From: Streptomyces sp. SAT1
GTDB lineage: Bacteria > Actinomycetota > Actinomycetes > Streptomycetales > Streptomycetaceae
Direction: 5' to 3'
DNA length: 64,000 nt
NCBI RefSeq assembly: GCF_001654495.1
Contig: NZ_CP015849.1
Location: 1,998,501-2,062,500, forward strand
Under the pieces are notes generated by a model that was not told the DNA's origin, did not search any database, and saw only the letters and a program-made list of their open reading frames with translations. Below, piece by piece: positions 1 to 64,000 of the stretch. The translations under genes were made by a program, and so were the position numbers. Each line of letters starts with the position of its first letter. Position 1 is the first letter of the stretch.

Positions 1-476
1 CCGGCGGCGCGGTCTTCATCGAGCGGGGCCGGATCCGGGGCCGCTGGCGGCACAGCCTGGTCTCGGCGGCCGGGCCGCTGGCCAACGTGCTGTTCGCGGC
101 GGTGTGCACCGCGCCGTTCTGGCTGGACGCGCTGGACGGGGTGCCGGGCGACTTCCGGTACGCGCTCGCCTTCCTCGCGCTGCTCCAGGTCTCGGCCGCG
201 CTGCTGAACTTCCTGCCGGTTCCTGGTCTGGACGGCTACGGCGTGCTGGAGCCGTGGCTGTCGCAGGGGCTGAAGCGGCAGGTGGAGCCGTTCGCGCCGT
301 TCGGACTGCTGTTCGTCTTCGCGCTGCTGTGGCTGCCCTCGGTCAACAGCGCCTTCTTCGACGCGGTCCACGCGATCCTGGGCCATCTGGGCGTGGACGG
401 CCCCGACCGCTACTGCGGCCAGGAGCTGTACCGCTTCTGGCAGGGGACGAACGAGTACTGCGCGGTCAGCCGGTGA
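1..476 (+). CDS. Site-2 protease family (M50) zinc metalloprotease, C-terminal part
   Basis: The gene is cut by the left edge of the window; the reading frame begins at base 3 and ends at a TGA at 474-476. The visible part is a polytopic membrane protein. It carries the small-residue segment SAAGPLANVLFA and the motif NFLPVPGLDG, which matches the NxxPxxxLDG signature of M50 intramembrane proteases, where the Asp is a zinc ligand. The HExxH half of the active site should lie upstream, outside the window. Hydrophobic stretches follow on both sides of the motif. The last codons overlap the end of the convergent small membrane gene by 11 bases. The family assignment is firm from the motif; the substrate is unknown. 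Confidence 0.85.
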   Translation, partial: GGAVFIERGRIRGRWRHSLVSAAGPLANVLFAAVCTAPFWLDALDGVPGDFRYALAFLALLQVSAALLNFLPVPGLDGYGVLEPWLSQGLKRQVEPFAPFGLLFVFALLWLPSVNSAFFDAVHAILGHLGVDGPDRYCGQELYRFWQGTNEYCAVSR

Positions 477-651
477 CGGAGCCGCCGCGGGCCGCGCGGC
501 CCCGGCGCAGGTAGTACCAGGTCATGTTGGACGACAGTCCGGCCAGCAGGACCCACACGATCCCCAGCCAGCTGCCCTGGACGAAGGAGACGACGGCCGC
601 GGCCACGGTGAGCACGCAGACGATCAGGGCGTAGAGGGCGAGGCGGGGCAT
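466..651 (-). CDS. Small two-helix membrane protein
   Basis: This 61-residue protein starts at an ATG (649-651) preceded by a good AGGAG ribosome site eight or nine bases away. It consists almost entirely of two hydrophobic helices (about residues 3-25 and 30-45), then a basic tail (YYLRRGRAARGG), so the C-terminus is probably cytoplasmic. It converges on, and slightly overlaps, the M50 protease gene. Short proteins of this kind are common in Streptomyces; no function can be assigned. Confidence 0.7.
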   Translation of the reverse strand: MPRLALYALIVCVLTVAAAVVSFVQGSWLGIVWVLLAGLSSNMTWYYLRRGRAARGGSVTG

Positions 652-749
652 GGGGGCGGACTCCTGTCGGGGACACGGGGGCACTGCTCGGGACTGCTTC
701 GCCGACCAGTGTCCCCCATGCGCGTCCCGGACCGGTGCGCGGGCGGTGC

Positions 750-1454
750 TCAGACGTCGGTGAGCCGCAGCCCCGCGTGCGCCTTGTAGCGGCGGTTGAC
801 GGAGATCAGGTTGGCGACCAGCGACTCCACCTGGTGGGCGTTGCGCAGCCGCCCGGCGAAGACCCCGCGCATCCCGGGGATCCGGCCGGCCAGCGCCTGC
901 ACGATCTCCACGTCGGCGCGCTCCTCGCCGAGGACCATCACATCGGTGTCGATCCGCTCGATCGCGGGGTCCTGGAGCAGGACGGCCGACAGGTGGTGGA
1001 AGGCGGCGGTCACCCGCGAGCCGGGCAGCAGGGCGGCGGCCTGCTCGGCGGCGCTGCCCTCCTCGGGGGTGAGCGCGTAGGCGCCCTTCTTGTCGAAGCC
1101 GAGGGGGTTGACGCAGTCCACGACGAGCTTGCCGGCCAGTTCCTCGCGCAGGGACTCCAGGGTCTTGCCGTGGCCCTCCCAGGGCACCGCGACGATCACG
1201 ACGTCGCTGCGGCGGGCGGTCTCGGCGTTGTCGGCGCCCTCGACGCCGTGCCCGATCTCCTCGGCCGCCGCCCGCGCCCGGTCGGCGGCCCGCGAGCCGA
1301 TGATCACCTTCTGGCCGGACCGGGCGAACCGCTGGGCGAGCCCCTTGCCCTGCGGGCCGGTCCCGCCGAGCACGCCGACGACCAGTCCGGAGACGTCGGG
1401 CAGGTCCCAGGGGTCCTTGGCGGGGGCCTTCTGTGCACTGTCGGTAGAGGTCAT
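750..1454 (-). CDS. npdG: NADPH-dependent F420 reductase (F420:NADPH oxidoreductase)
   Basis: This 234-residue cytosolic enzyme should transfer hydride between NADPH and the deazaflavin F420, linking the NADP pool to F420-dependent enzymes. The Rossmann nucleotide-binding loop is at residues 25-40 (VGVLGGTGPQGKGLA), followed by the NADP-phosphate region IIGSRAADRA. Length and layout fit the Fno/NpdG family: a single Rossmann domain plus a C-terminal dimer part containing SRVTAAFHHLSA and ending in the conserved pattern RYKAHAGLRLTDV. The ATG start lies 12 bases into a GC-rich promoter region shared with the divergent gene at 1594. F420 is standard in actinomycetes, which supports the call. 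Confidence 0.9.
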   Translation of the reverse strand: MTSTDSAQKAPAKDPWDLPDVSGLVVGVLGGTGPQGKGLAQRFARSGQKVIIGSRAADRARAAAEEIGHGVEGADNAETARRSDVVIVAVPWEGHGKTLESLREELAGKLVVDCVNPLGFDKKGAYALTPEEGSAAEQAAALLPGSRVTAAFHHLSAVLLQDPAIERIDTDVMVLGEERADVEIVQALAGRIPGMRGVFAGRLRNAHQVESLVANLISVNRRYKAHAGLRLTDV

Positions 1455-1593
1455 GGGCCGACTCTACGTCCGCGGCCCCTCCCCCACCCGTCCGGGTGAG
1501 CCGGGTCAGCGGTGCCGCCCGGTGTCCCCGGTGCGGGCGAACCGGGTGCGAACTGCGCGTCGGCAGCGGCCGTTTGGGGCAGTATGCGCTCCC

Positions 1594-2211
1594 ATGGACG
1601 CCGTACGGGTCGCGCTGCTGCGCGAAGTGCTCGCCGGGACCGAGTGGTTGGACACCACCCGGCGGTTCGCGGGGGCGCTGCGCGGGTCGGTGGTGGCGCA
1701 CGGGGGCGGGCTGCTGCTGGTGGGCACGCCGGAGCACGAGCCGTGGCATCTGGCCGCGCACCTGGTGGACGAGGCCGCCTGGTCGGGCACGCCGGAGCTG
1801 GCGCCCACCCTGGTGCGGCACGGCGCGGGTCCGGCGGATCCGGCGCACCTCGCGGTCGGGCTCGGCCGGCTGGCGGCGGCCCGGCGCGGCGAGACGCTGC
1901 TGGTGGTGGCGCCCGAGGTGCCCGGCGGAGGGGGCGAGCCCGCGGAGCTGCTGACGCGGGTGCGCGATGTGCGGCGGGCCGGGGCGACGGTGCTGGCGCT
2001 GGGCGCGGGCGGCGGCGAGCTGGCGGCGATGGCGCACGAGACGCTGGCGGTGCCGGACGGCGGCGAACTCGACCTGGACACCGTGCAGCACCTGGTCAGC
2101 GCGGCGGCCGGGGAGAACCCGCTGCCGGGACCGCGCGGGCGCGGGCGGTGGCGGGACCGGCTGTCCCGGCTGGCGGAGGCGCTGACGGCTCCGCCGCCCG
2201 CCCGCTGGTAG
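1594..2211 (+). CDS. Hypothetical protein with SIS-like alpha/beta character
   Basis: The product has 205 residues. The ATG at 1594 was chosen because a likely -10 element (TATGCG) lies only five bases upstream, which suggests a leaderless transcript. The sequence alternates hydrophobic strands (LLLVGTPE, LLVVAPEV, ATVLALGAG) with helices and ends in a segment like the end of a phosphosugar-binding SIS fold (AHETLAVPDGGE, then LDTVQHLVSAAAGE). The catalytic or sugar-binding residues of a true SIS isomerase are not evident. I do not recognise a named family. It stands alone between npdG and an MFS gene. Confidence 0.6.
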   Translation: MDAVRVALLREVLAGTEWLDTTRRFAGALRGSVVAHGGGLLLVGTPEHEPWHLAAHLVDEAAWSGTPELAPTLVRHGAGPADPAHLAVGLGRLAAARRGETLLVVAPEVPGGGGEPAELLTRVRDVRRAGATVLALGAGGGELAAMAHETLAVPDGGELDLDTVQHLVSAAAGENPLPGPRGRGRWRDRLSRLAEALTAPPPARW

Positions 2212-2265
2212 GAACCGGGGAAACCCATTTGCTCCAGCCGAGCCTGTGCCTGAACATGACCCGAC

Positions 2266-3684
2266 GTGACCGATCACGCCCCGTCTTCTCCGTCTTCTCC
2301 TGGTGCTCCGGCTTCTTCTGCTTCTGCGGGTGCTCCTGCTTCTGTGGGTTCCGCGGGTGCTCCGTCCGGCGTCCCACCCGTCGCGGAGTCCGCCGAGCCG
2401 CCGTCCGGGGTGCGGGCGCTGCTGCCCGATCTCGCCCCGTGGCGCTCCTCACGCGACTTCCGCAGGCTGTGGGTGTCCGGGCTGATCTCCAACTTCGGGA
2501 CGTTCCTGACCTTCGTCGCGCTGCCGGTGCAGATGAAGGAGCTGACCGGCTCGGCGGCGGCGGTCGGCGCGATCGGCGCGGTGGAGCTGGTGCCGCTGAT
2601 CGTGTTCGGGCTGTACGGCGGGGCGCTCGCGGACGCGATGGACAAGCGGCGGCTGATCCTGTGGACCGAGGCCGGCCTCGGGGTGCTCAGCGCCGTGCTG
2701 CTGGTGGACGCCCTGCTGCCGCACCCGGCGGTGTGGCCGCTGTACGTGGTGGCGGCGCTGTCCTCCGCGCTGACCGCCGTGCAGCGGCCCGCGCTGGACG
2801 CGCTGTGGCCGCGCATCGTGGCCCATGAGCACCTGCCCGCTGCGACCGCGCTGAACTCGCTGCGCTGGACCGTGGGCGGGGTGGCCGGTCCGGCGGTGGC
2901 GGGCGTGATCGTGGCGTACGCGGGCCTGGCCCCGGCCTACGCGGCCGACCTGGCGACCTTCGCCCTCTCGGTGGTGCTGGTGGTCCGCATCGCCGCGCAG
3001 CCCGCCTCCCACGAGGCCGCGAAGCCGTCGCTGCGGGCCGTCGCGGAGGGCGCCCGGTACGCCTGGAACCGCAAGGAGCTGCTGGGCACCTACGCGGTGG
3101 ACCTGGCCGCGATGTTCCTGGCGATGCCGCTGGCCGTGCTGCCGTTCCTCGCGGACGAGCTGGACGCCCGCTGGTCGCTGGGGCTGATGTACGCCGCCGT
3201 GCCGCTCGGGTCGCTGCTGGTGAGCGTGACCAGCGGCTGGACCTCGCGGGTGCACCGGCACGGCCGGATGGTGGTCCTCGCGGCGCTGCTGTGGGGTCTG
3301 GCCATCGCCGCAGCCGGGGTGGCCGGGAACGTCTGGTTGGTGCTGCTGTTCCTCGCCGTGGCGGGCGGCTGCGACATGGTCAGCGGGATCTTCCGGGGCG
3401 CCATGTGGAACCAGACCATCCCGGACGAGCTGCGCGGCCGGCTGGCCGGGATCGAGCTGCTGTCGTACTCCGTGGGCCCGCAGCTGGGCCAGGTGCGCTC
3501 CGGCGGGCTCGCCGCCTGGTGGGGCGTACGGGCGTCCGTGTGGTCCGGCGGCGTCCTGTGCGCGGGCGCGGTCGGCCTGCTCGCCCTCTGCCTGCCCGGC
3601 CTGATGGCCTACGACGTCCGCACGAACGAGCACGCGGTACGCCAGCGCGAACTGCGGTCGACGGGCCTGCGCACGGCCGCCTGA
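2266..3684 (+). CDS. MFS transporter, EntS-like exporter family
   Basis: This 472-residue protein has about twelve transmembrane helices and starts at GTG 2266. Residues 1-45 form a Ser/Ala/Pro/Gly repeat linker with no membrane character. The membrane part begins near residue 60 (PWRSSRDFRRLWVSGLISNFGTF) and carries the MFS loop signature GGALADAMDKRRL between helices 2 and 3. The sequence resembles enterobactin-exporter-type MFS proteins, and export of a small molecule is the most likely role. The C-terminus is a short basic tail. No biosynthetic partner is adjacent, so the substrate cannot be named. Confidence 0.8.
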   Translation: MTDHAPSSPSSPGAPASSASAGAPASVGSAGAPSGVPPVAESAEPPSGVRALLPDLAPWRSSRDFRRLWVSGLISNFGTFLTFVALPVQMKELTGSAAAVGAIGAVELVPLIVFGLYGGALADAMDKRRLILWTEAGLGVLSAVLLVDALLPHPAVWPLYVVAALSSALTAVQRPALDALWPRIVAHEHLPAATALNSLRWTVGGVAGPAVAGVIVAYAGLAPAYAADLATFALSVVLVVRIAAQPASHEAAKPSLRAVAEGARYAWNRKELLGTYAVDLAAMFLAMPLAVLPFLADELDARWSLGLMYAAVPLGSLLVSVTSGWTSRVHRHGRMVVLAALLWGLAIAAAGVAGNVWLVLLFLAVAGGCDMVSGIFRGAMWNQTIPDELRGRLAGIELLSYSVGPQLGQVRSGGLAAWWGVRASVWSGGVLCAGAVGLLALCLPGLMAYDVRTNEHAVRQRELRSTGLRTAA

Positions 3685-4135
3685 CCACCGGCCCACCGGA
3701 CCCCCGCGGTCCCGCGCCCCGGGCGACGACAGGCCGCTCACACACCACACCGGGAACGCACGGACGCACCCGGGCCGCGGCGAGCGGCGGACGACGATCC
3801 CGCGGACGCCCGCGCTGCGGACGCCCACCGGCACCCACCGAAGGCCCGCCGAACGGCCTGGCCCTGGACCCGCCCGCCCCGCAGGCACCGGACCAGTCCT
3901 CGTCCTCCGGTCCCGGGCGCCCAGAAGCAATGGGCCGCCCGCACGCCGGAAGCGCACGAGCGCGCGGCAGGCCGCAGGCGGCGGCCCGCCGGACGGCCCC
4001 GGACCGGCCCGCCCCGCAGGGCACCGAACGGGCCCTCGCCCCGGGCCCCGGGCGTCGGGGGGCGGCGGGCCTTCGTGCGCCGGAGTGCGCGGGGGTGGCC
4101 GATGGCGTGGTGAGGGGGGTGCGGGGCCCGTGCGG
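3685..4135. other. Intergenic region without a recognisable gene
   Basis: About 450 bases separate the MFS gene from the small gene at 4136. The open frames here are rich in Arg, Pro and Gly, lack ribosome sites and resemble nothing I know, so they look like GC-driven spurious frames. I see no clear hairpin or promoter. Confidence 0.5.
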
Positions 4136-4378
4136 TCAGGTCTGGCCGGGACCGGGGGGGCGGTCGCCGGGCGGGGCGTCGTGCCAGCGCGGGTCGGTCT
4201 CCCACTGGAGGTTGCGCTCGTGCGCGGTGTCCATCGCGTGCTGGGCCTCCTCGCGGGAGGCGTACGGGCCGAACCGGTCCTTGGCGGGGCACTCCGGCCC
4301 CTCCTCGACCTTCTGGTGCTCCAGGCAGTAGAACCACTCACCCGGCTTGCCCGCGGTGCGCTTCTTGAACAGGGCCAT
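4136..4378 (-). CDS. Small conserved-type cytosolic protein, [13 protein letters not shown] motif
   Basis: The protein has 80 residues and starts at the ATG at 4376-4378, which has an AGAGGAG ribosome site. It contains a short folded core (residues 12-62) with [13 protein letters not shown], the pair Cys18/Cys30 that could bind metal or form a disulfide, and a helix [14 protein letters not shown]. The Pro/Asp-rich tail is likely disordered. It is divergent from methionine aminopeptidase. I recognise it as a type of small protein typical of Streptomyces but cannot assign a role. Confidence 0.75.
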
Positions 4379-4436
4379 GACCAGCTCCTCTCGCCACCGA
4401 CATGTTCCCTCATCGGCGCTGGATAGACTCACCGGC

Positions 4437-5294
4437 ATGTCTGGCCAGTCACTGCTCGTCCCCGGGGAGCTGTCCCCCGCCCGTTCCGTGCCCGGAAACA
4501 TCCGCCGCCCCGAGTACGTCGGCAGGCCTGCGCCGAAGCCGTACACGGGGCCCGAGGTGCAGACCCCGGAGACCGTCGAGGCGATGCGGGTCGCCGGGCG
4601 GATCGCCGCGCGGGCGATGGAGGAGGCCGCCAAGCACATCGCGCCCGGCGTCACCACGGACGAACTCGACCGGGTGGCGCACACGTACATGTGCGACCAC
4701 GGCGCCTATCCGTCCACGCTCGGCTACCGCGGTTTCCCCAAGTCGCTGTGCACCTCGGTCAACGAGGTGATCTGCCACGGCATCCCGGACTCGACGGTGC
4801 TGCGGGACGGCGACATCGTCAACCTGGACGTGACGGCGTACATCGGCGGGGTGCACGGCGACAACAACGCCACCTATCTCGTCGGCGACGTCGACGAGGA
4901 GAGCCGGCTGCTCGTGGAGCGCACCCGCGAGACGCTGAACCGCGCGATCAAGGCGGTCCGGCCGGGCCGGCAGATCAACGTCATCGGCCGGGTCATCGAG
5001 TCGTACGCCAAGCGCTTCGGCTACGGCGTGGTCCGCGACTTCACCGGGCACGGCATCAACACGTCCTTCCACTCCGGGCTGATCGTGCCGCACTACGACA
5101 GCCCGCACGCCACCACCGTGATGCGGCCCGGCATGACCTTCACCATCGAGCCGATGCTGACGCTGGGCACCATCGAGTACGACGTGTGGGAGGACGGCTG
5201 GACGGTCGTCACCAAGGACCGCAGGCGCACCGCGCAGTTCGAGCACACGCTCGTGGTGACCGAGACCGGAGCGGACATCCTCACGCTGCCGTGA
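4437..5294 (+). CDS. map: Type I methionine aminopeptidase
   Basis: This 285-residue cytosolic enzyme removes the initiator methionine from nascent proteins. The di-metal site is visible: Asp in [10 protein letters not shown], Asp in [12 protein letters not shown], His in FTGHGI, Glu in FTIEPML and the final Glu in [12 protein letters not shown]. The substrate-contacting His lies in ICHGIPDS. An N-terminal extension of about 40 residues with PxxRPEYVG precedes the catalytic domain, as in other actinobacterial paralogues. The ATG at 4437 has a -10-like TAGACT seven bases upstream and no clear Shine-Dalgarno, so the mRNA may be leaderless. A strong terminator follows. Confidence 0.93.
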
Positions 5295-5328
5295 CCCGTG
5301 CGGCGCCGCCGCCGCGCAGCAGCCTCAC

Positions 5329-5363
5329 GAGGGCCCGCCTTCCCCAGGGGAGGCGGGCCCTCG
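5329..5363 (+). terminator. Rho-independent-type terminator after map
   Basis: A perfect 12-bp inverted repeat (GAGGGCCCGCCT / AGGCGGGCCCTC) with a ten-base loop lies 35 bases after the map stop. It has no U tract, as is usual in Streptomyces. It separates map from the iron-regulated region. Confidence 0.8.
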
Positions 5364-5379
5364 CGCGTCGCGGTACGGT

Positions 5380-5423
5380 TTACCGACAGCGCGTCGGAAA
5401 GTTTACCGACCGGACGTCGGCAA
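5380..5423. promoter_or_regulatory. Tandem operator-like repeat upstream of heme oxygenase
   Basis: Two 22-base units lie head to tail. Each begins TTTACCGAC and ends CGTCGG with four bases between, so each is itself an inverted repeat (CCGAC / GTCGG). The 22-base period puts both on one face of the helix. This looks like a double site for a dimeric repressor or activator, next to but separate from the iron box. The protein that binds is unknown. Confidence 0.55.
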
Positions 5424-5432
5424 GGCATTGAC

Positions 5433-5451
5433 TTAGGTTAGCCTTACCTTA
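5433..5451. promoter_or_regulatory. Iron box (DmdR/IdeR-type) of the heme oxygenase promoter
   Basis: TTAGGTTAGCCTTACCTTA matches the actinobacterial iron-box palindrome, with the TTAGGTTAG half essentially perfect. It ends 12 bases before the heme oxygenase start, so the bound Fe-repressor would cover the transcription start region. Repression under iron sufficiency is inferred from the known DmdR1/IdeR family. Confidence 0.85.
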
Positions 5452-5463
5452 GAGGATCCCCTC

Positions 5464-6111
5464 ATGGACTCCTTCTCGACTCTCCTGCGCACCGCCTCCC
5501 ACGAACAGCACGTGGAGGCGGAGAACTCGACCTTCATGAGCGACCTGCTCGGCGGCCGCCTCGACCTGGAGGCGTACGCGCGCTACACCGAGCAGCTCTG
5601 GTTCGTCTACGAGGCCCTGGAGACGGGCGCCGACCGGCTCGCCGCCGATCCGGTGGCCGGGCCCTTCGTGCGGCCCGAGCTGTTCCGGCTGTCCGCGCTG
5701 GAGCGCGACCTCGCGCACCTGCGCGGGTCCGGCTGGCGCGCGGGGCTGCGCGCGCTGCCCGCGACCGAGGCGTACGCGGCCCGGGTGCGGGAGTGCCGGG
5801 AGCAGTGGCCGGCCGGGTACATCGCCCACCACTACACCCGCTACCTCGGCGACCTGTCCGGCGGCCAGATCATCCGCGACCGCGCGGAGCGCACCTGGGG
5901 CTTCGAGCGCGGGGGCGACGGCGTGCGCTTCTACACCTTCGAGGAGGTCGCCAACCCGGCCGCCTTCAAGCGGGAGTACCGCGAACTGCTGGACGGCGTA
6001 CGGGCCGACGACCTGGAGAAGCAGCGGATCGTGGCGGAGTGCAAGCGGGCGTTCGCCCTGAACACCGCCGTCTTCCGGGCGCTGGGCGAGGAGTTCCCGC
6101 TCACCGCGTGA
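5464..6111 (+). CDS. hmuO: Biliverdin-producing heme oxygenase
   Basis: The 215-residue cytosolic enzyme opens the heme ring to biliverdin, CO and Fe2+, releasing iron from imported heme. The proximal His lies in TASHEQHVEAE (residues 12-20), and the distal-helix glycine motif GDLSGGQIIRDR (about residues 130-141) matches bacterial heme oxygenases such as HmuO. Length is typical. The ATG at 5464 sits directly behind an iron box and a tandem operator-like repeat. The gene faces the HtaA/HmuTUV uptake genes, so it is the expected intracellular end of that pathway. The redox partner is not encoded nearby. Confidence 0.93.
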   Translation: MDSFSTLLRTASHEQHVEAENSTFMSDLLGGRLDLEAYARYTEQLWFVYEALETGADRLAADPVAGPFVRPELFRLSALERDLAHLRGSGWRAGLRALPATEAYAARVRECREQWPAGYIAHHYTRYLGDLSGGQIIRDRAERTWGFERGGDGVRFYTFEEVANPAAFKREYRELLDGVRADDLEKQRIVAECKRAFALNTAVFRALGEEFPLTA

Positions 6112-6136
6112 GGGGGCCCGGCCCCGCCGCCGGGTC

Positions 6137-6781
6137 TCAGCGCTCCAGGACGACCCGGCCGCCGATCTCCACCCAGCCCTCCGGCTGCGGGGCCGTCAGG
6201 ATCTGGGAGCCCGCGCCCTGGACGATGTTCAGGGCGCGGCCCAGCCGCGCGGTCAGCAGCAGCGCGGCGGCGCCGGTGGCCTCGTCCTCCTCGATGCCGT
6301 CCCCGCGCCCGGGGAAGGCGCGGGCGCGGATGCGCCCGGCCGCCTCGTCCTCCCACGCCCAGGCGTAGATCCACTCGCCGGGCGGCGGCACCGCCAGGTC
6401 GTCGACCTCGGCGGCGCTCGCGTAGCGGCGCAGGGTGCGCGGCGGGGCCCACTCCGGGCGGGCCTCGATCCAGGTGAACTCGCCGTCCAGGCGGGTGCCG
6501 ACCGGGCCCGCCGGGGTGCGCAGCTCGGGGACGTCCAGGAGCCAGGCCGTGCCCACGCAGGGGTGGCCGGCGAAGGGCAGCCGCAGGGTCGGTGTGCGGA
6601 TGTCGATGACGCCCCGCTCGGGGTCGTCCACGAACACGGTCTCGCTGAAGCCGAGTTTCGCGGCCAGCGCCTGGCGCTCGTCGGAGTCGGGCAGCAGGGA
6701 TCCGTCGCGGACGACACCGAGTTCGTTGCCGTAGCCGCCGTTCGCCGCGCAGAACACGCGCAGCACGTCGTAGTCGGTCAC
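6137..6781 (-). CDS. PhzF family isomerase-like protein
   Basis: The product has 214 residues, shorter than the usual 280-300 of PhzF proteins. Conserved blocks are visible: GNELGVV near residue 18, the catalytic-Glu region FSETVFVDD, the phosphate-loop-like FAGHPCVGTAWLL near residue 70 and the second-domain motif EEDEATGAAALLL near residue 180. The reading frame runs further upstream, but the GTG at 6779-6781 fits the family N-terminus (DYDVLRVFCAANGGYGN). The family is named for phenazine biosynthesis, yet most members have unknown substrates and no phenazine genes are near. It lies inside the iron island without an iron box of its own. Confidence 0.82.
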   Translation of the reverse strand: MTDYDVLRVFCAANGGYGNELGVVRDGSLLPDSDERQALAAKLGFSETVFVDDPERGVIDIRTPTLRLPFAGHPCVGTAWLLDVPELRTPAGPVGTRLDGEFTWIEARPEWAPPRTLRRYASAAEVDDLAVPPPGEWIYAWAWEDEAAGRIRARAFPGRGDGIEEDEATGAAALLLTARLGRALNIVQGAGSQILTAPQPEGWVEIGGRVVLER

Positions 6782-6809
6782 CGGGGCATTCAAGCACCCG
6801 GGCGCCGCA

Positions 6810-6849
6810 GGGGGCGGGGCCGGTCGCACAGCGGACCGGTCCCGCCCCC
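6810..6849 (-). terminator. Strong hairpin terminator after the LAXTG HtaA gene
   Basis: A 16-bp stem (GGGGGCGGGGCCGGTC against its near-perfect complement, one G-T pair) has an eight-base loop. It lies 41 bases past the htaA stop on the minus strand and insulates it from the phzF-like gene. Confidence 0.75.
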
Positions 6850-6890
6850 CCCTTCTGCCGGGTCTCCTGTCGGATCTGCCGGGTCTGCTG

Positions 6891-8507
6891 TCAGAGCTGG
6901 GTGGCGTCGCGCCGCCTGCGCAGCGCGAACACCACGCCCGCGCCCGCCGCCACGGCCGCCGCGGCGGCCGAGCCGAGGGCGGCCACCGGCACGCCGGAGC
7001 CGGTGGAGGCGAGGCTGCCGCCGCCGATCGTGGAGCCGGTGCCCCCGGTCGTGGAACCGATGCCGCCCGCCGTGCCGCCGGTGCCGGACGCCGGTCCGCC
7101 GCCCGTGCCCGCGTCACCGCCGGTGCCCGCGGAGCCCGCGCCGCCGGAGGAGCCCGACGTGCCGTCGCCCGAGGGGAGTTCGGCGCCGTCGGTGAGGGCC
7201 ACCGACAGGTTCAGCGGGTCGAGCACGGTGCCCTTGGGGTAGAAGCCGCTGAACGCCGTGGCGCCCGCGTCGGTCAGCGTCACGCTCACCCCGCTGAGGG
7301 AGATGACGTCGCCCTTGGGGGTGAGTCCGCCCGCGGGGGCCTTCAGGTCGGCCAGGACGACGCCCTCGGAGAGCTTGCCGAGGCTGGTGACATCGGCGGT
7401 GAGCCTGCCGGACGTGCCGGAGAAGGACGCCTTGACACCGCTGAGGGTGAGGTCGAGGCCGTAACCGCCGTCCTTGCCCTCGCCCTTGTGGCCCTTGAAG
7501 TTCACCGCGCCCTTGAACGCGGCGGACAGGGTGCCGGCCTGGGTGTCGTAGCTGCCGGTGGCGTCGGTGAAGGTGAACGCGCCGTTGCCGGACGCCTGGG
7601 ACGCCCCGCCGGACGCCGTGATGGTGCCCTTGGCCAGCGAGCCCGTCACATAGGACCGGAAGGACGCCTTCACAGCCCAGGTGAGCCGTCCGTCCGCGAG
7701 GACGCCCCTGGCCGGGACCGGGGCGGAGGAGCCCGTCGTGGTGGCGGACGGGGACGGGGAGGTGCCCGTGCCGCCGGTGGCCGGGGCCGAGGGGGACGGG
7801 GAGGTCCCGGTGCTCTGCGTCGGGGACGAGGAGGCGGACGCCGGGGGCGAGGACGGGGAGGACGGCTCCGTGGAGGGGCCGGTGGACGGGCTCGGCGACG
7901 CCGGGACCTCCTTCTTCACCACCGAGAGCGGGTCGCCCGCCGCGCCCGCGTAGGTGTCGCTGCCGAGGAAGGTGCCTGCCTGGGTGGTGAGCTTGGTGGC
8001 CAGGCCGGTCATGTCCGCGCTGGTGGGCGCGGCGACCTCGGCGAACGGCACGTCCTGCCGGGTGGTGCCGTCGTCGGCGGTCAGGTCGGCGGTGAGCACG
8101 CCGGTGCCGCTGTCGTACTGGAAGTCGCTGAGCACCCGCTTGAAGCGGTGGGCGCTGGACTCGGCGGTCAGCGTGCCCTTGAAGGTGAGGTGCACAGCGT
8201 GCGTGGTGCCGTTGTAGGTGCCCTGGCCCCCGGTGAAGGTGAAGGCGCCGTTGCCGGACGCCTGCACGGCGCCGTCGGCGGTGGTGAAGGTGCCCTTGGC
8301 GTAGGGGCCGGTGACGTAGGAGCGGTACGAGTCCTTGATGCCCCAGGTGAGTTCGTAACCGCTGAGGGGCCGGTCGGCCGCCGCCGCGCCGGGGGCGCCG
8401 GCCAGCGCGGCGGCGCCCACCGAGGCGACGGTGGCGGTGACGGTGGCCACGGCGGCGGCGAGGGCGAGGGGCCGTCTGCGGGAACGGCCTCCGGTGGTGC
8501 GGGACAT
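6891..8507 (-). CDS. htaA: HtaA-type heme-binding protein anchored by a LAXTG sortase signal
   Basis: The 538-residue exported protein starts at an ATG with ribosome site GAGGAG. A basic N-terminus and hydrophobic signal peptide end near AAAADRP (residue 45). Two HtaA domains follow, each opening with a WGIKDSYRSYVTGPYAKG-like block: about residues 46-200 and 270-440. A Ser/Pro/Thr-rich linker separates them. A Gly/Ser/Thr linker then leads to LASTG, a hydrophobic helix and RRRR, which is a class E sortase signal of the Streptomyces LAXTG type. It should therefore be covalently attached to the peptidoglycan and capture heme at the surface. It lies downstream of the second HtaA gene on the same strand, has no iron box of its own, and is probably read through from that promoter. 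Confidence 0.9.
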   Translation of the reverse strand: MSRTTGGRSRRRPLALAAAVATVTATVASVGAAALAGAPGAAAADRPLSGYELTWGIKDSYRSYVTGPYAKGTFTTADGAVQASGNGAFTFTGGQGTYNGTTHAVHLTFKGTLTAESSAHRFKRVLSDFQYDSGTGVLTADLTADDGTTRQDVPFAEVAAPTSADMTGLATKLTTQAGTFLGSDTYAGAAGDPLSVVKKEVPASPSPSTGPSTEPSSPSSPPASASSSPTQSTGTSPSPSAPATGGTGTSPSPSATTTGSSAPVPARGVLADGRLTWAVKASFRSYVTGSLAKGTITASGGASQASGNGAFTFTDATGSYDTQAGTLSAAFKGAVNFKGHKGEGKDGGYGLDLTLSGVKASFSGTSGRLTADVTSLGKLSEGVVLADLKAPAGGLTPKGDVISLSGVSVTLTDAGATAFSGFYPKGTVLDPLNLSVALTDGAELPSGDGTSGSSGGAGSAGTGGDAGTGGGPASGTGGTAGGIGSTTGGTGSTIGGGSLASTGSGVPVAALGSAAAAAVAAGAGVVFALRRRRDATQL

Positions 8508-8602
8508 GGTGGTTCTCCTCGTGCGGGGAGCGGCCCGGTGCGGGCCTGCGGGACGGGTGGGTGGACGCGTGCGCGCGGTGTCGCGGCGCTGTGCTGCCGT
8601 GT

Positions 8603-8625
8603 CGCCGCGGCGCTGTGCCGCGGCG
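8603..8625 (-). terminator. Perfect hairpin between the two HtaA genes
   Basis: CGCCGCGGC and GCCGCGGCG form a nine-bp stem with a five-base loop, five bases after the stop of the upstream HtaA gene. It could partly terminate transcription and so lower expression of the second gene, or protect the first message. Confidence 0.55.
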
Positions 8626-8629
8626 GGTG

Positions 8630-10144
8630 TCAGGAGGTCTTGGTCGCGGGGGCCGGGTCCTCGGCCGTGGCGGCGGCGTCGGCGGCCGGGCGGGCGCGGC
8701 GCCTGCCGCGGACGATCAGCGTGCCGAGGGCGGAGACCACGAGGACACCGGCCGCGACCAGGACGAGCGGCAGGACCGGGAAGCCGCCGCCGCCGTCGTG
8801 GCCGGAGGCCGCCACGGGCTCGGCCGCGAGACCGGAGCCCTCGGCCGCCTGCGGAGCGGCGGACGCCTGGGCGGAGGCGGTCGGCGCGGTGCCGAGGTCG
8901 GGCAGCGCGGGCAGGGCGGCGCCCGCGGTGAGGGCGACGGCCACCGAGACCGGGTCCATCGCGGTGCCCGCCGGGTACATCCCGCCGAAGGCGCGGGCGC
9001 CGCGCTCGGTCAGGACGGCGGGCGCCTCGGTGACCCGCGCCAGTCCGTCCCGGGCGGTGAGGCCCTTGGCGGTGAAGGTGACCAGGGGGACGTTCCTGCC
9101 CGTCAGGGCGGTGCCGGTCACATCGGCCGAGAGGGTGCCGCGGCCGTCCTCGACGGTGACGCGCAGGCCGGTGAGGCGCAGGTCCAGGCCGTGTGCGCCG
9201 GTGAAGCGGACGGTGCCCCGGAAGGCGGCGCGCAGCGTGCCGTCCTCGAAGGTGCCGGCGCCCGAGGGGAAGCGGAAGAGGGCGCCGCCGTCCTGGGCGC
9301 CGTCGGACAGCGTCCACCTGCCGCGCGCGATGTCCCCGGTGACGTACTCGCGGAAGGTGCGGCGTACGCCCCAGTCGACGGCGCCGGTCACGATCGCGCC
9401 GCCGGAGGCGGCCTTGCGTGCGGGGGCGGTGGCGGACGGGGCGGCCGGCGTGGACGGGGACGGGCTGGACGGGGCCCCGGCGGGGGCGCGGTCCTCGGGG
9501 CGTACGTCCGCCGAGAGGCTGACCGGGTCCAGCGGGGTCCCGGCCGTGTAGTACCCGGCGAAGGACTTGGCGCCCTGTGCGGTGAGGGTGGCGGGCAGGT
9601 TGTTCAGGGCGACCGAGGTGCCGGCGCCGCGCATGTCGATCCCGGCCAGGGAGAGGGAGGCGAAGGGCACCTGCGAGGACGTCGTGACCGCCCCGGTGCC
9701 CTTCGCCTTGCTGACGACGTCCACGTAGAGGGTTCCGGAGGAGCCCGCGACGCGCACGGTGGGACGGCTGAGCGTGAGGTCCAACTGGTAGCCGCCGCCC
9801 GCCTGCCGGTGGCCGGTGAAGCGCACTCCGCCCGAGAAGGCGGCCCGGAAGGCGCCGGTCGAGCCGTCGTAGGAGCCGGTCGCCGAGTGGAAGCGGAAGG
9901 TGCTGGCGCCGACCGTGGCCGCGCCCTGGGTCAGGGAGTAACTCCCCTTCGCTATGGGCCCGGTGACATAGCTCTGGAAGGAGGACTTGATGCCCCAGTC
10001 GAGCCGGCCGCCCTGCACGGCGCGGTCCGCCGCCTGGGCGGCGGGGGCCTGGAGCAGGGCGGTCAGCAGGGCCGCGGCGAGCACGGCGAGGGCGGTGCTC
10101 GCCGCGCTGAGAACGGTGCGCGGGGAGCGCGCGGGCATGGGCAT
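8630..10144 (-). CDS. HtaA-type heme-binding membrane protein
   Basis: The protein has 504 residues. The ATG at 10142-10144 is preferred over an upstream GTG because GGAGG lies eight bases before it. A signal peptide ends at QAPAAQAADR. Two HtaA domains follow, starting at WGIKSSFQSYVTG (about residue 50) and WGVRRTFREYVTG (about residue 245), each with the conserved Tyr region for heme. The C-terminus has a Gly-rich hinge, one membrane helix (VLPLVLVAAGVLVVSALGTL) and a basic tail, but no sortase motif. So this copy is membrane-held, while its neighbour is wall-anchored, as expected for a relay. An iron box sits 36 bases upstream, shared with hmuT. Confidence 0.9.
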   Translation of the reverse strand: MPMPARSPRTVLSAASTALAVLAAALLTALLQAPAAQAADRAVQGGRLDWGIKSSFQSYVTGPIAKGSYSLTQGAATVGASTFRFHSATGSYDGSTGAFRAAFSGGVRFTGHRQAGGGYQLDLTLSRPTVRVAGSSGTLYVDVVSKAKGTGAVTTSSQVPFASLSLAGIDMRGAGTSVALNNLPATLTAQGAKSFAGYYTAGTPLDPVSLSADVRPEDRAPAGAPSSPSPSTPAAPSATAPARKAASGGAIVTGAVDWGVRRTFREYVTGDIARGRWTLSDGAQDGGALFRFPSGAGTFEDGTLRAAFRGTVRFTGAHGLDLRLTGLRVTVEDGRGTLSADVTGTALTGRNVPLVTFTAKGLTARDGLARVTEAPAVLTERGARAFGGMYPAGTAMDPVSVAVALTAGAALPALPDLGTAPTASAQASAAPQAAEGSGLAAEPVAASGHDGGGGFPVLPLVLVAAGVLVVSALGTLIVRGRRRARPAADAAATAEDPAPATKTS

Positions 10145-10179
10145 GGAAATGTCCTCCGGATCCACAGCCGGTAGCGAAC

Positions 10180-10198
10180 AAAGGTAAGGCTAACCTAA
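10180..10198. promoter_or_regulatory. Iron box in the divergent htaA-type/hmuT promoter
   Basis: AAAGGTAAGGCTAACCTAA is a near-perfect copy of the iron-box palindrome. It lies between the minus-strand HtaA gene (start 10144) and the plus-strand hmuT (start 10251), so one repressor site could control both directions. Confidence 0.88.
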
Positions 10199-10250
10199 GC
10201 TCAACGTGCCGGAGATCGGCACTCCCCGAGAGGAACGGACGGACCGCACC

Positions 10251-11279
10251 GTGCGACGCTTGCGCACACACCTGGCGGGAGCACTGCTGTCGGTGCTCGC
10301 GCTCACCCTGACCGCCACCGGCTGCGCCGGCACGGCGGGCGCCTCCGGCACCGGCGGCACCGGCGGCGCCACCGGCCCGGCCGGCGCCGTCGACGACCGG
10401 GTCGAACCGCTGACCGGCGTCGCCGCGCCCCGGCTGCCCGTCACCGTCGACTCCGCCGACGGACGGAAGGTGACGGTGACCGGGGCCCGGCGGATCGTGC
10501 CGCTGTCCGGCAGCCTCAGCGAGATCGTGTTCACGCTGGGGCTCGGCGGGCGGGTCGTGGCCCGCGACATCACCGCCACCTTCGCGCAGGCCCGGAAGCT
10601 GCCGGTGGTGACCCGCAATCACGACGTGTCCGCCGAGAGCGTCCTCTCGCTCCACCCCGACCTGGTGGTGGCCGAGGAGACGTCGGGCCCGGCCGAGGCC
10701 ATGGACCAGATCCGCGCCGCGGGCGTCCCGGTGCTCGTGGTGAAGCCCGCCGCCGGGCTCGCGGACGTGGGGCCGCGCATCCACGCGGTCGCCGCCGCGC
10801 TCGGCGTCCCGGACGCGGGCGAGCGCCTGACCCGGCGGGCGCAGGACCGGATCGAGGCGGTGCGCGGGTCGATCCCCGCGCACGCCGACCGGCCGCGCGT
10901 CGCGTTCCTCTATCTGCGCGGCTCGGCCGCCGTCTACCTCATCGGCGGTGCGAAGTCGGGCGCGACCTCGCTGATCGAGGCGGCCGGGGGGATCGACGCG
11001 GGCGCCGCCTCGGGCCTGGACAAGGACTTCACCGCCATCACCACCGAGGCGCTGGCGAAGGCCGCGCCGGACGCGATCCTCGTCATGAGCAAGGGACTCG
11101 CGTCCGTGGGCGGCGTCGACGGCCTGGTGAGGATCCCGGGCGTGGCCCAGACCCCGGCCGGGATGAAGCGGCGCGTCGTGTCCGTGGAGGACGGTGTGCT
11201 GCTCAACTACGGCCCGCGCACCGACCAGGTGCTGCGCTCGATCGTCGGCCAGCTCTACGGCGACGGGGAGAGGCGATGA
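10251..11279 (+). CDS. hmuT: Heme ABC transporter substrate-binding lipoprotein
   Basis: The 342-residue lipoprotein captures heme outside the membrane for HmuUV. The signal peptide starts with basic RRLRTH and ends in the lipobox LTATGC. The mature protein has the two-lobed BtuF/HmuT layout: RRIVPLSGSLSEIVFTLGL at the start of the N-lobe, HPDLVVAEE, a long connecting helix and the C-lobe with LTRRAQDRIEAV. GTG 10251 is preferred to GTG 10206, because the latter would start eight bases after the iron box and leave no room for a promoter. The stop overlaps the permease start (ATGA). The ligand is inferred from the HtaA and heme oxygenase neighbours; a siderophore is possible but less likely. 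Confidence 0.9.
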   Translation: MRRLRTHLAGALLSVLALTLTATGCAGTAGASGTGGTGGATGPAGAVDDRVEPLTGVAAPRLPVTVDSADGRKVTVTGARRIVPLSGSLSEIVFTLGLGGRVVARDITATFAQARKLPVVTRNHDVSAESVLSLHPDLVVAEETSGPAEAMDQIRAAGVPVLVVKPAAGLADVGPRIHAVAAALGVPDAGERLTRRAQDRIEAVRGSIPAHADRPRVAFLYLRGSAAVYLIGGAKSGATSLIEAAGGIDAGAASGLDKDFTAITTEALAKAAPDAILVMSKGLASVGGVDGLVRIPGVAQTPAGMKRRVVSVEDGVLLNYGPRTDQVLRSIVGQLYGDGERR

Positions 11280-12397
11280 GCGCGCCCGCCCTCGACGGCA
11301 CGGCCGAGGAGCACGGGAAGTCACCATCGCCCTCTGAGAAAAGGGACTTGGCGGAACCCGGTGCCGGGCGGCGGGGCAGGCCCTGGCTCCTGACGGCCGG
11401 TCTGCTGGCCGCGCTGCTCGTGCTGGTGCCGGTCGCCGCCGGTCTCGGCGCGTACCCCATCCCGCTCGGCGACGTGCTGTCCTCCGTGCTGCACCGGGCC
11501 GGGCTCGGCGGCTCCGGGCTCGACCGGGTGGCCGAGTCGGTGCTGTGGAACGTGCGGTTCCCGCGCATCGTGCTGGCCCTGCTGGTCGGTGCCTCGCTGG
11601 GCTGCGCGGGCGCCCTGATGCAGGGCGTGTTCGGCAATCCGCTGGCCGAACCGGGCGTCATCGGCGTCTCCTCGGGCGCCGCGGTCGGCGCGGTGGCCTC
11701 GATCGCCCTGGGGATCGGCTTCCTCGGCACCTGGACGGTGCCGGTGTTCGCGTTCGCCGGGGGCCTGGGCACGGCCTCGCTGGTGTACGTGATGGCGCGC
11801 TCGGGCGGCCGTACGGAAGTGGTGACGCTGATCCTCACCGGGATCGCGGTGAACGCCTTCGCGGGCGCGCTGATCGGCCTCTTCCTGTTCTTCGCGGACA
11901 GCGCCGCGGTCAGCCAGATCACCTTCTGGCAGCTCGGCTCGCTCGCCCAGGCCACCTGGCCCAAGGTGCTGGCCGTACTGCCGTGCGCAGCGCTCGGGCT
12001 CGGCCTCGCGCCGCTGTACTCGCGCCGGCTGGACCTGCTGGCGCTCGGCGAACGCCCGGCCCGGCACCTGGGTGTGGACGTGGAGCGGCTGCGGATCGTG
12101 CTGGTGCTGGTGATCGCCCTGCTGACCGCCGCGGCGGTCAGCGTCTCCGGGATCATCGGCTTCGTCGGCCTGGTGGTGCCGCATCTGCTGCGGATGGCCG
12201 CGGGGCCGGGGCACCGGTTCCTGGTGCCGGGCAGCGCCCTGCTGGGCGCGCTGGTCCTGCTCGCCGCCGACCTCGCGGCGCGCACCGTGGCCGCACCCGC
12301 CGAACTCCCGCTCGGCGTACTCACCGCACTGCTCGGCAGCCCGTTCTTCTTCTGGCTGCTGCGCCGCACCCGACGCAGGCAAGGAGGCTGGGCGTGA
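11276..12397 (+). CDS. hmuU: Heme ABC transporter permease (FecCD family)
   Basis: The 373-residue polytopic inner-membrane protein has about ten helices. Family hallmarks are WNVRFPRIVLALLVGASLG near residue 90, GVFGNPLAEPGVIGVSSGA, the periplasmic region ending FWQLGSLAQATW, and the ATPase-contacting loop ISGIIGFVGLVVPHLLRM in the form VSGIIGFVGLVVPHLLR near residue 290. Residues 1-35 are a polar cytoplasmic leader. It overlaps hmuT by four bases and hmuV by four (GTGA), so translation is coupled. Confidence 0.93.
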   Translation: MSAPALDGTAEEHGKSPSPSEKRDLAEPGAGRRGRPWLLTAGLLAALLVLVPVAAGLGAYPIPLGDVLSSVLHRAGLGGSGLDRVAESVLWNVRFPRIVLALLVGASLGCAGALMQGVFGNPLAEPGVIGVSSGAAVGAVASIALGIGFLGTWTVPVFAFAGGLGTASLVYVMARSGGRTEVVTLILTGIAVNAFAGALIGLFLFFADSAAVSQITFWQLGSLAQATWPKVLAVLPCAALGLGLAPLYSRRLDLLALGERPARHLGVDVERLRIVLVLVIALLTAAAVSVSGIIGFVGLVVPHLLRMAAGPGHRFLVPGSALLGALVLLAADLAARTVAAPAELPLGVLTALLGSPFFFWLLRRTRRRQGGWA

Positions 12398-13233
12398 AGG
12401 CGGTCCGAGGATCCGTGAAGCGGCTGCGCGGGCGGCCCCGGCCGCCGGAGCGGCCGCGCGCCGGGCAGGTGCTCGCCGAGGCGGAGGGGCTGCGGGTGCG
12501 CCTGGGCGCCCGGGAGGTGCTGCGCGGGGTGGACGTGCGCGTACGGGCCGGTGAGGTGCTGGCCCTGGTCGGGCCCAACGGGGCGGGCAAGTCGACCCTG
12601 TTGGGCGCGCTCGCCGCCGATCTCCCGGCCGCCGCCGGTGTCGTACGGGTGCACGGGCGTCCGGTACGGGAGTGGTCGGCGCCCGAACTCGCGCTGCGCC
12701 GGGCCGTGCTGCCCCAGTCGGCGGAGCTGTCCTTCCCGTTCCCGGTGGCGGAGGTGGTGCGCATGGGCCGCGCGCCGCACCCCGCCTCCCCGGCCGAGGA
12801 CGAGGCGGCCGTGGCCGCGGCGATGGCCGCCACCGAGGTGAGCGCGTTCGCCGGGCGGCCCTTCCCGGCGCTCAGCGGGGGCGAGCGGGCGCGGGTCGCG
12901 TTCGCCCGGGTGCTGGCCCAGCACGCCCCGCTGCTGCTGCTCGACGAGCCGACCGCCGCGCTGGACCTGCGCCACCAGGAACTGGTGCTGCGGCTGTGCC
13001 GGGAGCGGGCCGCCGCCGGGGACGCGGTGGTCGTGGTCCTGCACGACCTGGGGCTCGCCGCCGCCTACGCGCACCGGGTCGCGGTGCTGGCCGCCGGGCG
13101 GGTCGCCGCCGACGGGCCGCCCGGCGAGATCTTCACCGGGGAACTGCTCTCCCGGGTCTACGACCAGCCCGTCGAGGTGCTGCCGCACCCGCGCACGGGC
13201 GCGGTCCTGGTGACCCCGAGACGGCACCTTTGA
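12394..13233 (+). CDS. hmuV: Heme ABC transporter ATP-binding protein
   Basis: The 279-residue ATPase starts at a GTG overlapping the hmuU stop. Motifs are in order: Walker A GPNGAGKST near residue 68, Q-loop LPQSAEL, signature LSGGE (the last residue of the usual LSGGQ is changed to E, as is common in HmuV), Walker B LLLLDEP and the switch His in VVLHDLGLAA. It energises HmuU from the cytosolic face. Near residue 115 the sequence SFPFPVAEVVRMGRAPH is typical of hemin ATPases. A basic N-terminal extension of 25 residues is unusual. Confidence 0.92.
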   Translation: MKAVRGSVKRLRGRPRPPERPRAGQVLAEAEGLRVRLGAREVLRGVDVRVRAGEVLALVGPNGAGKSTLLGALAADLPAAAGVVRVHGRPVREWSAPELALRRAVLPQSAELSFPFPVAEVVRMGRAPHPASPAEDEAAVAAAMAATEVSAFAGRPFPALSGGERARVAFARVLAQHAPLLLLDEPTAALDLRHQELVLRLCRERAAAGDAVVVVLHDLGLAAAYAHRVAVLAAGRVAADGPPGEIFTGELLSRVYDQPVEVLPHPRTGAVLVTPRRHL

Positions 13234-13350
13234 CGCACCTGTGGCCGGTTCTTTGCACCGCCTTTGACAGGCCGCGACCGGCCCGTGTCCTTGTCCCGCG
13301 CGTGAGAGCTGAATCACGGCACGCGCGGGTAACAAGCAGGGAGGTGTCGG

Positions 13351-13369
13351 TTAAGTTAGGCAAGCCTCA
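13351..13369. promoter_or_regulatory. Iron box upstream of efeO
   Basis: TTAAGTTAGGCAAGCCTCA agrees with the iron-box consensus at 15 of 19 positions by eye. It lies 53 bases before the efeO start and is the weakest of the three boxes in this island. It implies iron control of the efeOBU operon. Confidence 0.75.
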
Positions 13370-13422
13370 CCAACAACTGTGAGGGCCGTCACGCCCAGTT
13401 CCAGTCATCCGGGAGTCCCTGC

Positions 13423-14562
13423 ATGAGAGCCGTCCGACGCTCCGTCGTCACCGCCGCCGCCGCCGCGGTCGCCCTGACCGCCGTGACGGCCTGCACCTCC
13501 AAGAGCGACGCCGCGGACGGCGACGCGATCCAGGTGACGGCGGCCGACTCCACGTGCGACACCTCGGCCAAGACCGTACCGGCCGGACAGGTCACCCTCA
13601 AGATAGAGAACAAGGGCTCGCGGGCCACCGAGGTGGAGATCCTCTTCCCCGACGACCGGATCGTCTCCGAGAAGGAGAACATCGGCCCCGGCACCAAGTA
13701 CACGCTGACCGCCGAGGTCAAGGCGGGCTCCTACGAGATCGCCTGCCGGCCGGGCATGAAGGGCCACGGCGTCCGCCAGAAGCTCACCGTCACCGGCAAG
13801 GGCGCCGCCGCGCAGCGCAACCCCGAGCTGGACAAGCCGGTCGCCGAGTACCGCCAGTACGCGCAGGACCAGGCCGACGCCACCGTGCCGCTCGCCGAGG
13901 TCTTCGCCAAGGCGATCAAGGCCGGTGACCTGGAGGCCGCCAAGAAGGCGTACGCGCCCTCCCGCATCGGCTGGGAGCGCACCGAGCCGGTCGCCGAGTC
14001 CTTCGGGGACATCGACCCGAAGACCGACACCCGCGCCGACGGCCTGGAGCAGGGCCAGAAGTGGACCGGCTGGCACCGCCTGGAGAAGGCGCTGTGGCAG
14101 GACAAGAAGATCGGCGCCGAGGAGAAGACCCTCGCCGACCAGCTCGTCACCGACCTGAAGGACTGGCAGCAGCGGGTCGGCAAGGCGGAGATCACCCCCA
14201 CCTCCATGGCCAACGGTGCCAAGGAGCTCCTCGACGAGGTCGCCACCGGCAAGGTCACCGGCGAGGAGGACCGCTACTCGCACACCGACCTGGTCGACTT
14301 CAAGGCCAACGTCGAGGGCGCGCAGAAGGCGTACGAACTCCTCGAGCCGGTCGCGCGGAAGAACGACGCCGCCCTCACCGGCGAACTCGACAAGCAGTTC
14401 GCGGCCCTGGACACCGTCCTGGACAAGTACCGCAAGGACAAGACGTCCTACGACTTCGTCTCCTACGACACGGTCGGCAAGGAGCAGCGCAAGGAGCTGT
14501 CGGACGCGGTGAACGCGCTCGCCGAGCCGCTGTCCAAGCTCGCCGCCGCAGTGGTGAAGTAG
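13423..14562 (+). CDS. efeO: EfeO iron-uptake lipoprotein (cupredoxin plus M75 domain)
   Basis: The 379-residue extracytoplasmic protein delivers iron to EfeU. The signal peptide ends at lipobox VTAC (residue 23). Residues about 35-125 form a cupredoxin-like domain, and the M75 imelysin-type domain follows with the metal-binding motif GWHRLEKALW (an HxxE type) near residue 215. First gene of efeO-efeB-efeU; the order and spacing match other actinobacterial EfeUOB loci. The start ATG is 53 bases after an iron box. Confidence 0.93.
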   Translation: MRAVRRSVVTAAAAAVALTAVTACTSKSDAADGDAIQVTAADSTCDTSAKTVPAGQVTLKIENKGSRATEVEILFPDDRIVSEKENIGPGTKYTLTAEVKAGSYEIACRPGMKGHGVRQKLTVTGKGAAAQRNPELDKPVAEYRQYAQDQADATVPLAEVFAKAIKAGDLEAAKKAYAPSRIGWERTEPVAESFGDIDPKTDTRADGLEQGQKWTGWHRLEKALWQDKKIGAEEKTLADQLVTDLKDWQQRVGKAEITPTSMANGAKELLDEVATGKVTGEEDRYSHTDLVDFKANVEGAQKAYELLEPVARKNDAALTGELDKQFAALDTVLDKYRKDKTSYDFVSYDTVGKEQRKELSDAVNALAEPLSKLAAAVVK

Positions 14563-14573
14563 GGGACGGGACC

Positions 14574-15827
14574 ATGGCCGAGGAGCAGGAACGACGTCCC
14601 GCGCCCTCCCGCCGCGCGCTGATCGGCTGGGGCGGTGCCGGGCTCGCGCTCGGCGCCGTCACGGCGGGCGGCGCGGTGGCCGCGGCCACCGGCGGCGACG
14701 GCGCGACCGACACCGGGGGTGCCGTGGAGTTCCACGGTGTCCACCAGGCGGGCATCGCCACGCCCGTGCAGGACCGGCTGCACTTCGCCGCGTTCGACGT
14801 GAAGACCGACGACCGCGCCGAGTTCGTCCGGCTGCTGAAGGACTGGACGGCCGCCGCGCGCAAGATGACCGCCGGTGCCCCGGTCGGCGACGGCGCCTAC
14901 GGCGGGCTGGCCGAGGCGCCGCCGGACGACACCGGCGAGGCGCTCGGCCTCAAGCCGTCCCGGCTGACGCTCACCATCGGCTTCGGGCCCACGCTGTTCG
15001 ACCGGTTCGGGCTCAAGGACCGGCGTCCGGCGGCCCTGGTCGACCTGCCCCCCTTCCCCGGCGACAACCTGGACCGCTCGCGCACCGGCGGCGACCTGTG
15101 CGTCCAGGCGTGCGCGGACGACCCGCAGGTGGCGGTGCACGCGATCCGCAACCTGGCCCGGATCGGCTTCGGCAAGGTCGCCGTGCGCTGGTCCCAGCTC
15201 GGCTTCGGCAAGACCTCCTCCACCACGCCCGACGCCCAGACCCCGCGCAATCTGCTCGGGTTCAAGGACGGCACCCGCAACATCGCGGGCACCGAGACGG
15301 CGCGGCTGGACGAGCACGTGTGGGCCGGCGCCCAGGACGGCGGGGGCAAGGACGCCTGGATGAGCGGGGGTTCGTACCTCGTCGCCCGGCGCATCCGGAT
15401 GAACATCGAGACCTGGGACCGCACCTCGCTCCAGGAGCAGGAGGACGTCTTCGGCCGGGACAAGGGCGAGGGCGCACCGGTCGGCAAGGCCAAGGAGCGG
15501 GACGAGCCGTTCCTGCCCGCGATGAAGCCGGACGCGCATGTGCGCCTGGCGCACCCCGACTCCAACGGCGGGATCACCATCCTGCGCCGCGGCTACTCCT
15601 TCACCGACGGCACCGACGGCCTGGGCCGCCTGGACGCGGGGCTGTTCTTCCTGGCCTACCAGCGCGACGTGCGCAAGGGCTTCGTCCCGCTCCAGCGCCG
15701 GCTGTCCGCGCACGACGCGCTCAACGAGTACATCCAGCACGTGGGTTCGGCGGTCTTCGCGATCCCGCCCGGCGTCCGCGACGCGAACGACTGGTGGGGG
15801 CGCACCCTGCTGTCCGAGGAGGCGTAG
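14574..15827 (+). CDS. efeB: EfeB deferrochelatase/peroxidase (DyP type, Tat-exported)
   Basis: The 417-residue heme peroxidase is thought to oxidise ferrous iron for EfeU and has been proposed to remove iron from heme. The N-terminus has a twin-arginine signal (SRRALIGWGGAG, then a hydrophobic helix), so it is exported folded with heme. The DyP motif GFKDGTRN (distal Asp) is at about residue 230, the conserved block RIRMNIETWDR follows, and the distal Arg is in ILRRGYSF. The proximal His probably lies in VRLAHPDSN. It starts 11 bases after efeO. Confidence 0.93.
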   Translation: MAEEQERRPAPSRRALIGWGGAGLALGAVTAGGAVAAATGGDGATDTGGAVEFHGVHQAGIATPVQDRLHFAAFDVKTDDRAEFVRLLKDWTAAARKMTAGAPVGDGAYGGLAEAPPDDTGEALGLKPSRLTLTIGFGPTLFDRFGLKDRRPAALVDLPPFPGDNLDRSRTGGDLCVQACADDPQVAVHAIRNLARIGFGKVAVRWSQLGFGKTSSTTPDAQTPRNLLGFKDGTRNIAGTETARLDEHVWAGAQDGGGKDAWMSGGSYLVARRIRMNIETWDRTSLQEQEDVFGRDKGEGAPVGKAKERDEPFLPAMKPDAHVRLAHPDSNGGITILRRGYSFTDGTDGLGRLDAGLFFLAYQRDVRKGFVPLQRRLSAHDALNEYIQHVGSAVFAIPPGVRDANDWWGRTLLSEEA

Positions 15828-15831
15828 GTCC

Positions 15832-16704
15832 GTGTTCTCCAACTATCTGATCGGTCTGCGCGAGGGGCTGGAGGCCAGCCTCGTCGTGTGCATCCTGATC
15901 GCCTACCTGGTCAAGACCGGCCGCCGGGACGCCCTGCGGCCGATCTGGACGGGCATCGCCATCGCCATCGCGCTGGCCCTGGGCTTCGGCTGTGTGCTGG
16001 AGTTCGGCTCGCAGGAGATGACGTTCCAGGCGCAGGAGGCGCTCGGCGGCTCCCTGTCGGTGATCGCGGTCGGCCTGGTCACCTGGATGGTGTTCTGGAT
16101 GCGGCGCACCGCCCGGCACCTGAAGGCGGAACTGCACGGCAAGCTGGACGCGGCGCTGGCGATGGGCACCGGGGCGCTGGTGGCCACCGCGTTCCTCGCG
16201 GTGGGCCGCGAGGGCCTGGAGACCGCGCTGTTCGTGTGGGCGTCCGTGCACGCCGCCTCCGACGGCACCCCGCGCCCGCTGATCGGCGTGGCCCTCGGCA
16301 TCGCCACCGCGGTGCTGCTCGGCTGGCTGTTCTACCGCGGCGCCGTGCGCATCAACCTGGCCAAGTTCTTCACCTGGACCGGCGCCATGCTGGTCGTGGT
16401 CGCGGCCGGGGTGCTCGCCTACGGCTTCCACGACCTCCAGGAGGCCGACTGGCTGCCGGGCCTGACGAACCTCGCCTTCGACATCAGCGGCACCATCGAA
16501 CCGGACAGCTGGTACGGCACGCTGCTCAAGGGCGTGTTCAACTTCCAGCCCGACCCGACCGTCCTCCAGGTCACGGTGTGGCTGCTGTACCTCGTCCCGG
16601 CGCTCACGCTGTTCTTCGCCCCGGTAGGGTTCGCCTCCGGGAAGGGGAAGGTGAAGGTAGCTGATGAGCAGGGTTCGCGGCCCTCGGAGGCTTCGCAGGC
16701 TTGA
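15832..16704 (+). CDS. efeU: EfeU iron permease (FTR1 family)
   Basis: The 290-residue integral membrane protein has about seven helices. Both iron-translocation motifs of the FTR1/EfeU family are present: REGLEASLV near residue 9 and REGLETALFVW near residue 125, in the form R-E-G-L-E. GTG 15832 follows the efeB stop by four bases. It receives iron oxidised by EfeB and handed on by EfeO. The C-terminus is hydrophilic and its last 41 bases overlap the following lipoprotein gene in another frame. Confidence 0.93.
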   Translation: MFSNYLIGLREGLEASLVVCILIAYLVKTGRRDALRPIWTGIAIAIALALGFGCVLEFGSQEMTFQAQEALGGSLSVIAVGLVTWMVFWMRRTARHLKAELHGKLDAALAMGTGALVATAFLAVGREGLETALFVWASVHAASDGTPRPLIGVALGIATAVLLGWLFYRGAVRINLAKFFTWTGAMLVVVAAGVLAYGFHDLQEADWLPGLTNLAFDISGTIEPDSWYGTLLKGVFNFQPDPTVLQVTVWLLYLVPALTLFFAPVGFASGKGKVKVADEQGSRPSEASQA

Positions 16705-17719
16705 GCGGGCGGCCGTCCTGGCGGCCTCGGTGACCGCGCTGGCGCTGACGGCGAGCGGATGCGTGGTGGTGCACGGCGAGCGCGAACTGCTCCCGGGCGC
16801 CACCCGGGCCGAGGCCGCGACGGCACTGGCGCAGTTCACCGCCGCCTACAACAAGGCCGACCGGGCGTACGACAGTTCACTGGACGCGGACCGGGTCACC
16901 GGCGCGTTCGGCGCGATCGACGCGGCGCGGCTGAAGGCGGGCCGCGTCAACAGCCCCTCGGGCAACGCCGCGCACAGCCCGCTGACGCTGACGGACGCGA
17001 AGTTCACCATCCCCAAGAAGGCCGGCTGGCCGCGCTGGTTCCTCGCCGACGCCAAGGGCAACAAGGGCGGCGGCTCGCGCTGGCTGCTGGTGTTCACCCG
17101 GCACTCCCTCACCGGCACCTGGCAGGTGGCGTATCTGACGCTGGTGGCCCCGGACGCGGTGCCGAAGTTCCGGGTGGACGAGGGCGGCTGGGCGGAGGCC
17201 GTGCCCGCCGACTCCCCGGGCCTCGCCGCCGCGCCGAGCGGGCTGAGCCGCGCCTACGCCACGTATCTGAAGGACGGCGGCGACACCTTCGCCCCGGGCA
17301 CGCACACCACGGCCTGGCGCGCGCTGCGCGCCAAGAACTCGGTCCGTCCGGGCCTCGCCACCCAGTACATCGACGAGCCGCTGAGCGGCGGCGACCACGC
17401 CCCGCTGGCGCTGCGCACCGCGGACGGCGGCGCGCTGGTGTTCTTCGCCACCCGCCACTTCCAGAAGCAGACGGCCGCCGCGGGCGCCTCGGTGCCCACC
17501 CCGAACAAGGACGTCCGCGCCCTCACCAAGGGCGAGATCAAGCAGTCCCTGACCATGGAGTTCGTCTCCGCCGAGGCCGCCCTCGACCCGGCGGCGGGTA
17601 CGGGCTCCGGGTCCGGATCGGGCTCCGGGTCCGGCTCCGGCTCGGGCTCCGGGTCCGGCGGCGGGAAGGTCTCGGTCGTGGGGCGCGTGCAGGGGATGAC
17701 GTCGGCGCAGGGCGGCTGA
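16664..17719 (+). CDS. Putative lipoprotein in the efeOBU operon
   Basis: The 351-residue protein begins with a very basic signal peptide (RRLRRLERA) and lipobox LTASGC, so it should be tethered outside the membrane. The body (residues 40-300) has two similar halves of alpha/beta character, with no metal motif I can identify. The C-terminus has a Ser-Gly dipeptide run of about ten units before a short tail. The start lies inside efeU, 41 bases before its stop, which suggests coupled translation and membership in the iron operon. No family function is known to me; an accessory envelope role in iron uptake is inference from position only. Confidence 0.72.
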   Translation: MSRVRGPRRLRRLERAAVLAASVTALALTASGCVVVHGERELLPGATRAEAATALAQFTAAYNKADRAYDSSLDADRVTGAFGAIDAARLKAGRVNSPSGNAAHSPLTLTDAKFTIPKKAGWPRWFLADAKGNKGGGSRWLLVFTRHSLTGTWQVAYLTLVAPDAVPKFRVDEGGWAEAVPADSPGLAAAPSGLSRAYATYLKDGGDTFAPGTHTTAWRALRAKNSVRPGLATQYIDEPLSGGDHAPLALRTADGGALVFFATRHFQKQTAAAGASVPTPNKDVRALTKGEIKQSLTMEFVSAEAALDPAAGTGSGSGSGSGSGSGSGSGSGGGKVSVVGRVQGMTSAQGG

Positions 17720-17758
17720 GGCGGGGCAGCCGACGCCGGGGGCCGGGGGCCGGCTGCC

Positions 17759-18502
17759 TCAGTGGCGCAGCGGCCAGGCCGGGGCCGGGTGGCCGGGCTC
17801 GTCCGCGGTGTGGCGGGCGCAGGCGTCGGTGAGGGTCTCCAGGAGGGTGAGCGGGTCCGGGAGGGGGTGCTCGGGGCCGTGCCCCGCGAGCCAGCGCACC
17901 GCGCGGTCCGCGTCACCGGGCAGCCGGGCCGGCGGGACCAGGACGTACGAGCCCCGGCAGTGCCAGCGCAGTCCGGGGTGTTCGTCCATGGTCTCCGGGT
18001 GGCAGTCCAGCTCGCACGGCCACCACTCGTCCTCGTCCTCGGGGGTGCCGCGGGTGAGGGTGAAGAACAGCATGCGCCCGTCGTCGCTCTCCGCGACCGG
18101 GCCCACCTCCACCCCGCCGAGCCGCAGCCGCTCCAGCGCCGCCCGCCCGGCCTCCAGCGGCACGTCCAGGACGTCGTGGGCCATGCCGGTGGCGGTGATG
18201 AAGTTCGCCTCGGGCTGGTGCCTGGCCCAGCGCTCGACCTGGGCGCGGTCGGTGGTGGACTGCGTCTGCCAGGCGAACGACACCGGGTGCCGGGCGGGGG
18301 TGGGACAGCCGACGCGGTCACAGGAACAGCCGTAGCCGATCCCCGGGTGCGCGGCGGGTGCGAGGGGCAGTCCCGCGCCGGCGGCGGCGAGCAGCAGGGC
18401 CTCCCGGCCGCCGTCCCCGGCGGGCTGCTTCGGGCGGCGTCCGCGCAGCCACTGGGAGATTTTGCCCTGCCGGCCGCTGTGACCGCCGAACTCCGCGCTC
18501 AT
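17759..18502 (-). CDS. Bifunctional DNA primase/polymerase (prim-pol) domain protein
   Basis: This 247-residue protein resembles the stand-alone prim-pol N-domain proteins common in Streptomyces. An early Cys-rich knuckle (CSCDRVGC) is followed by PTPARHPVSFAWQ and WARHQPEANFITATG, the blocks of the AEP-type nucleotide-binding fold. The acidic run EDEDEWWPCELDCHPE contributes further Cys residues. The usual hhDhD catalytic metal motif of active AEP polymerases is hard to see, so activity is uncertain. It converges with the efe operon. Confidence 0.78.
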   Translation of the reverse strand: MSAEFGGHSGRQGKISQWLRGRRPKQPAGDGGREALLLAAAGAGLPLAPAAHPGIGYGCSCDRVGCPTPARHPVSFAWQTQSTTDRAQVERWARHQPEANFITATGMAHDVLDVPLEAGRAALERLRLGGVEVGPVAESDDGRMLFFTLTRGTPEDEDEWWPCELDCHPETMDEHPGLRWHCRGSYVLVPPARLPGDADRAVRWLAGHGPEHPLPDPLTLLETLTDACARHTADEPGHPAPAWPLRH

Positions 18503-18712
18503 CTATCCCCTCGCCTCGCTGTGTGGACAGCTTGCTCCGTGGCTCTCCATGGTCCCACCATCCTGCGCCTTCGGTGACCGGAGCCGGTATCCGGGGTCGG
18601 GGCAGGGCGTCTTCGCGGGGCTCACACGGCGCACGGGCCGGGGCTCACCCCGGCGCACGGCGGGTGTCCGGCAGGGGGTGCGGGTGTCCGGTACGGGGGC
18701 GCGGGCAGCGGT

Positions 18713-19348
18713 TCAGCGCGGGGCGAGTCCGTACAGCGCGTAGTCGACGAGGGTGTCGGTGTACGCGTAGGTGAGCAGGCCGGTGTGCTGGAGCCAGCGC
18801 TGGGCGACCGGGGAGACGAAGAGTTCCAGGGCGATGCGCGGGTCGATGTCGGGGCGTACGGCTCCGCTCTCCTGCGCGGAGCGCAGTCTGTGCACGTACA
18901 GCTGGAGCTGGGGTTCCAGCAGCCGGGCCACGAGTTCCCGGCTGAGCTGCTCGTTCACCAGTCCCTCGGCGGCGAGCGCGCGCGAGGGCGCCTCGAACCT
19001 CGGGTCGAGCAGCCCGTCGACGGTGGCGCGCAGCACGGCCTTCAGGTCGGCGGCGAGGTCGCCGGTGTCCGGGATGCTTCCCTGCGCCTCCGCCGCCCCG
19101 CCCAGTTTCTCCCCGCTCTGCCGCGCGCCCTGCTCGGCGAGGTCGAGGAAGGCGTCCAGGAGCACGTCGGCCTTCGACGTCCACCAGCGGTAGATGGTCT
19201 GCTTGCCGACGCCGGCCCGTGCGGCGATGCCCTCGATCGTGGTCCTTGGGTAGCCGTTCTCGGCGACCAGCGCGAGCGCGGCCTCGTAGATCGCCCGGCG
19301 CGACTTCTCGCTGCGGCGGGAGGCGTCGGGGGTGGGCTTCTTGACCAT
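18713..19348 (-). CDS. TetR/AcrR family transcriptional regulator
   Basis: The 211-residue repressor has the N-terminal helix-turn-helix at residues 15-60 (RRAIYEAALALVAENGY, then TTIEGIAARAGVGKQTIYRWW, a classic TetR recognition helix). The rest is an all-helical ligand and dimer domain. The ATG at 19346-19348 was chosen for the Lys/Arg leader typical of the family. A perfect palindrome lies 23 bases upstream, and the guanidino-hydrolase-like gene runs divergently, so autoregulation and control of that gene are likely. Confidence 0.88.
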   Translation of the reverse strand: MVKKPTPDASRRSEKSRRAIYEAALALVAENGYPRTTIEGIAARAGVGKQTIYRWWTSKADVLLDAFLDLAEQGARQSGEKLGGAAEAQGSIPDTGDLAADLKAVLRATVDGLLDPRFEAPSRALAAEGLVNEQLSRELVARLLEPQLQLYVHRLRSAQESGAVRPDIDPRIALELFVSPVAQRWLQHTGLLTYAYTDTLVDYALYGLAPR

Positions 19349-19370
19349 GCCGCGACGGTAGCAGGGGGCT

Positions 19371-19385
19371 GAGACGGGCCGTCTC
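19371..19385. promoter_or_regulatory. Palindromic operator, probably of the adjacent TetR
   Basis: GAGACGGGCCGTCTC is a perfect six-bp palindrome around GGC. Its position between the tetR start and the divergent gene, and its form, fit a TetR-family operator. Confidence 0.6.
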
Positions 19386-19549
19386 GCCACCGGGCGTCCC
19401 GGGCGCCACCCGCGTGGGCGAAGGCGGCGGTCCGGCCCGCGCGCGGCGGCGGCGCCCGGCGCACCATGGCAGCGAGCGTCCCGCGGCCGAGCACGCGGGC
19501 ACGCCGTCGCCGCGCCGACCCCGCGCCCGCCGTCTCCGAGGAGGCCGCC

Positions 19550-20392
19550 TTGGCCCGTCCCCGCCGCGCCACTGCCCGGCGCTACCTGATGTGCCCGCCC
19601 GTGCGCTTCGCCCACTCCGCCGCCGCCCGCACGCCCGGCGCGGGCACGGACCCGGCGGACGCTGCGGGCGCGGCCGACACCTCGGCGGCGCTCGCCCAGT
19701 GGGAGCGGCTGCGCGAGGTGTACCGGTCGCTCGGGCACACGGTGGAGGTGCTGGTCCCCGAGCCGGGTCTGCCGGACATGGTGTGCACGGCGGACGGCGC
19801 GCTCGTCGTGGACGGGCGGGTCCTCGGCGCCCGGTCCGCCCGGCCGCGCCGGGAGCGGGAGGAGGAGGCGCAGCTGCGCTGGTTCGCCGGGCACGGCTTC
19901 GCCCGGCTGCGCCTGCCCGAGCACGGCAACGCGGGCGAGGGCGACTTCGCGGTGACCGCCTCGTACCTGCTGGCCGGGCGCGGCTTCCGCGCCGGTCCGC
20001 TCGCCCACGGCGAGGCGCAGGAGTTCCTGGGCCGTCCCGTGATCGGCCTGGAACTGACCGACCCGCGCCGTCCCCGCCTCGGTCTCGCGCTGGCCGTCCT
20101 CGACGACGCGGCCGACGAGGTGGCGTACCACCCGCCCGCCTTCTCCCCCGGCAGCCGCGAGGTGCTGCGCCGCCTCTTCCCCGACGCCCTGCTCGTGGGC
20201 GAGGAGGACGCCGCCGCCTTCGCCCTGGACGCCGTCGGCGACGGACTGCACGTGGTGCTGCCGCGCACGGCGGCAGCCGGTCTGGACGCCGCGCTGCGGG
20301 AGCGCGGCTTCGCACCGGTCGGCGTGGAGATCGGCGAACTGCGCAAGGCCGGCGGCGGGGTGCGGCGCTGCTCCCTGGAGCTGCGCGGCTGA
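19550..20392 (+). CDS. DDAH/amidinotransferase-fold protein lacking catalytic residues
   Basis: The 280-residue protein starts at TTG 19550, preceded by GAGGAGG five bases away. An ATG at 19466 has no ribosome site. It aligns along its length with the dimethylarginine dimethylaminohydrolase/amidinotransferase family (RRYLMCPP, LPDMVCTADGALVVDG, GEGDFAV, AFSPGSREVL, GEEDAAAFALDAV, AGGGVRRCSLEL). Two catalytic positions differ as I remember the family. The block usually reading FYHLDTALAV is RPRLGLALAV, so the catalytic His is Arg. In the C-terminal GGGV-x-C motif the Cys position is Arg, with a Cys one residue later. The INPWM substrate block near the N-terminus is also missing. It may be a pseudoenzyme or binding protein. 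It is divergent from tetR. Confidence 0.78.
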   Translation: MARPRRATARRYLMCPPVRFAHSAAARTPGAGTDPADAAGAADTSAALAQWERLREVYRSLGHTVEVLVPEPGLPDMVCTADGALVVDGRVLGARSARPRREREEEAQLRWFAGHGFARLRLPEHGNAGEGDFAVTASYLLAGRGFRAGPLAHGEAQEFLGRPVIGLELTDPRRPRLGLALAVLDDAADEVAYHPPAFSPGSREVLRRLFPDALLVGEEDAAAFALDAVGDGLHVVLPRTAAAGLDAALRERGFAPVGVEIGELRKAGGGVRRCSLELRG

Positions 20393-20638
20393 ACGCCGGG
20401 TCGGGGGTGGGGGGGGGCGGCGGCGGGCGCCTCGACCGGGACCGGCCGGGGCCGGGCCTACGGACCGCCTTGCGCGCCCCCGAAGCCGACGGCAAGGCAG
20501 ACGCAGCCTCCTGCGACCGCGCGCCCGGCCCGCAACGCTCGGCCCCAGCCCTGACCCCGGCCCCGGCCCCTGCCCCGGCCCGGCGATGCGGGTCGCAGGC
20601 GACCGGGTGCGGCGGGCGGTGGGCCCGCGCCGTGCCGG

Positions 20639-21652
20639 TCAGTCCCCGTACCGTGCGCCGTCCTGAGGGGGCCAGGCGGCGCCCCAGTCGGTGTCCCGGG
20701 CCGCCTTGTAGAGGTCGCCGTGGCGTTTGGTGACCGTACGGCGGTGCAGTTGCTCGTCCGTCTCGCACAGGTCCAGCAGGACCTGCCCCTTGCGGATCTG
20801 GGGGCGCCGTACGACGCGGGCAGGCGCGGGGGCGGGGGCGGCGCGGGTGGCGGCGACGTAGCTGAACTTCTCGTCCTCGTAGGCGAGCGAGCCGCCCTTG
20901 ACCTGGCGGTGCAGCGAGGAGCGGCTGACCCGGGCCGAGAAGTGGCACCAGTCGGTGCCGGGCACGATCGGGCAGGCGGCGCTGTGCGGGCAGGGCGCGG
21001 CGACGCGGAAGCCGGCCGCGACGAGCCGGTCGCGGGCCTCGATGATCCGGGCGTAGCCGTCGGGGGTGCCGGGCTCGACGACCACGACGGCCCCGGTGGC
21101 GGACGCGGCGGCGGCAGCGGCGTCGACGACGGCCGCCCGGTCCGCCGCGGTCAGTTCGCCCAGGACGTAGGAGACGGTGACGAGGTCGCTCTCGTCCAGG
21201 GCGAGCGCGGCGCCGATCCGGGCCCGCCGCCAGGTCGCGTCGCGCAGGTCCGGGTGGGCCGCGGCGATCTCCCGGCCCAGGGTGAGCGCGGGTTCGGCCC
21301 AGTCGAGCACGGTCACCGGCCGCGTCCCGGGCCAGGTGTCGGCGACGGCCCAGGTGGCGGCGCCGGTGCCGCCGCCGACGTCGACGTGGCCGCCGGGCGT
21401 CCAGCCGGGTACGGCCGCCGCGAACTCGGCGAGCGCCGAGCGGACCGCCTCGAAGGTGGCCGGCATCCGGTAGGCGGCGTACGCGGCCACGTCGGCGCGG
21501 TCGCGCAGGATCGGCGCGTCGGTCGGGGTGGTGCCCCGGTAGTTCGCGATCAGCCGCTCCACGGCGCCCGCGGCCTGCCGCGGCGGCAGTCCGTCGAGCA
21601 GACCGGAGAGCGCGCCCCGGAGGGTCTCCGAGGCAAGTACGACGTCGTTCAC
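20639..21652 (-). CDS. Rsm22-like small-subunit ribosomal methyltransferase family protein
   Basis: The 337-residue protein has a Rossmann methyltransferase core with the SAM loop VDVGGGTGAATWA (about residues 88-100). The Rsm22-type C-terminal Cys cluster follows: CPHSAACPI and DWCHFS (about residues 228-247), a likely Fe-S or zinc site. A conserved EDEKFSYVA block is also present. Members act on, or assemble with, the small ribosomal subunit in mitochondria; the bacterial role is not well established. It stands alone, with a 246-base GC-rich gap to the gene upstream in map order. Confidence 0.85.
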   Translation of the reverse strand: MNDVVLASETLRGALSGLLDGLPPRQAAGAVERLIANYRGTTPTDAPILRDRADVAAYAAYRMPATFEAVRSALAEFAAAVPGWTPGGHVDVGGGTGAATWAVADTWPGTRPVTVLDWAEPALTLGREIAAAHPDLRDATWRRARIGAALALDESDLVTVSYVLGELTAADRAAVVDAAAAAASATGAVVVVEPGTPDGYARIIEARDRLVAAGFRVAAPCPHSAACPIVPGTDWCHFSARVSRSSLHRQVKGGSLAYEDEKFSYVAATRAAPAPAPARVVRRPQIRKGQVLLDLCETDEQLHRRTVTKRHGDLYKAARDTDWGAAWPPQDGARYGD

Positions 21653-21718
21653 CGCACGATTCTCTCAGCCGGTACGGGGTGCTCGGGGCCGCCTGATCCG
21701 GGGCGGCCCCGGGCCCGC

Positions 21719-22867
21719 TCAGGTCCCGCGTGCGGCCCGTACGCCCCGGACCGCCCGCGCGAGCCGGGTGGCCGCCGCCGCCCGCGGCCGGTTGTCGGGG
21801 CGCCGCCGGCGCGGGTGCACGGTGGTGGCCAGCAGCACCAGGAAGGTGTCGGTGGCCGGGTCGAGGACGAGGGACGTCCCGGTGAACCCGGCGTGCCCGG
21901 CCGCGCCCCGCCCGGCCAGCTCCCCCATGAAGCGCGGCTCGTCCACGGCGAAGCCGAGCCCCGGCGGGGCCAGGAGCAGTTCGACGAGGTCGGGGCCGAG
22001 GATGCGGGCCGATCCGTAGGAGCCGCCCGCCAGCAGGGCGCGGCAGAAGACGGCGAGGTCGGTGGCCGTGGAGAACAGGCCCGCGTGCCCGGCGACCCCG
22101 CCCAGCGCCCAGGCGTTCTCGTCGTGGACCGCGCCGCGCAGCATGCCCCTGTCGGCCTTGGCCCAGGGCCGCCGCTGGTCCTCGGTGGCCGCCGCGCCGG
22201 GGCAGGGCCCGAAGCGGGTGGCCGTCATGCCGAGCGGGCGCGTGATCCCCTCGTGGACCAGGACGTCCAGGGGGCGGCCCGTGACGCGTTCCAGCACATG
22301 CTGGAGCAGCAGCAGGTTCAGGTCGGAGTACGTGTAGGTGCCGGGCACCCCGACGGGGGGTTCGGCGCGCAGCCGGGCGAGCCGGGCGGCCTGGTCGGGG
22401 CAGTCGTACAGCGGGATCTCGGGCCGCAGCCCGGAGGTGTGGGTGAGCAGTTGCCGCACGGTGACGCCGTGTGCGGCGGCGGCGTGGAACTCGGGGAGAT
22501 AGGCGCCCACCTTCGCGTCCACGCCGAGCGTGCCCCGTTCGATCTGCTGCACCGCGGCGACCGCCGTGAACAGCTTGGTGACGGAGGCCAGGTCGAAGGG
22601 GGTGGCGACGGTCATGGGGACGCGTTCGTCGGGCGGGAGTTCGACGCCCCGGTCGGTGGCGGGGTCGTAGGACGCGTACCGTACGGCCCAGCCGGCGGCC
22701 TCCGCGACGGCGATCACCGGGCCGCGTCCGGCGACCACGACGGCGCCCGCCGCCCAGGGGTGCTCGCCCTCGGTGGCGGCGCGCACCTCGCGGACGAGGT
22801 GGCGCAGTTCGGCGGGGTCGAGCCCGGCCCGCTCGGGGCTGTCCCGCCGCAGTCTCGACGCGCTCAG
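21719..22867 (-). CDS. Serine hydrolase, beta-lactamase/penicillin-binding fold, likely CTG start
   Basis: The 382-residue protein carries SxxK in DLASVTKLF (nucleophile Ser), YxN in YSDLN and a third-motif region HAGFTG, the layout of class C beta-lactamase-like hydrolases and esterases. No signal peptide is seen, so it may be cytosolic. No ATG, GTG or TTG fits: the nearest in-frame GTGs are at 22975, deep inside the MFS gene, and at 22786, past conserved-looking sequence. CTG 22867 overlaps the MFS stop as CTGA and has AAGGAG seven bases upstream, so I take it as the start. It forms an operon with the MFS gene. Confidence 0.82.
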   Translation of the reverse strand: MSASRLRRDSPERAGLDPAELRHLVREVRAATEGEHPWAAGAVVVAGRGPVIAVAEAAGWAVRYASYDPATDRGVELPPDERVPMTVATPFDLASVTKLFTAVAAVQQIERGTLGVDAKVGAYLPEFHAAAAHGVTVRQLLTHTSGLRPEIPLYDCPDQAARLARLRAEPPVGVPGTYTYSDLNLLLLQHVLERVTGRPLDVLVHEGITRPLGMTATRFGPCPGAAATEDQRRPWAKADRGMLRGAVHDENAWALGGVAGHAGLFSTATDLAVFCRALLAGGSYGSARILGPDLVELLLAPPGLGFAVDEPRFMGELAGRGAAGHAGFTGTSLVLDPATDTFLVLLATTVHPRRRRPDNRPRAAAATRLARAVRGVRAARGT

Positions 22868-24333
22868 CTGTCCGCTCCTTCGGCTCCCTCTGCTGCCCCT
22901 GCTGTTCCTGCTTCCCCTGCTGTTCCTGATGCCTCCGCTGCCGCTGCCGCCGCCGGTGTGCTCCAGGGACGGCACATTCCCACGAAGCAGCCGAGCGCCA
23001 CCAGAGCCGCGGCCAGTTGGACCACGGCCATGGGTACGGCGGTGTGCTCCCCGGCGATCCCGACCAGCGGGGAGGCGACCGCGCCGATCAGGAAGGAGGA
23101 GGCACCGAGCAGGGCGGAGGCGGACCCGGCGTTGCGCTTGGTGCGCATCAGGGCGAGCGTCTGGGTGTTGGGCAGGGTGATGCCCATGGCGGACATCAGC
23201 ACGAACAGCGCGGCGGCCACCGGGATCAGACCCACGTCGCCGAAGGCGCCCGCGGCCATCAGCAGCAGCGCGGTGGCCGCCGTGATGACGACGAGGAGGC
23301 CCGCGCCCAGCACCCGGTCCATGCGGAGCCGGCCGACCAGCACCGCGCCGTTGAGCTGGCCGACGGCGACCAGGCCGATCGAGTTCAGCCCGAACAGCAG
23401 GCTGAACGTCTGCGGGGAGGCGCCGTAGATCTCCTGGATCACGAACGGCGAGGCCGATATGTAGGCGAACAGGGAGGCGAAGGCGAAGCCGCCCGCGATC
23501 AGGTAGCCGGTGAAGACGCGGTCGGCGAGCAGCCGCCGCATCGAGCCCAGCGCCTCGCCGACGCCGCCCTCGTGCCGGGCGGCCGGCGGCAGCGTCTCGG
23601 GGAGCCGCGCCCACACCACCGCGCCGAGCAGCGCGCCCACCACCGTGAGCACGGCGAACACGCCCCGCCAGTCCGTCACCCGCAGGATCTGCCCGCCGAT
23701 CAGCGGCGCGACGACCGGGGCCACCCCGGAGATCAGCATCAGGGTGGAGAAGAACCGGGCCATGGCCACGCCGTCGTACAGGTCGCGGACGACCGCGCGG
23801 GCGATGACGATGCCGGCCGCGCCCGCGAGGCCCTGCGCCAGCCGCAGCGCGACCAGCGCCTCGACGTTCGGTGCGAGCGCGCACAGGGCGGTGGCCACGA
23901 CGTAGACGGCGAGCCCGGCGAGCAGCGGGCGCCTGCGGCCCCAGCGGTCGCTCATCGGGCCGACGACGAGCTGTCCGAGCGCCATCCCGGCCAGACAGGC
24001 GGTCAGGGTGAGCTGGACGGTCGCGGCGGGCGCGTGGAGGGTGCGGGTGACCTCCGGCAGCGAGGGCAGGTACATGTCCATCGCGAGCGGGGGTGTGGCG
24101 GTCAGGCCGCCCAGGATCAGGGTGACCAGCACACCGGTGCGGCGGGCCGAGCGGTCCGGCGGCGGGGATCCCGGTGACGGCCGGGGCCCAGGTGGCGTCT
24201 GAACTCCCGGCGGTGGCAGGGGCCCCGGTGGCGGCTGAGGTCCCGGCGGTGGCAGGGGTCCCGGTGCCGTCCGCGCGGCGGCCGGCTCCCCCGCGGCCTG
24301 CCTGTGCGGTGCCGACGCCCCACCCTCGGACAT
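22864..24333 (-). CDS. MFS drug transporter, Bcr/CflA family
   Basis: The 489-residue protein starts at the ATG at 24331-24333, chosen for GGGAGGG just before it. Residues 1-60 form a Pro/Gly repeat region of PPPGP units, unusual for the family and probably disordered. Twelve helices follow, starting at VLVTLILGGLTATPPLAMDMYLPSLP. The signatures MDMYLPSLPE and GPMSDRWGRRRPLL (loop 2-3) are typical of Bcr/CflA multidrug exporters. An Ala/Gly/Glu repeat tail ends the protein, overlapping the start of the serine hydrolase. Confidence 0.87.
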   Translation of the reverse strand: MSEGGASAPHRQAAGEPAAARTAPGPLPPPGPQPPPGPLPPPGVQTPPGPRPSPGSPPPDRSARRTGVLVTLILGGLTATPPLAMDMYLPSLPEVTRTLHAPAATVQLTLTACLAGMALGQLVVGPMSDRWGRRRPLLAGLAVYVVATALCALAPNVEALVALRLAQGLAGAAGIVIARAVVRDLYDGVAMARFFSTLMLISGVAPVVAPLIGGQILRVTDWRGVFAVLTVVGALLGAVVWARLPETLPPAARHEGGVGEALGSMRRLLADRVFTGYLIAGGFAFASLFAYISASPFVIQEIYGASPQTFSLLFGLNSIGLVAVGQLNGAVLVGRLRMDRVLGAGLLVVITAATALLLMAAGAFGDVGLIPVAAALFVLMSAMGITLPNTQTLALMRTKRNAGSASALLGASSFLIGAVASPLVGIAGEHTAVPMAVVQLAAALVALGCFVGMCRPWSTPAAAAAAEASGTAGEAGTAGAAEGAEGADS

Positions 24334-24421
24334 GTGTCCCTCCCTCTCCGACTGGTCCGCCACCTATGCTCTCAGCTCGTACACCGTGCCGAGGAACGCA
24401 TGAGCGAGGGTGGGGTCCGTG

Positions 24422-25534
24422 ATGCCTGGAATATCCGGTGGGGCGCAGGAGAAGGTCCGCTGGGGGATCCTCGCGACGGGCGGGATCGCCGCGGCGTTCA
24501 CGGCGGATCTGGTGGACCTGCCGGACGCCGAGGTGGTGGCGGTGGGTTCGCGCCGCGCGGAGTCGGCGCGGGCGTTCGCGGACCGGTTCGGCATCCCGCG
24601 GGCGTACGGCACCTGGGAGGAGCTGGCCCACGACGCCGATCTCGACGTGGTCTACGTCGCCACCCCGCACGTCGCCCACCGGACCGCCGCGGGGCTGTGC
24701 CTTCGGGCCGGGCGGAACGTGCTGTGCGAGAAGCCGTTCACGCTGAACGTGCGCGAGGCCGGTGAACTGGTCGCGCTGGCCCGGCGGCAGGGGCGCTTCC
24801 TGATGGAGGCCATGTGGATGTACTGCAATCCGCTGGTCCGGCGGCTGAAGGCGCTGGTCGACGACGGCGCGATCGGCGAGGTGCGCAGCGTGCGGGCGGA
24901 CTTCGGGCTGACCGGCCCGTTCCCGCCCGCCCACCGGCTGCGCGACCCGCTGCTCGGTGGCGGCGCGCTGCTCGATCTCGGCGTCTACCCGGTGTCGTTC
25001 GCCCATCTGCTGCTCGGCGAGCCGGCGGAGGTGCTGGCCCAGGCGGTGCTCTCCCCCGAGGGTGTCGACCTCCAGACCGGCGCGCTGCTCTCCTGGGACG
25101 GCGGGGCCCTGGCCCAGCTGCACTGCTCGATCACCGGTGATACGGGGACGACGGCCTCGGTCACCGGTTCGCGCGGCCGGATCGACGTGCCGTACGGCTT
25201 CTTCCACCCGGACCGGTTCGTGCTGCACCGCGACGGCCGCGACCCGGAGGAGTTCGCGGCCGACCCGGCGGACGGCCCGCGCAGCACCCTGCGGCACGAG
25301 GCGCTGGAGGTGATGCGGGCGCTGCGGGCGGGCGAGACCGAGTCTCCGCTGGTGCCGCTGGACGGCACGCTCGCGGTGATGCGGACGCTGGACGCCGTCC
25401 GGGAGCGGATCGGGGTCCGCTACCCGGGGGAGCCGGGCGACACGGGTGGGCCGGGAGAGCCGGGCGACAGGGGAGAGCCGGGCGACACGGGGGAGCCGGG
25501 CGAGCCGGTGGGTCCGGTGCTCGCGGGCGCGTGA
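24422..25534 (+). CDS. Gfo/Idh/MocA family oxidoreductase with a collagen-like tail
   Basis: The product has 370 residues from ATG 24422 (GTG 24419 is also possible, with GAGG upstream). The Rossmann domain has [18 protein letters not shown] near residue 13, and the family signature EKPFTLN with the catalytic Lys lies near residue 103. The C-terminal domain contains [21 protein letters not shown]. It should oxidise or reduce a sugar or cyclitol with NAD(P). Residues about 335-365 form a Gly-x-y run ([20 protein letters not shown]) resembling collagen, which is odd for a cytosolic dehydrogenase and probably a repeat expansion. Confidence 0.87.
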
Positions 25535-25556
25535 CGGCTGCCCGGCCCGCGTAGGT

Positions 25557-25622
25557 GCGTACGAGTGCGCGGCATCCGTATGGCGGACATGGGATTCCGT
25601 ATGGCGGACCGCGCTCGTACGC
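25557..25622. promoter_or_regulatory. Nested repeat operator region upstream of the SDR gene
   Basis: Two identical 14-bp copies of TCCGTATGGCGGAC lie at 25575-25588 and 25596-25609, a 21-base period. Each contains the inverted pair TCCG / CGGA. They are enclosed by a perfect nine-bp inverted repeat, GCGTACGAG at 25557 and CTCGTACGC at 25614. The block ends nine bases before the SDR start and includes TACGCT, a likely -10. It looks like a multi-site operator; the regulator is unknown. Confidence 0.6.
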
Positions 25623-25631
25623 TCCGGTGGC

Positions 25632-26393
25632 ATGACTGACACCGAGACGTCGAAGACCGCCGTGGTGACGGGCGCGGGTTCCGGCATCGGCCGGGCCGTC
25701 GCCGTGGAACTGCTGCGCGCGGGCTGGTCCGTGGCGCTGGCCGGGCGGCGCGCCGAGCCCCTGGAGGAGACGGCGGCGCTGGTGCCCGGCGCCGCCTCGC
25801 TCACCGTACGCACCGACGTGGCGCGCCCCGAGGACGTGGCCGCGCTGTTCGCGGCGACGGCGGCCCGGTTCGGCCGGGTGGACCTGCTGTTCAACAACGC
25901 GGGCACCTTCGGCCCCGGCGGCGTCCCCGTGGAGGACCTGCCCTACGAGGCGTGGCGGCACGTGGTGGACACCAACCTCAACGGGGCGTTCCTGTGCGCG
26001 CAGGCGGCGTACCGGCAGATGAAGGAGCAGGACCCGCAGGGCGGCCGGATCATCAACAACGGCTCGGTCTCGGCGCACACGCCCCGGCCGCACTCGGCGC
26101 CCTACACCGCCACCAAGCACGCGCTGACCGGCCTGACCAAGGCGCTGTCGCTGGACGGGCGGCCGTACCGGATCGCGGTCGGGCAGATCGACATCGGCAA
26201 CGCGGCCACCGAGATGACGGCCCGGATGGAGGCGGGTGCCCTCCAGGCGGACGGGCGCACGGTGCCGGAGCCGGTGATGGACGTCGCCGATGTGGCGCGC
26301 ACGGTGCGGCACATGGCCGAACTGCCGCTGGAGGCCAACGTCCAGTTCGCGACGGTGCTGGCGACGGCGATGCCGTACGTCGGGCGGGGCTGA
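25632..26393 (+). CDS. Short-chain dehydrogenase/reductase (SDR) family oxidoreductase
   Basis: The 253-residue enzyme has the cofactor motif TGAGSGIG (residues 13-20), the structural NNAG, catalytic Ser in NGSVSAHTP and the YTATK active site (YxxxK). The basic pair GRRAEP after the second strand suggests NADP(H). No substrate can be read from the sequence. It follows the Gfo/Idh gene but has its own elaborate upstream repeat region, so it is probably a separate unit. ATG 25632 is eight bases after a -10-like TACGCT. Confidence 0.88.
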
Positions 26394-26583
26394 GCGGCCG
26401 TACACCGGGCCCGCCCGCCGATGTGGCGCGGCGGCCGTCCACGGACCGGTGCGCACCTCGCGTCCCGCGAGGTCCACCCCCAGCCGGTGCCGTGGAACGG
26501 CCGCCGCCTACCCCCCCTGGACATGGCCTGATGGAAGCTCGGCGCTCCAACTGTGAAGCTCTGGTGAAGGAGAAGCCGAGCAT

Positions 26584-26664
26584 ATGTCGCCGAACGGCCC
26601 GCAGGGTGCGGAGTCTTCTATTCCGTATGTGCAGATCGCGACGGCCTGTCAGCCGCCGCGATGA
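26584..26664 (+). CDS. Possible 26-residue small protein
   Basis: An ATG at 26584 with AAGGAG eleven bases upstream opens a frame of 27 codons ending at TGA. It encodes MSPNGPQGAE, then SSIPYVQIATACQPPR. Base use around it is less GC-extreme than in the flanking genes. It ends just before the convergent D,D-carboxypeptidase stop. It could be a real small peptide or a chance frame; I know no relative. Confidence 0.3.
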   Translation: MSPNGPQGAESSIPYVQIATACQPPR

Positions 26665-26670
26665 CGTGAC

Positions 26671-28047
26671 TCAGCGGCGGTGCCGTCCGCCCGTGCCAGC
26701 CCGCGCCGCCGCCCGCGCCTCCGCCCGCGCGGCGGCCCGGCGCCGGCGCAGCGCCCAGACACCGCCCGCGAGCAGCGCGGCGGTGCCGCCCGCGCCCTCC
26801 ACCAGCCGCCAGGTGGAGGGCCCGGCGTCCCCGGCGGACGCCGCCGCCCCGGTCCCGGTCCCGGAACCGGCCCCGGCCGCCCGGGAGCCGGGCGCACCGC
26901 CCGCCGGCGCGCCGCCCTCGCTCAGCGGTTCCACCAGCGTGCCCACGGCCTGCGCCGAACTCCCCTGCGCGAAGCCCCAGTCGAGCAGGGCGGCGGTCTC
27001 CTCGTAGACGGCGTTCGCACCGTTCTCGGGGTGCATCACGGTGGCGACGAGGGTACGGCCGCCGCGGACCGCGGCACCGGTGAAGGTGTTCCCGGCGTTG
27101 GTGGTGTAGCCGTTCTTGACGCCGATCATGCCGTCGTACGGCTTCAGCCCCCAGGAACCGGTCAGCAGGCGGTCGGTGTTCTGGATCTGGAACGTCTTGC
27201 GGCCGCCGGCCGGGAAGTCGGCGGTGCGGGTGGCGCAGTAGCCGCGGAAGTCGGCGTTGCGCAGCCCGTGCCGGGCGAACAGGGTCAGGTCGTACGCCGA
27301 GGAGATCTGGCCCGGGTGGTCGAACCCGTCCGGGCTGACCACGTGCGTGTCCAGGGCCTGGAGGTCCTCCGCCCTGGCCTGCATCTCGGCGACCGTCTGT
27401 TCGACCCCGCCGTTCATATGGGCGAGGACGTGCACCGCGTCGTTGCCCGAGCGCAGGAACACGCCCTGCCACAACTGCTCGACGGTGTACGTGATCCCGG
27501 CCTGGATGCCGACGAGGCTGGAGCCGGAGGGGATGTCGGCGAGTTCGGCGGCGGTGACGGTGTGCCGGGCGGTGCGGTCGAACTTCTTCAGGACCGTGTC
27601 CGCGAAGAGCATCTTCAGCGTGGACGCGGGCGCGAGCCGCTCGTGCGCGCGGTAGGAGGCGAGCACCTCGCCGCTCGCCCAGTCGGCGAGGAGCCAGGCG
27701 CGGGCCGAGAGCTTCGCGGGGAGCCGGACGGCGGCGCGCACCTGGACTCCGGTACGGGCCAGCCGCTCACCGCCGATGACGGCGGCGGACCTGGTCGAGG
27801 CGGTGGTGCCGGTCATGCCGGTGGTCCCGGCCCTGGCGGTCCCGGTGGCGGCCGCGGTGGGGGACGCGGCCGAGGCGGGGTGACCGGCGGTGACGGCGGC
27901 GACCGGAGCGGCCGCGCACAGGGCGAGCAGGGAGCGCCGCGACGGGAGGGGGGACGGGGCGGCGGACCGGGGTGGGCGGGGGAAGCGGGGGGACAGAGAG
28001 GAATCGCGCACTCCGGGACCGTACAAAGCCGGGGCGGGCCCGCGCAC
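26671..28047 (-). CDS. D-alanyl-D-alanine carboxypeptidase (PBP5-type, S11)
   Basis: The enzyme trims the terminal D-Ala of peptidoglycan stem peptides outside the membrane. The catalytic motifs are in order: SxxK in APASTLKML (near residue 143), SxN in RSGNDAVHV and KTG-like KNG in GVKNGYTTNAGN. An N-terminal signal with SRRSLLALCAAAP could be Tat or Sec. A C-terminal helix and Arg-rich tail anchor it. The start is uncertain: GTG 28047 is given; GTG 28011 would shorten it by 12 residues. Codons 370-400 encode Ala/Gly-rich linker. Confidence 0.87.
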   Translation of the reverse strand: MRGPAPALYGPGVRDSSLSPRFPRPPRSAAPSPLPSRRSLLALCAAAPVAAVTAGHPASAASPTAAATGTARAGTTGMTGTTASTRSAAVIGGERLARTGVQVRAAVRLPAKLSARAWLLADWASGEVLASYRAHERLAPASTLKMLFADTVLKKFDRTARHTVTAAELADIPSGSSLVGIQAGITYTVEQLWQGVFLRSGNDAVHVLAHMNGGVEQTVAEMQARAEDLQALDTHVVSPDGFDHPGQISSAYDLTLFARHGLRNADFRGYCATRTADFPAGGRKTFQIQNTDRLLTGSWGLKPYDGMIGVKNGYTTNAGNTFTGAAVRGGRTLVATVMHPENGANAVYEETAALLDWGFAQGSSAQAVGTLVEPLSEGGAPAGGAPGSRAAGAGSGTGTGAAASAGDAGPSTWRLVEGAGGTAALLAGGVWALRRRRAAARAEARAAARAGTGGRHRR

Positions 28048-28064
28048 GACAGGTCTTCAAAGGC

Positions 28065-28078
28065 TGATCAAAAGATCA
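28065..28078. promoter_or_regulatory. TGATC-AAAA-GATCA palindrome in the divergent dac/doxX region
   Basis: A perfect five-bp inverted repeat around AAAA lies 18 bases upstream of the carboxypeptidase GTG and about 170 bases before doxX. Its low GC content in this region makes it stand out as a promoter or operator element. No regulator is known. Confidence 0.4.
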
Positions 28079-28251
28079 CCGAAGGGGGGACGCCGGATCA
28101 CTCGTGTCGCGCACGCGGCCGACGGTCCGGTCCCGGTGTCTGGTCGGTCCACTCGCGGCACCCGCCACCCGAACGGCATGCAGAACGGGCCGCCGGAGCG
28201 CGACCGGTGCGAGGGTGGTCACGGCGTTGCCGCTTCCCCCGAGGAGTCACC

Positions 28252-28797
28252 GTGACCTGTTGCGACCGACGTGATCTCGGCCTGCTGCTGCTCCGGTTGG
28301 GCACCGGCGGCGTGCTGGCCGCGCACGGCGCGCAGAAGCTGCTGGGCTGGTTCGGCGGGGCCGGTCTGGAGGGGACGGGCCGGTTCATGGAGTCGGTCGG
28401 CTACCGGCCGGGCCGGGCGAGCGCGACGGCGGCGGGGCTCGCCGAGGCGGGCGGCGGTCTGCTGCTGGCGCTGGGCCTGGCCACCCCGGCGGCGGGCGCC
28501 GCGGCGGCCGGCGCGATGGCGGGGGCCGCGGCGGTGCACACCCCCAACGGCTTCTTCGCGCAGGGCGGCGGCTACGAGTACGCCGCCTCCCTCGGCCTCA
28601 CCGCGACCGGCCTCGCGATCACCGGTCCCGGCCGCCTCTCCCTCGACCACGCCCTCGGCCACAGCGTCAACCGCGGCTGGATGGTCCCCGCGGCCCTCGC
28701 GGCGACGGCGGCGGGCACGGCGGCGGTCCTGGGCGCCCGGGTCCGGTACCTGCGGCGGCAGAAGGAGGGGCAGCAGGAGGCGCTGTTCGAGGAGTAG
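28252..28797 (+). CDS. DoxX family membrane protein
   Basis: The 181-residue protein starts at a GTG with GAGGAG five bases upstream. Four hydrophobic segments are seen: LGLLLLRLGTGGVLAAHGAQ, the segment around GGGLLLALGLATPAAG, AAAAGAMAGAAAVH and the last helix near residue 150. HGAQKLLGWFGG and the NGFFAQGGGYEYA block are typical of DoxX/DUF proteins. Actinobacterial DoxX proteins are linked to redox homeostasis; the exact reaction is unknown. The stop codon region is duplicated directly downstream. Confidence 0.86.
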   Translation: MTCCDRRDLGLLLLRLGTGGVLAAHGAQKLLGWFGGAGLEGTGRFMESVGYRPGRASATAAGLAEAGGGLLLALGLATPAAGAAAAGAMAGAAAVHTPNGFFAQGGGYEYAASLGLTATGLAITGPGRLSLDHALGHSVNRGWMVPAALAATAAGTAAVLGARVRYLRRQKEGQQEALFEE

Positions 28798-28900
28798 AGC
28801 AGTGCTGTTCGAGGAGTAGGGCGGTACGGAGCAGTGGAGCAGCAGTACAGGAGCAGCGGAGCAGAGGGCAGGAGCGGAGGAGCAGAGGGCAGCCGCCCCG
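28782..28900. repeat. Stop-codon duplication and GAGCAG-rich microsatellite
   Basis: The last 16 bases of doxX (GCTGTTCGAGGAGTAG) are repeated at 28804-28819. A degenerate run of GGAGCAG/GAGCAG units extends to about 28900. It looks like slippage-generated sequence between doxX and the MazG-like gene. I see no gene in it. Confidence 0.7.
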
Positions 28901-28921
28901 GGTTCGTGGCAGGCTGCGCCC

Positions 28922-29356
28922 ATGACCGCCCCGGACCCCGCCGCCCAGGCCCCCGCAGTACCCTCCGTGCCCTCCTCCCCCGCCGCGCCCGCCCTCTGGC
29001 CGACCGTCGACGCCCTGTGGGCCTGGCTCGACGGCCACCGCGCGCACGGCGAGCGCGAAACCCTCCTGCTGCGCCTGCTCAAACTCTCCGAGGAGGTCGG
29101 CGAGGCCGCCCAGGCGGTCATCGGCGCGACCGGCCAGAACCCCCGCAAGGGCACGACCCACACCTGGCAGGACGTCGAGTCCGAGCTGTGCGACGTGGTG
29201 ATCACGGCCCTGGTCGCGCTGCGCACCCTGACCCCGGACGCCGAGGAGGTCTTCGGGCGCCATCTGGCACGGGTCAGAGACCGCTCGCTGGGCACGGGCA
29301 CGGGAACAGGCACGGGCACGACGAACGGCGACGGCGTGCCGCCCCGTACTCCCTGA
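28922..29356 (+). CDS. MazG-like nucleotide pyrophosphohydrolase
   Basis: The 144-residue cytosolic protein contains the MazG-like core: KLSEEVGEAAQAVIG (the ExxE metal-binding helix) and ELCDVVITALVAL with the second acidic site (ExxD). It likely hydrolyses non-canonical or excess nucleoside triphosphates. It has an Ala/Pro leader of 25 residues and a Gly-Thr repeat tail (five to six GT units). CAGGCT lies exactly six bases before the ATG with no ribosome site, so a leaderless mRNA is likely. Confidence 0.85.
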   Translation: MTAPDPAAQAPAVPSVPSSPAAPALWPTVDALWAWLDGHRAHGERETLLLRLLKLSEEVGEAAQAVIGATGQNPRKGTTHTWQDVESELCDVVITALVALRTLTPDAEEVFGRHLARVRDRSLGTGTGTGTGTTNGDGVPPRTP

Positions 29357-29388
29357 GCCGGAGCGGCACGCCGTCGCACGCTGCCGCG

Positions 29389-29408
29389 GCCGGTCAGCCC
29401 TGACCGGC
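29389..29408 (+). terminator. Hairpin after the MazG-like gene
   Basis: GCCGGTCAG and CTGACCGGC form a nine-bp perfect inverted repeat with a two-base spacer, 33 bases after the stop. Confidence 0.55.
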
Positions 29409-29529
29409 GGTTCTTGTCCGGCGCCGCATCCACCCCCCGTGGGGATCCGGCACCCGGCGCCATGGCGGCGCCCCACTGTCACGGCCACTGCCGCGCGACC
29501 GGACCGATCCGGCCGCTTCCGGACGGTCG

Positions 29530-29946
29530 CTAGAGGATCGCGACACCGCCTTCCCGCAGCGGTCCCCTGCGGGGACTCCGGTCGAGAGAAGCGGCCAGCC
29601 CGAGTCCCGCCATCGCGGCTCCCGCGGCCAGGCACTGGACGACCTGTGGCGCGCCGCCGGGCGCGCCCACCGCCGGATGGACGAGTGCGGCGCCGAGCGC
29701 GCCGCCGGTGAAGAGTGAGAGCGGGATCGCGACAGGCCCGCGGGGCTGGGCCGGGACGGGTTCGGCCGGGACGGGTTCGGCCGGGACGATGCCTCCGTCC
29801 CGCTCGTCCTCGTCGAGCTGGTCCTCGACCCGGTCCAGGAGCGCTTCCCAGCTGACGGGGTCGATCCCGTCCCCGTCCGTCTGCTGCCGGGTTCCCTCCC
29901 GGTACTCCTCCGCCAGGCGGCGGAGCTGCTCGAATGTTTCAGACAT
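29530..29946 (-). CDS. Hypothetical membrane protein with acidic N-domain
   Basis: The product has 138 residues. Residues 1-55 are strongly acidic and helical (FEQLRRLAEEYREG, LLDRVEDQLDEDERDGG). A VPAEPVPAEPVPA repeat forms a hinge, then two hydrophobic segments near residues 72-92 and 103-118 likely cross the membrane. It resembles no named family I know. It precedes the sigma-factor gene on the same strand but is separated by a hairpin. Confidence 0.6.
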   Translation of the reverse strand: MSETFEQLRRLAEEYREGTRQQTDGDGIDPVSWEALLDRVEDQLDEDERDGGIVPAEPVPAEPVPAQPRGPVAIPLSLFTGGALGAALVHPAVGAPGGAPQVVQCLAAGAAMAGLGLAASLDRSPRRGPLREGGVAIL

Positions 29947-30062
29947 TCCGTGTGTCCCTCCCGAGCTGCGCGTATGGGTTTCGAGCGGACGCTTGACTGT
30001 TCTTCATGGTTCGCCACTGTTCTTCGTTGTTGTCCTACGGGTCGCTAGGACCCAACCTGGAC

Positions 30063-30096
30063 TCACGGGAGGCGACGTACGTGCCGCCTCCCGTGA
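30063..30096 (-). terminator. Strong hairpin downstream of the sigma-factor gene
   Basis: TCACGGGAGGCG and CGCCTCCCGTGA form a perfect 12-bp stem with a ten-base loop, 15 bases past the sigma gene stop. It should end that transcript. Confidence 0.8.
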
Positions 30097-30111
30097 ATCC
30101 GAGTAACGGCA

Positions 30112-30759
30112 CTAGCTCGTCACGTCACCGAGCACCTCGTCGTGGACGGTGGCGCGGTGCGGCTCCAGTGCCTGGCGCACCTTCGTGTAGCGGCGGGCCA
30201 CCGTGTGCCGGTCGATCCGGAGGACCTGGGCGATCTCCGCCTGGGTCAGGCCCTCGACGATCGCGAGCCGGGCGACCTGGTACAGCCTGTCGGGCAGGGT
30301 GTCCGCGAGGAACCGGTCGATGGCCCTGAGCCGGTCGTCGCGGATGTGGTCGCCCTCGTCCGGCTGGACCGCCACCACCTCGGGGATCTCCGCCACCGGC
30401 GTCGAGCGGTCGCGGTCGTTGCCGCGCGCCGCGTCCGCGATGACGTTCCGCATCACCTTGCGCGCGAAGGCCCGGCCGCCGTCGCGCCGGTCCAGCACGA
30501 AGTCCGGGCGGGACCAGGCGCGCACGAGCTGGAGCACCGCGGTCTGCACCAGGTCCTCCATGGCGTACTGCATGCGGGCCTGGCGCACCATGCCTTCCAG
30601 GAACGGCTTGAGCCGCTGGAGTTCGTCCACCTGTCGCGGTGTCAGCCGGCGGCGCGGCTTGGCTTCCGGAGCGGTGCGTGCTTCCGGGACGAGTCCCTGC
30701 GGTGTACGCGGCAGGTCGTGCGGGTCCGTCGGCCCTCGAACATCGGGGGCATTGTGCAT
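30112..30759 (-). CDS. RNA polymerase sigma factor, sigma-70 family, ECF-like
   Basis: The 215-residue protein starts at the ATG at 30757-30759, which has GAAGGA upstream. Region 2 is at residues 60-135 (MEDLVQTAVLQLVRAW, then AFARKVMRNVIADAARG, which resembles region 2.3/2.4). Region 4 is at about 165-205, with the helix-turn-helix GLTQAEIAQVLRIDRHTVARR. No region 1.1 or 3 is present, so it is an ECF-type factor. No anti-sigma gene is adjacent; the neighbours are small membrane proteins. Target promoters are unknown. Confidence 0.86.
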   Translation of the reverse strand: MHNAPDVRGPTDPHDLPRTPQGLVPEARTAPEAKPRRRLTPRQVDELQRLKPFLEGMVRQARMQYAMEDLVQTAVLQLVRAWSRPDFVLDRRDGGRAFARKVMRNVIADAARGNDRDRSTPVAEIPEVVAVQPDEGDHIRDDRLRAIDRFLADTLPDRLYQVARLAIVEGLTQAEIAQVLRIDRHTVARRYTKVRQALEPHRATVHDEVLGDVTS

Positions 30760-30913
30760 CAGGACCAGTCCTTCCCGTGGCGCGGCCAACTGAGCGGCCG
30801 GGAAACGGCGGTTGGGCTTCTCACTCAGTTGTGCCGCGCGCGGGGGCAGGTGTGGTGCGTTTCCGTCTCCGTAACTTTGAGTGACGGCCGGGGACGGGCC
30901 CCGGCCCCACCCC

Positions 30914-31063
30914 TCAGCTCAGGAGCTGATGCACGAACAGGGCGACGCCGACACCCACGAGCAGCGCGGTGCCGAGCAGCGGATCGAGGAACGCCACATA
31001 GGTGACGAGCCCCGCGACGATCAGGATCAGCAGGATGCGGTGGAGCTTCTGGAGAGGGTCCAT
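30914..31063 (-). CDS. Small membrane protein of 49 residues
   Basis: It starts at the ATG at 31061-31063 with GGAG eight bases upstream. After MDPLQKLHR two hydrophobic helices follow (ILLILIVAGLVTYVAFL and LLGTALLVGVGVALFVHQLL). It lies upstream of the sigma gene on the same strand. A role as membrane partner of the sigma factor is possible but not shown. Confidence 0.65.
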   Translation of the reverse strand: MDPLQKLHRILLILIVAGLVTYVAFLDPLLGTALLVGVGVALFVHQLLS

Positions 31064-31284
31064 GCGGCGTGCTCCCGGGGACGGCGACCGACGACACGTC
31101 GGCGGAAAGGGCACCGGCACGACTCACCGGTTCACTTCGGACGCCGCCCCGGACACCACCCTCGGGCGCACCCCCGGACGGTGTCCGTCATCACGCCACC
31201 AGACGCACCCGGCGCACCATCGGGGGTACGGACGGCCTCCCCGCGCCGGGAACACCGGACCGCCCGACCCACTACGCTCCGGAC

Positions 31285-31590
31285 ATGGACGACGAACCGC
31301 TCTCCCGGTGGGCCGAGCGCCGTGACGCGAGGATCGGGCAGCTCCGCGCCGTGCCTCTCGTGACCGGCGACGGCCCGAGGGCATCGCATCTGAACCCCGA
31401 GGCGCCCCGGGCGATCCAGCGGTGGAACGGCCATCTGTGGGAGCCGTACGGCTTCGCGGCGAACCTCGCGGAAGCACGGCTCGTCCTGTTTCCCCGCGCC
31501 GAGGCCGACTCCGAACCCTCACCCGCCCCCGCGGTCACGCCGAGGCTCGGCCCCGGGACCGGCAAGCACCGGAAGCCTCCGGCGCTCTGA
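31285..31590 (+). CDS. Small hypothetical protein resembling DUF6087
   Basis: This 101-residue protein starts at ATG 31285, six bases after TACGCT, so it is probably leaderless. Conserved-looking blocks are PLSRWAERRDARIG, SHLNPEAPRAIQRWNGHLWEPYGFA and a Pro/Ala tail ending in GKHRKPP. From memory this pattern occurs in a Streptomyces family called DUF6087; function unknown. It lies next to rnpB, facing its terminator. Confidence 0.72.
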   Translation: MDDEPLSRWAERRDARIGQLRAVPLVTGDGPRASHLNPEAPRAIQRWNGHLWEPYGFAANLAEARLVLFPRAEADSEPSPAPAVTPRLGPGTGKHRKPPAL

Positions 31591-31654
31591 GGGGCCGGCC
31601 CGCGGTACTCGCTGCGCTCCGGCAGCCGGCCGACGCCCACGATTCCGTGAGAAA

Positions 31655-31690
31655 AGGCCGCTGACCCGCGGTGAAGCGGTTCAGCGGCCT
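31655..31690 (-). terminator. Terminator of rnpB
   Basis: AGGCCGCTGA and TCAGCGGCCT form a perfect ten-bp stem. Read on the minus strand it is followed by TTTTCTC, so it is a true stem plus U-tract terminator, just beyond the RNase P RNA 3' end. Confidence 0.88.
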
Positions 31691-31695
31691 GAGGG

Positions 31696-32104
31696 GCAGA
31701 CGAGTCGGGCTGTACGCCGGATTTTGTCGCCCGGTCGCCTCGCGGCGGCCGGGGAGACGGCCATCCATCTAGGACCGGCGTTGCCGCCGGCCTCGTGCGG
31801 TCCACCCGCGGACTCGGGCGGGCAGCCCTCGAACGTCCGCGCAGAGACACCGGGGTGTCTCCTTTTGACCTTGCTCCGGGTGGGGTTTACCTAGCTGCCC
31901 AGGTCACCCTGGGCACTGGTGGTCTCTTACACCGCCGTTTCACCCTTACCGAGGACCGAGGTCCCCGGCGGTCTGTTTTCTGTGGCACTGTCCCGCGGGT
32001 CACCCCGGGTGGCCGTTAGCCACCACCCTGCCCTGTGGAGTCCGGACGTTCCTCGGGAAGCCCCTCGCGGGAACTTCACGCGGCCGTCCGCCCGGCTCGT
32101 CTGC
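31696..32104 (-). ncRNA. rnpB: RNase P RNA (type A)
   Basis: On the minus strand the sequence has the universal RNase P core: GAGGAACGTCCGGACTCC near the 5' end, CACAGGGCAGGGTGG, the CR-type block ACAGAAAACAGACCGCC, and near the 3' end GACAAAATCCGGCGTACAG. The ends pair as P1: GCAGACGAG at the 5' side (32104-32096) with CTCGTCTGC at the 3' side, which sets the limits. Length about 409 nt fits actinobacterial RNase P RNA, the catalytic part of the tRNA 5'-processing enzyme. A -10 box lies upstream and a terminator downstream. Confidence 0.95.
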
Positions 32105-32113
32105 CGTACGGAC

Positions 32114-32119
32114 CATGAT
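32114..32119 (-). promoter_or_regulatory. -10 element of the rnpB promoter
   Basis: TATCAT read on the minus strand ends nine bases before the predicted RNA 5' end. The expected -35 position falls in the CCGGGCGG repeat and shows no TTGACA-like hexamer. Confidence 0.6.
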
Positions 32120-32120
32120 A

Positions 32121-32160
32121 CCGGGCGGCCGGGCGGCCGGGCGGCCGGGCGGCCGGGCGG
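32121..32160. repeat. Five perfect tandem copies of CCGGGCGG
   Basis: An eight-base unit is repeated five times without change, followed by a partial sixth. It lies directly upstream of the rnpB -10 and fills the place of the -35 region and spacer. Confidence 0.85.
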
Positions 32161-32178
32161 CCGGTGCGCCCGCCCGGG

Positions 32179-32859
32179 TCAGGGGGCGGGCGGGGCGAAG
32201 GCGCGGTCCAGGGCGTCGAAGGCGGCGGTGAGGCGCAGCCGGTGGTCCTCGGCGAGGGCGTCATCGGCGGCGGTGTCGTCGGTGACGGTGTCCTCGGTGG
32301 CGGTGTCCGTGTCCGCCAGCAGGCGGGCGACCGTGCCGGTGCCGACCGCGCGGTACGCGGCGATCACCAGGGCGGCCAGGAGCCGGGGGTCGGGGACGTC
32401 CGGCGCGGTCTCGGCCAGGGCCTCGGTCAGGGCGTGCTCCACCTCGTCCACCGCCTCGCGCGCGCGGGCGCGCAGCGCCGGGGAGGCGGCGACGACGTAG
32501 AGGAAGGGGCGGAAGCGGGCGCGGGCGCCGGAGAGCGGGTGCCCGGTGCCGAGGAGGCCGAGGGCGAGGCGGCGCAGCGCGGTGAGCGGGTGCTCGCCCG
32601 GGGCGCGTCCGCGTACGGCCTCCGCGACGAGTTCCACCGCCTCGGGGATGCGGTCGAGGAACAGGTCCTCCTTGCGCGGGAAGTAGTTGAAGACCGTCAT
32701 CGGGGACACCTCCGCCGCGCGGGCGATCTCCGCGACGGTCACCTCGTCGAAGCCGCGCTCCACGAAGAGCCCGGTCGCCACGTCCGAGATCCGCTGCCGG
32801 GTCTCGCGCTTCTTCCGTTCCCTCAGACCCGGTTCGCCGGTGGCCCGCTGTGTGCTCAT
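32179..32859 (-). CDS. TetR family transcriptional regulator
   Basis: The 226-residue regulator has an N-terminal helix-turn-helix: TRQRISDVATGLFVERGF, then VTVAEIARAAEVSPMTVFNYF (residues 20-60). The helical C-domain likely binds a small molecule. A TEDTVTDDTAADD acidic low-complexity stretch sits near residue 190. It is divergent from the FAD monooxygenase gene with an AT-rich palindrome between their starts, so it most likely represses that gene and itself, with the monooxygenase substrate as a plausible inducer. Confidence 0.9.
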   Translation of the reverse strand: MSTQRATGEPGLRERKKRETRQRISDVATGLFVERGFDEVTVAEIARAAEVSPMTVFNYFPRKEDLFLDRIPEAVELVAEAVRGRAPGEHPLTALRRLALGLLGTGHPLSGARARFRPFLYVVAASPALRARAREAVDEVEHALTEALAETAPDVPDPRLLAALVIAAYRAVGTGTVARLLADTDTATEDTVTDDTAADDALAEDHRLRLTAAFDALDRAFAPPAP

Positions 32860-32870
32860 GGAGAAAAATA

Positions 32871-32896
32871 TAGCCGATAGAAACTTTTAGTCGCTA
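32871..32896. promoter_or_regulatory. Imperfect palindrome between tetR and the FAD monooxygenase
   Basis: A 26-base element starts TAGCCGATAG and ends AGTCGCTA. Its outer arms TAGC / GCTA are perfect and inner positions are partly symmetric. It lies centred between two divergent starts, in the only AT-rich segment nearby. Likely TetR operator. Confidence 0.65.
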
Positions 32897-32906
32897 CAGT
32901 AAAGCC

Positions 32907-34568
32907 ATGACTGACTACGACGTGGTGGTGGCCGGCGCCGGTCCGGTGGGGCTGTTCCTCGCCTGTGAGCTGCGGCTCGGCGGGGCGCGGGTGCTGGTGG
33001 CGGAGCGGCTGGCCGAGGTGGACGAGACGATCAAGGCGGGGGCGATCAACACGCCCAGCGCGGTGGCGCTGTACCGGCGGGGGCTGCTGCCCGAGGTGAC
33101 GCGGGTGTGGGAGCAGTCGGCGGCCCGCATCCGCGCCTTCATGCGCGCGAACGCGCCCCAGGGCCAGGAACAGGAACGGGGCCGGGAACAGGAACAGGGC
33201 TCCGGCCGGGGCGGGGAGGAGGGGCTTCAGGACCGTATGCCGCCCAAGTTCGCCGGGCACTTCGCCGGAATCATGCTGGACGCGGCCCTGTTCGACGAGT
33301 CCGACCCGGCCTACGCCGACCTCGGGCCCGCCGCGGGCGCCGGGCTCGGTGTCCCGCAGGCGGAACTGGAGCGGATCCTCGCCGTGCGGGCGGCGGAGAC
33401 CGGCGTCGAGGTGCGCCGGGGTGTCGCCCTGACCGGGTTCCGGGACCACGGCGACGACGGCGTCACCGTGGAGCTCGCCCCGGTCGACGGCTCCGCGCCC
33501 CAGCGCGTCTGCGCCGGCTGGCTGGTGGGCTGCGACGGCGGGCGCAGCACGGTCCGCAAGCTCGCCGGGTTCGACTTCCCCGGCACCGACCCGGAGATCA
33601 CCGGCTACCAGGCGATCGCCGACCTGACCGGCGCCGAGAAGCTCGGCAAGGGCTGGAACACCACCGAGGTCGGCACCTACGTCCACGGGCCCTTCCCCGG
33701 CCGGGTCCTCACCGTCGAGTTCGACGGGCCGCCCGCCGACCGCTCCGCGCCCGTCACCCCCGAGGAGCTCCAGGCCAGCCTGCGCCGGGTCTCCGGTGTC
33801 CCCGACGTGTCGGTGACGGCGATCCGCTCGGTGACCCGCTTCACCGACAACGCCCGCCAGGCGAGCACGTACCGCAGGGGCCGCGTGCTGCTCGCCGGGG
33901 ACGCCGCCCATGTGCACTCGCCGTTCGGCGGGCAGGGGCTGAACCTGGGCATCGGCGACGCGATGAACCTCGGCTGGAAGCTGGCGGCCGTGGCGCGCGG
34001 CCTGGCCCCCGAGGCGCTGCTGGACACCTACACCGCCGAGCGGCATCCGATCGGCGCCTGGGTGCTGGACTGGACGCGCGCCCAGATCGCCCTCATGCGG
34101 CCGGACCGGCACGCCCGCGCGCTGCGCCGCGTGGTGACCGACCTGGCGCTGACGACGACCGGGACGACGTACCTGGTCAAGCAGATATCCGGCATCTGGC
34201 AGCGCTACGACCTGCCCGGCGGCCACCCGCTCGTCGGCGCCAGCGCCCCCGACCTGGAACTCGCCGACGGCAGCCGCCTCGGCGACCAGCTGCGCCGGGG
34301 CCGCGGCCTGCTCCTCGACCTCACCGGCGACCCGTCCCTGCGCGCCCTCGCCGACGACTACACCGACCGCGTCACCGTCGTCACCGCCCCCTGCGCCGCC
34401 CACCCCGAACTCGCCGCCCTGCTGGTCCGCCCCGACGGCTTCGTGGCCTGGGCCGCGGACACGGGCACGGGCGGCCCCTCGGGTACGGAGGCGGCGGACG
34501 GCGGCGAGCCGCTGCTCCCGGCTCTGGAACGGTGGTTCGGGAAACCGGCGGCATCCGCCCGCTCTTGA
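32907..34568 (+). CDS. FAD-dependent aromatic monooxygenase (rifampicin-monooxygenase-like class)
   Basis: The 553-residue class A flavoprotein hydroxylase has the FAD motif VVAGAGPVGLFLACEL (residues 6-21), the DG motif GCDGGRSTVR near residue 210 and the GD motif LAGDAAHVHSPFGGQGLN near residue 330. The C-terminal thioredoxin-like domain starts near residue 440. A Gln/Glu/Gly/Arg insert (residues 86-110, QGQEQERGREQEQG) is an unusual low-complexity loop. The fold is shared by polyketide hydroxylases and rifampicin-inactivating enzymes; adjacency to a TetR favours a xenobiotic response, but the substrate is open. Confidence 0.88.
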   Translation: MTDYDVVVAGAGPVGLFLACELRLGGARVLVAERLAEVDETIKAGAINTPSAVALYRRGLLPEVTRVWEQSAARIRAFMRANAPQGQEQERGREQEQGSGRGGEEGLQDRMPPKFAGHFAGIMLDAALFDESDPAYADLGPAAGAGLGVPQAELERILAVRAAETGVEVRRGVALTGFRDHGDDGVTVELAPVDGSAPQRVCAGWLVGCDGGRSTVRKLAGFDFPGTDPEITGYQAIADLTGAEKLGKGWNTTEVGTYVHGPFPGRVLTVEFDGPPADRSAPVTPEELQASLRRVSGVPDVSVTAIRSVTRFTDNARQASTYRRGRVLLAGDAAHVHSPFGGQGLNLGIGDAMNLGWKLAAVARGLAPEALLDTYTAERHPIGAWVLDWTRAQIALMRPDRHARALRRVVTDLALTTTGTTYLVKQISGIWQRYDLPGGHPLVGASAPDLELADGSRLGDQLRRGRGLLLDLTGDPSLRALADDYTDRVTVVTAPCAAHPELAALLVRPDGFVAWAADTGTGGPSGTEAADGGEPLLPALERWFGKPAASARS

Positions 34569-34601
34569 CCTTCACCCGACGTCAACGTCTGTACTGGCCG
34601 T

Positions 34602-35462
34602 ATGCGGATCGGAGAACTCGCCGCGGCCGTCGGCGTCACGACGCGGACCGTGCGGCACTACCACCACCGGGGCCTGCTGCCCGAGCCGGGACGGGACACC
34701 AACGGCTACCGCCGCTACACCCTCCGCCACGCGGTCGCCCTCGCCCGCATCCGGCGGCTGACCGAACTCGGTCTGGCCCTGTCGGAGGTGCGGGACGTGC
34801 TCGCCGAGGACGCGGGGCGCGATCTCGCCGACGTACTGGAGGAGCTGGACGCCGATCTGGCACGGCAGGAGGCGGCCGTACGGGAGCGGCGGGCCCGGCT
34901 GCGGGCCCTTCTCGACGCGGGGCTGCCCGACGAGGGGCCCGTGTCGCCCGGACTCGCCGCTCTGTTCGCCGGACCGGCCGCCCCGCCGTCCGGCGGCTCG
35001 CCGATGGCCGCCAAGGACCGGGAGGTGCTCGCGTTGCTGGACACCGCGGCGGCTCCGGCGGACCGCGACCGTCTGCTGGCCGGACTGCACGAGACCCTGG
35101 GCACTCCCCGGGCGGCGGCCGGGGCGCGGGAGGCGTACGCGCTGCTCGACGACCTCGCCGACGCGGAACCGGATGATCCGCGCACCGGCCGCGCGGCCCG
35201 CGTCCTGGCGGGGCTGATCCCCGCCGCGCTGCTGCCGGAGACGGAGTTCGACCACGACGGCGCGTTCCTGCGCGCCATGTACGCGGACCTCGCGCCGGCC
35301 CAGGCGGCTGCCGTCCGCGGCGCGCTGGGCATCCTGGCCGAGGAGCGCCTGAGACGGCAGGAACGGCAGGAAGGGCAGGAACGGCAGGAACAGGAACAGC
35401 GGGAGCGGTACGGGAACGGGAAGCAGCTCCGGTCGGACAGGCCGGGTGGGGAGGGGACATGA
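34602..35462 (+). CDS. MerR family transcriptional regulator
   Basis: The 286-residue regulator begins with the MerR DNA-binding helices MRIGELAAAVGVTTRTVRHYHHRGLLPEPGR-type sequence (residues 1-32), the wing GYRRYTLRHAVALARIRRL and a coiled-coil dimerisation helix (residues 75-110). The long C-domain is unlike metal-binding MerR proteins and may bind an organic effector. The tail (residues 250-275) is a RQERQEGQERQEQEQ repeat. Its stop overlaps the next membrane-protein gene (ATGA). Confidence 0.88.
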   Translation: MRIGELAAAVGVTTRTVRHYHHRGLLPEPGRDTNGYRRYTLRHAVALARIRRLTELGLALSEVRDVLAEDAGRDLADVLEELDADLARQEAAVRERRARLRALLDAGLPDEGPVSPGLAALFAGPAAPPSGGSPMAAKDREVLALLDTAAAPADRDRLLAGLHETLGTPRAAAGAREAYALLDDLADAEPDDPRTGRAARVLAGLIPAALLPETEFDHDGAFLRAMYADLAPAQAAAVRGALGILAEERLRRQERQEGQERQEQEQRERYGNGKQLRSDRPGGEGT

Positions 35463-36031
35463 TGCGGACCACGTACGTGCTGGCGCGGCACGAGCTGCGG
35501 CTGCTGGGCAGTCTGGTGCTCTGGCTGGGGCGGCGCACCCATGGCGGCGGGGAGGGAAGGACGTTCGGGCACGCCAGGGGGCAGGGCGCCGCCATGTTCG
35601 GGCTGGCGTTCGTGTGCGTGATCGAACTGCTGTGCACCTCCGTGCTGCTGCGCGAGTGGCCCACGGCGGAACGGGTGACGCTCGTGGTGGACGTGTACAC
35701 GGTCGTCCTGGTGGTCGCCCTGCACGCCGCCTCCGCCGTCCGCCCCCATGTGCTCACCGCGGACACCCTGCGCGTCCGCCGGGCGGCCCACGTCGATCTG
35801 CGCGTGCCGCTGGACCGGATCGCCGCCGTCCGCCGCGAGACGCGCACCCCGGGGCCCCGGCAGGCGGACGGCGAACTCGACCTCGCGGTCAACGGGCAGA
35901 CCTCCGTGACCCTGGAGCTGACCGAGCCGGTGGTGCACACCACCTTCCTGGGCCGCCGCCGTCCGGTGCGCGTCGTCCGCTTCCACGCCGACGAGCCGGA
36001 CCGCCTGGTGGCCGCCGCCCGCCGAGGGTGA
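35459..36031 (+). CDS. Putative membrane protein coupled to the MerR gene
   Basis: The 190-residue protein has two hydrophobic helices near residues 46-65 and 77-95. A soluble C-domain of beta character follows (VLTADTLRVRRAAHVDLRVP, LDLAVNGQTSVTLELTEP) that recalls PH-like membrane-associated domains. It starts four bases before the MerR stop, so the two are co-translated and it may be the MerR target or partner. The family is unknown to me. Confidence 0.68.
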   Translation: MMRTTYVLARHELRLLGSLVLWLGRRTHGGGEGRTFGHARGQGAAMFGLAFVCVIELLCTSVLLREWPTAERVTLVVDVYTVVLVVALHAASAVRPHVLTADTLRVRRAAHVDLRVPLDRIAAVRRETRTPGPRQADGELDLAVNGQTSVTLELTEPVVHTTFLGRRRPVRVVRFHADEPDRLVAAARRG

Positions 36032-36103
36032 GGGCGAGGGCCCGCCCCGGGGCGTGCCGGCGTCCCCGTACGCTGGCCGGGAGCCCTACCCGAAGGAGAA
36101 CCC

Positions 36104-36895
36104 GTGCTCGTCCTGCTGCCGCCCTCCGAAGGCAAGGCCGGTTCCGGTCGTGGTGCCCCGCTGGAGCTGGAGTCGCTGTCGCTGCCGGGGCTCGCCGGGG
36201 CGCGGCGGGCCGTGCTCGACGAACTGGTGGCGCTGTGCTCGGGGGACGGCGACGCGCAGGACAAGGCGCGGGACGTGCTCGGGCTGAGCGAGGGGCTGCG
36301 GGGCGAGGTCGCCAAGAACGCGGGGCTGCGCACCGCGGGGGCGCGGCCCGCCGGGGAGATCTACACCGGTGTGCTCTACGACGCCCTCGGCCTGGCCACG
36401 CTCGACCCCGCGGCCAAGCGGCGCGCGGCCCGTTCGCTGCTGGTCTTCTCCGGGCTGTGGGGTGCGGTCCGGGTGACCGACAGGATCCCCTCCTACCGCT
36501 GCTCGATGGGGGTGAAGCTGCCCGGACTCGGTGCGCTGGGCGCGCACTGGCGCGCCCCGATGGCCGAGGTGCTGCCCGAGGCGGCCGGGAGCGGTCTGGT
36601 GCTGGACCTGCGGTCCGCCGCGTACGCCACCGCCTGGAAGCCGAAGGGTGAGGTCGCGGAGCGGACGGCGACCGTACGGGTGCTGCACGCGCCCACCCGG
36701 AAGGTGGTCAGCCACTTCAACAAGGCCACCAAGGGGCGGATCGTACGGAGTCTGCTGAGCGCGGGCGCCGCCCCGGCCGGCCCCGCCGAACTGGTGGAGG
36801 CGCTGCGGGACCTCGGTCACGAGGTGGAGGCGCGGGAGCCGGCCGGGGCGGGCCGGGCCTGGTCGCTGGACGTGCTGGTGACCGAGGTCCACTGA
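36104..36895 (+). CDS. yaaA: Peroxide stress protein YaaA family
   Basis: The 263-residue cytosolic protein has the family signatures LVLLPPSEGKAG at the N-terminus, YTGVLYDALGL near residue 90, IPSYRCSMGVKLPG near residue 135 and the helix-hairpin ending VVSHFNKATKGRIVR. E. coli YaaA binds DNA and lowers free iron under peroxide stress; the role here is inferred. GTG 36104 follows GAAGGAG closely. Confidence 0.9.
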   Translation: MLVLLPPSEGKAGSGRGAPLELESLSLPGLAGARRAVLDELVALCSGDGDAQDKARDVLGLSEGLRGEVAKNAGLRTAGARPAGEIYTGVLYDALGLATLDPAAKRRAARSLLVFSGLWGAVRVTDRIPSYRCSMGVKLPGLGALGAHWRAPMAEVLPEAAGSGLVLDLRSAAYATAWKPKGEVAERTATVRVLHAPTRKVVSHFNKATKGRIVRSLLSAGAAPAGPAELVEALRDLGHEVEAREPAGAGRAWSLDVLVTEVH

Positions 36896-36919
36896 GCCCC
36901 GCCCCGCCGTCAGTCGTTG

Positions 36920-36949
36920 CAGCATGCGCAACCTGCTTTGCGCATGCTG
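36920..36949. promoter_or_regulatory. Perfect 30-base palindrome overlapping the KDPG aldolase promoter
   Basis: CAGCATGCGCAA and TTGCGCATGCTG are exact 12-base arms around CCTGCT. TTGCGC in the right arm lies 17 bases before CAGGAT (36961-36966), a possible -35/-10 pair whose start point would fall on the aldolase ATG. A repressor bound here would block the promoter. Confidence 0.7.
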
Positions 36950-36972
36950 ATGCGGCCCGGCAGGATGGCGCC

Positions 36973-37692
36973 ATGTCCGCATCGCTGCCGTCGCTGCCGT
37001 CGCAGCCCTCGCCGTCCTCGCCGTCCTCGCTGCCGTTCCCGCCCGCCGCGCCGTCCGGGTCCACCTCCGTGCTGGACCTCGCCCCGGTCCTTCCGGTCGT
37101 CGTCCTGGAGGACCCGGCCGCCGCGGTGCCCCTCGCCCGCGCGCTGGTCTCCGGGGGGCTGCCCGCGATCGAGGTGACGCTGCGTACCCCGGCCGCGCCG
37201 GAGGCGATCGCCGCCATCGCCGCCGAGGTGCCGGACGCGGTGGTGGGCGCGGGTACGGTCGTCACGCCCGCGCAGGTCGAGCAGTGCGTGGTGGCAGGGG
37301 CCCGGTTCCTGGTCAGCCCCGGCTGGACCGACACCCTGCTGTCCGCCATGGCCGCGTCCGGACTGCCGTATATGCCCGGAGTGTCGACGACGTCGGAGGT
37401 CGTGGCGCTGCTGGAGCGCGGGGTGCGCGAGATGAAGTTCTTCCCGGCCGAGGCCGCGGGCGGCACCGCCTACCTCAGGTCGCTGGCCGGTCCGCTCCCC
37501 CAGGCCCGCTTCTGCCCGACGGGGGGCATCGGGCCCGGCACCGCGCCCGACTATCTGGCGCTGCCCAACGTCGGCTGCGTGGGCGGTAGTTGGATGGTCC
37601 CGGCGGACGCGGTCGCGGCCGGGGACTGGGCCCGTGTCGAGCGGCTGGCGCGCGAGGCGGCGGGGCTCAGCGCAGGTGGGACGTGTCGTTGA
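36973..37692 (+). CDS. eda: KDPG/KHG aldolase (2-dehydro-3-deoxyphosphogluconate aldolase)
   Basis: The 239-residue TIM-barrel aldolase splits KDPG into pyruvate and glyceraldehyde 3-phosphate. Class I aldolase residues are in place: Glu in IEVTLRTPAAPEAI, AGTVVTPAQVEQ, FLVSPG and the Schiff-base Lys in REMKFFPAEAAGG, then FCPTGGIGP for phosphate. Residues 1-32 are a Ser/Pro/Leu repeat not found in typical Eda. The ATG has no ribosome site and lies six bases after CAGGAT, so the mRNA is likely leaderless. The 3' end overlaps the convergent RNase H fusion gene by 26 bases. Confidence 0.9.
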   Translation: MSASLPSLPSQPSPSSPSSLPFPPAAPSGSTSVLDLAPVLPVVVLEDPAAAVPLARALVSGGLPAIEVTLRTPAAPEAIAAIAAEVPDAVVGAGTVVTPAQVEQCVVAGARFLVSPGWTDTLLSAMAASGLPYMPGVSTTSEVVALLERGVREMKFFPAEAAGGTAYLRSLAGPLPQARFCPTGGIGPGTAPDYLALPNVGCVGGSWMVPADAVAAGDWARVERLAREAAGLSAGGTCR

Positions 37693-39100
37693 GGAGCCGG
37701 ACGCTCGCGTTGCCGTCCGCGTAGTACGCCACCGCCGACAGGGAGGCCGCCGACAGCTCCATGCGGAACAACGACTCCGCCGGGGCGCCCAGGGCCAGCC
37801 TGACGAACGTCTTGATCGGCGTCACATGGGTGACCACCAGGACGGTGCGGCCCGCGTGGGCCGCGACCAGCCGGTCCCGGGCCGCGGCGATCCGTACGGC
37901 GGTGGCCGCGAAGCTCTCGCCCCCGCCGGTGGGTTCGGCCTCCGGCGAGGCCAGCCAGGCGTTCAGGTCGTCCTGGTGGCGTTCGCGCACCTCGCCGAAG
38001 GTGAGCCCCTCCCAGGCGCCGAAGTCGGTCTCACGCAGGTCCTCGTCCACCGTCACGGCGAGGCCGAGGCGGGCGGCGACGATCGCGGCGGTCTCCCGGG
38101 TGCGGGCCAGCGGGGAGGACACCACGGCCTGGATCGTGCCGCGCCGGGCGAGCGCCGCCGCGGCCCGCTCCGCCTGCTCCCGGCCGACGGCGGAGAGCGA
38201 GGGATCGCTGCCGCCGCTGCCGGAGAACCGCTTCTGCGGGGTCAGCGGCGTCTCACCGTGCCGCAGCAGCACCAGCGTGGCCGGCGCTCCCAGATCCGCG
38301 GGCGCCCAGCCGGGCGCGGCGACGGTCCGGGCGGCGCGCTGGTCGGCGGTGCGCTGGTCGGCCGCCCGCTGGTCGGCGGTGCGCTGGTCGGCCGCCCGCT
38401 GGTCGGCGGTGCGCTGGTCGGCCGCCCGCTGGTCGGCGGTGCGCTGGTCGGCCGCCCGCTGGTCGGCGGTGCGCTGGTCGACGGCGCGCTGATCGGCGGT
38501 GCGCTGGTCAGCCGCGCGCTTCGGATCGGGGGCGCCTCCCGCCACGGGGGTGCCTCCCGCCACGGGGGCTTCTTCCGCCGCAGGAGCTTCTTCCGTCGCG
38601 ACGGCGCTCGCGACGGTGCCCTTCGCCCGGGTGGCGGCAGCGGCGGTGGCCGCCGTCGACGCCGACGCGGGCGCGGACGACCACGGCTCGCCGCGCGCGC
38701 CCGCGTCCATCGCCTCGTTGGCCAGGCGGTCGGCGTGCTTGTTGCGTGCGCGCGGGATCCACTCGTAGGTGACCCGGCCGGGCGGGAAGACCCGGGCGGC
38801 CTCGGCCGCCAGGGGCTGGAGGTCGGGATGCTTGATCCGCCAGCGCCCCGACATCTGCTCGACCACGAGCTTGGAGTCCATCCGCACGTGCACCGCCGCC
38901 CCCGGGTCCAGGGCGTGCGCGGCGCGCAGCCCGGCCAGCAGGCCCCGGTACTCGGCGACGTTGTTGGTGACGGTGCCCAGGTACTCGGCGGCCTCCGCGA
39001 GGGGCTGGCCGTCGGACGCGTCGAACACCACCGCGCCGTAGCCCGCGGGCCCCGGGTTGCCCCGCGACCCGCCGTCCGCCTCGACGATGAACTCCCGCAC
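37667..39100 (-). CDS. Bifunctional RNase H / acid (histidine) phosphatase
   Basis: The 477-residue fusion has an N-terminal RNase H1-like domain (residues 1-135: VEADGGSRGNPGPAGYG, RMDSKLVVEQMSG, NKHADRLANEAM). The C-terminal histidine-phosphatase domain (residues about 270-477) has the RHGE motif in LLRHGETPL, ETDFGAWEGLTFGE and the second His in VVTHVTP. This fusion is known in actinobacteria, where the phosphatase acts on alpha-ribazole phosphate in cobalamin synthesis in some members. The linker is unusual: a repeated DQRTADQRAA unit, six times, encoded by a 30-base minisatellite. Confidence 0.92.
   Translation of the reverse strand: MREFIVEADGGSRGNPGPAGYGAVVFDASDGQPLAEAAEYLGTVTNNVAEYRGLLAGLRAAHALDPGAAVHVRMDSKLVVEQMSGRWRIKHPDLQPLAAEAARVFPPGRVTYEWIPRARNKHADRLANEAMDAGARGEPWSSAPASASTAATAAAATRAKGTVASAVATEEAPAAEEAPVAGGTPVAGGAPDPKRAADQRTADQRAVDQRTADQRAADQRTADQRAADQRTADQRAADQRTADQRAADQRTADQRAARTVAAPGWAPADLGAPATLVLLRHGETPLTPQKRFSGSGGSDPSLSAVGREQAERAAAALARRGTIQAVVSSPLARTRETAAIVAARLGLAVTVDEDLRETDFGAWEGLTFGEVRERHQDDLNAWLASPEAEPTGGGESFAATAVRIAAARDRLVAAHAGRTVLVVTHVTPIKTFVRLALGAPAESLFRMELSAASLSAVAYYADGNASVRLLNDTSHLR
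38341..38520. repeat. 30-base minisatellite inside the RNase H/phosphatase linker
   Basis: Four exact 30-base units (38341-38460) and two degenerate ones follow one another; each is made of two 15-base half units. Because the unit is a multiple of three, changes in copy number keep the frame and alter only linker length. Confidence 0.92.
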
Positions 39101-39140
39101 GCGCGAAGCCCTTTCCTCAGCCCTCCGGGATCCCGCCGCG

Positions 39141-39884
39141 CTACAGACCGGACTCGGCGGTGCGCACCAGGATGCGGCGGCAGTTCTCGCAGCGCACGAC
39201 CGTGTCGGCGGCGGCGCCGCGGATCTCGTTCAGCTCGGTGATGGCGAGCTCCTGGCGGCAGCCCTGGCAGGTGCGCTGGTACAGCTTGGCCGCGCCGATG
39301 CCGCCCTGCTGCTCGCGCAGCTTGTCGTACAGCTTGAGCAGGTCGGCGGGTACGGAGGCGGCGACGACCTCGCGCTCCTTGGTCACCGAGGCGGCCTCGC
39401 CGTCCAGTTCCTCGTAGGCGGCGTCGCGGCGGGCGGTGGCGTCGTCGGCCTTGGCCTGGACGGAGGAGACCCGCTCGGTCAGTTCGGCGACCCGCTCCTG
39501 CGCGGACTCGCGGCGCTCCATGACCTCCAGGACGACGTCCTCCAGATCGCCCTGGCGCTTGGCGAGCGAGGCGATCTCGCGCTGGAGGCTCTCCAGGTCC
39601 TTCGGGGAGGTGACCGCGCCGGAGTCCAGGCGCTGCTGGTCGCGGGTGGCGCGGGTGCGCACCTGGTCGACGTCCTGCTCGGCCTTGGTCTGCTCGCGGG
39701 CGCAGTCGCTCTCCTCGGTCTGCGCGGCCACGAGCAGGTCGCGCAGCTGGGTGAGGTCCTTGCCGAGCGCGTCGATCTCGGCGTGCTCGGGCAGCGACCG
39801 GCGCCGGTGCGCGAGCTGCTGGAGGCGGACGTCGAGGGCCTGGACGTCGAGGAGTCGGATCTGGTCGGCGGGCGCGGCGTTCAG
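39141..39884 (-). CDS. C4-type zinc-ribbon coiled-coil protein, likely CTG start
   Basis: The 247-residue protein is mostly a long coiled coil (residues 10-170, rich in Glu, Arg, Gln and Leu heptads), followed by a C4 zinc ribbon: CQGC near residue 205 and CENC near 231. Such proteins are widespread in actinobacteria beside Nif3 and RNase H genes; the function is not settled. The only in-frame ATG/GTG/TTG upstream of conserved sequence is GTG 39731, which would drop the first 51 residues of the coil. CTG 39884 with GGGAG seven bases upstream restores them and leaves 21 bases to the Nif3 stop. Confidence 0.85.
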   Translation of the reverse strand: MNAAPADQIRLLDVQALDVRLQQLAHRRRSLPEHAEIDALGKDLTQLRDLLVAAQTEESDCAREQTKAEQDVDQVRTRATRDQQRLDSGAVTSPKDLESLQREIASLAKRQGDLEDVVLEVMERRESAQERVAELTERVSSVQAKADDATARRDAAYEELDGEAASVTKEREVVAASVPADLLKLYDKLREQQGGIGAAKLYQRTCQGCRQELAITELNEIRGAAADTVVRCENCRRILVRTAESGL

Positions 39885-39905
39885 TTGGGGGCTCCCATGG
39901 GGTGT

Positions 39906-40745
39906 CTAGTTGTCGGTGGTGGTGGACGCCGCGTGGGCGGTCCAGGGATCGGTGACCGTCGTGGAGACATGGACCCGCAGGTCCCATCCGTGCCGGTCGG
40001 AGATCTCGTCGAGCTGGGCGGCGGCCAGCTCGCACCAGGGCCACTCGGTGGCCCAGTGCGCCGCGTCGAGCAGCGCGAGGGGGCTGTGCGCGCGGGCCTC
40101 GGAGGCCGGGTGGTGGCGCAGGTCCGCGGTGAGGAACGCGTCCACGCCCGCGGCGCGCACGGCGTCGAAGAGACTGTCGCCGCTGCCGCCGCTCACGGCG
40201 ACCGTGCGCACCTGCTGCTCCGGATCGCCGGCGACGCGGATGCCCTGCGCGGTCGCGGGCAGCCGCGCGGCGGCGCGTGCGGCCAGTTCGCGCAGGGTCA
40301 GCGGGTGGTCGAGCGCGCAGACGCGGCCCAGACCGCGGCGGCCCGCCGGGTCGTCCGGGTCCGGGACGAGGGGCCGTAGGACCCGGAGGTCCAGCGCTCC
40401 GGCGAGCGCGTCGCTGACGCCCGGGTCGGCGGTGTCCGCGTTGGTGTGGGCGACGTGCAGGGCGATGTCGTTCTTGATGAGGGTGTGCACGACGCGGCCC
40501 TTGAAGGTGGAGGCCGCCACCGTCGTCGTACCGCGCAGATAGAGCGGGTGGTGGGTGACGAGCAGGTCGGCGCCGAGCCGCACCGCCTCGTCGACGGTCT
40601 CGCGGACCGGGTCGACGGCGAACAGGACCCGGCCGACCTGCTGGTCCGGGTCACCGGCGACGGTGCCGACCGCGTCCCAGGACTCGGCCCGCTCGGGCGG
40701 CCACAGGGCTTCCAGCGCGGCGATGACTTCAGACAGACGGGGCAC
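39906..40745 (-). CDS. Nif3-like dinuclear metal centre protein
   Basis: The 279-residue protein of the Nif3/YbgI family forms toroidal hexamers with a two-metal site. Ligand blocks are visible: VTHHPLYLRG near residue 70, VAHTNADTADPG near residue 105 and the late HWATEW block (residue 245 region). GTG 40745 fits the family start (PRLSEVIAALEALWPP). A longer frame exists upstream but is Arg-rich and unlike the family. It is first in the Nif3 / zinc-ribbon / RNase H-phosphatase operon; the closeness of stops and starts indicates co-transcription. Confidence 0.9.
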   Translation of the reverse strand: MPRLSEVIAALEALWPPERAESWDAVGTVAGDPDQQVGRVLFAVDPVRETVDEAVRLGADLLVTHHPLYLRGTTTVAASTFKGRVVHTLIKNDIALHVAHTNADTADPGVSDALAGALDLRVLRPLVPDPDDPAGRRGLGRVCALDHPLTLRELAARAAARLPATAQGIRVAGDPEQQVRTVAVSGGSGDSLFDAVRAAGVDAFLTADLRHHPASEARAHSPLALLDAAHWATEWPWCELAAAQLDEISDRHGWDLRVHVSTTVTDPWTAHAASTTTDN

Positions 40746-40987
40746 GGGTGCAAGGCTACCTGGGTGTTCGGCGCGGCTGAACCGGTGCCGTCGCCCGGGG
40801 ACGGCCGTCCCGGCGCCGGACTCGTCCGGTGGTGCCTTCGCACAGAGGTTTCGTTTTCCGCCAGCACAAACGTTCCGCTTTTCTCCGGCGAATCGTTCCT
40901 GGGCCACCCGTATGTGTGAAGCCTCCGCCCGCCGGGCCACCGCCTGTGCGTACGAAAACTAGCGTCCTCGCAGGAGGTGACCGAATA

Positions 40988-43159
40988 ATGACAGTCTGTG
41001 CCTCTCCGGGGCCCTCGGCCGCACGTGAACAGGAGGGCGCCCCAGCCCCGCCGCGAGCGGCCGCCGAGGACGGCGCGACGCCCGCGGCGCCCTGCGCGAT
41101 CACGGTGGACGGCGCCTACGCGGCCCGGCTCACCCGCGGTGGCGGCTCCTGGTATCCGGAGCGCTGGACGCTGGACGGTCCCGAGCCGTACGCCGTGCCG
41201 CTGCCCGCCGAACGGCCCGAGGAGCCCGGGACCGAGGTGCAGCCGATGGGCGACGGCCGGGTCCTGGTACGGCGGCTGGTGGCCGGCCGGCACACCTTCT
41301 CGCTGCTCTACCCGGCGGGCTCCGGCACCGGCGAGCTGTCCCTGGGCGCGGTCGAGTGCCCCGACCGCACCCGGCTGCGGCTGCTGCCCTGCGCGCCCGG
41401 CGGCGAGCGGGCGTACGCCCTCGCCGTGGGCCCGCTCACCTCGGCGGTGTGGCTGGTGGCGGGCGCCGGTATCGGCCCCGAGCTGCTGGCCGAGGTGCCC
41501 GGCCGCTGCTCGGGCGGGGTCTGGCTGGACCGCTCCGGGCGGCTGCTGGCCCTGGACCGGTGGGACGGCGGGCGCACCAAGACGGTCGTGGTGGACCTCG
41601 TCGGCGGCGAGGTGACCCCGCTGCTCCAGATCGCCCCGCACAGCGACGACCGGCTGCTGCTCGCCGACCCCGACAGCGGGCTGCTGCTGATCCGCTCGGA
41701 CGCCCCCTCCCCCGGGCGGGCCCGGCTGGGCTGGGGCGTGCTCGGCAGCACCCTGCCGGTGCGCTTCCCGAGCGGCCTGGAGGTGCCGGACTGCGCGGTG
41801 ACGCCGTTCGCGGTCCAGGCGGGCCAGGTGCTGACCCCGGAGCAGTGCGCGGTGGCGCTGCGCTACGAGGGCGCGTACGGCAGCTGGATCGGCGTGTGGC
41901 GGCCCGCCGAGCGGCGCGTACGCCATCTGCCCGCGCCCGAGGGGTGGCTGCCCGGCGCCGGGGTCTGGACCGGCGACGGCGCCCTGCGGCTGCCGTTCAG
42001 CACGGGCGCGGTGCCGTGCGGGGTGGCCCGGTGGACGGCGCCGGGCCGGGACCCGGGGCGCGAGGCGGGCAGCCCCCGGGCGGCGCTTCCGGCGGTCCGC
42101 GCGCCCCGCTGGGTACCGGTCCGGCGGGCTCTGGCGCTGCCGTCGCCGGCCGGTGCGCCGGACGGCGGGCCGGGCGTGGGGCCGGGCACGGGACCGGGCG
42201 CAGGACCAGGCACGGGACCGGGCGCAGTACCAGGCACGGGACCGGGCGCAGGACCAGGCACGGGACCGGGCGCAGGACCAGGCGCAGGACCAGGCACGGG
42301 ACCGGGCGCAGGACCATGCACGGGACCGGGCGCAGGACCATGCACGGGGCCAGGCGCAGGACCGGACACGGGGCCGGGCGCAGGGCCGGGCGCGGAGCTG
42401 GCGGTACCGGCGGTCCGGCCGGGCGCGGCACCGGACGGCGGGGCCGGTGCGGGGAGACCTCGCGTCAGGCCGTACGGGCCCTACGGGGGGCCGCCCGGCG
42501 CGGGGCTCCAGGAGCAGCCGGTCGCGCGGCCGTACCCCCAGCCCGGTCCGCGCCCGGGGCCGTACGCCCCGCCGGGCCCGATGCCGTACGGGCAGCAGGC
42601 ACCGCGGCCGCAGGGACTGCCCGGCGAGGGGCCGCTCACGGGACCCCGCCAGGGCGAGAGGCCGTACGGAGGGCCCGGCGCCGGGCCCCGCCGGAGTCCC
42701 GCCCGGCCTCACCCGCGTCCCGCCGCAGCGGCGTCCCCCCGGCCGGACGCCCCGGCCGCCCCCGCGCCCGCGCACGCCTCCCCCCGCGCCCCTGGCACCG
42801 GAGGCCCCGGCACCCCCGCCGGTCCCCAACCCACCCACTCCTCCCCCGGTTTCCTCGTCCCGGCCGCCTTCCGGCTTCTCGCGCCCGGCCGCTCCCCGCA
42901 CCCCGCACCGGACCTCGCCCCGGCCCCCGCGCGGGCCCCGGGACCGCAGCCCGCACCGGCCGAAACAGCCGAACCGGCGGCGGAAGCGGCCGCTTGTCCG
43001 GAGACGGAACCGGCGGCGGAACCGGCGGCTGGTCCGGCGGCGGAACCGGCGGAATCCGACCCTCCGTCACCCGTCGTTCCCCGCCCCGTCACCCTTCAAC
43101 AAGCCGCGCGTACCGGCCGGATGACAGGGCCGGTCACGGGACGTATGGCGAGCAGGTAA
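40988..43159 (+). CDS. Large protein with predicted beta-propeller and Gly/Pro-repeat tail
   Basis: The 723-residue product starts at ATG 40988, preceded by AGGAGGTGA, the full complement of the 16S rRNA tail. Residues 1-380 contain repeated beta-strand blocks (LLPCAPGGERAYALAVG, GGVWLDRSGRLLALDRWDGG, DDRLLLADPDSGLLLI, SWIGVWRPAERRVRHL) of a beta-propeller kind. Residues 390-480 are GPGTGPGA-type repeats with two or three Cys, and the rest is Pro/Ala/Arg/Tyr-rich low complexity ending in Glu/Ala/Pro. There is no signal peptide. I do not recognise the function; a scaffold or regulatory role is a guess. Confidence 0.7.
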   Translation: MTVCASPGPSAAREQEGAPAPPRAAAEDGATPAAPCAITVDGAYAARLTRGGGSWYPERWTLDGPEPYAVPLPAERPEEPGTEVQPMGDGRVLVRRLVAGRHTFSLLYPAGSGTGELSLGAVECPDRTRLRLLPCAPGGERAYALAVGPLTSAVWLVAGAGIGPELLAEVPGRCSGGVWLDRSGRLLALDRWDGGRTKTVVVDLVGGEVTPLLQIAPHSDDRLLLADPDSGLLLIRSDAPSPGRARLGWGVLGSTLPVRFPSGLEVPDCAVTPFAVQAGQVLTPEQCAVALRYEGAYGSWIGVWRPAERRVRHLPAPEGWLPGAGVWTGDGALRLPFSTGAVPCGVARWTAPGRDPGREAGSPRAALPAVRAPRWVPVRRALALPSPAGAPDGGPGVGPGTGPGAGPGTGPGAVPGTGPGAGPGTGPGAGPGAGPGTGPGAGPCTGPGAGPCTGPGAGPDTGPGAGPGAELAVPAVRPGAAPDGGAGAGRPRVRPYGPYGGPPGAGLQEQPVARPYPQPGPRPGPYAPPGPMPYGQQAPRPQGLPGEGPLTGPRQGERPYGGPGAGPRRSPARPHPRPAAAASPRPDAPAAPAPAHASPRAPGTGGPGTPAGPQPTHSSPGFLVPAAFRLLAPGRSPHPAPDLAPAPARAPGPQPAPAETAEPAAEAAACPETEPAAEPAAGPAAEPAESDPPSPVVPRPVTLQQAARTGRMTGPVTGRMASR
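42172..42395. repeat. 12/24-base repeat encoding GPGTGPGA units
   Basis: Units of about 24 bases, made of two 12-base halves (GGACCGGGCGCA and GGACCAGGCACG types), run in frame for about 224 bases within the propeller protein gene. Point differences between units suggest old and recent expansions. Confidence 0.85.
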
Positions 43160-43263
43160 CGGAATCGTGCCGGTTGGCGTGGCCGCCTGGATTTCGCCCG
43201 AGGTGTGCCGGTTAAACTCGCCCGGCTGTACGAAAGATGATGTTGACGGGGTGAGTTTTTCCG

Positions 43264-43422
43264 ATGACCGACGCCAGCACGACCCAGCCGCGTCCGACCG
43301 ACGTCCAGGAGCCCGAGGGCCACGGCAGGCACCGCGGCCAGATCTCCTCCCACGACGGTGAGACGGCTCCCGCCGGACGGCACCGCAAGCCGGCCGGGGA
43401 GCAGGCCGAAGTGGCGGCCTGA
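43264..43422 (+). CDS. Small 52-residue His/Arg-rich protein
   Basis: ATG 43264 opens a frame of 53 codons ending at TGA 43420. The product is hydrophilic, begins MTDASTTQPRPTDVQE and carries two GRHR boxes (HGRHRGQ and AGRHRKPAGE). It is preceded by GGGGTGA about ten bases upstream and followed 32 bases later by a strong terminator, which supports a real transcript. No family is known to me. Confidence 0.6.
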   Translation: MTDASTTQPRPTDVQEPEGHGRHRGQISSHDGETAPAGRHRKPAGEQAEVAA

Positions 43423-43453
43423 CAGCGGCCCGAACAGCACGGGGAGCACAGCG

Positions 43454-43494
43454 CGGCCCCGCCCTCCGAACGGAAGCACCGGAGGGCGGGGCCG
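43454..43494. terminator. 15-bp hairpin between the small gene and the MaoC-like gene
   Basis: CGGCCCCGCCCTCCG and CGGAGGGCGGGGCCG form a perfect stem with an 11-base loop between convergent genes. It can serve both strands. Confidence 0.82.
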
Positions 43495-43512
43495 TTCCGC
43501 GTCCCGGCGGCC

Positions 43513-44409
43513 TCAGCGCCGGCCCAGGCCCAGGCCCACGGTCATCTCCGCCAGCACCGGCGCGTCACCGCGCTCGACGGCGCCCACCGCCACCCGGACC
43601 GTGCCCGGCCCAGGCCCCGGCCCCGGCCCCGGCCCCGGCCGCCACATGCGGATCCGCAGCGTCTCGCCCGGGTGCACCACCCCGGCGAACCGTGTGGCGC
43701 AGGAGCGCACGCGTGCCGCGTCGCCGTCGAGGAGTGTGTCGACGACCGCCTTGAGGGCCATGCCGTAGGTGCACAGCCCGTGCAGGATCGGCCGGTCGAA
43801 ACCGGCGGCCCGCGCGAAGTCCGGGTCGGCGTGCAGCGGGTTGGCGTCGCCGGTCAGCCGGTAGAGGAGCGCCTGGTCCTCGCGCACCGGCCGCTCCACG
43901 GTGCGGTCCGGGTCGCCGGTGGGTGCCTCGGCGCGCGCGGAGGGGCCGCGGTCGCCGCCCCAGCCGCCCGCGCCGCGCACGAAGATCCGCGCCTCCTCGG
44001 TCCACAGCGGCCCGTCCGCGTCGACGGCGTCGGTGCGCAGGACGAGGACGGCCGCCGTCCCCTTGTCGTGCACGGCGGTGATCCGGCTGGTGGCGGTGGC
44101 GGTGCCCGCGACGGGGAGCGGGCGGTGCACGGTCAGCGCCTGCCCGCCGTGCAGGACGCGGGCGAGGTCGACGTCGACGCCGGGCACGGACAGCGCGTCG
44201 ATCACACCGGGCGGCCGGCCGCCCGCCACCGTGGCGAAGCTGGGCAGGACGTGCAGCCGGGTCTCCAGGGTGTAGCGCAGCTCGCGCGGGTCGGTCGCGG
44301 GGACGCCCGCGCCGAGGGCGAGGTGGTAGAGGCGTACGTCCCGGTCGGTCCAGGAGATCTCACGGGTGCGGGGTCCGGCCGCGAGGGCGCGGGCTGCGTC
44401 GAGGGGCAT
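43513..44409 (-). CDS. MaoC/hydratase-2-like dehydratase family protein
   Basis: The 298-residue double hot-dog protein has the hydratase-2 signature YRLTGDANPLHADPDFA near residue 205, followed by GFDRPILHGLCTYGMA. The N-terminal half is a degenerate hot-dog domain (LHVLPSFATVAGG, LHGGQALTVHRPLPVAG). It should hydrate trans-2-enoyl-CoA to (R)-3-hydroxyacyl-CoA. The C-domain contains a Pro-Gly dipeptide run of about six units. The start is the ATG at 44407-44409 with AGGAG. A palindrome lies 42 bases upstream. Confidence 0.87.
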   Translation of the reverse strand: MPLDAARALAAGPRTREISWTDRDVRLYHLALGAGVPATDPRELRYTLETRLHVLPSFATVAGGRPPGVIDALSVPGVDVDLARVLHGGQALTVHRPLPVAGTATATSRITAVHDKGTAAVLVLRTDAVDADGPLWTEEARIFVRGAGGWGGDRGPSARAEAPTGDPDRTVERPVREDQALLYRLTGDANPLHADPDFARAAGFDRPILHGLCTYGMALKAVVDTLLDGDAARVRSCATRFAGVVHPGETLRIRMWRPGPGPGPGPGPGTVRVAVGAVERGDAPVLAEMTVGLGLGRR

Positions 44410-44450
44410 GGGCTCCTCTGTACACCCGGTGCGCCGGGCGGGCACATTTC

Positions 44451-44465
44451 CTGACGATACGTCAG
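44451..44465. promoter_or_regulatory. CTGACG-ATA-CGTCAG palindrome upstream of the hydratase gene
   Basis: A perfect six-bp inverted repeat around ATA sits in the divergent region between the MaoC-like and ABC genes. Its size and symmetry fit a TetR-type operator; no such regulator gene is adjacent, so the binding protein is unknown. Confidence 0.5.
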
Positions 44466-44573
44466 CGTGGCGGGGCGGGACATTTGTCCTGCCCGGGGCA
44501 GGGCGGACGTCGTGGCGGAGTGCGTACAAGCGCCTCTGCCGGGGGCCGGGCCCGGATCCGTAGCGTCACTGCC

Positions 44574-45491
44574 ATGACACAGACACGAAGTGCCGTGTCC
44601 TTCACGGGGGCGGTCAAGACGTACGGCGCGGTGCGCGCCGTGGACGGTGTGGATCTGGAGATCGGGCGCGGCGAGACGGTGGCGCTGCTGGGCCGCAACG
44701 GCGCGGGCAAGTCGACGGCGATCTCGCTGCTGCTGGGTCTTGTCGCGCCCGACGCGGGCGCGGTGGAGCTGTTCGGCGGGGTGCCGGAGCAGGCGGTGCG
44801 CGCCGGTCTCGTGGGGGCGATGCTCCAGGAGGCACGGGCGGTGCCCCGGGTGACGGTGGGCGAGCTGGTGGGCTTCGTGGCCCGCCGCTATCCGGAGCCG
44901 CTGCCCCTGGCCCGGGTGCTGGAGCTGGCCAGGATCGCCGAGCTGGCGGGGCGGCGCGTGGACCGGCTCTCCGGCGGCCAGACGCAGCGGGTGCGGTTCG
45001 CGATGGCGCTCGCCGGGAATCCGGCGCTGCTGGTCCTGGACGAGCCGACGGCCGCGCTGGACGTGGAGGCGCGGCACGCGTTCTGGGAGGCGATGCGGGC
45101 GTATGCGCGCGGCGGGCGCACGGTGCTGTTCTCCACGCACTACCTGGAGGAGGCCGACGCGTACGCCGACCGGATCCTGGTCCTGGACCGGGGGCGGATC
45201 GTCGCGGACGGCACCGGCGAGGAGCTGCGGCAGGCGGCGGGCGGCGGTCTGGTCGCGTTCGACCTGGCCGGACGCGGCACGGCCGGTCTTGAGCTGCTGC
45301 CGGGGGTGCGGTCCCTGGAGGTGCACGGGGACCGGGCGCGGCTGCGCACCGACGACGCGGACGCGACGGTGGTCGCGCTGGCCGGTCTGGGCGCGATACG
45401 CGGCCTTGAGGTGGCCCCGGCCTCGCTGGACGAGGCGTTCCTGGCCCTGACCGGCGCCGCCGGCCGGGCCTTCGGGAAGGAGACGGTCTGA
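44574..45491 (+). CDS. ABC transporter ATP-binding protein (ABC-2 exporter type)
   Basis: The 305-residue ATPase has Walker A GRNGAGKST near residue 38, signature LSGGQ near residue 130, Walker B LLVLDEPTAALDV and switch His in FSTHYLEEADAYADR. The last 80 residues are the C-domain common to DrrA-like exporters. ATG 44574 is seven bases after TAGCGT and lacks a ribosome site. Its stop overlaps the permease start, so the two form one exporter. Confidence 0.92.
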   Translation: MTQTRSAVSFTGAVKTYGAVRAVDGVDLEIGRGETVALLGRNGAGKSTAISLLLGLVAPDAGAVELFGGVPEQAVRAGLVGAMLQEARAVPRVTVGELVGFVARRYPEPLPLARVLELARIAELAGRRVDRLSGGQTQRVRFAMALAGNPALLVLDEPTAALDVEARHAFWEAMRAYARGGRTVLFSTHYLEEADAYADRILVLDRGRIVADGTGEELRQAAGGGLVAFDLAGRGTAGLELLPGVRSLEVHGDRARLRTDDADATVVALAGLGAIRGLEVAPASLDEAFLALTGAAGRAFGKETV

Positions 45492-46231
45492 TGTGGGACT
45501 ACCTGCGCCTCGAAGTGCGGCGCACGCTGCGCGACACCGGGTTCGTGATCGGCTCGGTCGCCGTGCCGGTGATGATGTATCTGCTGTTCACCAACATCGG
45601 CACGGGCAACACCGACAACACCGACGGCACCGGCGGGTGGCGGACCGCCGCGATGGTGGGCATGGCCGCCTACGGCGCGGTCGGCGCGGCGCTGAACACG
45701 GGTGGCGCGGTCGCCGAGGACCGGTCGCTGGGCTGGCTGCGGCAGCTGCGGGTGACGCCGATGACCCCGCGCCAGGTGGTGACGGGACGGGCGCTGACCG
45801 GCGCGGTGACGGTGCTGCCCGCGATCTGCGCGGTGCTGCTGGCGGGTGGCCTGGTCAACGGCGTACGGCTGGCGGTGTGGCAGTGGGCGCTGACGGCGCT
45901 GCTGCTGTGGCTGGGCTCGGTGCCGTTCACGCTGCTGGGGCTGGGCAACGGCTACCGGCTGAACACCCCGCAGACCTCGGCCGTGGCGAACCTGGTGTGC
46001 AACCTGGGACTGGCGGTGGTCGGCGGGCTGTGGTTCCCGGTCGACCTGTTCCCGCACTGGCTGCGTTCGGTGTCCGCGTACACGCCCACCAACCGCTTCT
46101 CCCAGGTCGGGCTGGCGGTCACCGAGGGGCATGCTCCGGCCATGGGTGCCGTCCTCGTGCTGGCGGGCTGGCTCGCGGCGTTCGGTTCGTACGCTGTGCT
46201 GGCGTACCGCCGCACCGCGGCAACCGTCTGA
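45491..46231 (+). CDS. ABC-2 type transporter permease
   Basis: The 246-residue membrane protein has about six helices, starting with the cytoplasmic leader MWDYLRLEVRRTLRDTGF. The segment DRSLGWLRQLRVTPMTPRQVV is the conserved intracellular coupling helix of ABC-2 permeases. A Gly/Thr/Asn loop (NIGTGNTDNTDGTGGW) follows helix 1. Together with the ATPase and the downstream kinase and regulator genes it looks like a drug or lipid exporter whose expression the two-component pair controls. Confidence 0.9.
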   Translation: MWDYLRLEVRRTLRDTGFVIGSVAVPVMMYLLFTNIGTGNTDNTDGTGGWRTAAMVGMAAYGAVGAALNTGGAVAEDRSLGWLRQLRVTPMTPRQVVTGRALTGAVTVLPAICAVLLAGGLVNGVRLAVWQWALTALLLWLGSVPFTLLGLGNGYRLNTPQTSAVANLVCNLGLAVVGGLWFPVDLFPHWLRSVSAYTPTNRFSQVGLAVTEGHAPAMGAVLVLAGWLAAFGSYAVLAYRRTAATV

Positions 46232-46246
46232 TCGGGGGAACGGAAC

Positions 46247-47599
46247 ATGAGCCGGACGCGCAGCATCGCCGAGCACTGGTCGCTCAGCATCGCCCACCAC
46301 AAGCGGTCCTGGCAGGAGGCGGTCCGCGAGGCCCGGGAGGCGCGGCGGTTCTGGAAGGACAACAAGGCGCGGCTCAAGGGCGAGTGGAAGGCGGCGCGGA
46401 AGGCCGGCGAGGTGCCGGAGGACTCGGGGCCGCCGCCGAGCGGGTTCGCGCTGCTGCCGTGGCTGCTGATGGGTCTCGGCTCGCTCTCCAACATCTTCCA
46501 GGGCCGCACGCCCCACGCCTGGGGCGGCGTGCTCGGGCTGCTCGCGTTCAACTCGCTGTACGTCTACGTCGTCTTCAACGCGTTCGACAAGAAGCGGCGG
46601 GCGGCGCGGGCCACCCGGACCGCGCTGGGGCTGATGGGGCTGGTCACCACCGCGCTGGGCCTGGGCTACGGCGGGAACTGGCTGCTGTTCTTCCCGCTGC
46701 TCGGGCTGGCCGCGGGCTCGATCCTGCGCGGTCCCTGGCTGGGGAAGGCGGGTCTGTCGCTGGCGGTGTTCTCGGGGCTCGTCGCGGGCTTCCGGGAGGG
46801 CTGGGACGGGGTCAACATCGCGTACGCGACGTTCCTGTCCACCATGGTGACGGCGGCGATCCTGAGCCTGAGCGAGGCGGTGCGGGAGCTGCGGGCCGCC
46901 CGGGAGGAGCTGGCCCGGCGCGCCGTGGAGGAGGAGCGGATGCGCTTCTCCCGCGATCTGCACGATCTGCTGGGGCACACCCTGTCGGTGATCGTGGTGA
47001 AGTCGGAGGCGGCGCGGCGGCTGGCGCCGCGGGACCTGGACGCGGCGCTGGCCCAGGTCGGCGACATCGAGTCGGTCGGCCGGCAGGCGCTCACCGAGAT
47101 CCGCGAGGCGGTCACGGGCTACCGCGAGGGCAGCCTGAGCACGGAGCTGGACCGGGCCCGCTCGGCGCTGACCGCCGCGGGCATCGAGCCCGTCGTACGC
47201 CGCTCGGGGCCGCCGCTGACGCCGCAGACGGAGGCGCTGCTGGGCTGGGTGGTGCGCGAGGCGGTCACCAACGCGGTGCGCCACAGCGGCGCCGGACGCT
47301 GCGAGATCGCGGTGACGGGCGGGGCCGAGCGGGTCCGCCTCACCGTCGCCGACAACGGCACCGGCGCCCCGGGCCCCGCGGCCCCGGCCCGCACCCCCGG
47401 CATCGGCGGCACCGGACTCAAGGGCCTCACCGAACGCCTCGCCGCGGCCGGCGGCTCCCTCCACACCGGCCCGTCCCCGCGCGGCGGCTTCACGGTCACC
47501 GCCGAACTCCCCGCCAGCACCGAGGAACTGACCGCCGCGGCCCTGGCCACGGCACTCCCGGGCGGCACGGACCTGGGCACGCGCCCGGCCGGATGCTGA
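46247..47599 (+). CDS. Sensor histidine kinase, DesK-like (HisKA_3) family
   Basis: The 450-residue kinase starts 15 bases after the permease. Residues 1-75 form a charged cytoplasmic helix region (EAVREAREARRFWKDNKARLK). Five or six membrane helices follow (residues 78-200). The dimerisation domain contains the phospho-His in RFSRDLHDLLGHTLSVIVVKS near residue 245, and the ATPase has the N box REAVTNAVRHSG and DNGTGAPGP. The layout matches DesK-type thermosensor and membrane-stress kinases. Its partner is the response regulator immediately downstream. Confidence 0.92.
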   Translation: MSRTRSIAEHWSLSIAHHKRSWQEAVREAREARRFWKDNKARLKGEWKAARKAGEVPEDSGPPPSGFALLPWLLMGLGSLSNIFQGRTPHAWGGVLGLLAFNSLYVYVVFNAFDKKRRAARATRTALGLMGLVTTALGLGYGGNWLLFFPLLGLAAGSILRGPWLGKAGLSLAVFSGLVAGFREGWDGVNIAYATFLSTMVTAAILSLSEAVRELRAAREELARRAVEEERMRFSRDLHDLLGHTLSVIVVKSEAARRLAPRDLDAALAQVGDIESVGRQALTEIREAVTGYREGSLSTELDRARSALTAAGIEPVVRRSGPPLTPQTEALLGWVVREAVTNAVRHSGAGRCEIAVTGGAERVRLTVADNGTGAPGPAAPARTPGIGGTGLKGLTERLAAAGGSLHTGPSPRGGFTVTAELPASTEELTAAALATALPGGTDLGTRPAGC

Positions 47600-47672
47600 C
47601 CCGGGACCGCGGGCCCGTCCCGAGAGAACCGTTCCGGCGCCCGCCGCTCCCCGGAGTCCCTACGCTTGCCCC

Positions 47673-48314
47673 GTGAACGAGACGCCGCAGGAGCACCGTC
47701 CGGCCGAACGCACCCGGGTCCTTCTCGCCGAGGACCAGGGGATGATGCGGGGCGCGCTCGCGCTGCTGCTCGGGCTGGAGGAGGACATGGAGGTCGTCGC
47801 GCAGGTGGCGGCCGGGGACGCCATCGTGGACGCCGCGCTGGCCCACCGCCCCGACGTGGCGCTCCTGGACATCGAACTGCCCGGCCGCAGCGGTCTCGAC
47901 GCCGCCGCCGAGCTGCGCGAGCGGGCCCCCGGCTGCAAGGTGCTGATCCTCACCACCTTCGGCCGCCCCGGCTATCTGCGCCGGGCCATGGAGGCGGGCG
48001 CGGCCGGCTTCCTCGTCAAGGACGGCCCGGTGGAGGAGCTGGCGGCGGCGATCCGGCGGGTGCTGGCCGGCCAGACGGTGGTCGACCCGGCCCTCGCCGC
48101 GGCGGCCCTCAGCGCGGGCCCCAGCCCCCTCACCGTCCGCGAGTGCGACGTCCTCAAGGCGTCCGCCGACGGCGCGACGGTCGCCGACATCGCCGCCAGA
48201 CTCCACCTCTCCGAGTCCACCGTCCGCAACTACCTCTCCTCCGCCATCGGCAAGACCGGCACCCGCAACCGCATGGAAGCCATGCGCGAGGCCCGCCAGC
48301 AGGGGTGGCTGTAG
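47673..48314 (+). CDS. LuxR/NarL-family response regulator, DesR-like
   Basis: The 213-residue regulator has a receiver domain with the acidic pair AEDQ, phospho-acceptor Asp in VALLDIELPGRSG and Lys in GFLVKDGPVEEL. The DNA-binding domain is a LuxR helix-turn-helix at residues 150-205 (LTVRECDVLKASADGATVADIAARLHLSE-type). GTG 47673 is six bases after TACGCT, with no ribosome site. Its kinase ends 73 bases upstream. Confidence 0.92.
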   Translation: MNETPQEHRPAERTRVLLAEDQGMMRGALALLLGLEEDMEVVAQVAAGDAIVDAALAHRPDVALLDIELPGRSGLDAAAELRERAPGCKVLILTTFGRPGYLRRAMEAGAAGFLVKDGPVEELAAAIRRVLAGQTVVDPALAAAALSAGPSPLTVRECDVLKASADGATVADIAARLHLSESTVRNYLSSAIGKTGTRNRMEAMREARQQGWL

Positions 48315-48327
48315 AAGCCGCCCGGTC

Positions 48328-49080
48328 TCAGGCCGAGGGCCCGGTCCCGGACGGCTGCCTGCGGAACAGCGCCGTCCACAGGAAGTCCTCCCCGAAGCGC
48401 GGCGACCCGTCGGGTTCGGCGCGCATCCGGCGCAGTTCCACCTCCGTCAGCCCGGAGAAGATCCGGCGCAGCGCCTCCGGCGTGTAGGCGAGCCCGCCGT
48501 GCAGCCCGGCGGTGCGGTACAGCTCGGCGTCGGGCAGTTCGCAGCCCATGGCACCGGCGGCGAAGCAGGTGAGGGCGAACCGGCCGCCGGGGGCGAGGAC
48601 CCGGTCCAGCAGGGCGAGGTAGCTGATCCGGCGGTGCGGCGGCAGGTGGTGGAAGCATCCGGAGTCGTAGACGAGGTCGTACGGACCGGTGAGGCCGGTC
48701 CCGCTCGCGGCGAAGGCGTCCCCGCACAGGAAGCGCACCTCGGAACCGGCGGCGCGGGCCCGTTCCCGCGCCCAGTCCACGGCGGCCGGTGAGAGGTCCA
48801 CGGCGTCCACCGCGTAGCCGCGCGCCGCCAGGTGCAGGGCGTTGCGGCCCGGACCGCAGCCGAGGTCCAGGGCCCGGCGCCCGCCGATCAGCCCCCGGTC
48901 CAGCCACTCCACCAGGTTCTCGTCGGGGGCGGCGGCGAAGAACGGCACCGGCCGGTCCCGGTCGGCGTAGAAGCCGTCCCACCAGTCGGCGGCACCGCCC
49001 GTCCAGCGGTCGGCGCCGGGGGCGAACAGCCCGTCCAGCAGCCGGAGCACGTCGTCCACGGTGCGGATGTCCCGGTCCAT
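48328..49080 (-). CDS. Class I SAM-dependent methyltransferase
   Basis: The 250-residue enzyme has motif I ALDLGCGPGRNALHLAARG near residue 70, the acidic motif VDAVDLSPAAVDWAR and motif IV region YDLVYDSGCFHHLPPHRR. Such proteins methylate small molecules or halide/thiol substrates; this one also has LRRMRAEPDGSPRFGEDFLWTALFRR at the end. The substrate is unknown. It converges with the response-regulator gene 13 bases away. Confidence 0.85.
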   Translation of the reverse strand: MDRDIRTVDDVLRLLDGLFAPGADRWTGGAADWWDGFYADRDRPVPFFAAAPDENLVEWLDRGLIGGRRALDLGCGPGRNALHLAARGYAVDAVDLSPAAVDWARERARAAGSEVRFLCGDAFAASGTGLTGPYDLVYDSGCFHHLPPHRRISYLALLDRVLAPGGRFALTCFAAGAMGCELPDAELYRTAGLHGGLAYTPEALRRIFSGLTEVELRRMRAEPDGSPRFGEDFLWTALFRRQPSGTGPSA

Positions 49081-49360
49081 GCGCTTCCCCTCCCAGGGCC
49101 TTCGGGCGGGCCCTGCCCCGGGCCCGTTCCCGGTGCCCCGACGGTAGTGCCGTACTCACCGAAAGCCCAGGTCAGGCGCGGCCCTCCGGGGTCCTCCAGG
49201 AGCCCTGTGCGGGGCACCGCCGGGCTGGTACGGGCGAGGCAGGGGGATCACCCCGGCACCCGGCGGAAGCCGTGCGCCGGGTGGCGCCGCGGCCCCGGAA
49301 GGCACCGCCGCCCGCCGGGCCGGGGGCAGTTTTCACGGCCCGGCGCGCCCCGGGCAGTCC
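49081..49360. other. Intergenic region, 280 bases
   Basis: Between the methyltransferase start and the MFS stop. It is GC-rich; possible frames lack ribosome sites. I see no hairpin I would call a terminator and no gene. Confidence 0.4.
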
Positions 49361-50806
49361 CTAGGCCCGCCGCTCCCCGCCCCCCACCCCCCGGGGCAGC
49401 CACACCGCCATCAGCAGGGCGCCGGCCAGGACGACGGCGGTGCCGGTGCGGAAGACGAGGGCGTAGCCGTCGGTGAGGGCGGCGGGGGTGGTGCGGCCGG
49501 CGGTGCGGGCGGCGGCGAGGGTGGACATGACGGCGAGGCCGAGGGAACCGCCCATCGTGCGGGAGGTGTTGATGAGGCCGGAGACGAGTCCGGCGTCGCC
49601 GGGGGCGGCGCCGGAGGTGGCCAGGGCGGCGAGCGGGGTGCCGGCCAGGCCCGCGCCCAGCATCATCAGGATGCCGGGGAACATGATCGACGTCAGATAG
49701 CCGCTGTCCGCCTTCATCAGGGACTGCCAGCCGAAGCCGGCGGCCGACACCAGGGTGCCGAGCACGGCGACGTTGCGCGCGCCCGCCGCCCGCATCAGGC
49801 GCGGTGCGATCTTGGAGCCGAGGACGACGGCGAGGGAGCTGGGGACCAGGGCGAGTCCGGCGTCCAGCGGGGAGTAGCCGAGCACGTTCTGCGCGTACAG
49901 CGTCATGAAGAACCACATGCAGAACATCGCCGAGCCGCAGATCAGCATCGCCGCGTTCGCGGACGCCACCGAGCGCACCCGCAGCAGGCCGAGCGGCATC
50001 AGCGGGGCGGCGGTGCGTGCCTCCACGGCGAGGAAGGCGGCGATGAGGACGAGCCCGGCGAGCAGCGGGACCAGGGTGGCCGCCGCGGTCCAGCCCTCGG
50101 CCTCGGTCTGCGAGATGCCGTACGCCAGGACGGCGAGCCCGGCGGTCACCAGCAGTGCGCCCGGCAGGTCCAGGCGCCTGCGCTCACCGGCCCGGCTCTC
50201 CACCAGCCGGCGCACCGAGGCGGCCAGCACCACCGCGCCGACCGGCACGTTGATCAGCAGCACCCACCGCCAGGACAGGCCCTGCACCAGGATCCCGCCG
50301 ACCAGGCCGCCCGCCGCGCCGCCGCCCGCGCCGACCGCCGTCCAGGTGGCTATCGCCCGCGCGCGGGCGGCGCCCTCGGGGACGGCGGCGGTGAGCAGGG
50401 TCAGGGTGGAGGGGGCGAGCACGGCGGCGCCGAGCCCCTGCACGGCGCGGGCCAGCAGCAGTTGCCAGCCCTCCTGGGCGAGGCCGCCGCCGAGCGAGGC
50501 CAGCGTGAACAGGCCGAGGCCGACCAGGAACATGCGCTTGCGGCCGTAGAGGTCGCCGGCCCGGCCGCCGAGCAGCATGAACCCGGCGAAGGCGATGGCG
50601 TAGGCGTTCACCACCCATTGCAGTCCCGGGCCGCTGAGCCCGAGGTCGGCGCGCATCGAGGGGAGGGCGACGTTGACGACGGACACGTCCAGGACGACCA
50701 GGAACTGTCCGGCACAGGCGAGGGCGACGACGAGCCAGGTGGGTGAAGCCGGGACACGGCTGCGGGTGGTCGCGGTGCGACCGGCGGCTTTGAGCATGGT
50801 TGTCAT
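49361..50806 (-). CDS. MFS transporter, DHA2 (14-helix) drug:H+ antiporter family
   Basis: The 481-residue exporter has the motif DVSVVNVALPSMRADLGLSG in helix 1 and loop GGRAGDLYGRKRMF between helices 2 and 3. The antiporter motif C region reads VGAGGGAAGGLVGGILVQ. Fourteen helices are countable. It is divergent from a second MFS gene; a palindrome lies between the two starts, so one regulator may switch both. Confidence 0.9.
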   Translation of the reverse strand: MTTMLKAAGRTATTRSRVPASPTWLVVALACAGQFLVVLDVSVVNVALPSMRADLGLSGPGLQWVVNAYAIAFAGFMLLGGRAGDLYGRKRMFLVGLGLFTLASLGGGLAQEGWQLLLARAVQGLGAAVLAPSTLTLLTAAVPEGAARARAIATWTAVGAGGGAAGGLVGGILVQGLSWRWVLLINVPVGAVVLAASVRRLVESRAGERRRLDLPGALLVTAGLAVLAYGISQTEAEGWTAAATLVPLLAGLVLIAAFLAVEARTAAPLMPLGLLRVRSVASANAAMLICGSAMFCMWFFMTLYAQNVLGYSPLDAGLALVPSSLAVVLGSKIAPRLMRAAGARNVAVLGTLVSAAGFGWQSLMKADSGYLTSIMFPGILMMLGAGLAGTPLAALATSGAAPGDAGLVSGLINTSRTMGGSLGLAVMSTLAAARTAGRTTPAALTDGYALVFRTGTAVVLAGALLMAVWLPRGVGGGERRA

Positions 50807-50938
50807 GGTCTCAAGCGGCCGGTGCCCCTTGCATCGGGATTTCGGGCCGCCTTCACCTGGTCCTCTCGGCCTAGTCCGCCTAGCCCCTCCGGTCCGCGCG
50901 CCCCCGTCCCGCTCTGCCTCGTTGCGACCGGATCATGC

Positions 50939-50953
50939 CTGACTCCTAGTCAG
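50939..50953. promoter_or_regulatory. CTGACT-CCT-AGTCAG palindrome between two divergent MFS genes
   Basis: A perfect six-bp inverted repeat around CCT lies in an AT-richer part of the 285-base divergent region. It fits a TetR or MarR dimer site; no regulator gene is adjacent. Confidence 0.55.
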
Positions 50954-51091
50954 ATTCTTTCGGAACGGTCAAGAATTCGTTAGTACGCCGAAGCATCGGA
51001 ATAGGTGCCCCGGCGAACGAGGTTTACCCGGCACTTATCCCGTACGGATGATCACCGAACCTTCGTTCTCAAGGCCTGGAGGCCGCCCTCA

Positions 51092-52831
51092 ATGACGCTC
51101 ACGACGACCAACCGGCCCTCCCGGAGCGCGAGCGGGGCCGTCGTCCCGGTGCTCGCCTTCGCGGGCATCGTTGTCGCGGTGATGCAGACCCTGCTCGTCC
51201 CGGTCATCAAGGACCTGCCGCTGCTGCTGGACACCACCCCCAGCAACGCCACCTGGGTCCTGACCTCCACCCTCCTCTCCGGCGCCGTGGCCACGCCGAT
51301 CATGGGCCGCCTCGGCGACCTCTACGGCAAGCGCCGGATGCTGATAGCCAGCCTCACGGTCATGGTCGCGGGCGCGCTGGTCAGCGCCTTCACAAGTGCG
51401 TTGCTCGCCATGATCGTGGGCCGTACGCTCCAGGGCTTCGCCATGGGCGCGATCCCGCTCGGCATCGGCCTGATGCGCGACATGCTGCCGCGCGAGAAGC
51501 TCGGCTCCTCGATGGCGCTGATGAGTTCCTCCATCGGCGTCGGCGGCGGCCTCGCGCTGCCCGCCGCGGCCCTCGTCGCCCAGCACACCGACTGGCACGC
51601 CCTCTTCTACGGCGCCGCCGGACTCGGTGTCCTCGCCATCGTGCTCACCCTGCTGACCGTCCCCGAGTCGCCGATGCGCGCCGCGGGCTCCTTCGACCTG
51701 CCGGGCGCGCTCGGCCTGTCCGCCGGACTGGTGCTGTTCCTGCTGCCGATCACCAAGGGCAGCGACTGGGGCTGGTCCTCGCCCACCACGCTCGGCCTGT
51801 TCGCCGCCGCCGTCGTCGTCCTGCTGCTGTGGGGCCTGATGGAGCTGCGCAGCAAGGCCCCGCTGGTCGACCTGCGCACCACCGCCCGCCGCGAGGTGCT
51901 GCTCACCAACCTCGCCTCGATCATGGTCGGCGTCGCCTTCTACGTCGTCTCCCTGGTCCTGCCGCAGCTGCTCCAGCTCCCCACCGCCACCGGCTACGGC
52001 CTCGGCCGGTCGATGGTCGTCGCGGGTCTGTGTGTGGCCCCGCTCGGTCTGACGATGATGTTCACCGCGCCCGTCTACGCCCGGCTCTCCGCCCGCTACG
52101 GCCCTCGGACCACCCTGGTCATCGGCCTGATGATCATCGCGATCGGCTACGGCGGCGGCCTCGGCCTGATGGACGCGGCCTGGCAGACGGTGCTCACCTC
52201 GGTGATGCTGGGCGCCGGCATCGGCCTCGCCTACTCCTCGCTGCCCGCGCTGATCGTCGGCGCGGTCCCGGCCGCCGAGACCGGCGCGGCCAACGGCCTG
52301 AACACGCTGATGCGCTCCATCGGCACCTCGGTCTCCAGCGCCGTGATCGGCATGGTGCTGGCCAACACCGCCCACCAGGTGAACGGCGTGGCCGTGCCCA
52401 CCATGCACGGCTTCCGCGTCTCCTTCCTGATCGCCACCGGCGCCGTCGCCGTCGGCCTGGTACTCGCCCTGTGCCTGCCCCGGCCCGCCCGCTCCACCGC
52501 CCCGCAGCTGCGCGCCAGCAGCGAGGAGGACGCGAACCTGGCCCGCGCGCAGGAGATGCTGGGCGGCTTCCGCGGCCGGGTCCTGGACGCCGCCGGCGCC
52601 CCGGTCGCCCGCGCCAAGGTCACGCTGATCGACCGGCACGGCCGCCAGGCCGGCGCCACCCTCTCCTCGGCCGACGGCAGCTACGCCCTCGCGGTCCCGG
52701 TCCGGGGACCGTACGTCCTGGCCGCCCGCGCCACCGGCCACGGCCCGCACGCGGCCTCGGCCACCCACACCGGCGACGACCGCCCGGTCGACCTCGACCT
52801 GGCCCTGCCGGGCGAGACGGTCAGCGCCTGA
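51092..52831 (+). CDS. MFS transporter (14-helix) fused to a carboxypeptidase-regulatory-like domain
   Basis: The product has 579 residues from ATG 51092. Residues 15-475 carry about 14 helices with the loop signature GRLGDLYGKRRMLI. After a charged helix (RASSEEDANLARAQEMLGG) residues 500-579 form a beta-sandwich like CarboxypepD_reg/PEGA-type domains (FRGRVLDAAGAPVARAKVTL, SSADGSYALAVP, VLAARATGHGP). Such domains are usually extracytoplasmic; on a 14-helix topology this end should face the cytosol. The fusion is unusual and its role is unknown. Confidence 0.88.
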   Translation: MTLTTTNRPSRSASGAVVPVLAFAGIVVAVMQTLLVPVIKDLPLLLDTTPSNATWVLTSTLLSGAVATPIMGRLGDLYGKRRMLIASLTVMVAGALVSAFTSALLAMIVGRTLQGFAMGAIPLGIGLMRDMLPREKLGSSMALMSSSIGVGGGLALPAAALVAQHTDWHALFYGAAGLGVLAIVLTLLTVPESPMRAAGSFDLPGALGLSAGLVLFLLPITKGSDWGWSSPTTLGLFAAAVVVLLLWGLMELRSKAPLVDLRTTARREVLLTNLASIMVGVAFYVVSLVLPQLLQLPTATGYGLGRSMVVAGLCVAPLGLTMMFTAPVYARLSARYGPRTTLVIGLMIIAIGYGGGLGLMDAAWQTVLTSVMLGAGIGLAYSSLPALIVGAVPAAETGAANGLNTLMRSIGTSVSSAVIGMVLANTAHQVNGVAVPTMHGFRVSFLIATGAVAVGLVLALCLPRPARSTAPQLRASSEEDANLARAQEMLGGFRGRVLDAAGAPVARAKVTLIDRHGRQAGATLSSADGSYALAVPVRGPYVLAARATGHGPHAASATHTGDDRPVDLDLALPGETVSA

Positions 52832-52997
52832 CGTCCCGGCCGCCGGTACCGTCCGGCCGGGACCGCCTGAGCCGCCCGCCCACCGCCTGGGCCGCCCGCC
52901 GCACGCACCCCACCGCACCCGCTGTCGCCCGCCCGGCAGCGGGTGCGGCAGCATGGGCGCCCGGCACGCCGTACGTACGACCGGAAGGACCCGCCGC

Positions 52998-53660
52998 ATG
53001 ACCGCGGTACCGAAGCCCGACATCCTGGCCGCGTTCGAGGCCGCGAAGGGGTTCATGCCCACGGACGAGGGGCTGGCGCTCTACGCGGCGGCGGCGGACG
53101 CGGGGCGGCTCGGGCTGCCGCTGCTGGAGGTCGGCACGTACTGCGGGCGCTCCACGGTGCTGCTCGCCGACGCGGCGCGGCAGGCGGGAGTCACCGCGCT
53201 CACCGTCGACCACCACCGGGGCAGCGAGGAGCAGCAGCCCGGCTGGGACTACCACGACCCGGAGACGGTCGACCCGGAGCTCGGCCTGATGGACACGCTG
53301 CCCGCGTTCCGGCGCACGCTGCACCGGGCCGGTCTGGAGGAGCACGTGGTGGCGCTCGTCGGCCGCTCGCCGCAGATCGCCGCGCTGTGGAACACCCCGC
53401 TCGGGCTGGTCTTCGTCGACGGCGGGCACACCGACGAGCACGCCGGTGCCGACTACGCGGGCTGGGCCCCGCACCTGGCGGCGGGCGGGCTGCTCGTCAT
53501 CCACGACGTGTTCCCGGAGCCCGAGGACGAGTTCACCGGGCAGGCGCCGTACCGCGTGTATCTGCGGGCGCTGGAGTCCGGGGAGTTCACCGAGGTGTCG
53601 GCGACGGGCTCGCTGCGCGTCCTGCGGCGGACCGGCGCGAGCGCCCCGGCGCGCGGTTAG
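52998..53660 (+). CDS. Class I SAM-dependent methyltransferase (CmcI/TylF-like fold)
   Basis: The 220-residue protein starts at ATG 52998 with GGAAGGA upstream. The fold is visible in LLEVGTYCGRSTVLLADAA (motif I), TVDHHRGSEEQQ and the acidic LVFVDGGHTDEHAGADYAGWAP, ending LLVIHDVFPEP. This arrangement (metal-ligand Asp residues in VDGGHT and IHD) resembles O-methyltransferases of the macrocin type. The substrate is unknown. Confidence 0.82.
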   Translation: MTAVPKPDILAAFEAAKGFMPTDEGLALYAAAADAGRLGLPLLEVGTYCGRSTVLLADAARQAGVTALTVDHHRGSEEQQPGWDYHDPETVDPELGLMDTLPAFRRTLHRAGLEEHVVALVGRSPQIAALWNTPLGLVFVDGGHTDEHAGADYAGWAPHLAAGGLLVIHDVFPEPEDEFTGQAPYRVYLRALESGEFTEVSATGSLRVLRRTGASAPARG

Positions 53661-53759
53661 AGTCGCAGCCGTGTCGTACTCAGACCCAGGCCCCCGGAGC
53701 CCGCACCCGGACCGCCCCGAGCCCCCGGGCGCCCCGGCCGTTCGCGCCGTACGCCCGTC

Positions 53760-54647
53760 GTGCTGCTCACCGCGCTGGTGTGCGGCGGGCTGCTGGGCTG
53801 GCTCGGGTACGAGGCGGTGGGCGCGCCGGATGACGGCTCCGCCGCCTCTCCCACCTCTCCCGCCTCCCCCGCCGTCTCCGCCCCGGGTGCGCCGTCCGGC
53901 GGCCCCGGGACGCTGTCGCCCGGCTCCCCCGGCCCGTCCTCCGGTGACGGCAAGGGGTCCGGCGCGGGCAGCCTCGCGGGCAAGGTCGTCGTCATCGACC
54001 CGGGCCACAATCCCGGCAACTTCCGCCACACGTCGCAGATCGCCCGCCCGGTGGACATCGGCACCGACCGCAAGGAGTGCGACACCACGGGCACGTCCAC
54101 GAACGACGGCTACGCCGAGGCGCGGTTCACGCTGGACGTGGCGCACCGGCTGCGCACGCTGCTCCAGCGGCAGGGCGTCACGGTGAAGCTGACCCACGAC
54201 GACGGCTCCCCGGACTGGGGGCCGTGCGTGGACGAGCGCGCCCGGATCGGCAACAGCGCGCACGCGGACGCGGCGATCTCGGTCCACGCCGACGGCGCCG
54301 CCCCCGGCGACCGCGGCTTCCACGTGATCCTCCCGGCGGCCGTGCACGCCGGCGCCGCCGACACCCGCCCGATCGCGGCCGCCTCCAGGGACCTGGGGGA
54401 ACACGTCGCGGACGGCTTCCGGCGGAGCACCGGCGAACCGCCGTCCAACTACCTCGGCGGCGGCACCGGACTCGTCACGCGGAAGGACCTCGGGGGTCTC
54501 AATCTGTCAACGGTTCCCAAGGTGTTCATCGAGTGCGGCAATATGCGCGACCGCACCGACGCGGCCCTGCTGACCAGCGGAAGCTGGCGGCAGAAGGCGG
54601 CGGAGGGGTTGTCTGAGGGAATCGTGAGTTTCCTGCGCGGGTCGTGA
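53760..54647 (+). CDS. N-acetylmuramoyl-L-alanine amidase (amidase_3)
   Basis: The exported peptidoglycan amidase has the zinc motifs VVIDPGHNPGNFRH (His), the second ligand in ARFTLDVAHRLR (Glu in YAEARF), ISVHADGA (His) and catalytic Glu in FIECGNMRDRTDAALL. Residues 1-20 are a bare hydrophobic segment without a basic start, followed by a Ser/Pro/Gly linker. The preceding bases could supply a basic leader only in another frame (GTG 53671), so either the start is GTG 53760 or the 5' end carries a frameshift. Confidence 0.87.
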   Translation: MLLTALVCGGLLGWLGYEAVGAPDDGSAASPTSPASPAVSAPGAPSGGPGTLSPGSPGPSSGDGKGSGAGSLAGKVVVIDPGHNPGNFRHTSQIARPVDIGTDRKECDTTGTSTNDGYAEARFTLDVAHRLRTLLQRQGVTVKLTHDDGSPDWGPCVDERARIGNSAHADAAISVHADGAAPGDRGFHVILPAAVHAGAADTRPIAAASRDLGEHVADGFRRSTGEPPSNYLGGGTGLVTRKDLGGLNLSTVPKVFIECGNMRDRTDAALLTSGSWRQKAAEGLSEGIVSFLRGS

Positions 54648-54802
54648 TCCGCACCCCGTTCCCGGCGGACAGGCGCGCCGGACGAACGATAGTGTCACCC
54701 GTACGATGAGGGGCCACCCCCGCGCTTCACCCCAGGACCCGGTACCGGCGGCCTGCCGAAGCGACGCCTCTGACCCGCGACAAGACGACTGAAGGACCTG
54801 AA

Positions 54803-55585
54803 GTGAATATCCGCTCCCTCACTCGGGGCGACGGCGTGGTGATCGGAGCAGCGGTGTTGCTGTTCATCGCGTCGTTCCTCCACACGTACGACAACTACCT
54901 CGGCACCAATGCCTGGGACGGGCTCGGTCTGGGGCTCGGCATCTACATGGGCGGGGTGATCGGTGCGGTCCTGGTCGTCGTGCAGCGCTGCCTGCCCCAG
55001 CCCCGCAAGGTGGCCGGTCTGGAACTGGGCACGGTCGGCGCGGGGTTCACGGTGCTCGTGGCGTGGATCCTGTTCTGGGACCTGGTGGACACGCCGAGCA
55101 CGGTCGGCGCGGGCGCGGGCCTGATCCTCGGCTTCATCGCGTCCCTGGTCATGGCGGGCGCGGTGATCGCCACCCCGCTGGTCCCGGCGCTCCAGGCGCC
55201 GCTGGTCTCGGCGCCCAAGCCGGTCGCCGCGGGCCCGTACGGCGGGCAGCCGCAGGCCGGTTACGGCTACCCGGGCGCCCAGCCGCAGCCGTACGGCGCG
55301 CAGCCGCAGGGCGGTCAGTCCTTCGGCGGGCAGCCGCAGCCGGGCCAGCCCGCCCCCGCCCCGGCGGCCGCCGGTCAGCAGACGCCGGCCTTCTCGCCGT
55401 TCTGGTTCGCGGTGCCCGCGCCGCGTCCGCTGTTCGGCGAGGACGGTTCGTCCGCGCCGATCGCCGAACTGGCGCCGGGCGTCTGGTACCTGGCCGTCGA
55501 GCAGCGCGGCCAGGGCCTGCTGACCGAGATGCAGGACGGCCGCCGCGGTGTCCTCCAGGACACCTCGAACATCCAGCGCGGCTGA
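54803..55585 (+). CDS. DUF5336-type membrane protein
   Basis: The 260-residue protein has four helices in residues 10-130 (GVVIGAAVLLFIASFLHTY, GVIGAVLVVVQ, VLVAWILFWDLVD, ASLVMAGAVIA). A Gln/Pro/Gly/Tyr-rich tail with GQPQ and PYGAQPQ repeats (residues 145-200) follows, then a short folded end (FWFAVPAPRPLFGEDG). The helix layout matches what I recall of DUF5336. Its role is unknown; such tails often bind SH3 or WW-like partners. Confidence 0.75.
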   Translation: MNIRSLTRGDGVVIGAAVLLFIASFLHTYDNYLGTNAWDGLGLGLGIYMGGVIGAVLVVVQRCLPQPRKVAGLELGTVGAGFTVLVAWILFWDLVDTPSTVGAGAGLILGFIASLVMAGAVIATPLVPALQAPLVSAPKPVAAGPYGGQPQAGYGYPGAQPQPYGAQPQGGQSFGGQPQPGQPAPAPAAAGQQTPAFSPFWFAVPAPRPLFGEDGSSAPIAELAPGVWYLAVEQRGQGLLTEMQDGRRGVLQDTSNIQRG

Positions 55586-55636
55586 TCCCGCGCCGCCGCT
55601 CTCCACGGCTTCACGGCCCCATGGCTCCATGGCCGT

Positions 55637-55674
55637 ACGGCCCCCCGCCCGGAAGACTCCCGGCGGGGGGCCGT
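55637..55674. terminator. Bidirectional hairpin between convergent genes
   Basis: ACGGCCCCCCGCC and GGCGGGGGGCCGT form a 13-bp stem with a 12-base loop, between the DUF5336 gene and the minus-strand secreted protein gene. Confidence 0.8.
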
Positions 55675-55714
55675 CGCCGTTCGCGCGACCGTCGCGCGCG
55701 AGCGTACGGGCGGC

Positions 55715-56296
55715 TCAGGAGCCGGACTTGGCGCCCTGCCGCAGCTCGGACGGCGTGGGCACCTTGTCCTTGACGGGCGCGCCCGCGCTCTTGCCCGCGT
55801 CCTTCACCTTGTTGATGGTGTCGTTGAAGCTGCTGGCGGCCGAGCCGTCGCCCTTGCGGAGCTTGGCCGGGAGGTCCTTGAGCCCGGCCACGGCCGACTC
55901 CAGCGGGGCCAGCGCCTTGGAGAGGGTCGGGTCGCCCTTGGCGTTGCGCTCGGCCGCCTTCAGCCGGTTGTAGGTGAAGGCACCGGCCAGGGCCGCCTTG
56001 AGGAGCGTCGTCCTGCGGTGCTTGGCGCCCTTCTTGAACTTGCCTTCCTTGTACGGTTTCACGATCCACTGGTAGGTCGCGCCGGCCGCGAGGCCCGCGT
56101 TCGCCACGAACCGGGTCTTGGCGAACTTCTGCCGCTCGGCGGAGGTGCTCGGGCTGGGCGTGGGTGCGGCGACCGCGACGCTGGGGACGGTCTGCCGTCC
56201 GTCGCCCTGGCTCGCCGCCCACGCGGGGGTGGAGCCGGCGAGCAGGGCGCAGCAGAGGGTGAGCGCCACGGCGAGGCGCCGTATCGGTACGGGCAC
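55715..56296 (-). CDS. Secreted or surface protein of unknown function
   Basis: The 193-residue protein starts at a GTG with GGAGGA four bases upstream. The signal peptide (PIRRLAVALTLCCALLAGSTPAWAAS) ends at AWA. The mature part has a basic N-domain (KPYKEGKFKKGAKHRRTT), a membrane-like segment LLKAALAGAFTY and helical repeats ending in a Lys/Ser/Pro tail. No catalytic motif is visible. It is divergent from a small membrane-protein gene. Confidence 0.75.
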   Translation of the reverse strand: MPVPIRRLAVALTLCCALLAGSTPAWAASQGDGRQTVPSVAVAAPTPSPSTSAERQKFAKTRFVANAGLAAGATYQWIVKPYKEGKFKKGAKHRRTTLLKAALAGAFTYNRLKAAERNAKGDPTLSKALAPLESAVAGLKDLPAKLRKGDGSAASSFNDTINKVKDAGKSAGAPVKDKVPTPSELRQGAKSGS

Positions 56297-56473
56297 GGTG
56301 TCCTCCGAAAGGTGTTGCTCCGGGTCTCGGATACTCCAGAGGTCCGTGTGAACCACGGCATACCCGATGAAACACGTCATACCCGGCGAAACACGGCACG
56401 CAGGGTGCGTCCGGCGTGACGATGTGTGCGCACGGGAGGTTTCAAGCGGCCGCGCGCGGCCAGACGCCCGTAC

Positions 56474-56767
56474 ATGTCCCCTCGATATCGCACGGGTTCC
56501 GGCTCCGCCGGGACGGTCATCGCGGTGGTCGCCGACATCATGGCCGTCATCCTCGGACTGTGGATCCTGATGTACCTGCTGGACGCGAACCGGGCCAACG
56601 ACCTGGTGCGGTTCATCCATGGAGCGGCCGACTGGCTCGCCGGCTGGTCGCGTGACCTGTTCACCTTCGACGAGGCGTGGGCCCGGGTGGTCGCGGGCTA
56701 CGGTCTGGCCGCGGTCGTGTACCTGTTCGTCGGCCACGCCGTGGCCAACCGGCTGCACCGCGGCTGA
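56474..56767 (+). CDS. Small membrane protein with two helices
   Basis: The 97-residue protein starts at ATG 56474; a GTG at 56426 is an alternative giving 113 residues. Helix 1 is VIAVVADIMAVILGLWILMYLL and helix 2 is VVAGYGLAAVVYLFVGHAVANRL. The loop between contains FIHGAADWLAGWSRDLF, amphipathic and Trp-rich, typical of small actinobacterial membrane proteins that associate with the cell surface. No function assigned. Confidence 0.7.
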   Translation: MSPRYRTGSGSAGTVIAVVADIMAVILGLWILMYLLDANRANDLVRFIHGAADWLAGWSRDLFTFDEAWARVVAGYGLAAVVYLFVGHAVANRLHRG

Positions 56768-56796
56768 CGCCGGCGGTTGGCGGCCCGCCGGGCGCG

Positions 56797-57867
56797 TCAG
56801 CCGCAGCAGTCGGGCTCCAGCCCCCGGGGCGGGCCGTCCTGCGCGAAGACCGTGCAGGTGGGCTCGTGGCCGCCGAGCGCGGCGACCGCGAGGAGCAGCG
56901 AACCGGCCGTCCAGGTGGTCAGTTCGCGCGGCCATATGGCGTCGTCCTCGAAGACGTAGCCGGTCCAGTACAGGCCGCTGTCCGCGTCGCGCAGGTGCTG
57001 GATGGACTGGAGGACGTCGAGCGCGCGGTCGGACTCGCCCACCGCCCACAGGGTGAGGGCGAGTTCGGCCGACTCGCCGCCGGTCACCCACGGGTTGGGC
57101 ACCACGCAGCGCACGCCGAGGCCGGGCACCACGAAGCGGTCCCAGCCGGCCTCGATGCGCGCCTTGGCCTCGGCGCCGGTGACCGCGCCGCCCAGCACCG
57201 GGTAGTACCAGTCCATCGAGTAGCGGTCCTTGTCCAGGAACCGCTCCGGGTGCCTGCGGATCGCGTGCCGCAGCGCACCGGCCGCCAACTCCCAGTCGGG
57301 CTGCGGCTCTTCGCGCTGCTCGGCGATGGCGAGCGCGCAGCACAGCGCGTGGTGGACGGAGGCGGAGCCGGTCAGCAGCGCGTCCGCGGTGGCCGTTCCG
57401 TCGTCGTCGCGCTTCCAGCCGATCTGGCCGCCCGGCTGCTGGAGGCGCAGCACGAACTCGACGGCCGCGTACACCACGGGCCACATGCGGTCCAGGAAGG
57501 TGTCGTCGCCGGTGGACAGGTAGTGGTGCCAGACGCCGACGGCCACGTAGGCGACGAAGTTGGTCTCCCGGTGGCGGCCGGTGACGTCGTCGTGGGCGCC
57601 GTCCGCGTAGGCGGCGTACCAGGAGCCGTCGGGGAGCTGGTGGCGGGCCAGCCAGTCGTAGGCCCGCGCGGCGGCTTCGTGCTCGCCCGCCGCGTCCAGC
57701 GCCATGGCGGCCTCGGTGTGGTCCCACGGGTCGAGGTGGTGGCCGCGGAACCACGGGATGGCGCCGTCCTCCCGCTGTACGGCGAGGAGCCCGGCCACGG
57801 TGGCGGCGGCCTGCCCGGCGGTGAGGACCCCGGGCAGGACGAGGTGTTCTGTCCGGGGCGTGGTCAC
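56797..57867 (-). CDS. Alpha/alpha-barrel (prenyltransferase/glycosidase-like) protein
   Basis: The product has 356 residues from a GTG that overlaps the methyltransferase stop (GTGA). The sequence holds repeated helix pairs with conserved aromatics (WDHTEAAMALDAAGE, YDWLARHQLPDGSWY, VWHHYLSTGDDTFLDRMW, WTGYVFEDDAIWPRELTTW). These are typical of alpha6/alpha6 barrels of squalene-cyclase/prenyltransferase or glucoamylase kind. No DxDD or zinc motif is clear. No signal peptide is present, so it acts in the cytosol. As third gene after a glycosyltransferase and a methyltransferase it likely processes their product. Confidence 0.78.
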   Translation of the reverse strand: MTTPRTEHLVLPGVLTAGQAAATVAGLLAVQREDGAIPWFRGHHLDPWDHTEAAMALDAAGEHEAAARAYDWLARHQLPDGSWYAAYADGAHDDVTGRHRETNFVAYVAVGVWHHYLSTGDDTFLDRMWPVVYAAVEFVLRLQQPGGQIGWKRDDDGTATADALLTGSASVHHALCCALAIAEQREEPQPDWELAAGALRHAIRRHPERFLDKDRYSMDWYYPVLGGAVTGAEAKARIEAGWDRFVVPGLGVRCVVPNPWVTGGESAELALTLWAVGESDRALDVLQSIQHLRDADSGLYWTGYVFEDDAIWPRELTTWTAGSLLLAVAALGGHEPTCTVFAQDGPPRGLEPDCCG

Positions 57868-58598
57868 TTGGCGTCCGCCCGGGGCAGGTGGGGCTTGGTC
57901 GCGTACGCCACGAAGCTCTTGCCGATCAGCGGGTTCAGCGCCTGCTCGGCGACCCGGGTGGCCAGCGGCTTCTTCATGATGTCCCAGACCAGCAGCTTGT
58001 GGTACGCCTTCACCGGGAGCACCTGGTCGTTGTCGACGCCGAAGGCGCACTTGAGCCACCAGTACGGCGAGTGCAGGGCGTGCGCGTGGTGCGTGCCGTA
58101 CGGCTTGAGCCCGGCCTCGCGGATCTTGCCGAGCAGTTCGTCCGCCTTGTAGATGCGGATGTGGCCGCCCTCGACCTCGTGGTAGGCGTCGGACAGGGTC
58201 CAGCAGACCTTCTCGGGGCCGTAGCGCGGCACGGTGACCGCGATCCGGCCGCCCGGCCGCAGGACGCGCACCATCTCGGCGAGGACGCCCTTGTCGTCGT
58301 GGATGTGCTCCATCACCTCGGAGATGATGACGACGTCGAAGGACTCGTCGGGGAAGGGCAGCGCGAGGGCATCGCCCCGCATGGCGGTGGCGGTGGCCCC
58401 GGCGGGCGCCTCGCCGGCCTCCTTCATCGCCGCGAACCACTTGGCGACCTCGCGGATCTCCTCGGCGCTCTGGTCGAGGGCCACCACCTGCGCGCCGCGC
58501 CGGTAGCACTCGAACGCGTGCCGTCCGGCGCCGCAGCCGAGGTCGAGGACGCGGTCGCCCGGGGCGAGCGGGAACCGGGAGAAGTCGACGGTCAGCAC
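57864..58598 (-). CDS. SAM-dependent methyltransferase in the GT4 operon
   Basis: The 244-residue enzyme has motif I VLDLGCGAGRHAFECYRRG (residues 15-33), acidic VVALDQSAEEI and motif IV DVVIISEVMEHIHDD. The C-terminal HIRIYKADELLGKIREAGL is typical of ubiquinone/glycolipid-type methyltransferases. GTG 58598 overlaps the glycosyltransferase end by seven bases. The substrate is probably the sugar or lipid handled by the neighbouring glycosyltransferase. Confidence 0.85.
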   Translation of the reverse strand: MLTVDFSRFPLAPGDRVLDLGCGAGRHAFECYRRGAQVVALDQSAEEIREVAKWFAAMKEAGEAPAGATATAMRGDALALPFPDESFDVVIISEVMEHIHDDKGVLAEMVRVLRPGGRIAVTVPRYGPEKVCWTLSDAYHEVEGGHIRIYKADELLGKIREAGLKPYGTHHAHALHSPYWWLKCAFGVDNDQVLPVKAYHKLLVWDIMKKPLATRVAEQALNPLIGKSFVAYATKPHLPRADAK

Positions 58599-60091
58599 GT
58601 TGCCCTGCTTTCGTATGCGTCTGCTGCTTCTGCGGCTGGTGCGGCTGCGGTCGCGGCGGGTGCGGAGGGTGCGGTCGCGGCGGGTGAGCCCGGCGCGGGC
58701 CCGTCCGCCGCGGGCCCGTCCGCCGCGGGCGCGGCGGCCGCCGGTGCGGGGCGGCGGCGCGCGGCCGCTCCCGCGGGGCGGGCGGAGTCCGCGATGGCCT
58801 CGCGGTAGCGGGCGACGGTGCCCTCTGCGGCACGGGCCCAGGTGAAGTGCCGCAGCACGCGCTCGCGTCCGGCGGCGCCGAGCCGCGTCCGCAGGCCGGG
58901 GTCGCCCAGCAGCCGGACCAGCCCGGCGGCCAGGGCCTCCGCGTCGCCCGGCGGCACGGCGAGGCAGGTCTCGCCGTCCCGGCCCGCCACCTCGGGGATC
59001 GCGCCGCCGGTCGTGGCCAGCAGCGGGGTCCCGGTGGCCATGGCCTCGGCGGCGGGCAGCGAGAAGCCCTCGTAGAGCGAGGGCACGCAGGCGACCTCGG
59101 CCGAGCGGACCAGGTCGACCAGTTCGGCGTCGGAGATGCCCTTGACGAACTCGACGGCGTCCTGGAGGCCGTAGCGCTCCACGGCCCGCGCGACCGGGCC
59201 CTCGGACGGCCGCTTGCCGACGACGACCAGATGGGCGCCGGGGTGCTCGGCGCGGACCTTGGCCAGCGCCTCCACCAGGAAGACCAGGCCCTTGAGCGGC
59301 ACGTCGGCGCTGGAGGTGGTGACGATCCGGCCGCTCACCCGGGCCACGGAGGGGTCGGGCGAGAACAGGCCGGTGTCGGCGCCGATGTGCACCACGTGGA
59401 TGCGGTCGGGGCGGACGCCGAGGTGGTCGACGATCTCCTGCCGGGAGGTGCCGGAGACGGTGAGCACGGACGGCAGGCGGCGCGCGACCCGCTTCTGCAT
59501 CCGGGTGAAGGCGTACCAGCGGCGCACCGACCACTGCCGCTGCCGGGTGGCCGCCGCGTCCAGCTCCAGTCGCCGGTCCACGGTGATGGGGTGGTGGACG
59601 GTGGTGACCAGCGGGGCGCCGACGTCGCCGAGGAGTCCGTAGCCGAGGGTCTGGTTGTCGTGGACGACGTCGAACTCGCCGCGCCGGGCGCGCAGATGGC
59701 GGCGGGCGCGCAGGGAGAACGTCAGCGGCTCGGGGAAGCCGCCGGTCCACATGGTGGCGACCTCCAGCGCGTCGATCCAGTCGCGGTACTCGCCGCGGCC
59801 GGGGGTGCGGAAGGGGTCGGGCTGGCGGTAGAGGTCGAGGCTGGGCAGCTCGGTCAGGCGCAGCGCGCCCGCGTAGTCCTCGTTCTCGTCCAGGACGGGA
59901 TAGGGCTGGGAGCCGATCACCTCGACGCGGTGGCCGAGGCGGGCCAGTTCGCGCGAGAGATGGCGGACGTAGACGCCCTGGCCGCCGCAGAACGGGTTCC
60001 CCTTGTAGGTGAGGAGCGCGATCCTGAGCGGTCGCCCGCCGTCCGCGGCGAGATCCGCCGGGGACCCTGCCTGACTGGCCTCAGCGGTCAC
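58592..60091 (-). CDS. Glycosyltransferase family 4 (GT-B)
   Basis: The 499-residue enzyme has the GT-B N-domain motif ALLTYKGNPFCGGQGVYVRHL (with the glycine loop) and FDVVHDNQTLGYG. The C-domain donor site includes SADVPLKGLVFLVEAL, GKRPSEGPV and the conserved EGFSLPAAEAMATGTPLLA (E-x7-E). Residues 440-490 are an Ala/Pro/Asp-Gly repeat tail (APAADGPAADGPAPGSP). It is first in a three-gene operon driven from the KstR-type operator region; the start ATG is 53 bases from the site. Confidence 0.9.
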   Translation of the reverse strand: MTAEASQAGSPADLAADGGRPLRIALLTYKGNPFCGGQGVYVRHLSRELARLGHRVEVIGSQPYPVLDENEDYAGALRLTELPSLDLYRQPDPFRTPGRGEYRDWIDALEVATMWTGGFPEPLTFSLRARRHLRARRGEFDVVHDNQTLGYGLLGDVGAPLVTTVHHPITVDRRLELDAAATRQRQWSVRRWYAFTRMQKRVARRLPSVLTVSGTSRQEIVDHLGVRPDRIHVVHIGADTGLFSPDPSVARVSGRIVTTSSADVPLKGLVFLVEALAKVRAEHPGAHLVVVGKRPSEGPVARAVERYGLQDAVEFVKGISDAELVDLVRSAEVACVPSLYEGFSLPAAEAMATGTPLLATTGGAIPEVAGRDGETCLAVPPGDAEALAAGLVRLLGDPGLRTRLGAAGRERVLRHFTWARAAEGTVARYREAIADSARPAGAAARRRPAPAAAAPAADGPAADGPAPGSPAATAPSAPAATAAAPAAEAADAYESRATC

Positions 60092-60143
60092 TCTGGGCCC
60101 CCTTCTGACTGCACCGCCGCGAGATTACGCCGGGACGCTAATC

Positions 60144-60157
60144 TAGAACAAGTTTCA
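60144..60157. promoter_or_regulatory. KstR-type operator
   Basis: TAGAACAAGTTTCA matches the published mycobacterial KstR motif TNNAACNNGTTNNA at every fixed position. It is in the divergent region between the glycosyltransferase operon and the KstR-like tetR gene. Confidence 0.8.
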
Positions 60158-60353
60158 GACTTGATCGTTCCGGAGGCTCCGAATCTACCGGCAGGTAGCC
60201 GCGCTGTGAGCGGGGGACCGGGTGATTCGCACCACGGCCGGCGAACGCCCCGCCCCCTCGCACACCGGCCGGACGCCCTGTCACGCTGTCCGACCACCGG
60301 GCCCGCCGGCTCCGCCGGCCCCACGGCCCACCGACTGCCACGGAGTGCGACCC

Positions 60354-60986
60354 ATGCCCGCGCAAGCCCGTACCTCCCGGCCGGCCGCGCCGCCGCTCAC
60401 CGAGCGGCAGGAGGCGCGCCGCCGCCGCATCCTGCGCGCCAGCGCGCGCCTGGCCTGCCGGGGCGGCTACGACGCGGTGCAGATGCGGGAGGTCGCGGAG
60501 TCCTCCCAGGTGGCGCTCGGCACGCTCTACCGCTACTTCCCGTCCAAGGTGCATCTGCTGGTCGCCACCATGCAGGACCAGTTGGAGCGGCTGCACGGCA
60601 CGCTGCGCAAGCGGCCCCCGGCGGGCGAGCGGGCCGCCGAGCGGGTCGCGGAGACGCTGATGCGGGCGTTCTTCGCGCTCCAGAGCGAACCCGACCTCGC
60701 GGACGCGATGGTGCGCGCGCTGACCTTCGCCGACCGCAGTGTGAGCCCCGAGGTCGACCAGGTCTCCCGGCAGACCACGGCGATCATCCTGGACGCGATG
60801 GGCCAGGACGACCCGACGCCCGAGCAGCTCTCCGCCGTGCGCGTCATCGAGCACACCTGGCTCTCGGCGCTGATCACCTGGCTCTCGGGCCGGGCCTCCA
60901 TCGCGCAGGTGAAGGCGGACATCGACACGGTGTGCCGCCTGATCGATCTGACGGAGGCCGCCCCCGGGAGCGGCGGCGGACGGTAG
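60354..60986 (+). CDS. KstR-like TetR family regulator
   Basis: The 210-residue repressor has its helix-turn-helix at residues 22-68. RRRRILRASARLACRGGY, VQMREVAESSQVALGTLYRYF and PSKVHLLVATMQDQLERL follow closely the N-domain of mycobacterial KstR, the acyl-CoA/sterol-responsive repressor. ATG 60354 was chosen because upstream codons are Pro/Arg-rich noise. The C-domain is diverged. With the operator immediately upstream it probably regulates itself and the divergent operon. The ligand may be a CoA thioester. Confidence 0.88.
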   Translation: MPAQARTSRPAAPPLTERQEARRRRILRASARLACRGGYDAVQMREVAESSQVALGTLYRYFPSKVHLLVATMQDQLERLHGTLRKRPPAGERAAERVAETLMRAFFALQSEPDLADAMVRALTFADRSVSPEVDQVSRQTTAIILDAMGQDDPTPEQLSAVRVIEHTWLSALITWLSGRASIAQVKADIDTVCRLIDLTEAAPGSGGGR

Positions 60987-61020
60987 AAGACGGCAGAAGA
61001 CAGTAGAAGACAGCAGAAAG
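60982..61020. repeat. Ten-base tandem repeat after the tetR stop
   Basis: Four degenerate copies of GTAGAAGACA (alternating GTAGAAGAC and GCAGAAGAC) start over the TAG stop of the KstR-like gene. Downstream, AAGGGA and TCCCTT form a weak hairpin at 61033-61051. Confidence 0.7.
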
Positions 61021-61058
61021 AAGGTGGTAGAAAAGGGAGGATTTTTCCCTTCCGCCCC

Positions 61059-61086
61059 TTGTGTCGCACAGCAGCCGTTCTATGCT
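61059..61086 (+). promoter_or_regulatory. Promoter of the riboswitch leader
   Basis: TTGTGT (61059-61064) and TATGCT (61081-61086), 16 bases apart, form a good housekeeping-type promoter. It would start RNA near 61093, right at the 5' arm of the TPP element. Confidence 0.7.
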
Positions 61087-61094
61087 GACAAGTG

Positions 61095-61277
61095 CCTGCG
61101 AGGCGAGTGAGGGAGTCCCACCGGCGTAGCCGACTCGGGCGAGATGCTGCGGTATCCGCCGGGGCCGACGTCGACGGTAGGGCTGAGAGGCCGAAGGTCC
61201 AGCGAGCAGGACGGACCGGACGGCGACCCCCATCACCTGATCCGGACCATACCGGCGAAGGGAACCCGTCTCGTAGG
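61095..61277 (+). ncRNA. TPP riboswitch (THI element)
   Basis: Sequence blocks of the thiamine pyrophosphate aptamer appear in order: GAGTGAGGGAGTCCC, GTAGGGCTGAGAGGCC (the GGGCTGAGA core), GGCGACCCCCATCACCTGATC, then CGGACCATACCGGCGAAGGG. The last two are the highly conserved 3' half (CCTGAT and the GCGAAGGGA block). An outer stem CCTGCGAG / CTCGTAGG (one G-U) closes it. The stretch between the first and second blocks is longer than usual, an extended P3. The family and its role in thiamine genes are known; its use here is inferred. Confidence 0.82.
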
Positions 61278-61309
61278 TCTTTTGTCTCTCCGGGGTCCCC
61301 CGCCGGTAC

Positions 61310-61352
61310 GGCCCCGTCCCGCGGCCGCCCCGCAGCCGCTCCGGACGGGGCC
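61310..61352 (+). terminator. Hairpin between the two riboswitches
   Basis: GGCCCCGTCC and GGACGGGGCC form a perfect ten-bp stem with a 23-base loop. It follows the TPP element and precedes the cobalamin element by 13 bases, so it could be the TPP-controlled terminator. Confidence 0.65.
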
Positions 61353-61365
61353 GGTAGAGTGGCCC

Positions 61366-61481
61366 GGTCGTTTCACGCCTGTCCTGGGGGAAGCCGGTGC
61401 AATTCCGGCGCTGACCCGCAACCGTGACCCCTCCCCGCTCGGGGAGCGGGGAGCCGGACCGCCCCGGACCCGTGCGTGACC
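61366..61481 (+). ncRNA. Cobalamin (B12) riboswitch
   Basis: The conserved aptamer core is present: GGGGGAAGCCGGTGCAATTC, then CCGGCGCTGACCCGCAACCG, a GC-rich variable hairpin (CTCCCCGCTCGGGGAGCGGGG region) and GGAGCCGGACCGCCC. The ends pair through GGTC-N4-CACGC with GCGTGACC. The expression platform runs from here to the start at 61596. It includes a hairpin (GCGCCGGCGG/CCGCCGGTGC) and CTCC/GGAG near the ribosome site at about 61577. Confidence 0.88.
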
Positions 61482-61595
61482 GGCTCGCGTGCGCCGGCGG
61501 TCCGCCGGTGCACGGCACCGTCGAGGGATACGGAGCCGAGCCGCCGGGGTCGCCCGCGCTGTCCGGCTCCCCGCAGGGAGAGGCTTCCGCCGATC

Positions 61596-62876
61596 ATGAA
61601 CATCCGCCGCAGCGCAGCGGCCCTGGCCGCCGTCGCCGTCGCCGTGATCGGTGCCCCGGTGCAGTCCGCCGTCGCCGACACCGCCCCGCCCGCCTCCGCC
61701 GCGCCCGAGCTCCCGGCGGCGCTGTACGGCAGGACCGATCCGCAGTACGACGGCGTCTGGCGGCAGTCCCTGGCGCTGCTCGCCCAGCACACCGCGGGCG
61801 TACGGCCCGCCGCCGAGGCCGTGGACTGGCTGGCCGGACAGCAGTGCGCCAGCGGCGGCTTCGCGCCCTTCCGCGCCGACACCTCCCGCGCCTGCGACGC
61901 CAAGACCGCCGTGGACACCAACGGCACGGCCGCCGCCGTCCAGGCCCTCACCGCGCTCGGCGGCCACGAGGCCGTCACCGGCAAGGCTGTGGCCTGGCTG
62001 AAGTCCGTGCAGAACAAGGACGGCGGCTGGGGCTATATGCCCGGCGGGGCCAGTGACACCAACTCGACCTCGGTCGTCGTCGGCGCCCTCACCGCCGCCG
62101 GTGACCAGCCCGCGTCCGTCCTCAAGGACGGCAACTCCCCCTACGACGCCCTGCTGAAGCTGGCCCTGCCGTGCTCCGGCAAGGGCGACGGCGCGGGTGC
62201 CTTCGCCTTCCAGCCGGACAAGCAGGGCAAGCTCGCCGCCAACGCGGACGCGACCGCCGCCGGTGTCGTCGGCATCCTCGGCAAGGGCCTGGTCGCGTCC
62301 GCCGCCAAGGACGGCGGCGCGGCCCGCTGCTCCGACGCCGGTCCCGCCCCCGAGCGGGCCGCCGCGGGCGGCGCCGCCTACCTCGCCCGCGTCGTCGCGA
62401 AGGACGGCCACCTCACCTCCGCGCTGCCCGGCGCCGACCCGCAGCCCGACTACGGCAACACCGCCGACACGGTCGTGGCGCTGGCCGCGCAGGGCGGCGC
62501 CGCGCAGGCCCGCAAGCCGCTGGAGTGGCTGGAGAAGAACGCCGGGACCTGGGCGGCGCAGAGCGGTCCGGCCGCCTACGCCCAGCTGATCTTCGCCGCG
62601 CACGCCACCGGCACCGACCCGCGCGCCTTCGGCGGCACCGACCTGGTCAAGGCGCTGAACGCCACCGGCCCGGCCCCGCAGCAGGCCGCCGACGGCAAGG
62701 GCCAGGGCACGACGGCACCGACGGACAAGGCGGATAGGGCAGACAAGACGGACAAGGGCAGCGGCTCTTCGCACACCGTCTGGTGGATCGTCGGCGGTGT
62801 CGTCGTGGTCCTCGTGGTCGCCGCCGTCGCCTGGTCGGTCCTGCGCGGGCGCGGCGGCGCGGGGCAGCGGTCGTGA
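61596..62876 (+). CDS. Membrane-anchored alpha/alpha-barrel (prenyltransferase-repeat) protein, candidate cobalamin-binding protein
   Basis: The 426-residue protein has a signal peptide (residues 1-28, ending SAVADT). Repeats of the squalene-cyclase/prenyltransferase kind follow: AVDWLAGQQCASGGFAPF, AVAWLKSVQNKDGGWGYMP, DTNSTSVVVGAL, DYGNTADTVVALAAQGG and ARKPLEWLEKN. A Lys/Asp-rich linker leads to a membrane helix (VWWIVGGVVVVLVVAAVAW) and a short basic end. The alpha6/alpha6 barrel fold is shared with intrinsic factor and transcobalamin. Because the gene sits under a B12 riboswitch, a cobalamin-binding role at the surface is a reasonable inference, not shown. It overlaps the next gene by GTGA. 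Confidence 0.82.
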   Translation: MNIRRSAAALAAVAVAVIGAPVQSAVADTAPPASAAPELPAALYGRTDPQYDGVWRQSLALLAQHTAGVRPAAEAVDWLAGQQCASGGFAPFRADTSRACDAKTAVDTNGTAAAVQALTALGGHEAVTGKAVAWLKSVQNKDGGWGYMPGGASDTNSTSVVVGALTAAGDQPASVLKDGNSPYDALLKLALPCSGKGDGAGAFAFQPDKQGKLAANADATAAGVVGILGKGLVASAAKDGGAARCSDAGPAPERAAAGGAAYLARVVAKDGHLTSALPGADPQPDYGNTADTVVALAAQGGAAQARKPLEWLEKNAGTWAAQSGPAAYAQLIFAAHATGTDPRAFGGTDLVKALNATGPAPQQAADGKGQGTTAPTDKADRADKTDKGSGSSHTVWWIVGGVVVVLVVAAVAWSVLRGRGGAGQRS

Positions 62877-63589
62877 CGCACCGCCTCCCGCGCGTCCTGC
62901 CCGTGCTGCTGGCCGCCGTGTTCCTGCTGGCGGCGGGCGTCGCCCCGGCGCAGGCGGCCGGGTACCGCTACTGGTCCTTCTGGGACCGCGAGGGCGGGAA
63001 GTGGACGTACGCCACCCAGGGGCCGTCCACGGCGCGCCCCGCCGACGGGGACGTGCAGGGCTTCCGGTTCGCGGTGAGCCAGGACTCCCAGGACGCGGCC
63101 CAGCCGCGCGGGACGGCCGGCTTCGCCGCCATCTGCTCGGGCACCGAGGCCCGCGGCGGTGACAAGCGCGTCGCGCTGGTCCTGGACTTCGGCGTCGCGG
63201 CGGACGCGCCCTCCGGTGAGAGTCCGCCCGCGCCGCGCACGGCCTGCGCCCGGGTGCCGTCCGACGCCACCACGGCCGAGGCCCTGGCGGCCGTCGCCAA
63301 GCCGCTGCGCTACAACACCGACGCGCTGCTCTGCGCGATCTCCGGCTATCCGCGCAAGGGCTGCGGCGAGCAGGTCGCCGCGGACGGCGGCGACCGGGCC
63401 GACCGGGGGCAGGGCGACAACGAGAACAACGAGAACAACGAGAACAAGGACAAGGGCGCGGACAGCTCGGCCGCCGCCAAGGACAACGACGGCGGCGGCC
63501 CCTCGGTGGGTCTGCTCGCGGGCGGCGCCGTGGTCGTGGTCCTCGCCGGGGCGGCCGTATGGCAGGCCCGGCGGCGCAGGAATGCCTAG
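62873..63589 (+). CDS. Secreted, membrane-anchored protein resembling SCO2322 family
   Basis: The 238-residue protein starts at a GTG overlapping the preceding stop. The signal peptide (LPRVLPVLLAAVFLLAAGVAPAQA) ends before AGYRYWSFWDREGGKWTYA. The mature domain (residues 25-165) has four to five Cys residues, a disulfide-rich look. A linker with NENNENNENKDKG repeats leads to a C-terminal helix and RRRR. I recall the name SCO2322 family for this type in Streptomyces. It is co-translated with the barrel protein and the transporter gene, hence likely part of vitamin uptake. Confidence 0.8.
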   Translation: MTHRLPRVLPVLLAAVFLLAAGVAPAQAAGYRYWSFWDREGGKWTYATQGPSTARPADGDVQGFRFAVSQDSQDAAQPRGTAGFAAICSGTEARGGDKRVALVLDFGVAADAPSGESPPAPRTACARVPSDATTAEALAAVAKPLRYNTDALLCAISGYPRKGCGEQVAADGGDRADRGQGDNENNENNENKDKGADSSAAAKDNDGGGPSVGLLAGGAVVVVLAGAAVWQARRRRNA

Positions 63590-64000
63590 CGGTACGAGCC
63601 GTACGGCCGGTGCGCCCGCGCGCCGGTCCGGCCCGCGGGTACACGCGGGCGCCTGGTGGCTGTGGGCGCTGGCGCTGGGCACCGGCGCCACCCGCACCAC
63701 CAACCCGCTGCTGCTCGCGCTGCTCCTCACGGTCTCCGGCTACGTCGTCGTGACCTGCCGCCCGCGCACCCCCTCGGCCCGCTCCTACACCGCCTTCCTG
63801 CGGCTGGCGCTGGCCGTCCTCGTCATCCGGCTGTTCTTCGCGGTCGTCCTCGGCTCGCCCATCCCCGGCACCCATGTGCTGGTCACCCTGCCCGAGGTGC
63901 CGCTGCCGCACTGGGCGCAGGGCATCCGGCTGGGCGGCCGGGTCACGGCCGAAGGGCTGCTGTTCGCGCTGTACGACGGGCTGAAGCTGGCCGCGCTGCT
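63582..64000 (+). CDS. Energy-coupling factor transporter transmembrane protein EcfT, 5' part
   Basis: The gene runs out of the window; 139 codons are visible. ATG 63582 overlaps the previous stop by eight bases. The hydrophilic start (GTSRTAGAPARRSGPRVHAGA) is followed by hydrophobic helices (WWLWALALGTGATRTTNP, LLLALLLTVSGYVVVTC, FLRLALAVLVIRLFFAVVLG), and LGGRVTAEGLLFALYDGLKL is typical of the CbiQ/EcfT family. The coupling ARG-type motifs would lie beyond the edge. It should form the membrane scaffold of an ECF importer; the vitamin is inferred from the riboswitches. Confidence 0.78.
   Translation, partial: MPSGTSRTAGAPARRSGPRVHAGAWWLWALALGTGATRTTNPLLLALLLTVSGYVVVTCRPRTPSARSYTAFLRLALAVLVIRLFFAVVLGSPIPGTHVLVTLPEVPLPHWAQGIRLGGRVTAEGLLFALYDGLKLAAL

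Follow-up and report, generated by a model that had tools for sequence, protein, structure and literature searches.

The window, a 64,000-nt stretch of Streptomyces sp. SAT1 DNA, carries an open reading frame (hereafter the window gene) flanked by a divergent TetR gene and a conserved downstream methyltransferase gene (Table 1). Its frame is open with in-frame indels, GC3 is 0.95, and both the TTG start and the ribosome-binding site are kept in relatives. No Rfam match was found within 18000–22000, and a consensus scan of 19300–20700 returned no sigma-70 type promoter or terminator, a scan in which the consensus informs little on Streptomyces promoters.

Table 1 Features of the window gene and its surroundings (positions in the window; residues numbered from the TTG codon)
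Feature	Position	Strand	Remark
TetR-family regulator, divergent (TetR_N, TetR_C_11)	18713..19348	-	Pfam
Palindrome GAGACGGGCCGTCTC, probable TetR operator	19371..19385	.	about 22 bp from TetR start
Ribosome-binding site GAGGAG	19538..19543	+	conserved in relatives; TTG six bases downstream
ORF, 280 aa, orthologue of the "dimethylargininase" (NF045659-like) of Streptomyces, predicted dead	19550..20392	+	TTG start, residue 1 = 19550
Lid loop, residues 20-40	19607..19669	+	INPWM lost; 7-residue insertion, residues 26-32 (19625-19645)
Asp76 kept	19775..19777	+	aligns with PaDDAH Asp60 (substrate amine)
Asn82 to Asp	19793..19795	+	ArgZ Asn71 / PaDDAH Asp66 position; common to window and sister species
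Arg101 kept	19850..19852	+	aligns with PaDDAH Arg85 (carboxylate)
Glu128 to Ala, probably the catalytic Glu	19931..19933	+	register uncertain by one or two residues; Glu130 retained
Arg147 kept	19988..19990	+	aligns with PaDDAH Arg132 (carboxylate)
Catalytic His176 to Arg	20075..20077	+	gap-free; aligns with PaDDAH H162
Asp178 to Gly (Asp of HLDT)	20081..20083	+	nine clade loci, window included
Asn227 to Asp	20228..20230	+	sole change at position 227 among 96 loci
Nucleophile Cys273 to Arg	20366..20368	+	gap-free; aligns with PaDDAH C249
Rsm22-family methyltransferase, conserved downstream neighbour	20639..21652	-	Pfam

The gene order EfeO, EfeB, EfeU, lipoprotein, primase-polymerase-like, TetR, window gene, Rsm22, beta-lactamase-like, MFS, and GFO was common to other Streptomyces, with TetR and Rsm22 named from Pfam and the rest by eye; part of the loci had flanks of only about 1.5 kb, so only the nearest genes were comparable there. 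The window gene is a syntenic orthologue of a gene conserved across Streptomyces, and the full synteny rules out a recent duplicate or a horizontally acquired gene. Seven aligned neighbours shared 86.3–94.5% identity with the sister NRRL S-340 (L049), and the window gene shared 76.0%. The iron-uptake genes conserved beside the locus (EfeO, EfeB, EfeU-like genes and the lipoprotein at 13423–17719) lie downstream of FecCD- and ABC-like genes, all named by eye. The earlier note had drawn attention to the divergent TetR gene and a clean palindrome. Both are present, but the palindrome goes with TetR: it sits close to where TetR begins, and relatives have it next to their TetR genes as GAGACG-N3-CGTCTC, so it is most simply predicted to be TetR's own operator. 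In several species the orthologue has no TetR next to it (e.g., L038, L039, L040, L043, and L044), which rules out TetR and the window gene as a fixed sensor pair.

The window protein is a homologue of guanidino-modifying-superfamily hydrolases. It scored 294.2 bits against NCBIfam NF045659 (dimethylargininase, M. tuberculosis type, actinobacteria), below the 300-bit cut-off for this equivalog, and lacks the Cys, the His, and the lid motif, whereas same-locus orthologues and a second homologue in the same genome exceeded the cut-off (358–428 bits for L002, L003, L005, L037, and L058). Pfam gave zero matches at E 0.01, and the nearest PDB sequences were the arginine dihydrolases ArgZ and AgrE. 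According to a comparison of NnhA, ADI, and DDAH, the pocket consists of a Cys-His-Glu triad with an Asp close to its His (replaced by Lys in DDAH), another Asp, and a conserved Asn, while two Arg serve the carboxylate and one further Asp serves the amine (PMC11659421). In a profile alignment to P. aeruginosa DDAH (PaDDAH), taken through the sister's row, C249/H162/D66/D60/R85/R132 corresponded to positions 273/176/82/76/101/147. Several equivalent residues appear as mutants in PDB titles (DDAH C249S and H162G; ArgZ C264S and N71S; ADI C406A, H278A, D280A, and D166A). From these alignments we read family Asn227 as the probable conserved pocket Asn and Asp178 as the probable counterpart of ADI Asp280.

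We compared these positions across 96 homologous loci, made up of the window, the paralogous L002, and 94 more; in some cases two collections contributed the same protein. The claim that the catalytic His and Cys are missing was borne out: RPRLGLALAV and GGGVRRCSLEL aligned gap-free with the His and Cys blocks, and both catalytic positions hold Arg. PaDDAH C249 fell at the first Cys of the family KCC and C274 of the window protein is the second, so there is no register shift, and the neutral shift (GRRC) raised in the earlier note is ruled out. Position 273 was Cys in 94 of 96 loci, with Arg in the window and no residue in L086, where the locus is cut off. Position 176 was His in 93 loci, the exceptions being the window and two identical proteins (S. 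thermodiastaticus L037, and L060). Asn227 was kept in 95 loci and Glu128 in 94, with Asp and Ala, respectively, in the window and Phe at position 128 in L057. The E128A assignment comes from the AgrE alignment; the PaDDAH alignment is gapped there. Position 178 was Gly in 9 loci and Asp in 87, and position 82 carried Asp at three loci and Tyr at two. Position 95 (Arg95 in the window) is variable in the family, and the carboxylate Arg by profile alignment is Arg101. INPWM is gone, as reported, and the 7-residue insertion sits in its loop. The changed His block was only partly particular to this protein: H176R held up, while the Asp-to-Gly and Thr-to-Leu part is common to relatives that retain His and Cys. 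Nor was the Cys loss shared by any of the 95 other loci (94 with Cys, one truncated), and the window genome alone combined it with His loss. A scan of 84,980 species genomes with six window-protein peptides recovered 26 loci, none of them Cys-less, in a collection from which records very near the window genome may be missing. By alignment, then, the window protein appears to have lost all guanidinium-handling residues (Glu doubtful) while keeping the three head-group residues. The evidence supports catalytic death. Hydrolase activity is predicted to be absent because there is no nucleophile, no base, and two Arg in place of the guanidinium clamp.

In a tree of 78 loci, the window and L003/L049 grouped together (support 0.98), nested in a clade of 17 loci that itself had support 0.999. 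Six pairs among these 17 are identical proteins, which leaves eleven distinct ones. The window branch had a length of 0.36 and that of the sister 0. Pockets within this clade formed a series from HLDL with a near-intact lid, through HLGL with a decaying lid, to the S. thermodiastaticus protein, which has lost the His, and the window protein, which has lost both His and Cys. We defined 97 invariant positions from 56 reference proteins, of which 49 were of the intact Streptomyces type and 7 came from other actinobacteria; the 17 clade loci, L002, L047, L050, L056, and L057 were excluded. Deviations at these positions numbered 18 in the window, 18 in L060, 10 in the sister, and 2 in L058. Other clade members had changes of their own. 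The S. thermodiastaticus protein (L037 6001–6819, identical to L060) lost the catalytic His and carries D76G and R101W with Cys kept. NRRL S-340 (L003/L049) kept the triad with N82D and D178G, giving a DDAH/ADI-like Asp at 82 and a non-acid at 178, and S. kebangsaanensis (L059/L038) has N82Y, R147G, and D178G; a substrate change is possible in both of the latter proteins. Elsewhere, G227 contains two equally scoring copies ~6 kb apart (G227:C29:629574-630386 and 635607-636419), and one of the two loci (L076) has an EfeB-like gene downstream.

An intact second paralogue, which the earlier note had proposed to look for, is present in the window genome at C1:958223-959008 (L002). It has all motifs, shares 50% identity with the window protein, and adjoins an ornithine aminotransferase gene (rocD) and an AsnC-type regulator, read by eye. 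We searched 36 genomes (8 from the clade and 28 behind loci L004–L031) with the L002 protein and defined the rocD type as 77% or more identity to it. The rocD type (77–100% identity) occurred in 8/8 clade genomes and in 2 of the 28 others, whose TetR-locus copy is of the intact type (Fisher P 1.5e-6, uncorrected for kinship). From 90 genus-mates we chose the 24 whose best match reached only rocD-type level and which seem to lack a TetR-locus copy; all 24 carried the rocD type (72–85%). Streptomyces thus mostly carry one type or the other, and the window's clade carries both, the TetR-locus copy being in erosion in some of its members. However, presence of the paralogue is not by itself a predictor of erosion, because 4/8 clade genomes that have it retain HLDL and near-intact pockets. 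The earlier suggestion of a decaying paralogue agrees with the second intact copy and the relaxed constraint described below, but the gene is a syntenic Streptomyces orthologue and no stray duplicate. Another Streptomyces has a second homologue with an in-frame TAG (G071:C31:30936-31685), a redundant copy already broken. In the intact proteins called dimethylargininase (L002, L005, L045, and relatives), Asn occupies the position of the ADI/DDAH Asp and HLDT has its Asp, both of which are also true of ArgZ. In M. tuberculosis, Rv2323c is reported to lie in the roc cluster with rocD and to be required for growth on arginine (PMC4569260). Given these ArgZ-like residues and the Rv2323c data, the dimethylargininase name merits an enzymatic check.

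We fitted branch models with F3x4 codon frequencies to 18 taxa drawn from the 78-locus set. dN/dS rose from 0.047 in the intact type to 0.082 and 0.123 in the clade's HLDL and HLG parts, respectively, and to 0.187 on the window branch. Fixing the window branch at 1 was rejected (2dlnL 30.9 versus the three-class fit), and merging it with the clade cost 2dlnL 5.1. The rise was also found on a neighbour-gene tree (2dlnL 11.0 with 10 taxa and 9.4 with 7), and none of six neighbours (EfeB, EfeU, primpol, TetR, Rsm22, and MFS) was significantly raised on the window branch (2dlnL 0.02–2.7). A model-free count of non-synonymous to synonymous changes on this branch gave 52:16 for the window gene versus 108:116 for seven neighbours (Fisher P 4.5e-5). 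Non-synonymous AT-to-GC versus GC-to-AT changes were 31:6 in the window gene and 24:35 in those neighbours, that is, the window gene shows composition-driven amino-acid drift.

Ten changes on the window branch fell at the 87 invariant positions retained by the sister (22, 34, 38, 96, 128, 175, 176, 227, 272, and 273). Six coincided with or directly adjoined one of nine pocket positions, a zone of 17 positions (P 0.003, or 0.005 weighted by the AT-to-GC bias); without the uncertain Glu the zone shrinks to 14 positions and the count to five (P 0.008, 0.014 weighted). Exact-position counts gave P 0.003 with Glu and 0.019 without, and a further three of the ten changes were in the lid. Scaffold dN/dS was 0.17 in the window, 0.108 in the clade, and 0.049 in the intact type; pocket plus lid values were 0.18, 0.074, and 0.030. 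The excess of window over clade was not significant in either partition alone (2dlnL 2.0 each). Since the changes at invariant positions cluster there, the pocket has lost its extra constraint, and relaxation extends beyond the pocket. The best reading is a gene whose constraint is relaxed and still present. An open frame and the rejection of dN/dS = 1 as a branch average keep it outside the definition of a pseudogene by broken frame or neutral dN/dS, though a short recent neutral phase may be included. By simple arithmetic, evolution at the clade rate followed by dN/dS 1 would leave about a tenth of the branch neutral, so recent decay fits.

An AlphaFold2 model from 36 homologues had pLDDT 91.2 and pTM 0.90, with lid residues 21–40 at about 55. 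The sister model reached pLDDT 95.2, with the same residues at 81–90. Matches of the window model to solved ArgZ, DDAH, AstB, and ADI (Z 23.7–36.1) place it in the superfamily fold, and the claim that the family scaffold is kept is upheld by this predicted five-bladed alpha/beta propeller. The fold is thus compatible with the window sequence, although a homologue-based model says nothing firm on stability.

We think it probable, with appreciable doubt, that the window gene is a redundant copy superseded by the rocD-linked paralogue, catalytically dead and in slow dismantling under relaxed but present constraint. On this view the gene is the long-standing Streptomyces copy, still in its syntenic place, of an amidine hydrolase like ArgZ or DDAH, and the rocD-linked paralogue with its full motifs would have weakened selection on the TetR-locus copy within the clade, so that redundancy would have preceded erosion. 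Pocket change would have proceeded from Thr179Leu to Asp178Gly with the lid and then Asn82, and the window branch would have added loss of Cys, His, Asn227, and probably Glu. The product would still fold as a five-bladed propeller in which a Cys-thiouronium intermediate is impossible, and with Arg176 and Arg273 the site that once took the guanidinium would be positively charged and hence no longer bind arginine-like ligands. Such a protein would be on its way out rather than re-employed. Against this account, dN/dS = 1 is firmly rejected, and the frame, TTG, ribosome-binding site, and GC3 are intact with indels in frame. The pocket-clustered losses (P about 0.003; 0.008–0.02 without Glu) are unexpected from random decay. 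The clade also held both copies for long, half of its genomes keep near-intact pockets, and G040 and G087 hold both copies with motifs intact.

Several of these points suit a pseudoenzyme retained for a non-catalytic job, for example as a partner of the rocD paralogue or a binder of alpha-amino acids, which we regard as unlikely though with a real chance. dN/dS is well under 1 (0.19) in scaffold and pocket plus lid alike, losses cluster at the pocket, Asp76, Arg101, and Arg147 are kept, and the fold is predicted confidently except at the lid. The likewise His-less S. thermodiastaticus protein (L037) has a branch dN/dS of 0.11, and RESC5 of T. brucei is a dead member of this fold with a job (PMC9980740). 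Yet the excess of change is spread across scaffold and pocket with neither partition significant, the drift is GC-ward, and the intact paralogue explains dispensability. S. thermodiastaticus also lost head-group residues (D76G, R101W), leaving no common retained feature, and the RESC5 work describes such residues retained without ligand binding. The same RESC5 result tells against the earlier proposal of a sensor or carrier of arginine derivatives, as do the loss of the guanidinium-holding residues, the two Arg in the pocket, and the absence of TetR beside orthologues in several species. In one form of the retained-protein idea, which we rate as rather doubtful, catalysis was lost at least twice in the clade (in the window, and with the His of S. 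thermodiastaticus) while purifying selection kept the fold as a non-catalytic partner or amino-acid binder. If true, this would be a bacterial counterpart of RESC5 with the stepwise route preserved among living species.

That the protein is still an enzyme of altered mechanism or substrate, acting through Cys274 or another residue, is improbable. Cys274 and Glu130 remain, and NnhA represents new chemistry on this fold, but the NnhA study describes a kept Cys-His-Glu triad in which changing Cys or His abolishes activity (PMC11659421), and both window positions are Arg. A sequencing or assembly artefact, for which we found nothing in favour, is very improbable given a single-contig genome estimated at 100% completeness and many separate codon substitutions in one gene with normal neighbours.

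With supersession by the rocD-linked copy as the favoured account, the locus offers a graded natural series within a single genus. The series starts with an arginine-type hydrolase that has all its equipment and ends with a protein without nucleophile or base, and the intact paralogue is its candidate cause. The series makes it testable whether enzymes die after gene replacement and whether dead scaffolds are kept. Annotation of the window gene by name would mislead, and for the actinobacterial family as a whole the name dimethylargininase should be re-examined.

Among known systems, the best structural match was ArgZ/AgrE (PDB 6jv1, 6lrf), with 6jv1 at Z 36.1, 1.8 Å over 261 residues, and 29% identity. 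The window protein has Arg and Asp at the ArgZ Cys264 and Asn71 positions and no ornithine cyclodeaminase domain. P. aeruginosa DDAH (1h70, 3bpb) has the same propeller (Z 29.3–29.7); equivalents of its Asp60, Arg85, and Arg132 are kept in the window protein, whereas those of Cys249 and His162 are Arg. The NnhA paper also counts eIF6 in the guanidino-modifying superfamily (PMC11659421). No bacterial dead member of this fold was among the literature matches listed, which does not prove its absence in print. Dead members of the fold are already known, e.g., RESC5, which is reported to be a DDAH fold that lost Cys and His, kept Arg/Asp pocket residues, and bound neither citrulline nor dimethylarginine in thermal shift (PMC9980740). 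RESC5 (8dpk_D) was itself a structural match to the window model (Z 23.4), but it serves as a structural component of an RNA-editing complex and is conserved across the kinetoplastids, while the window form was seen in one genome.
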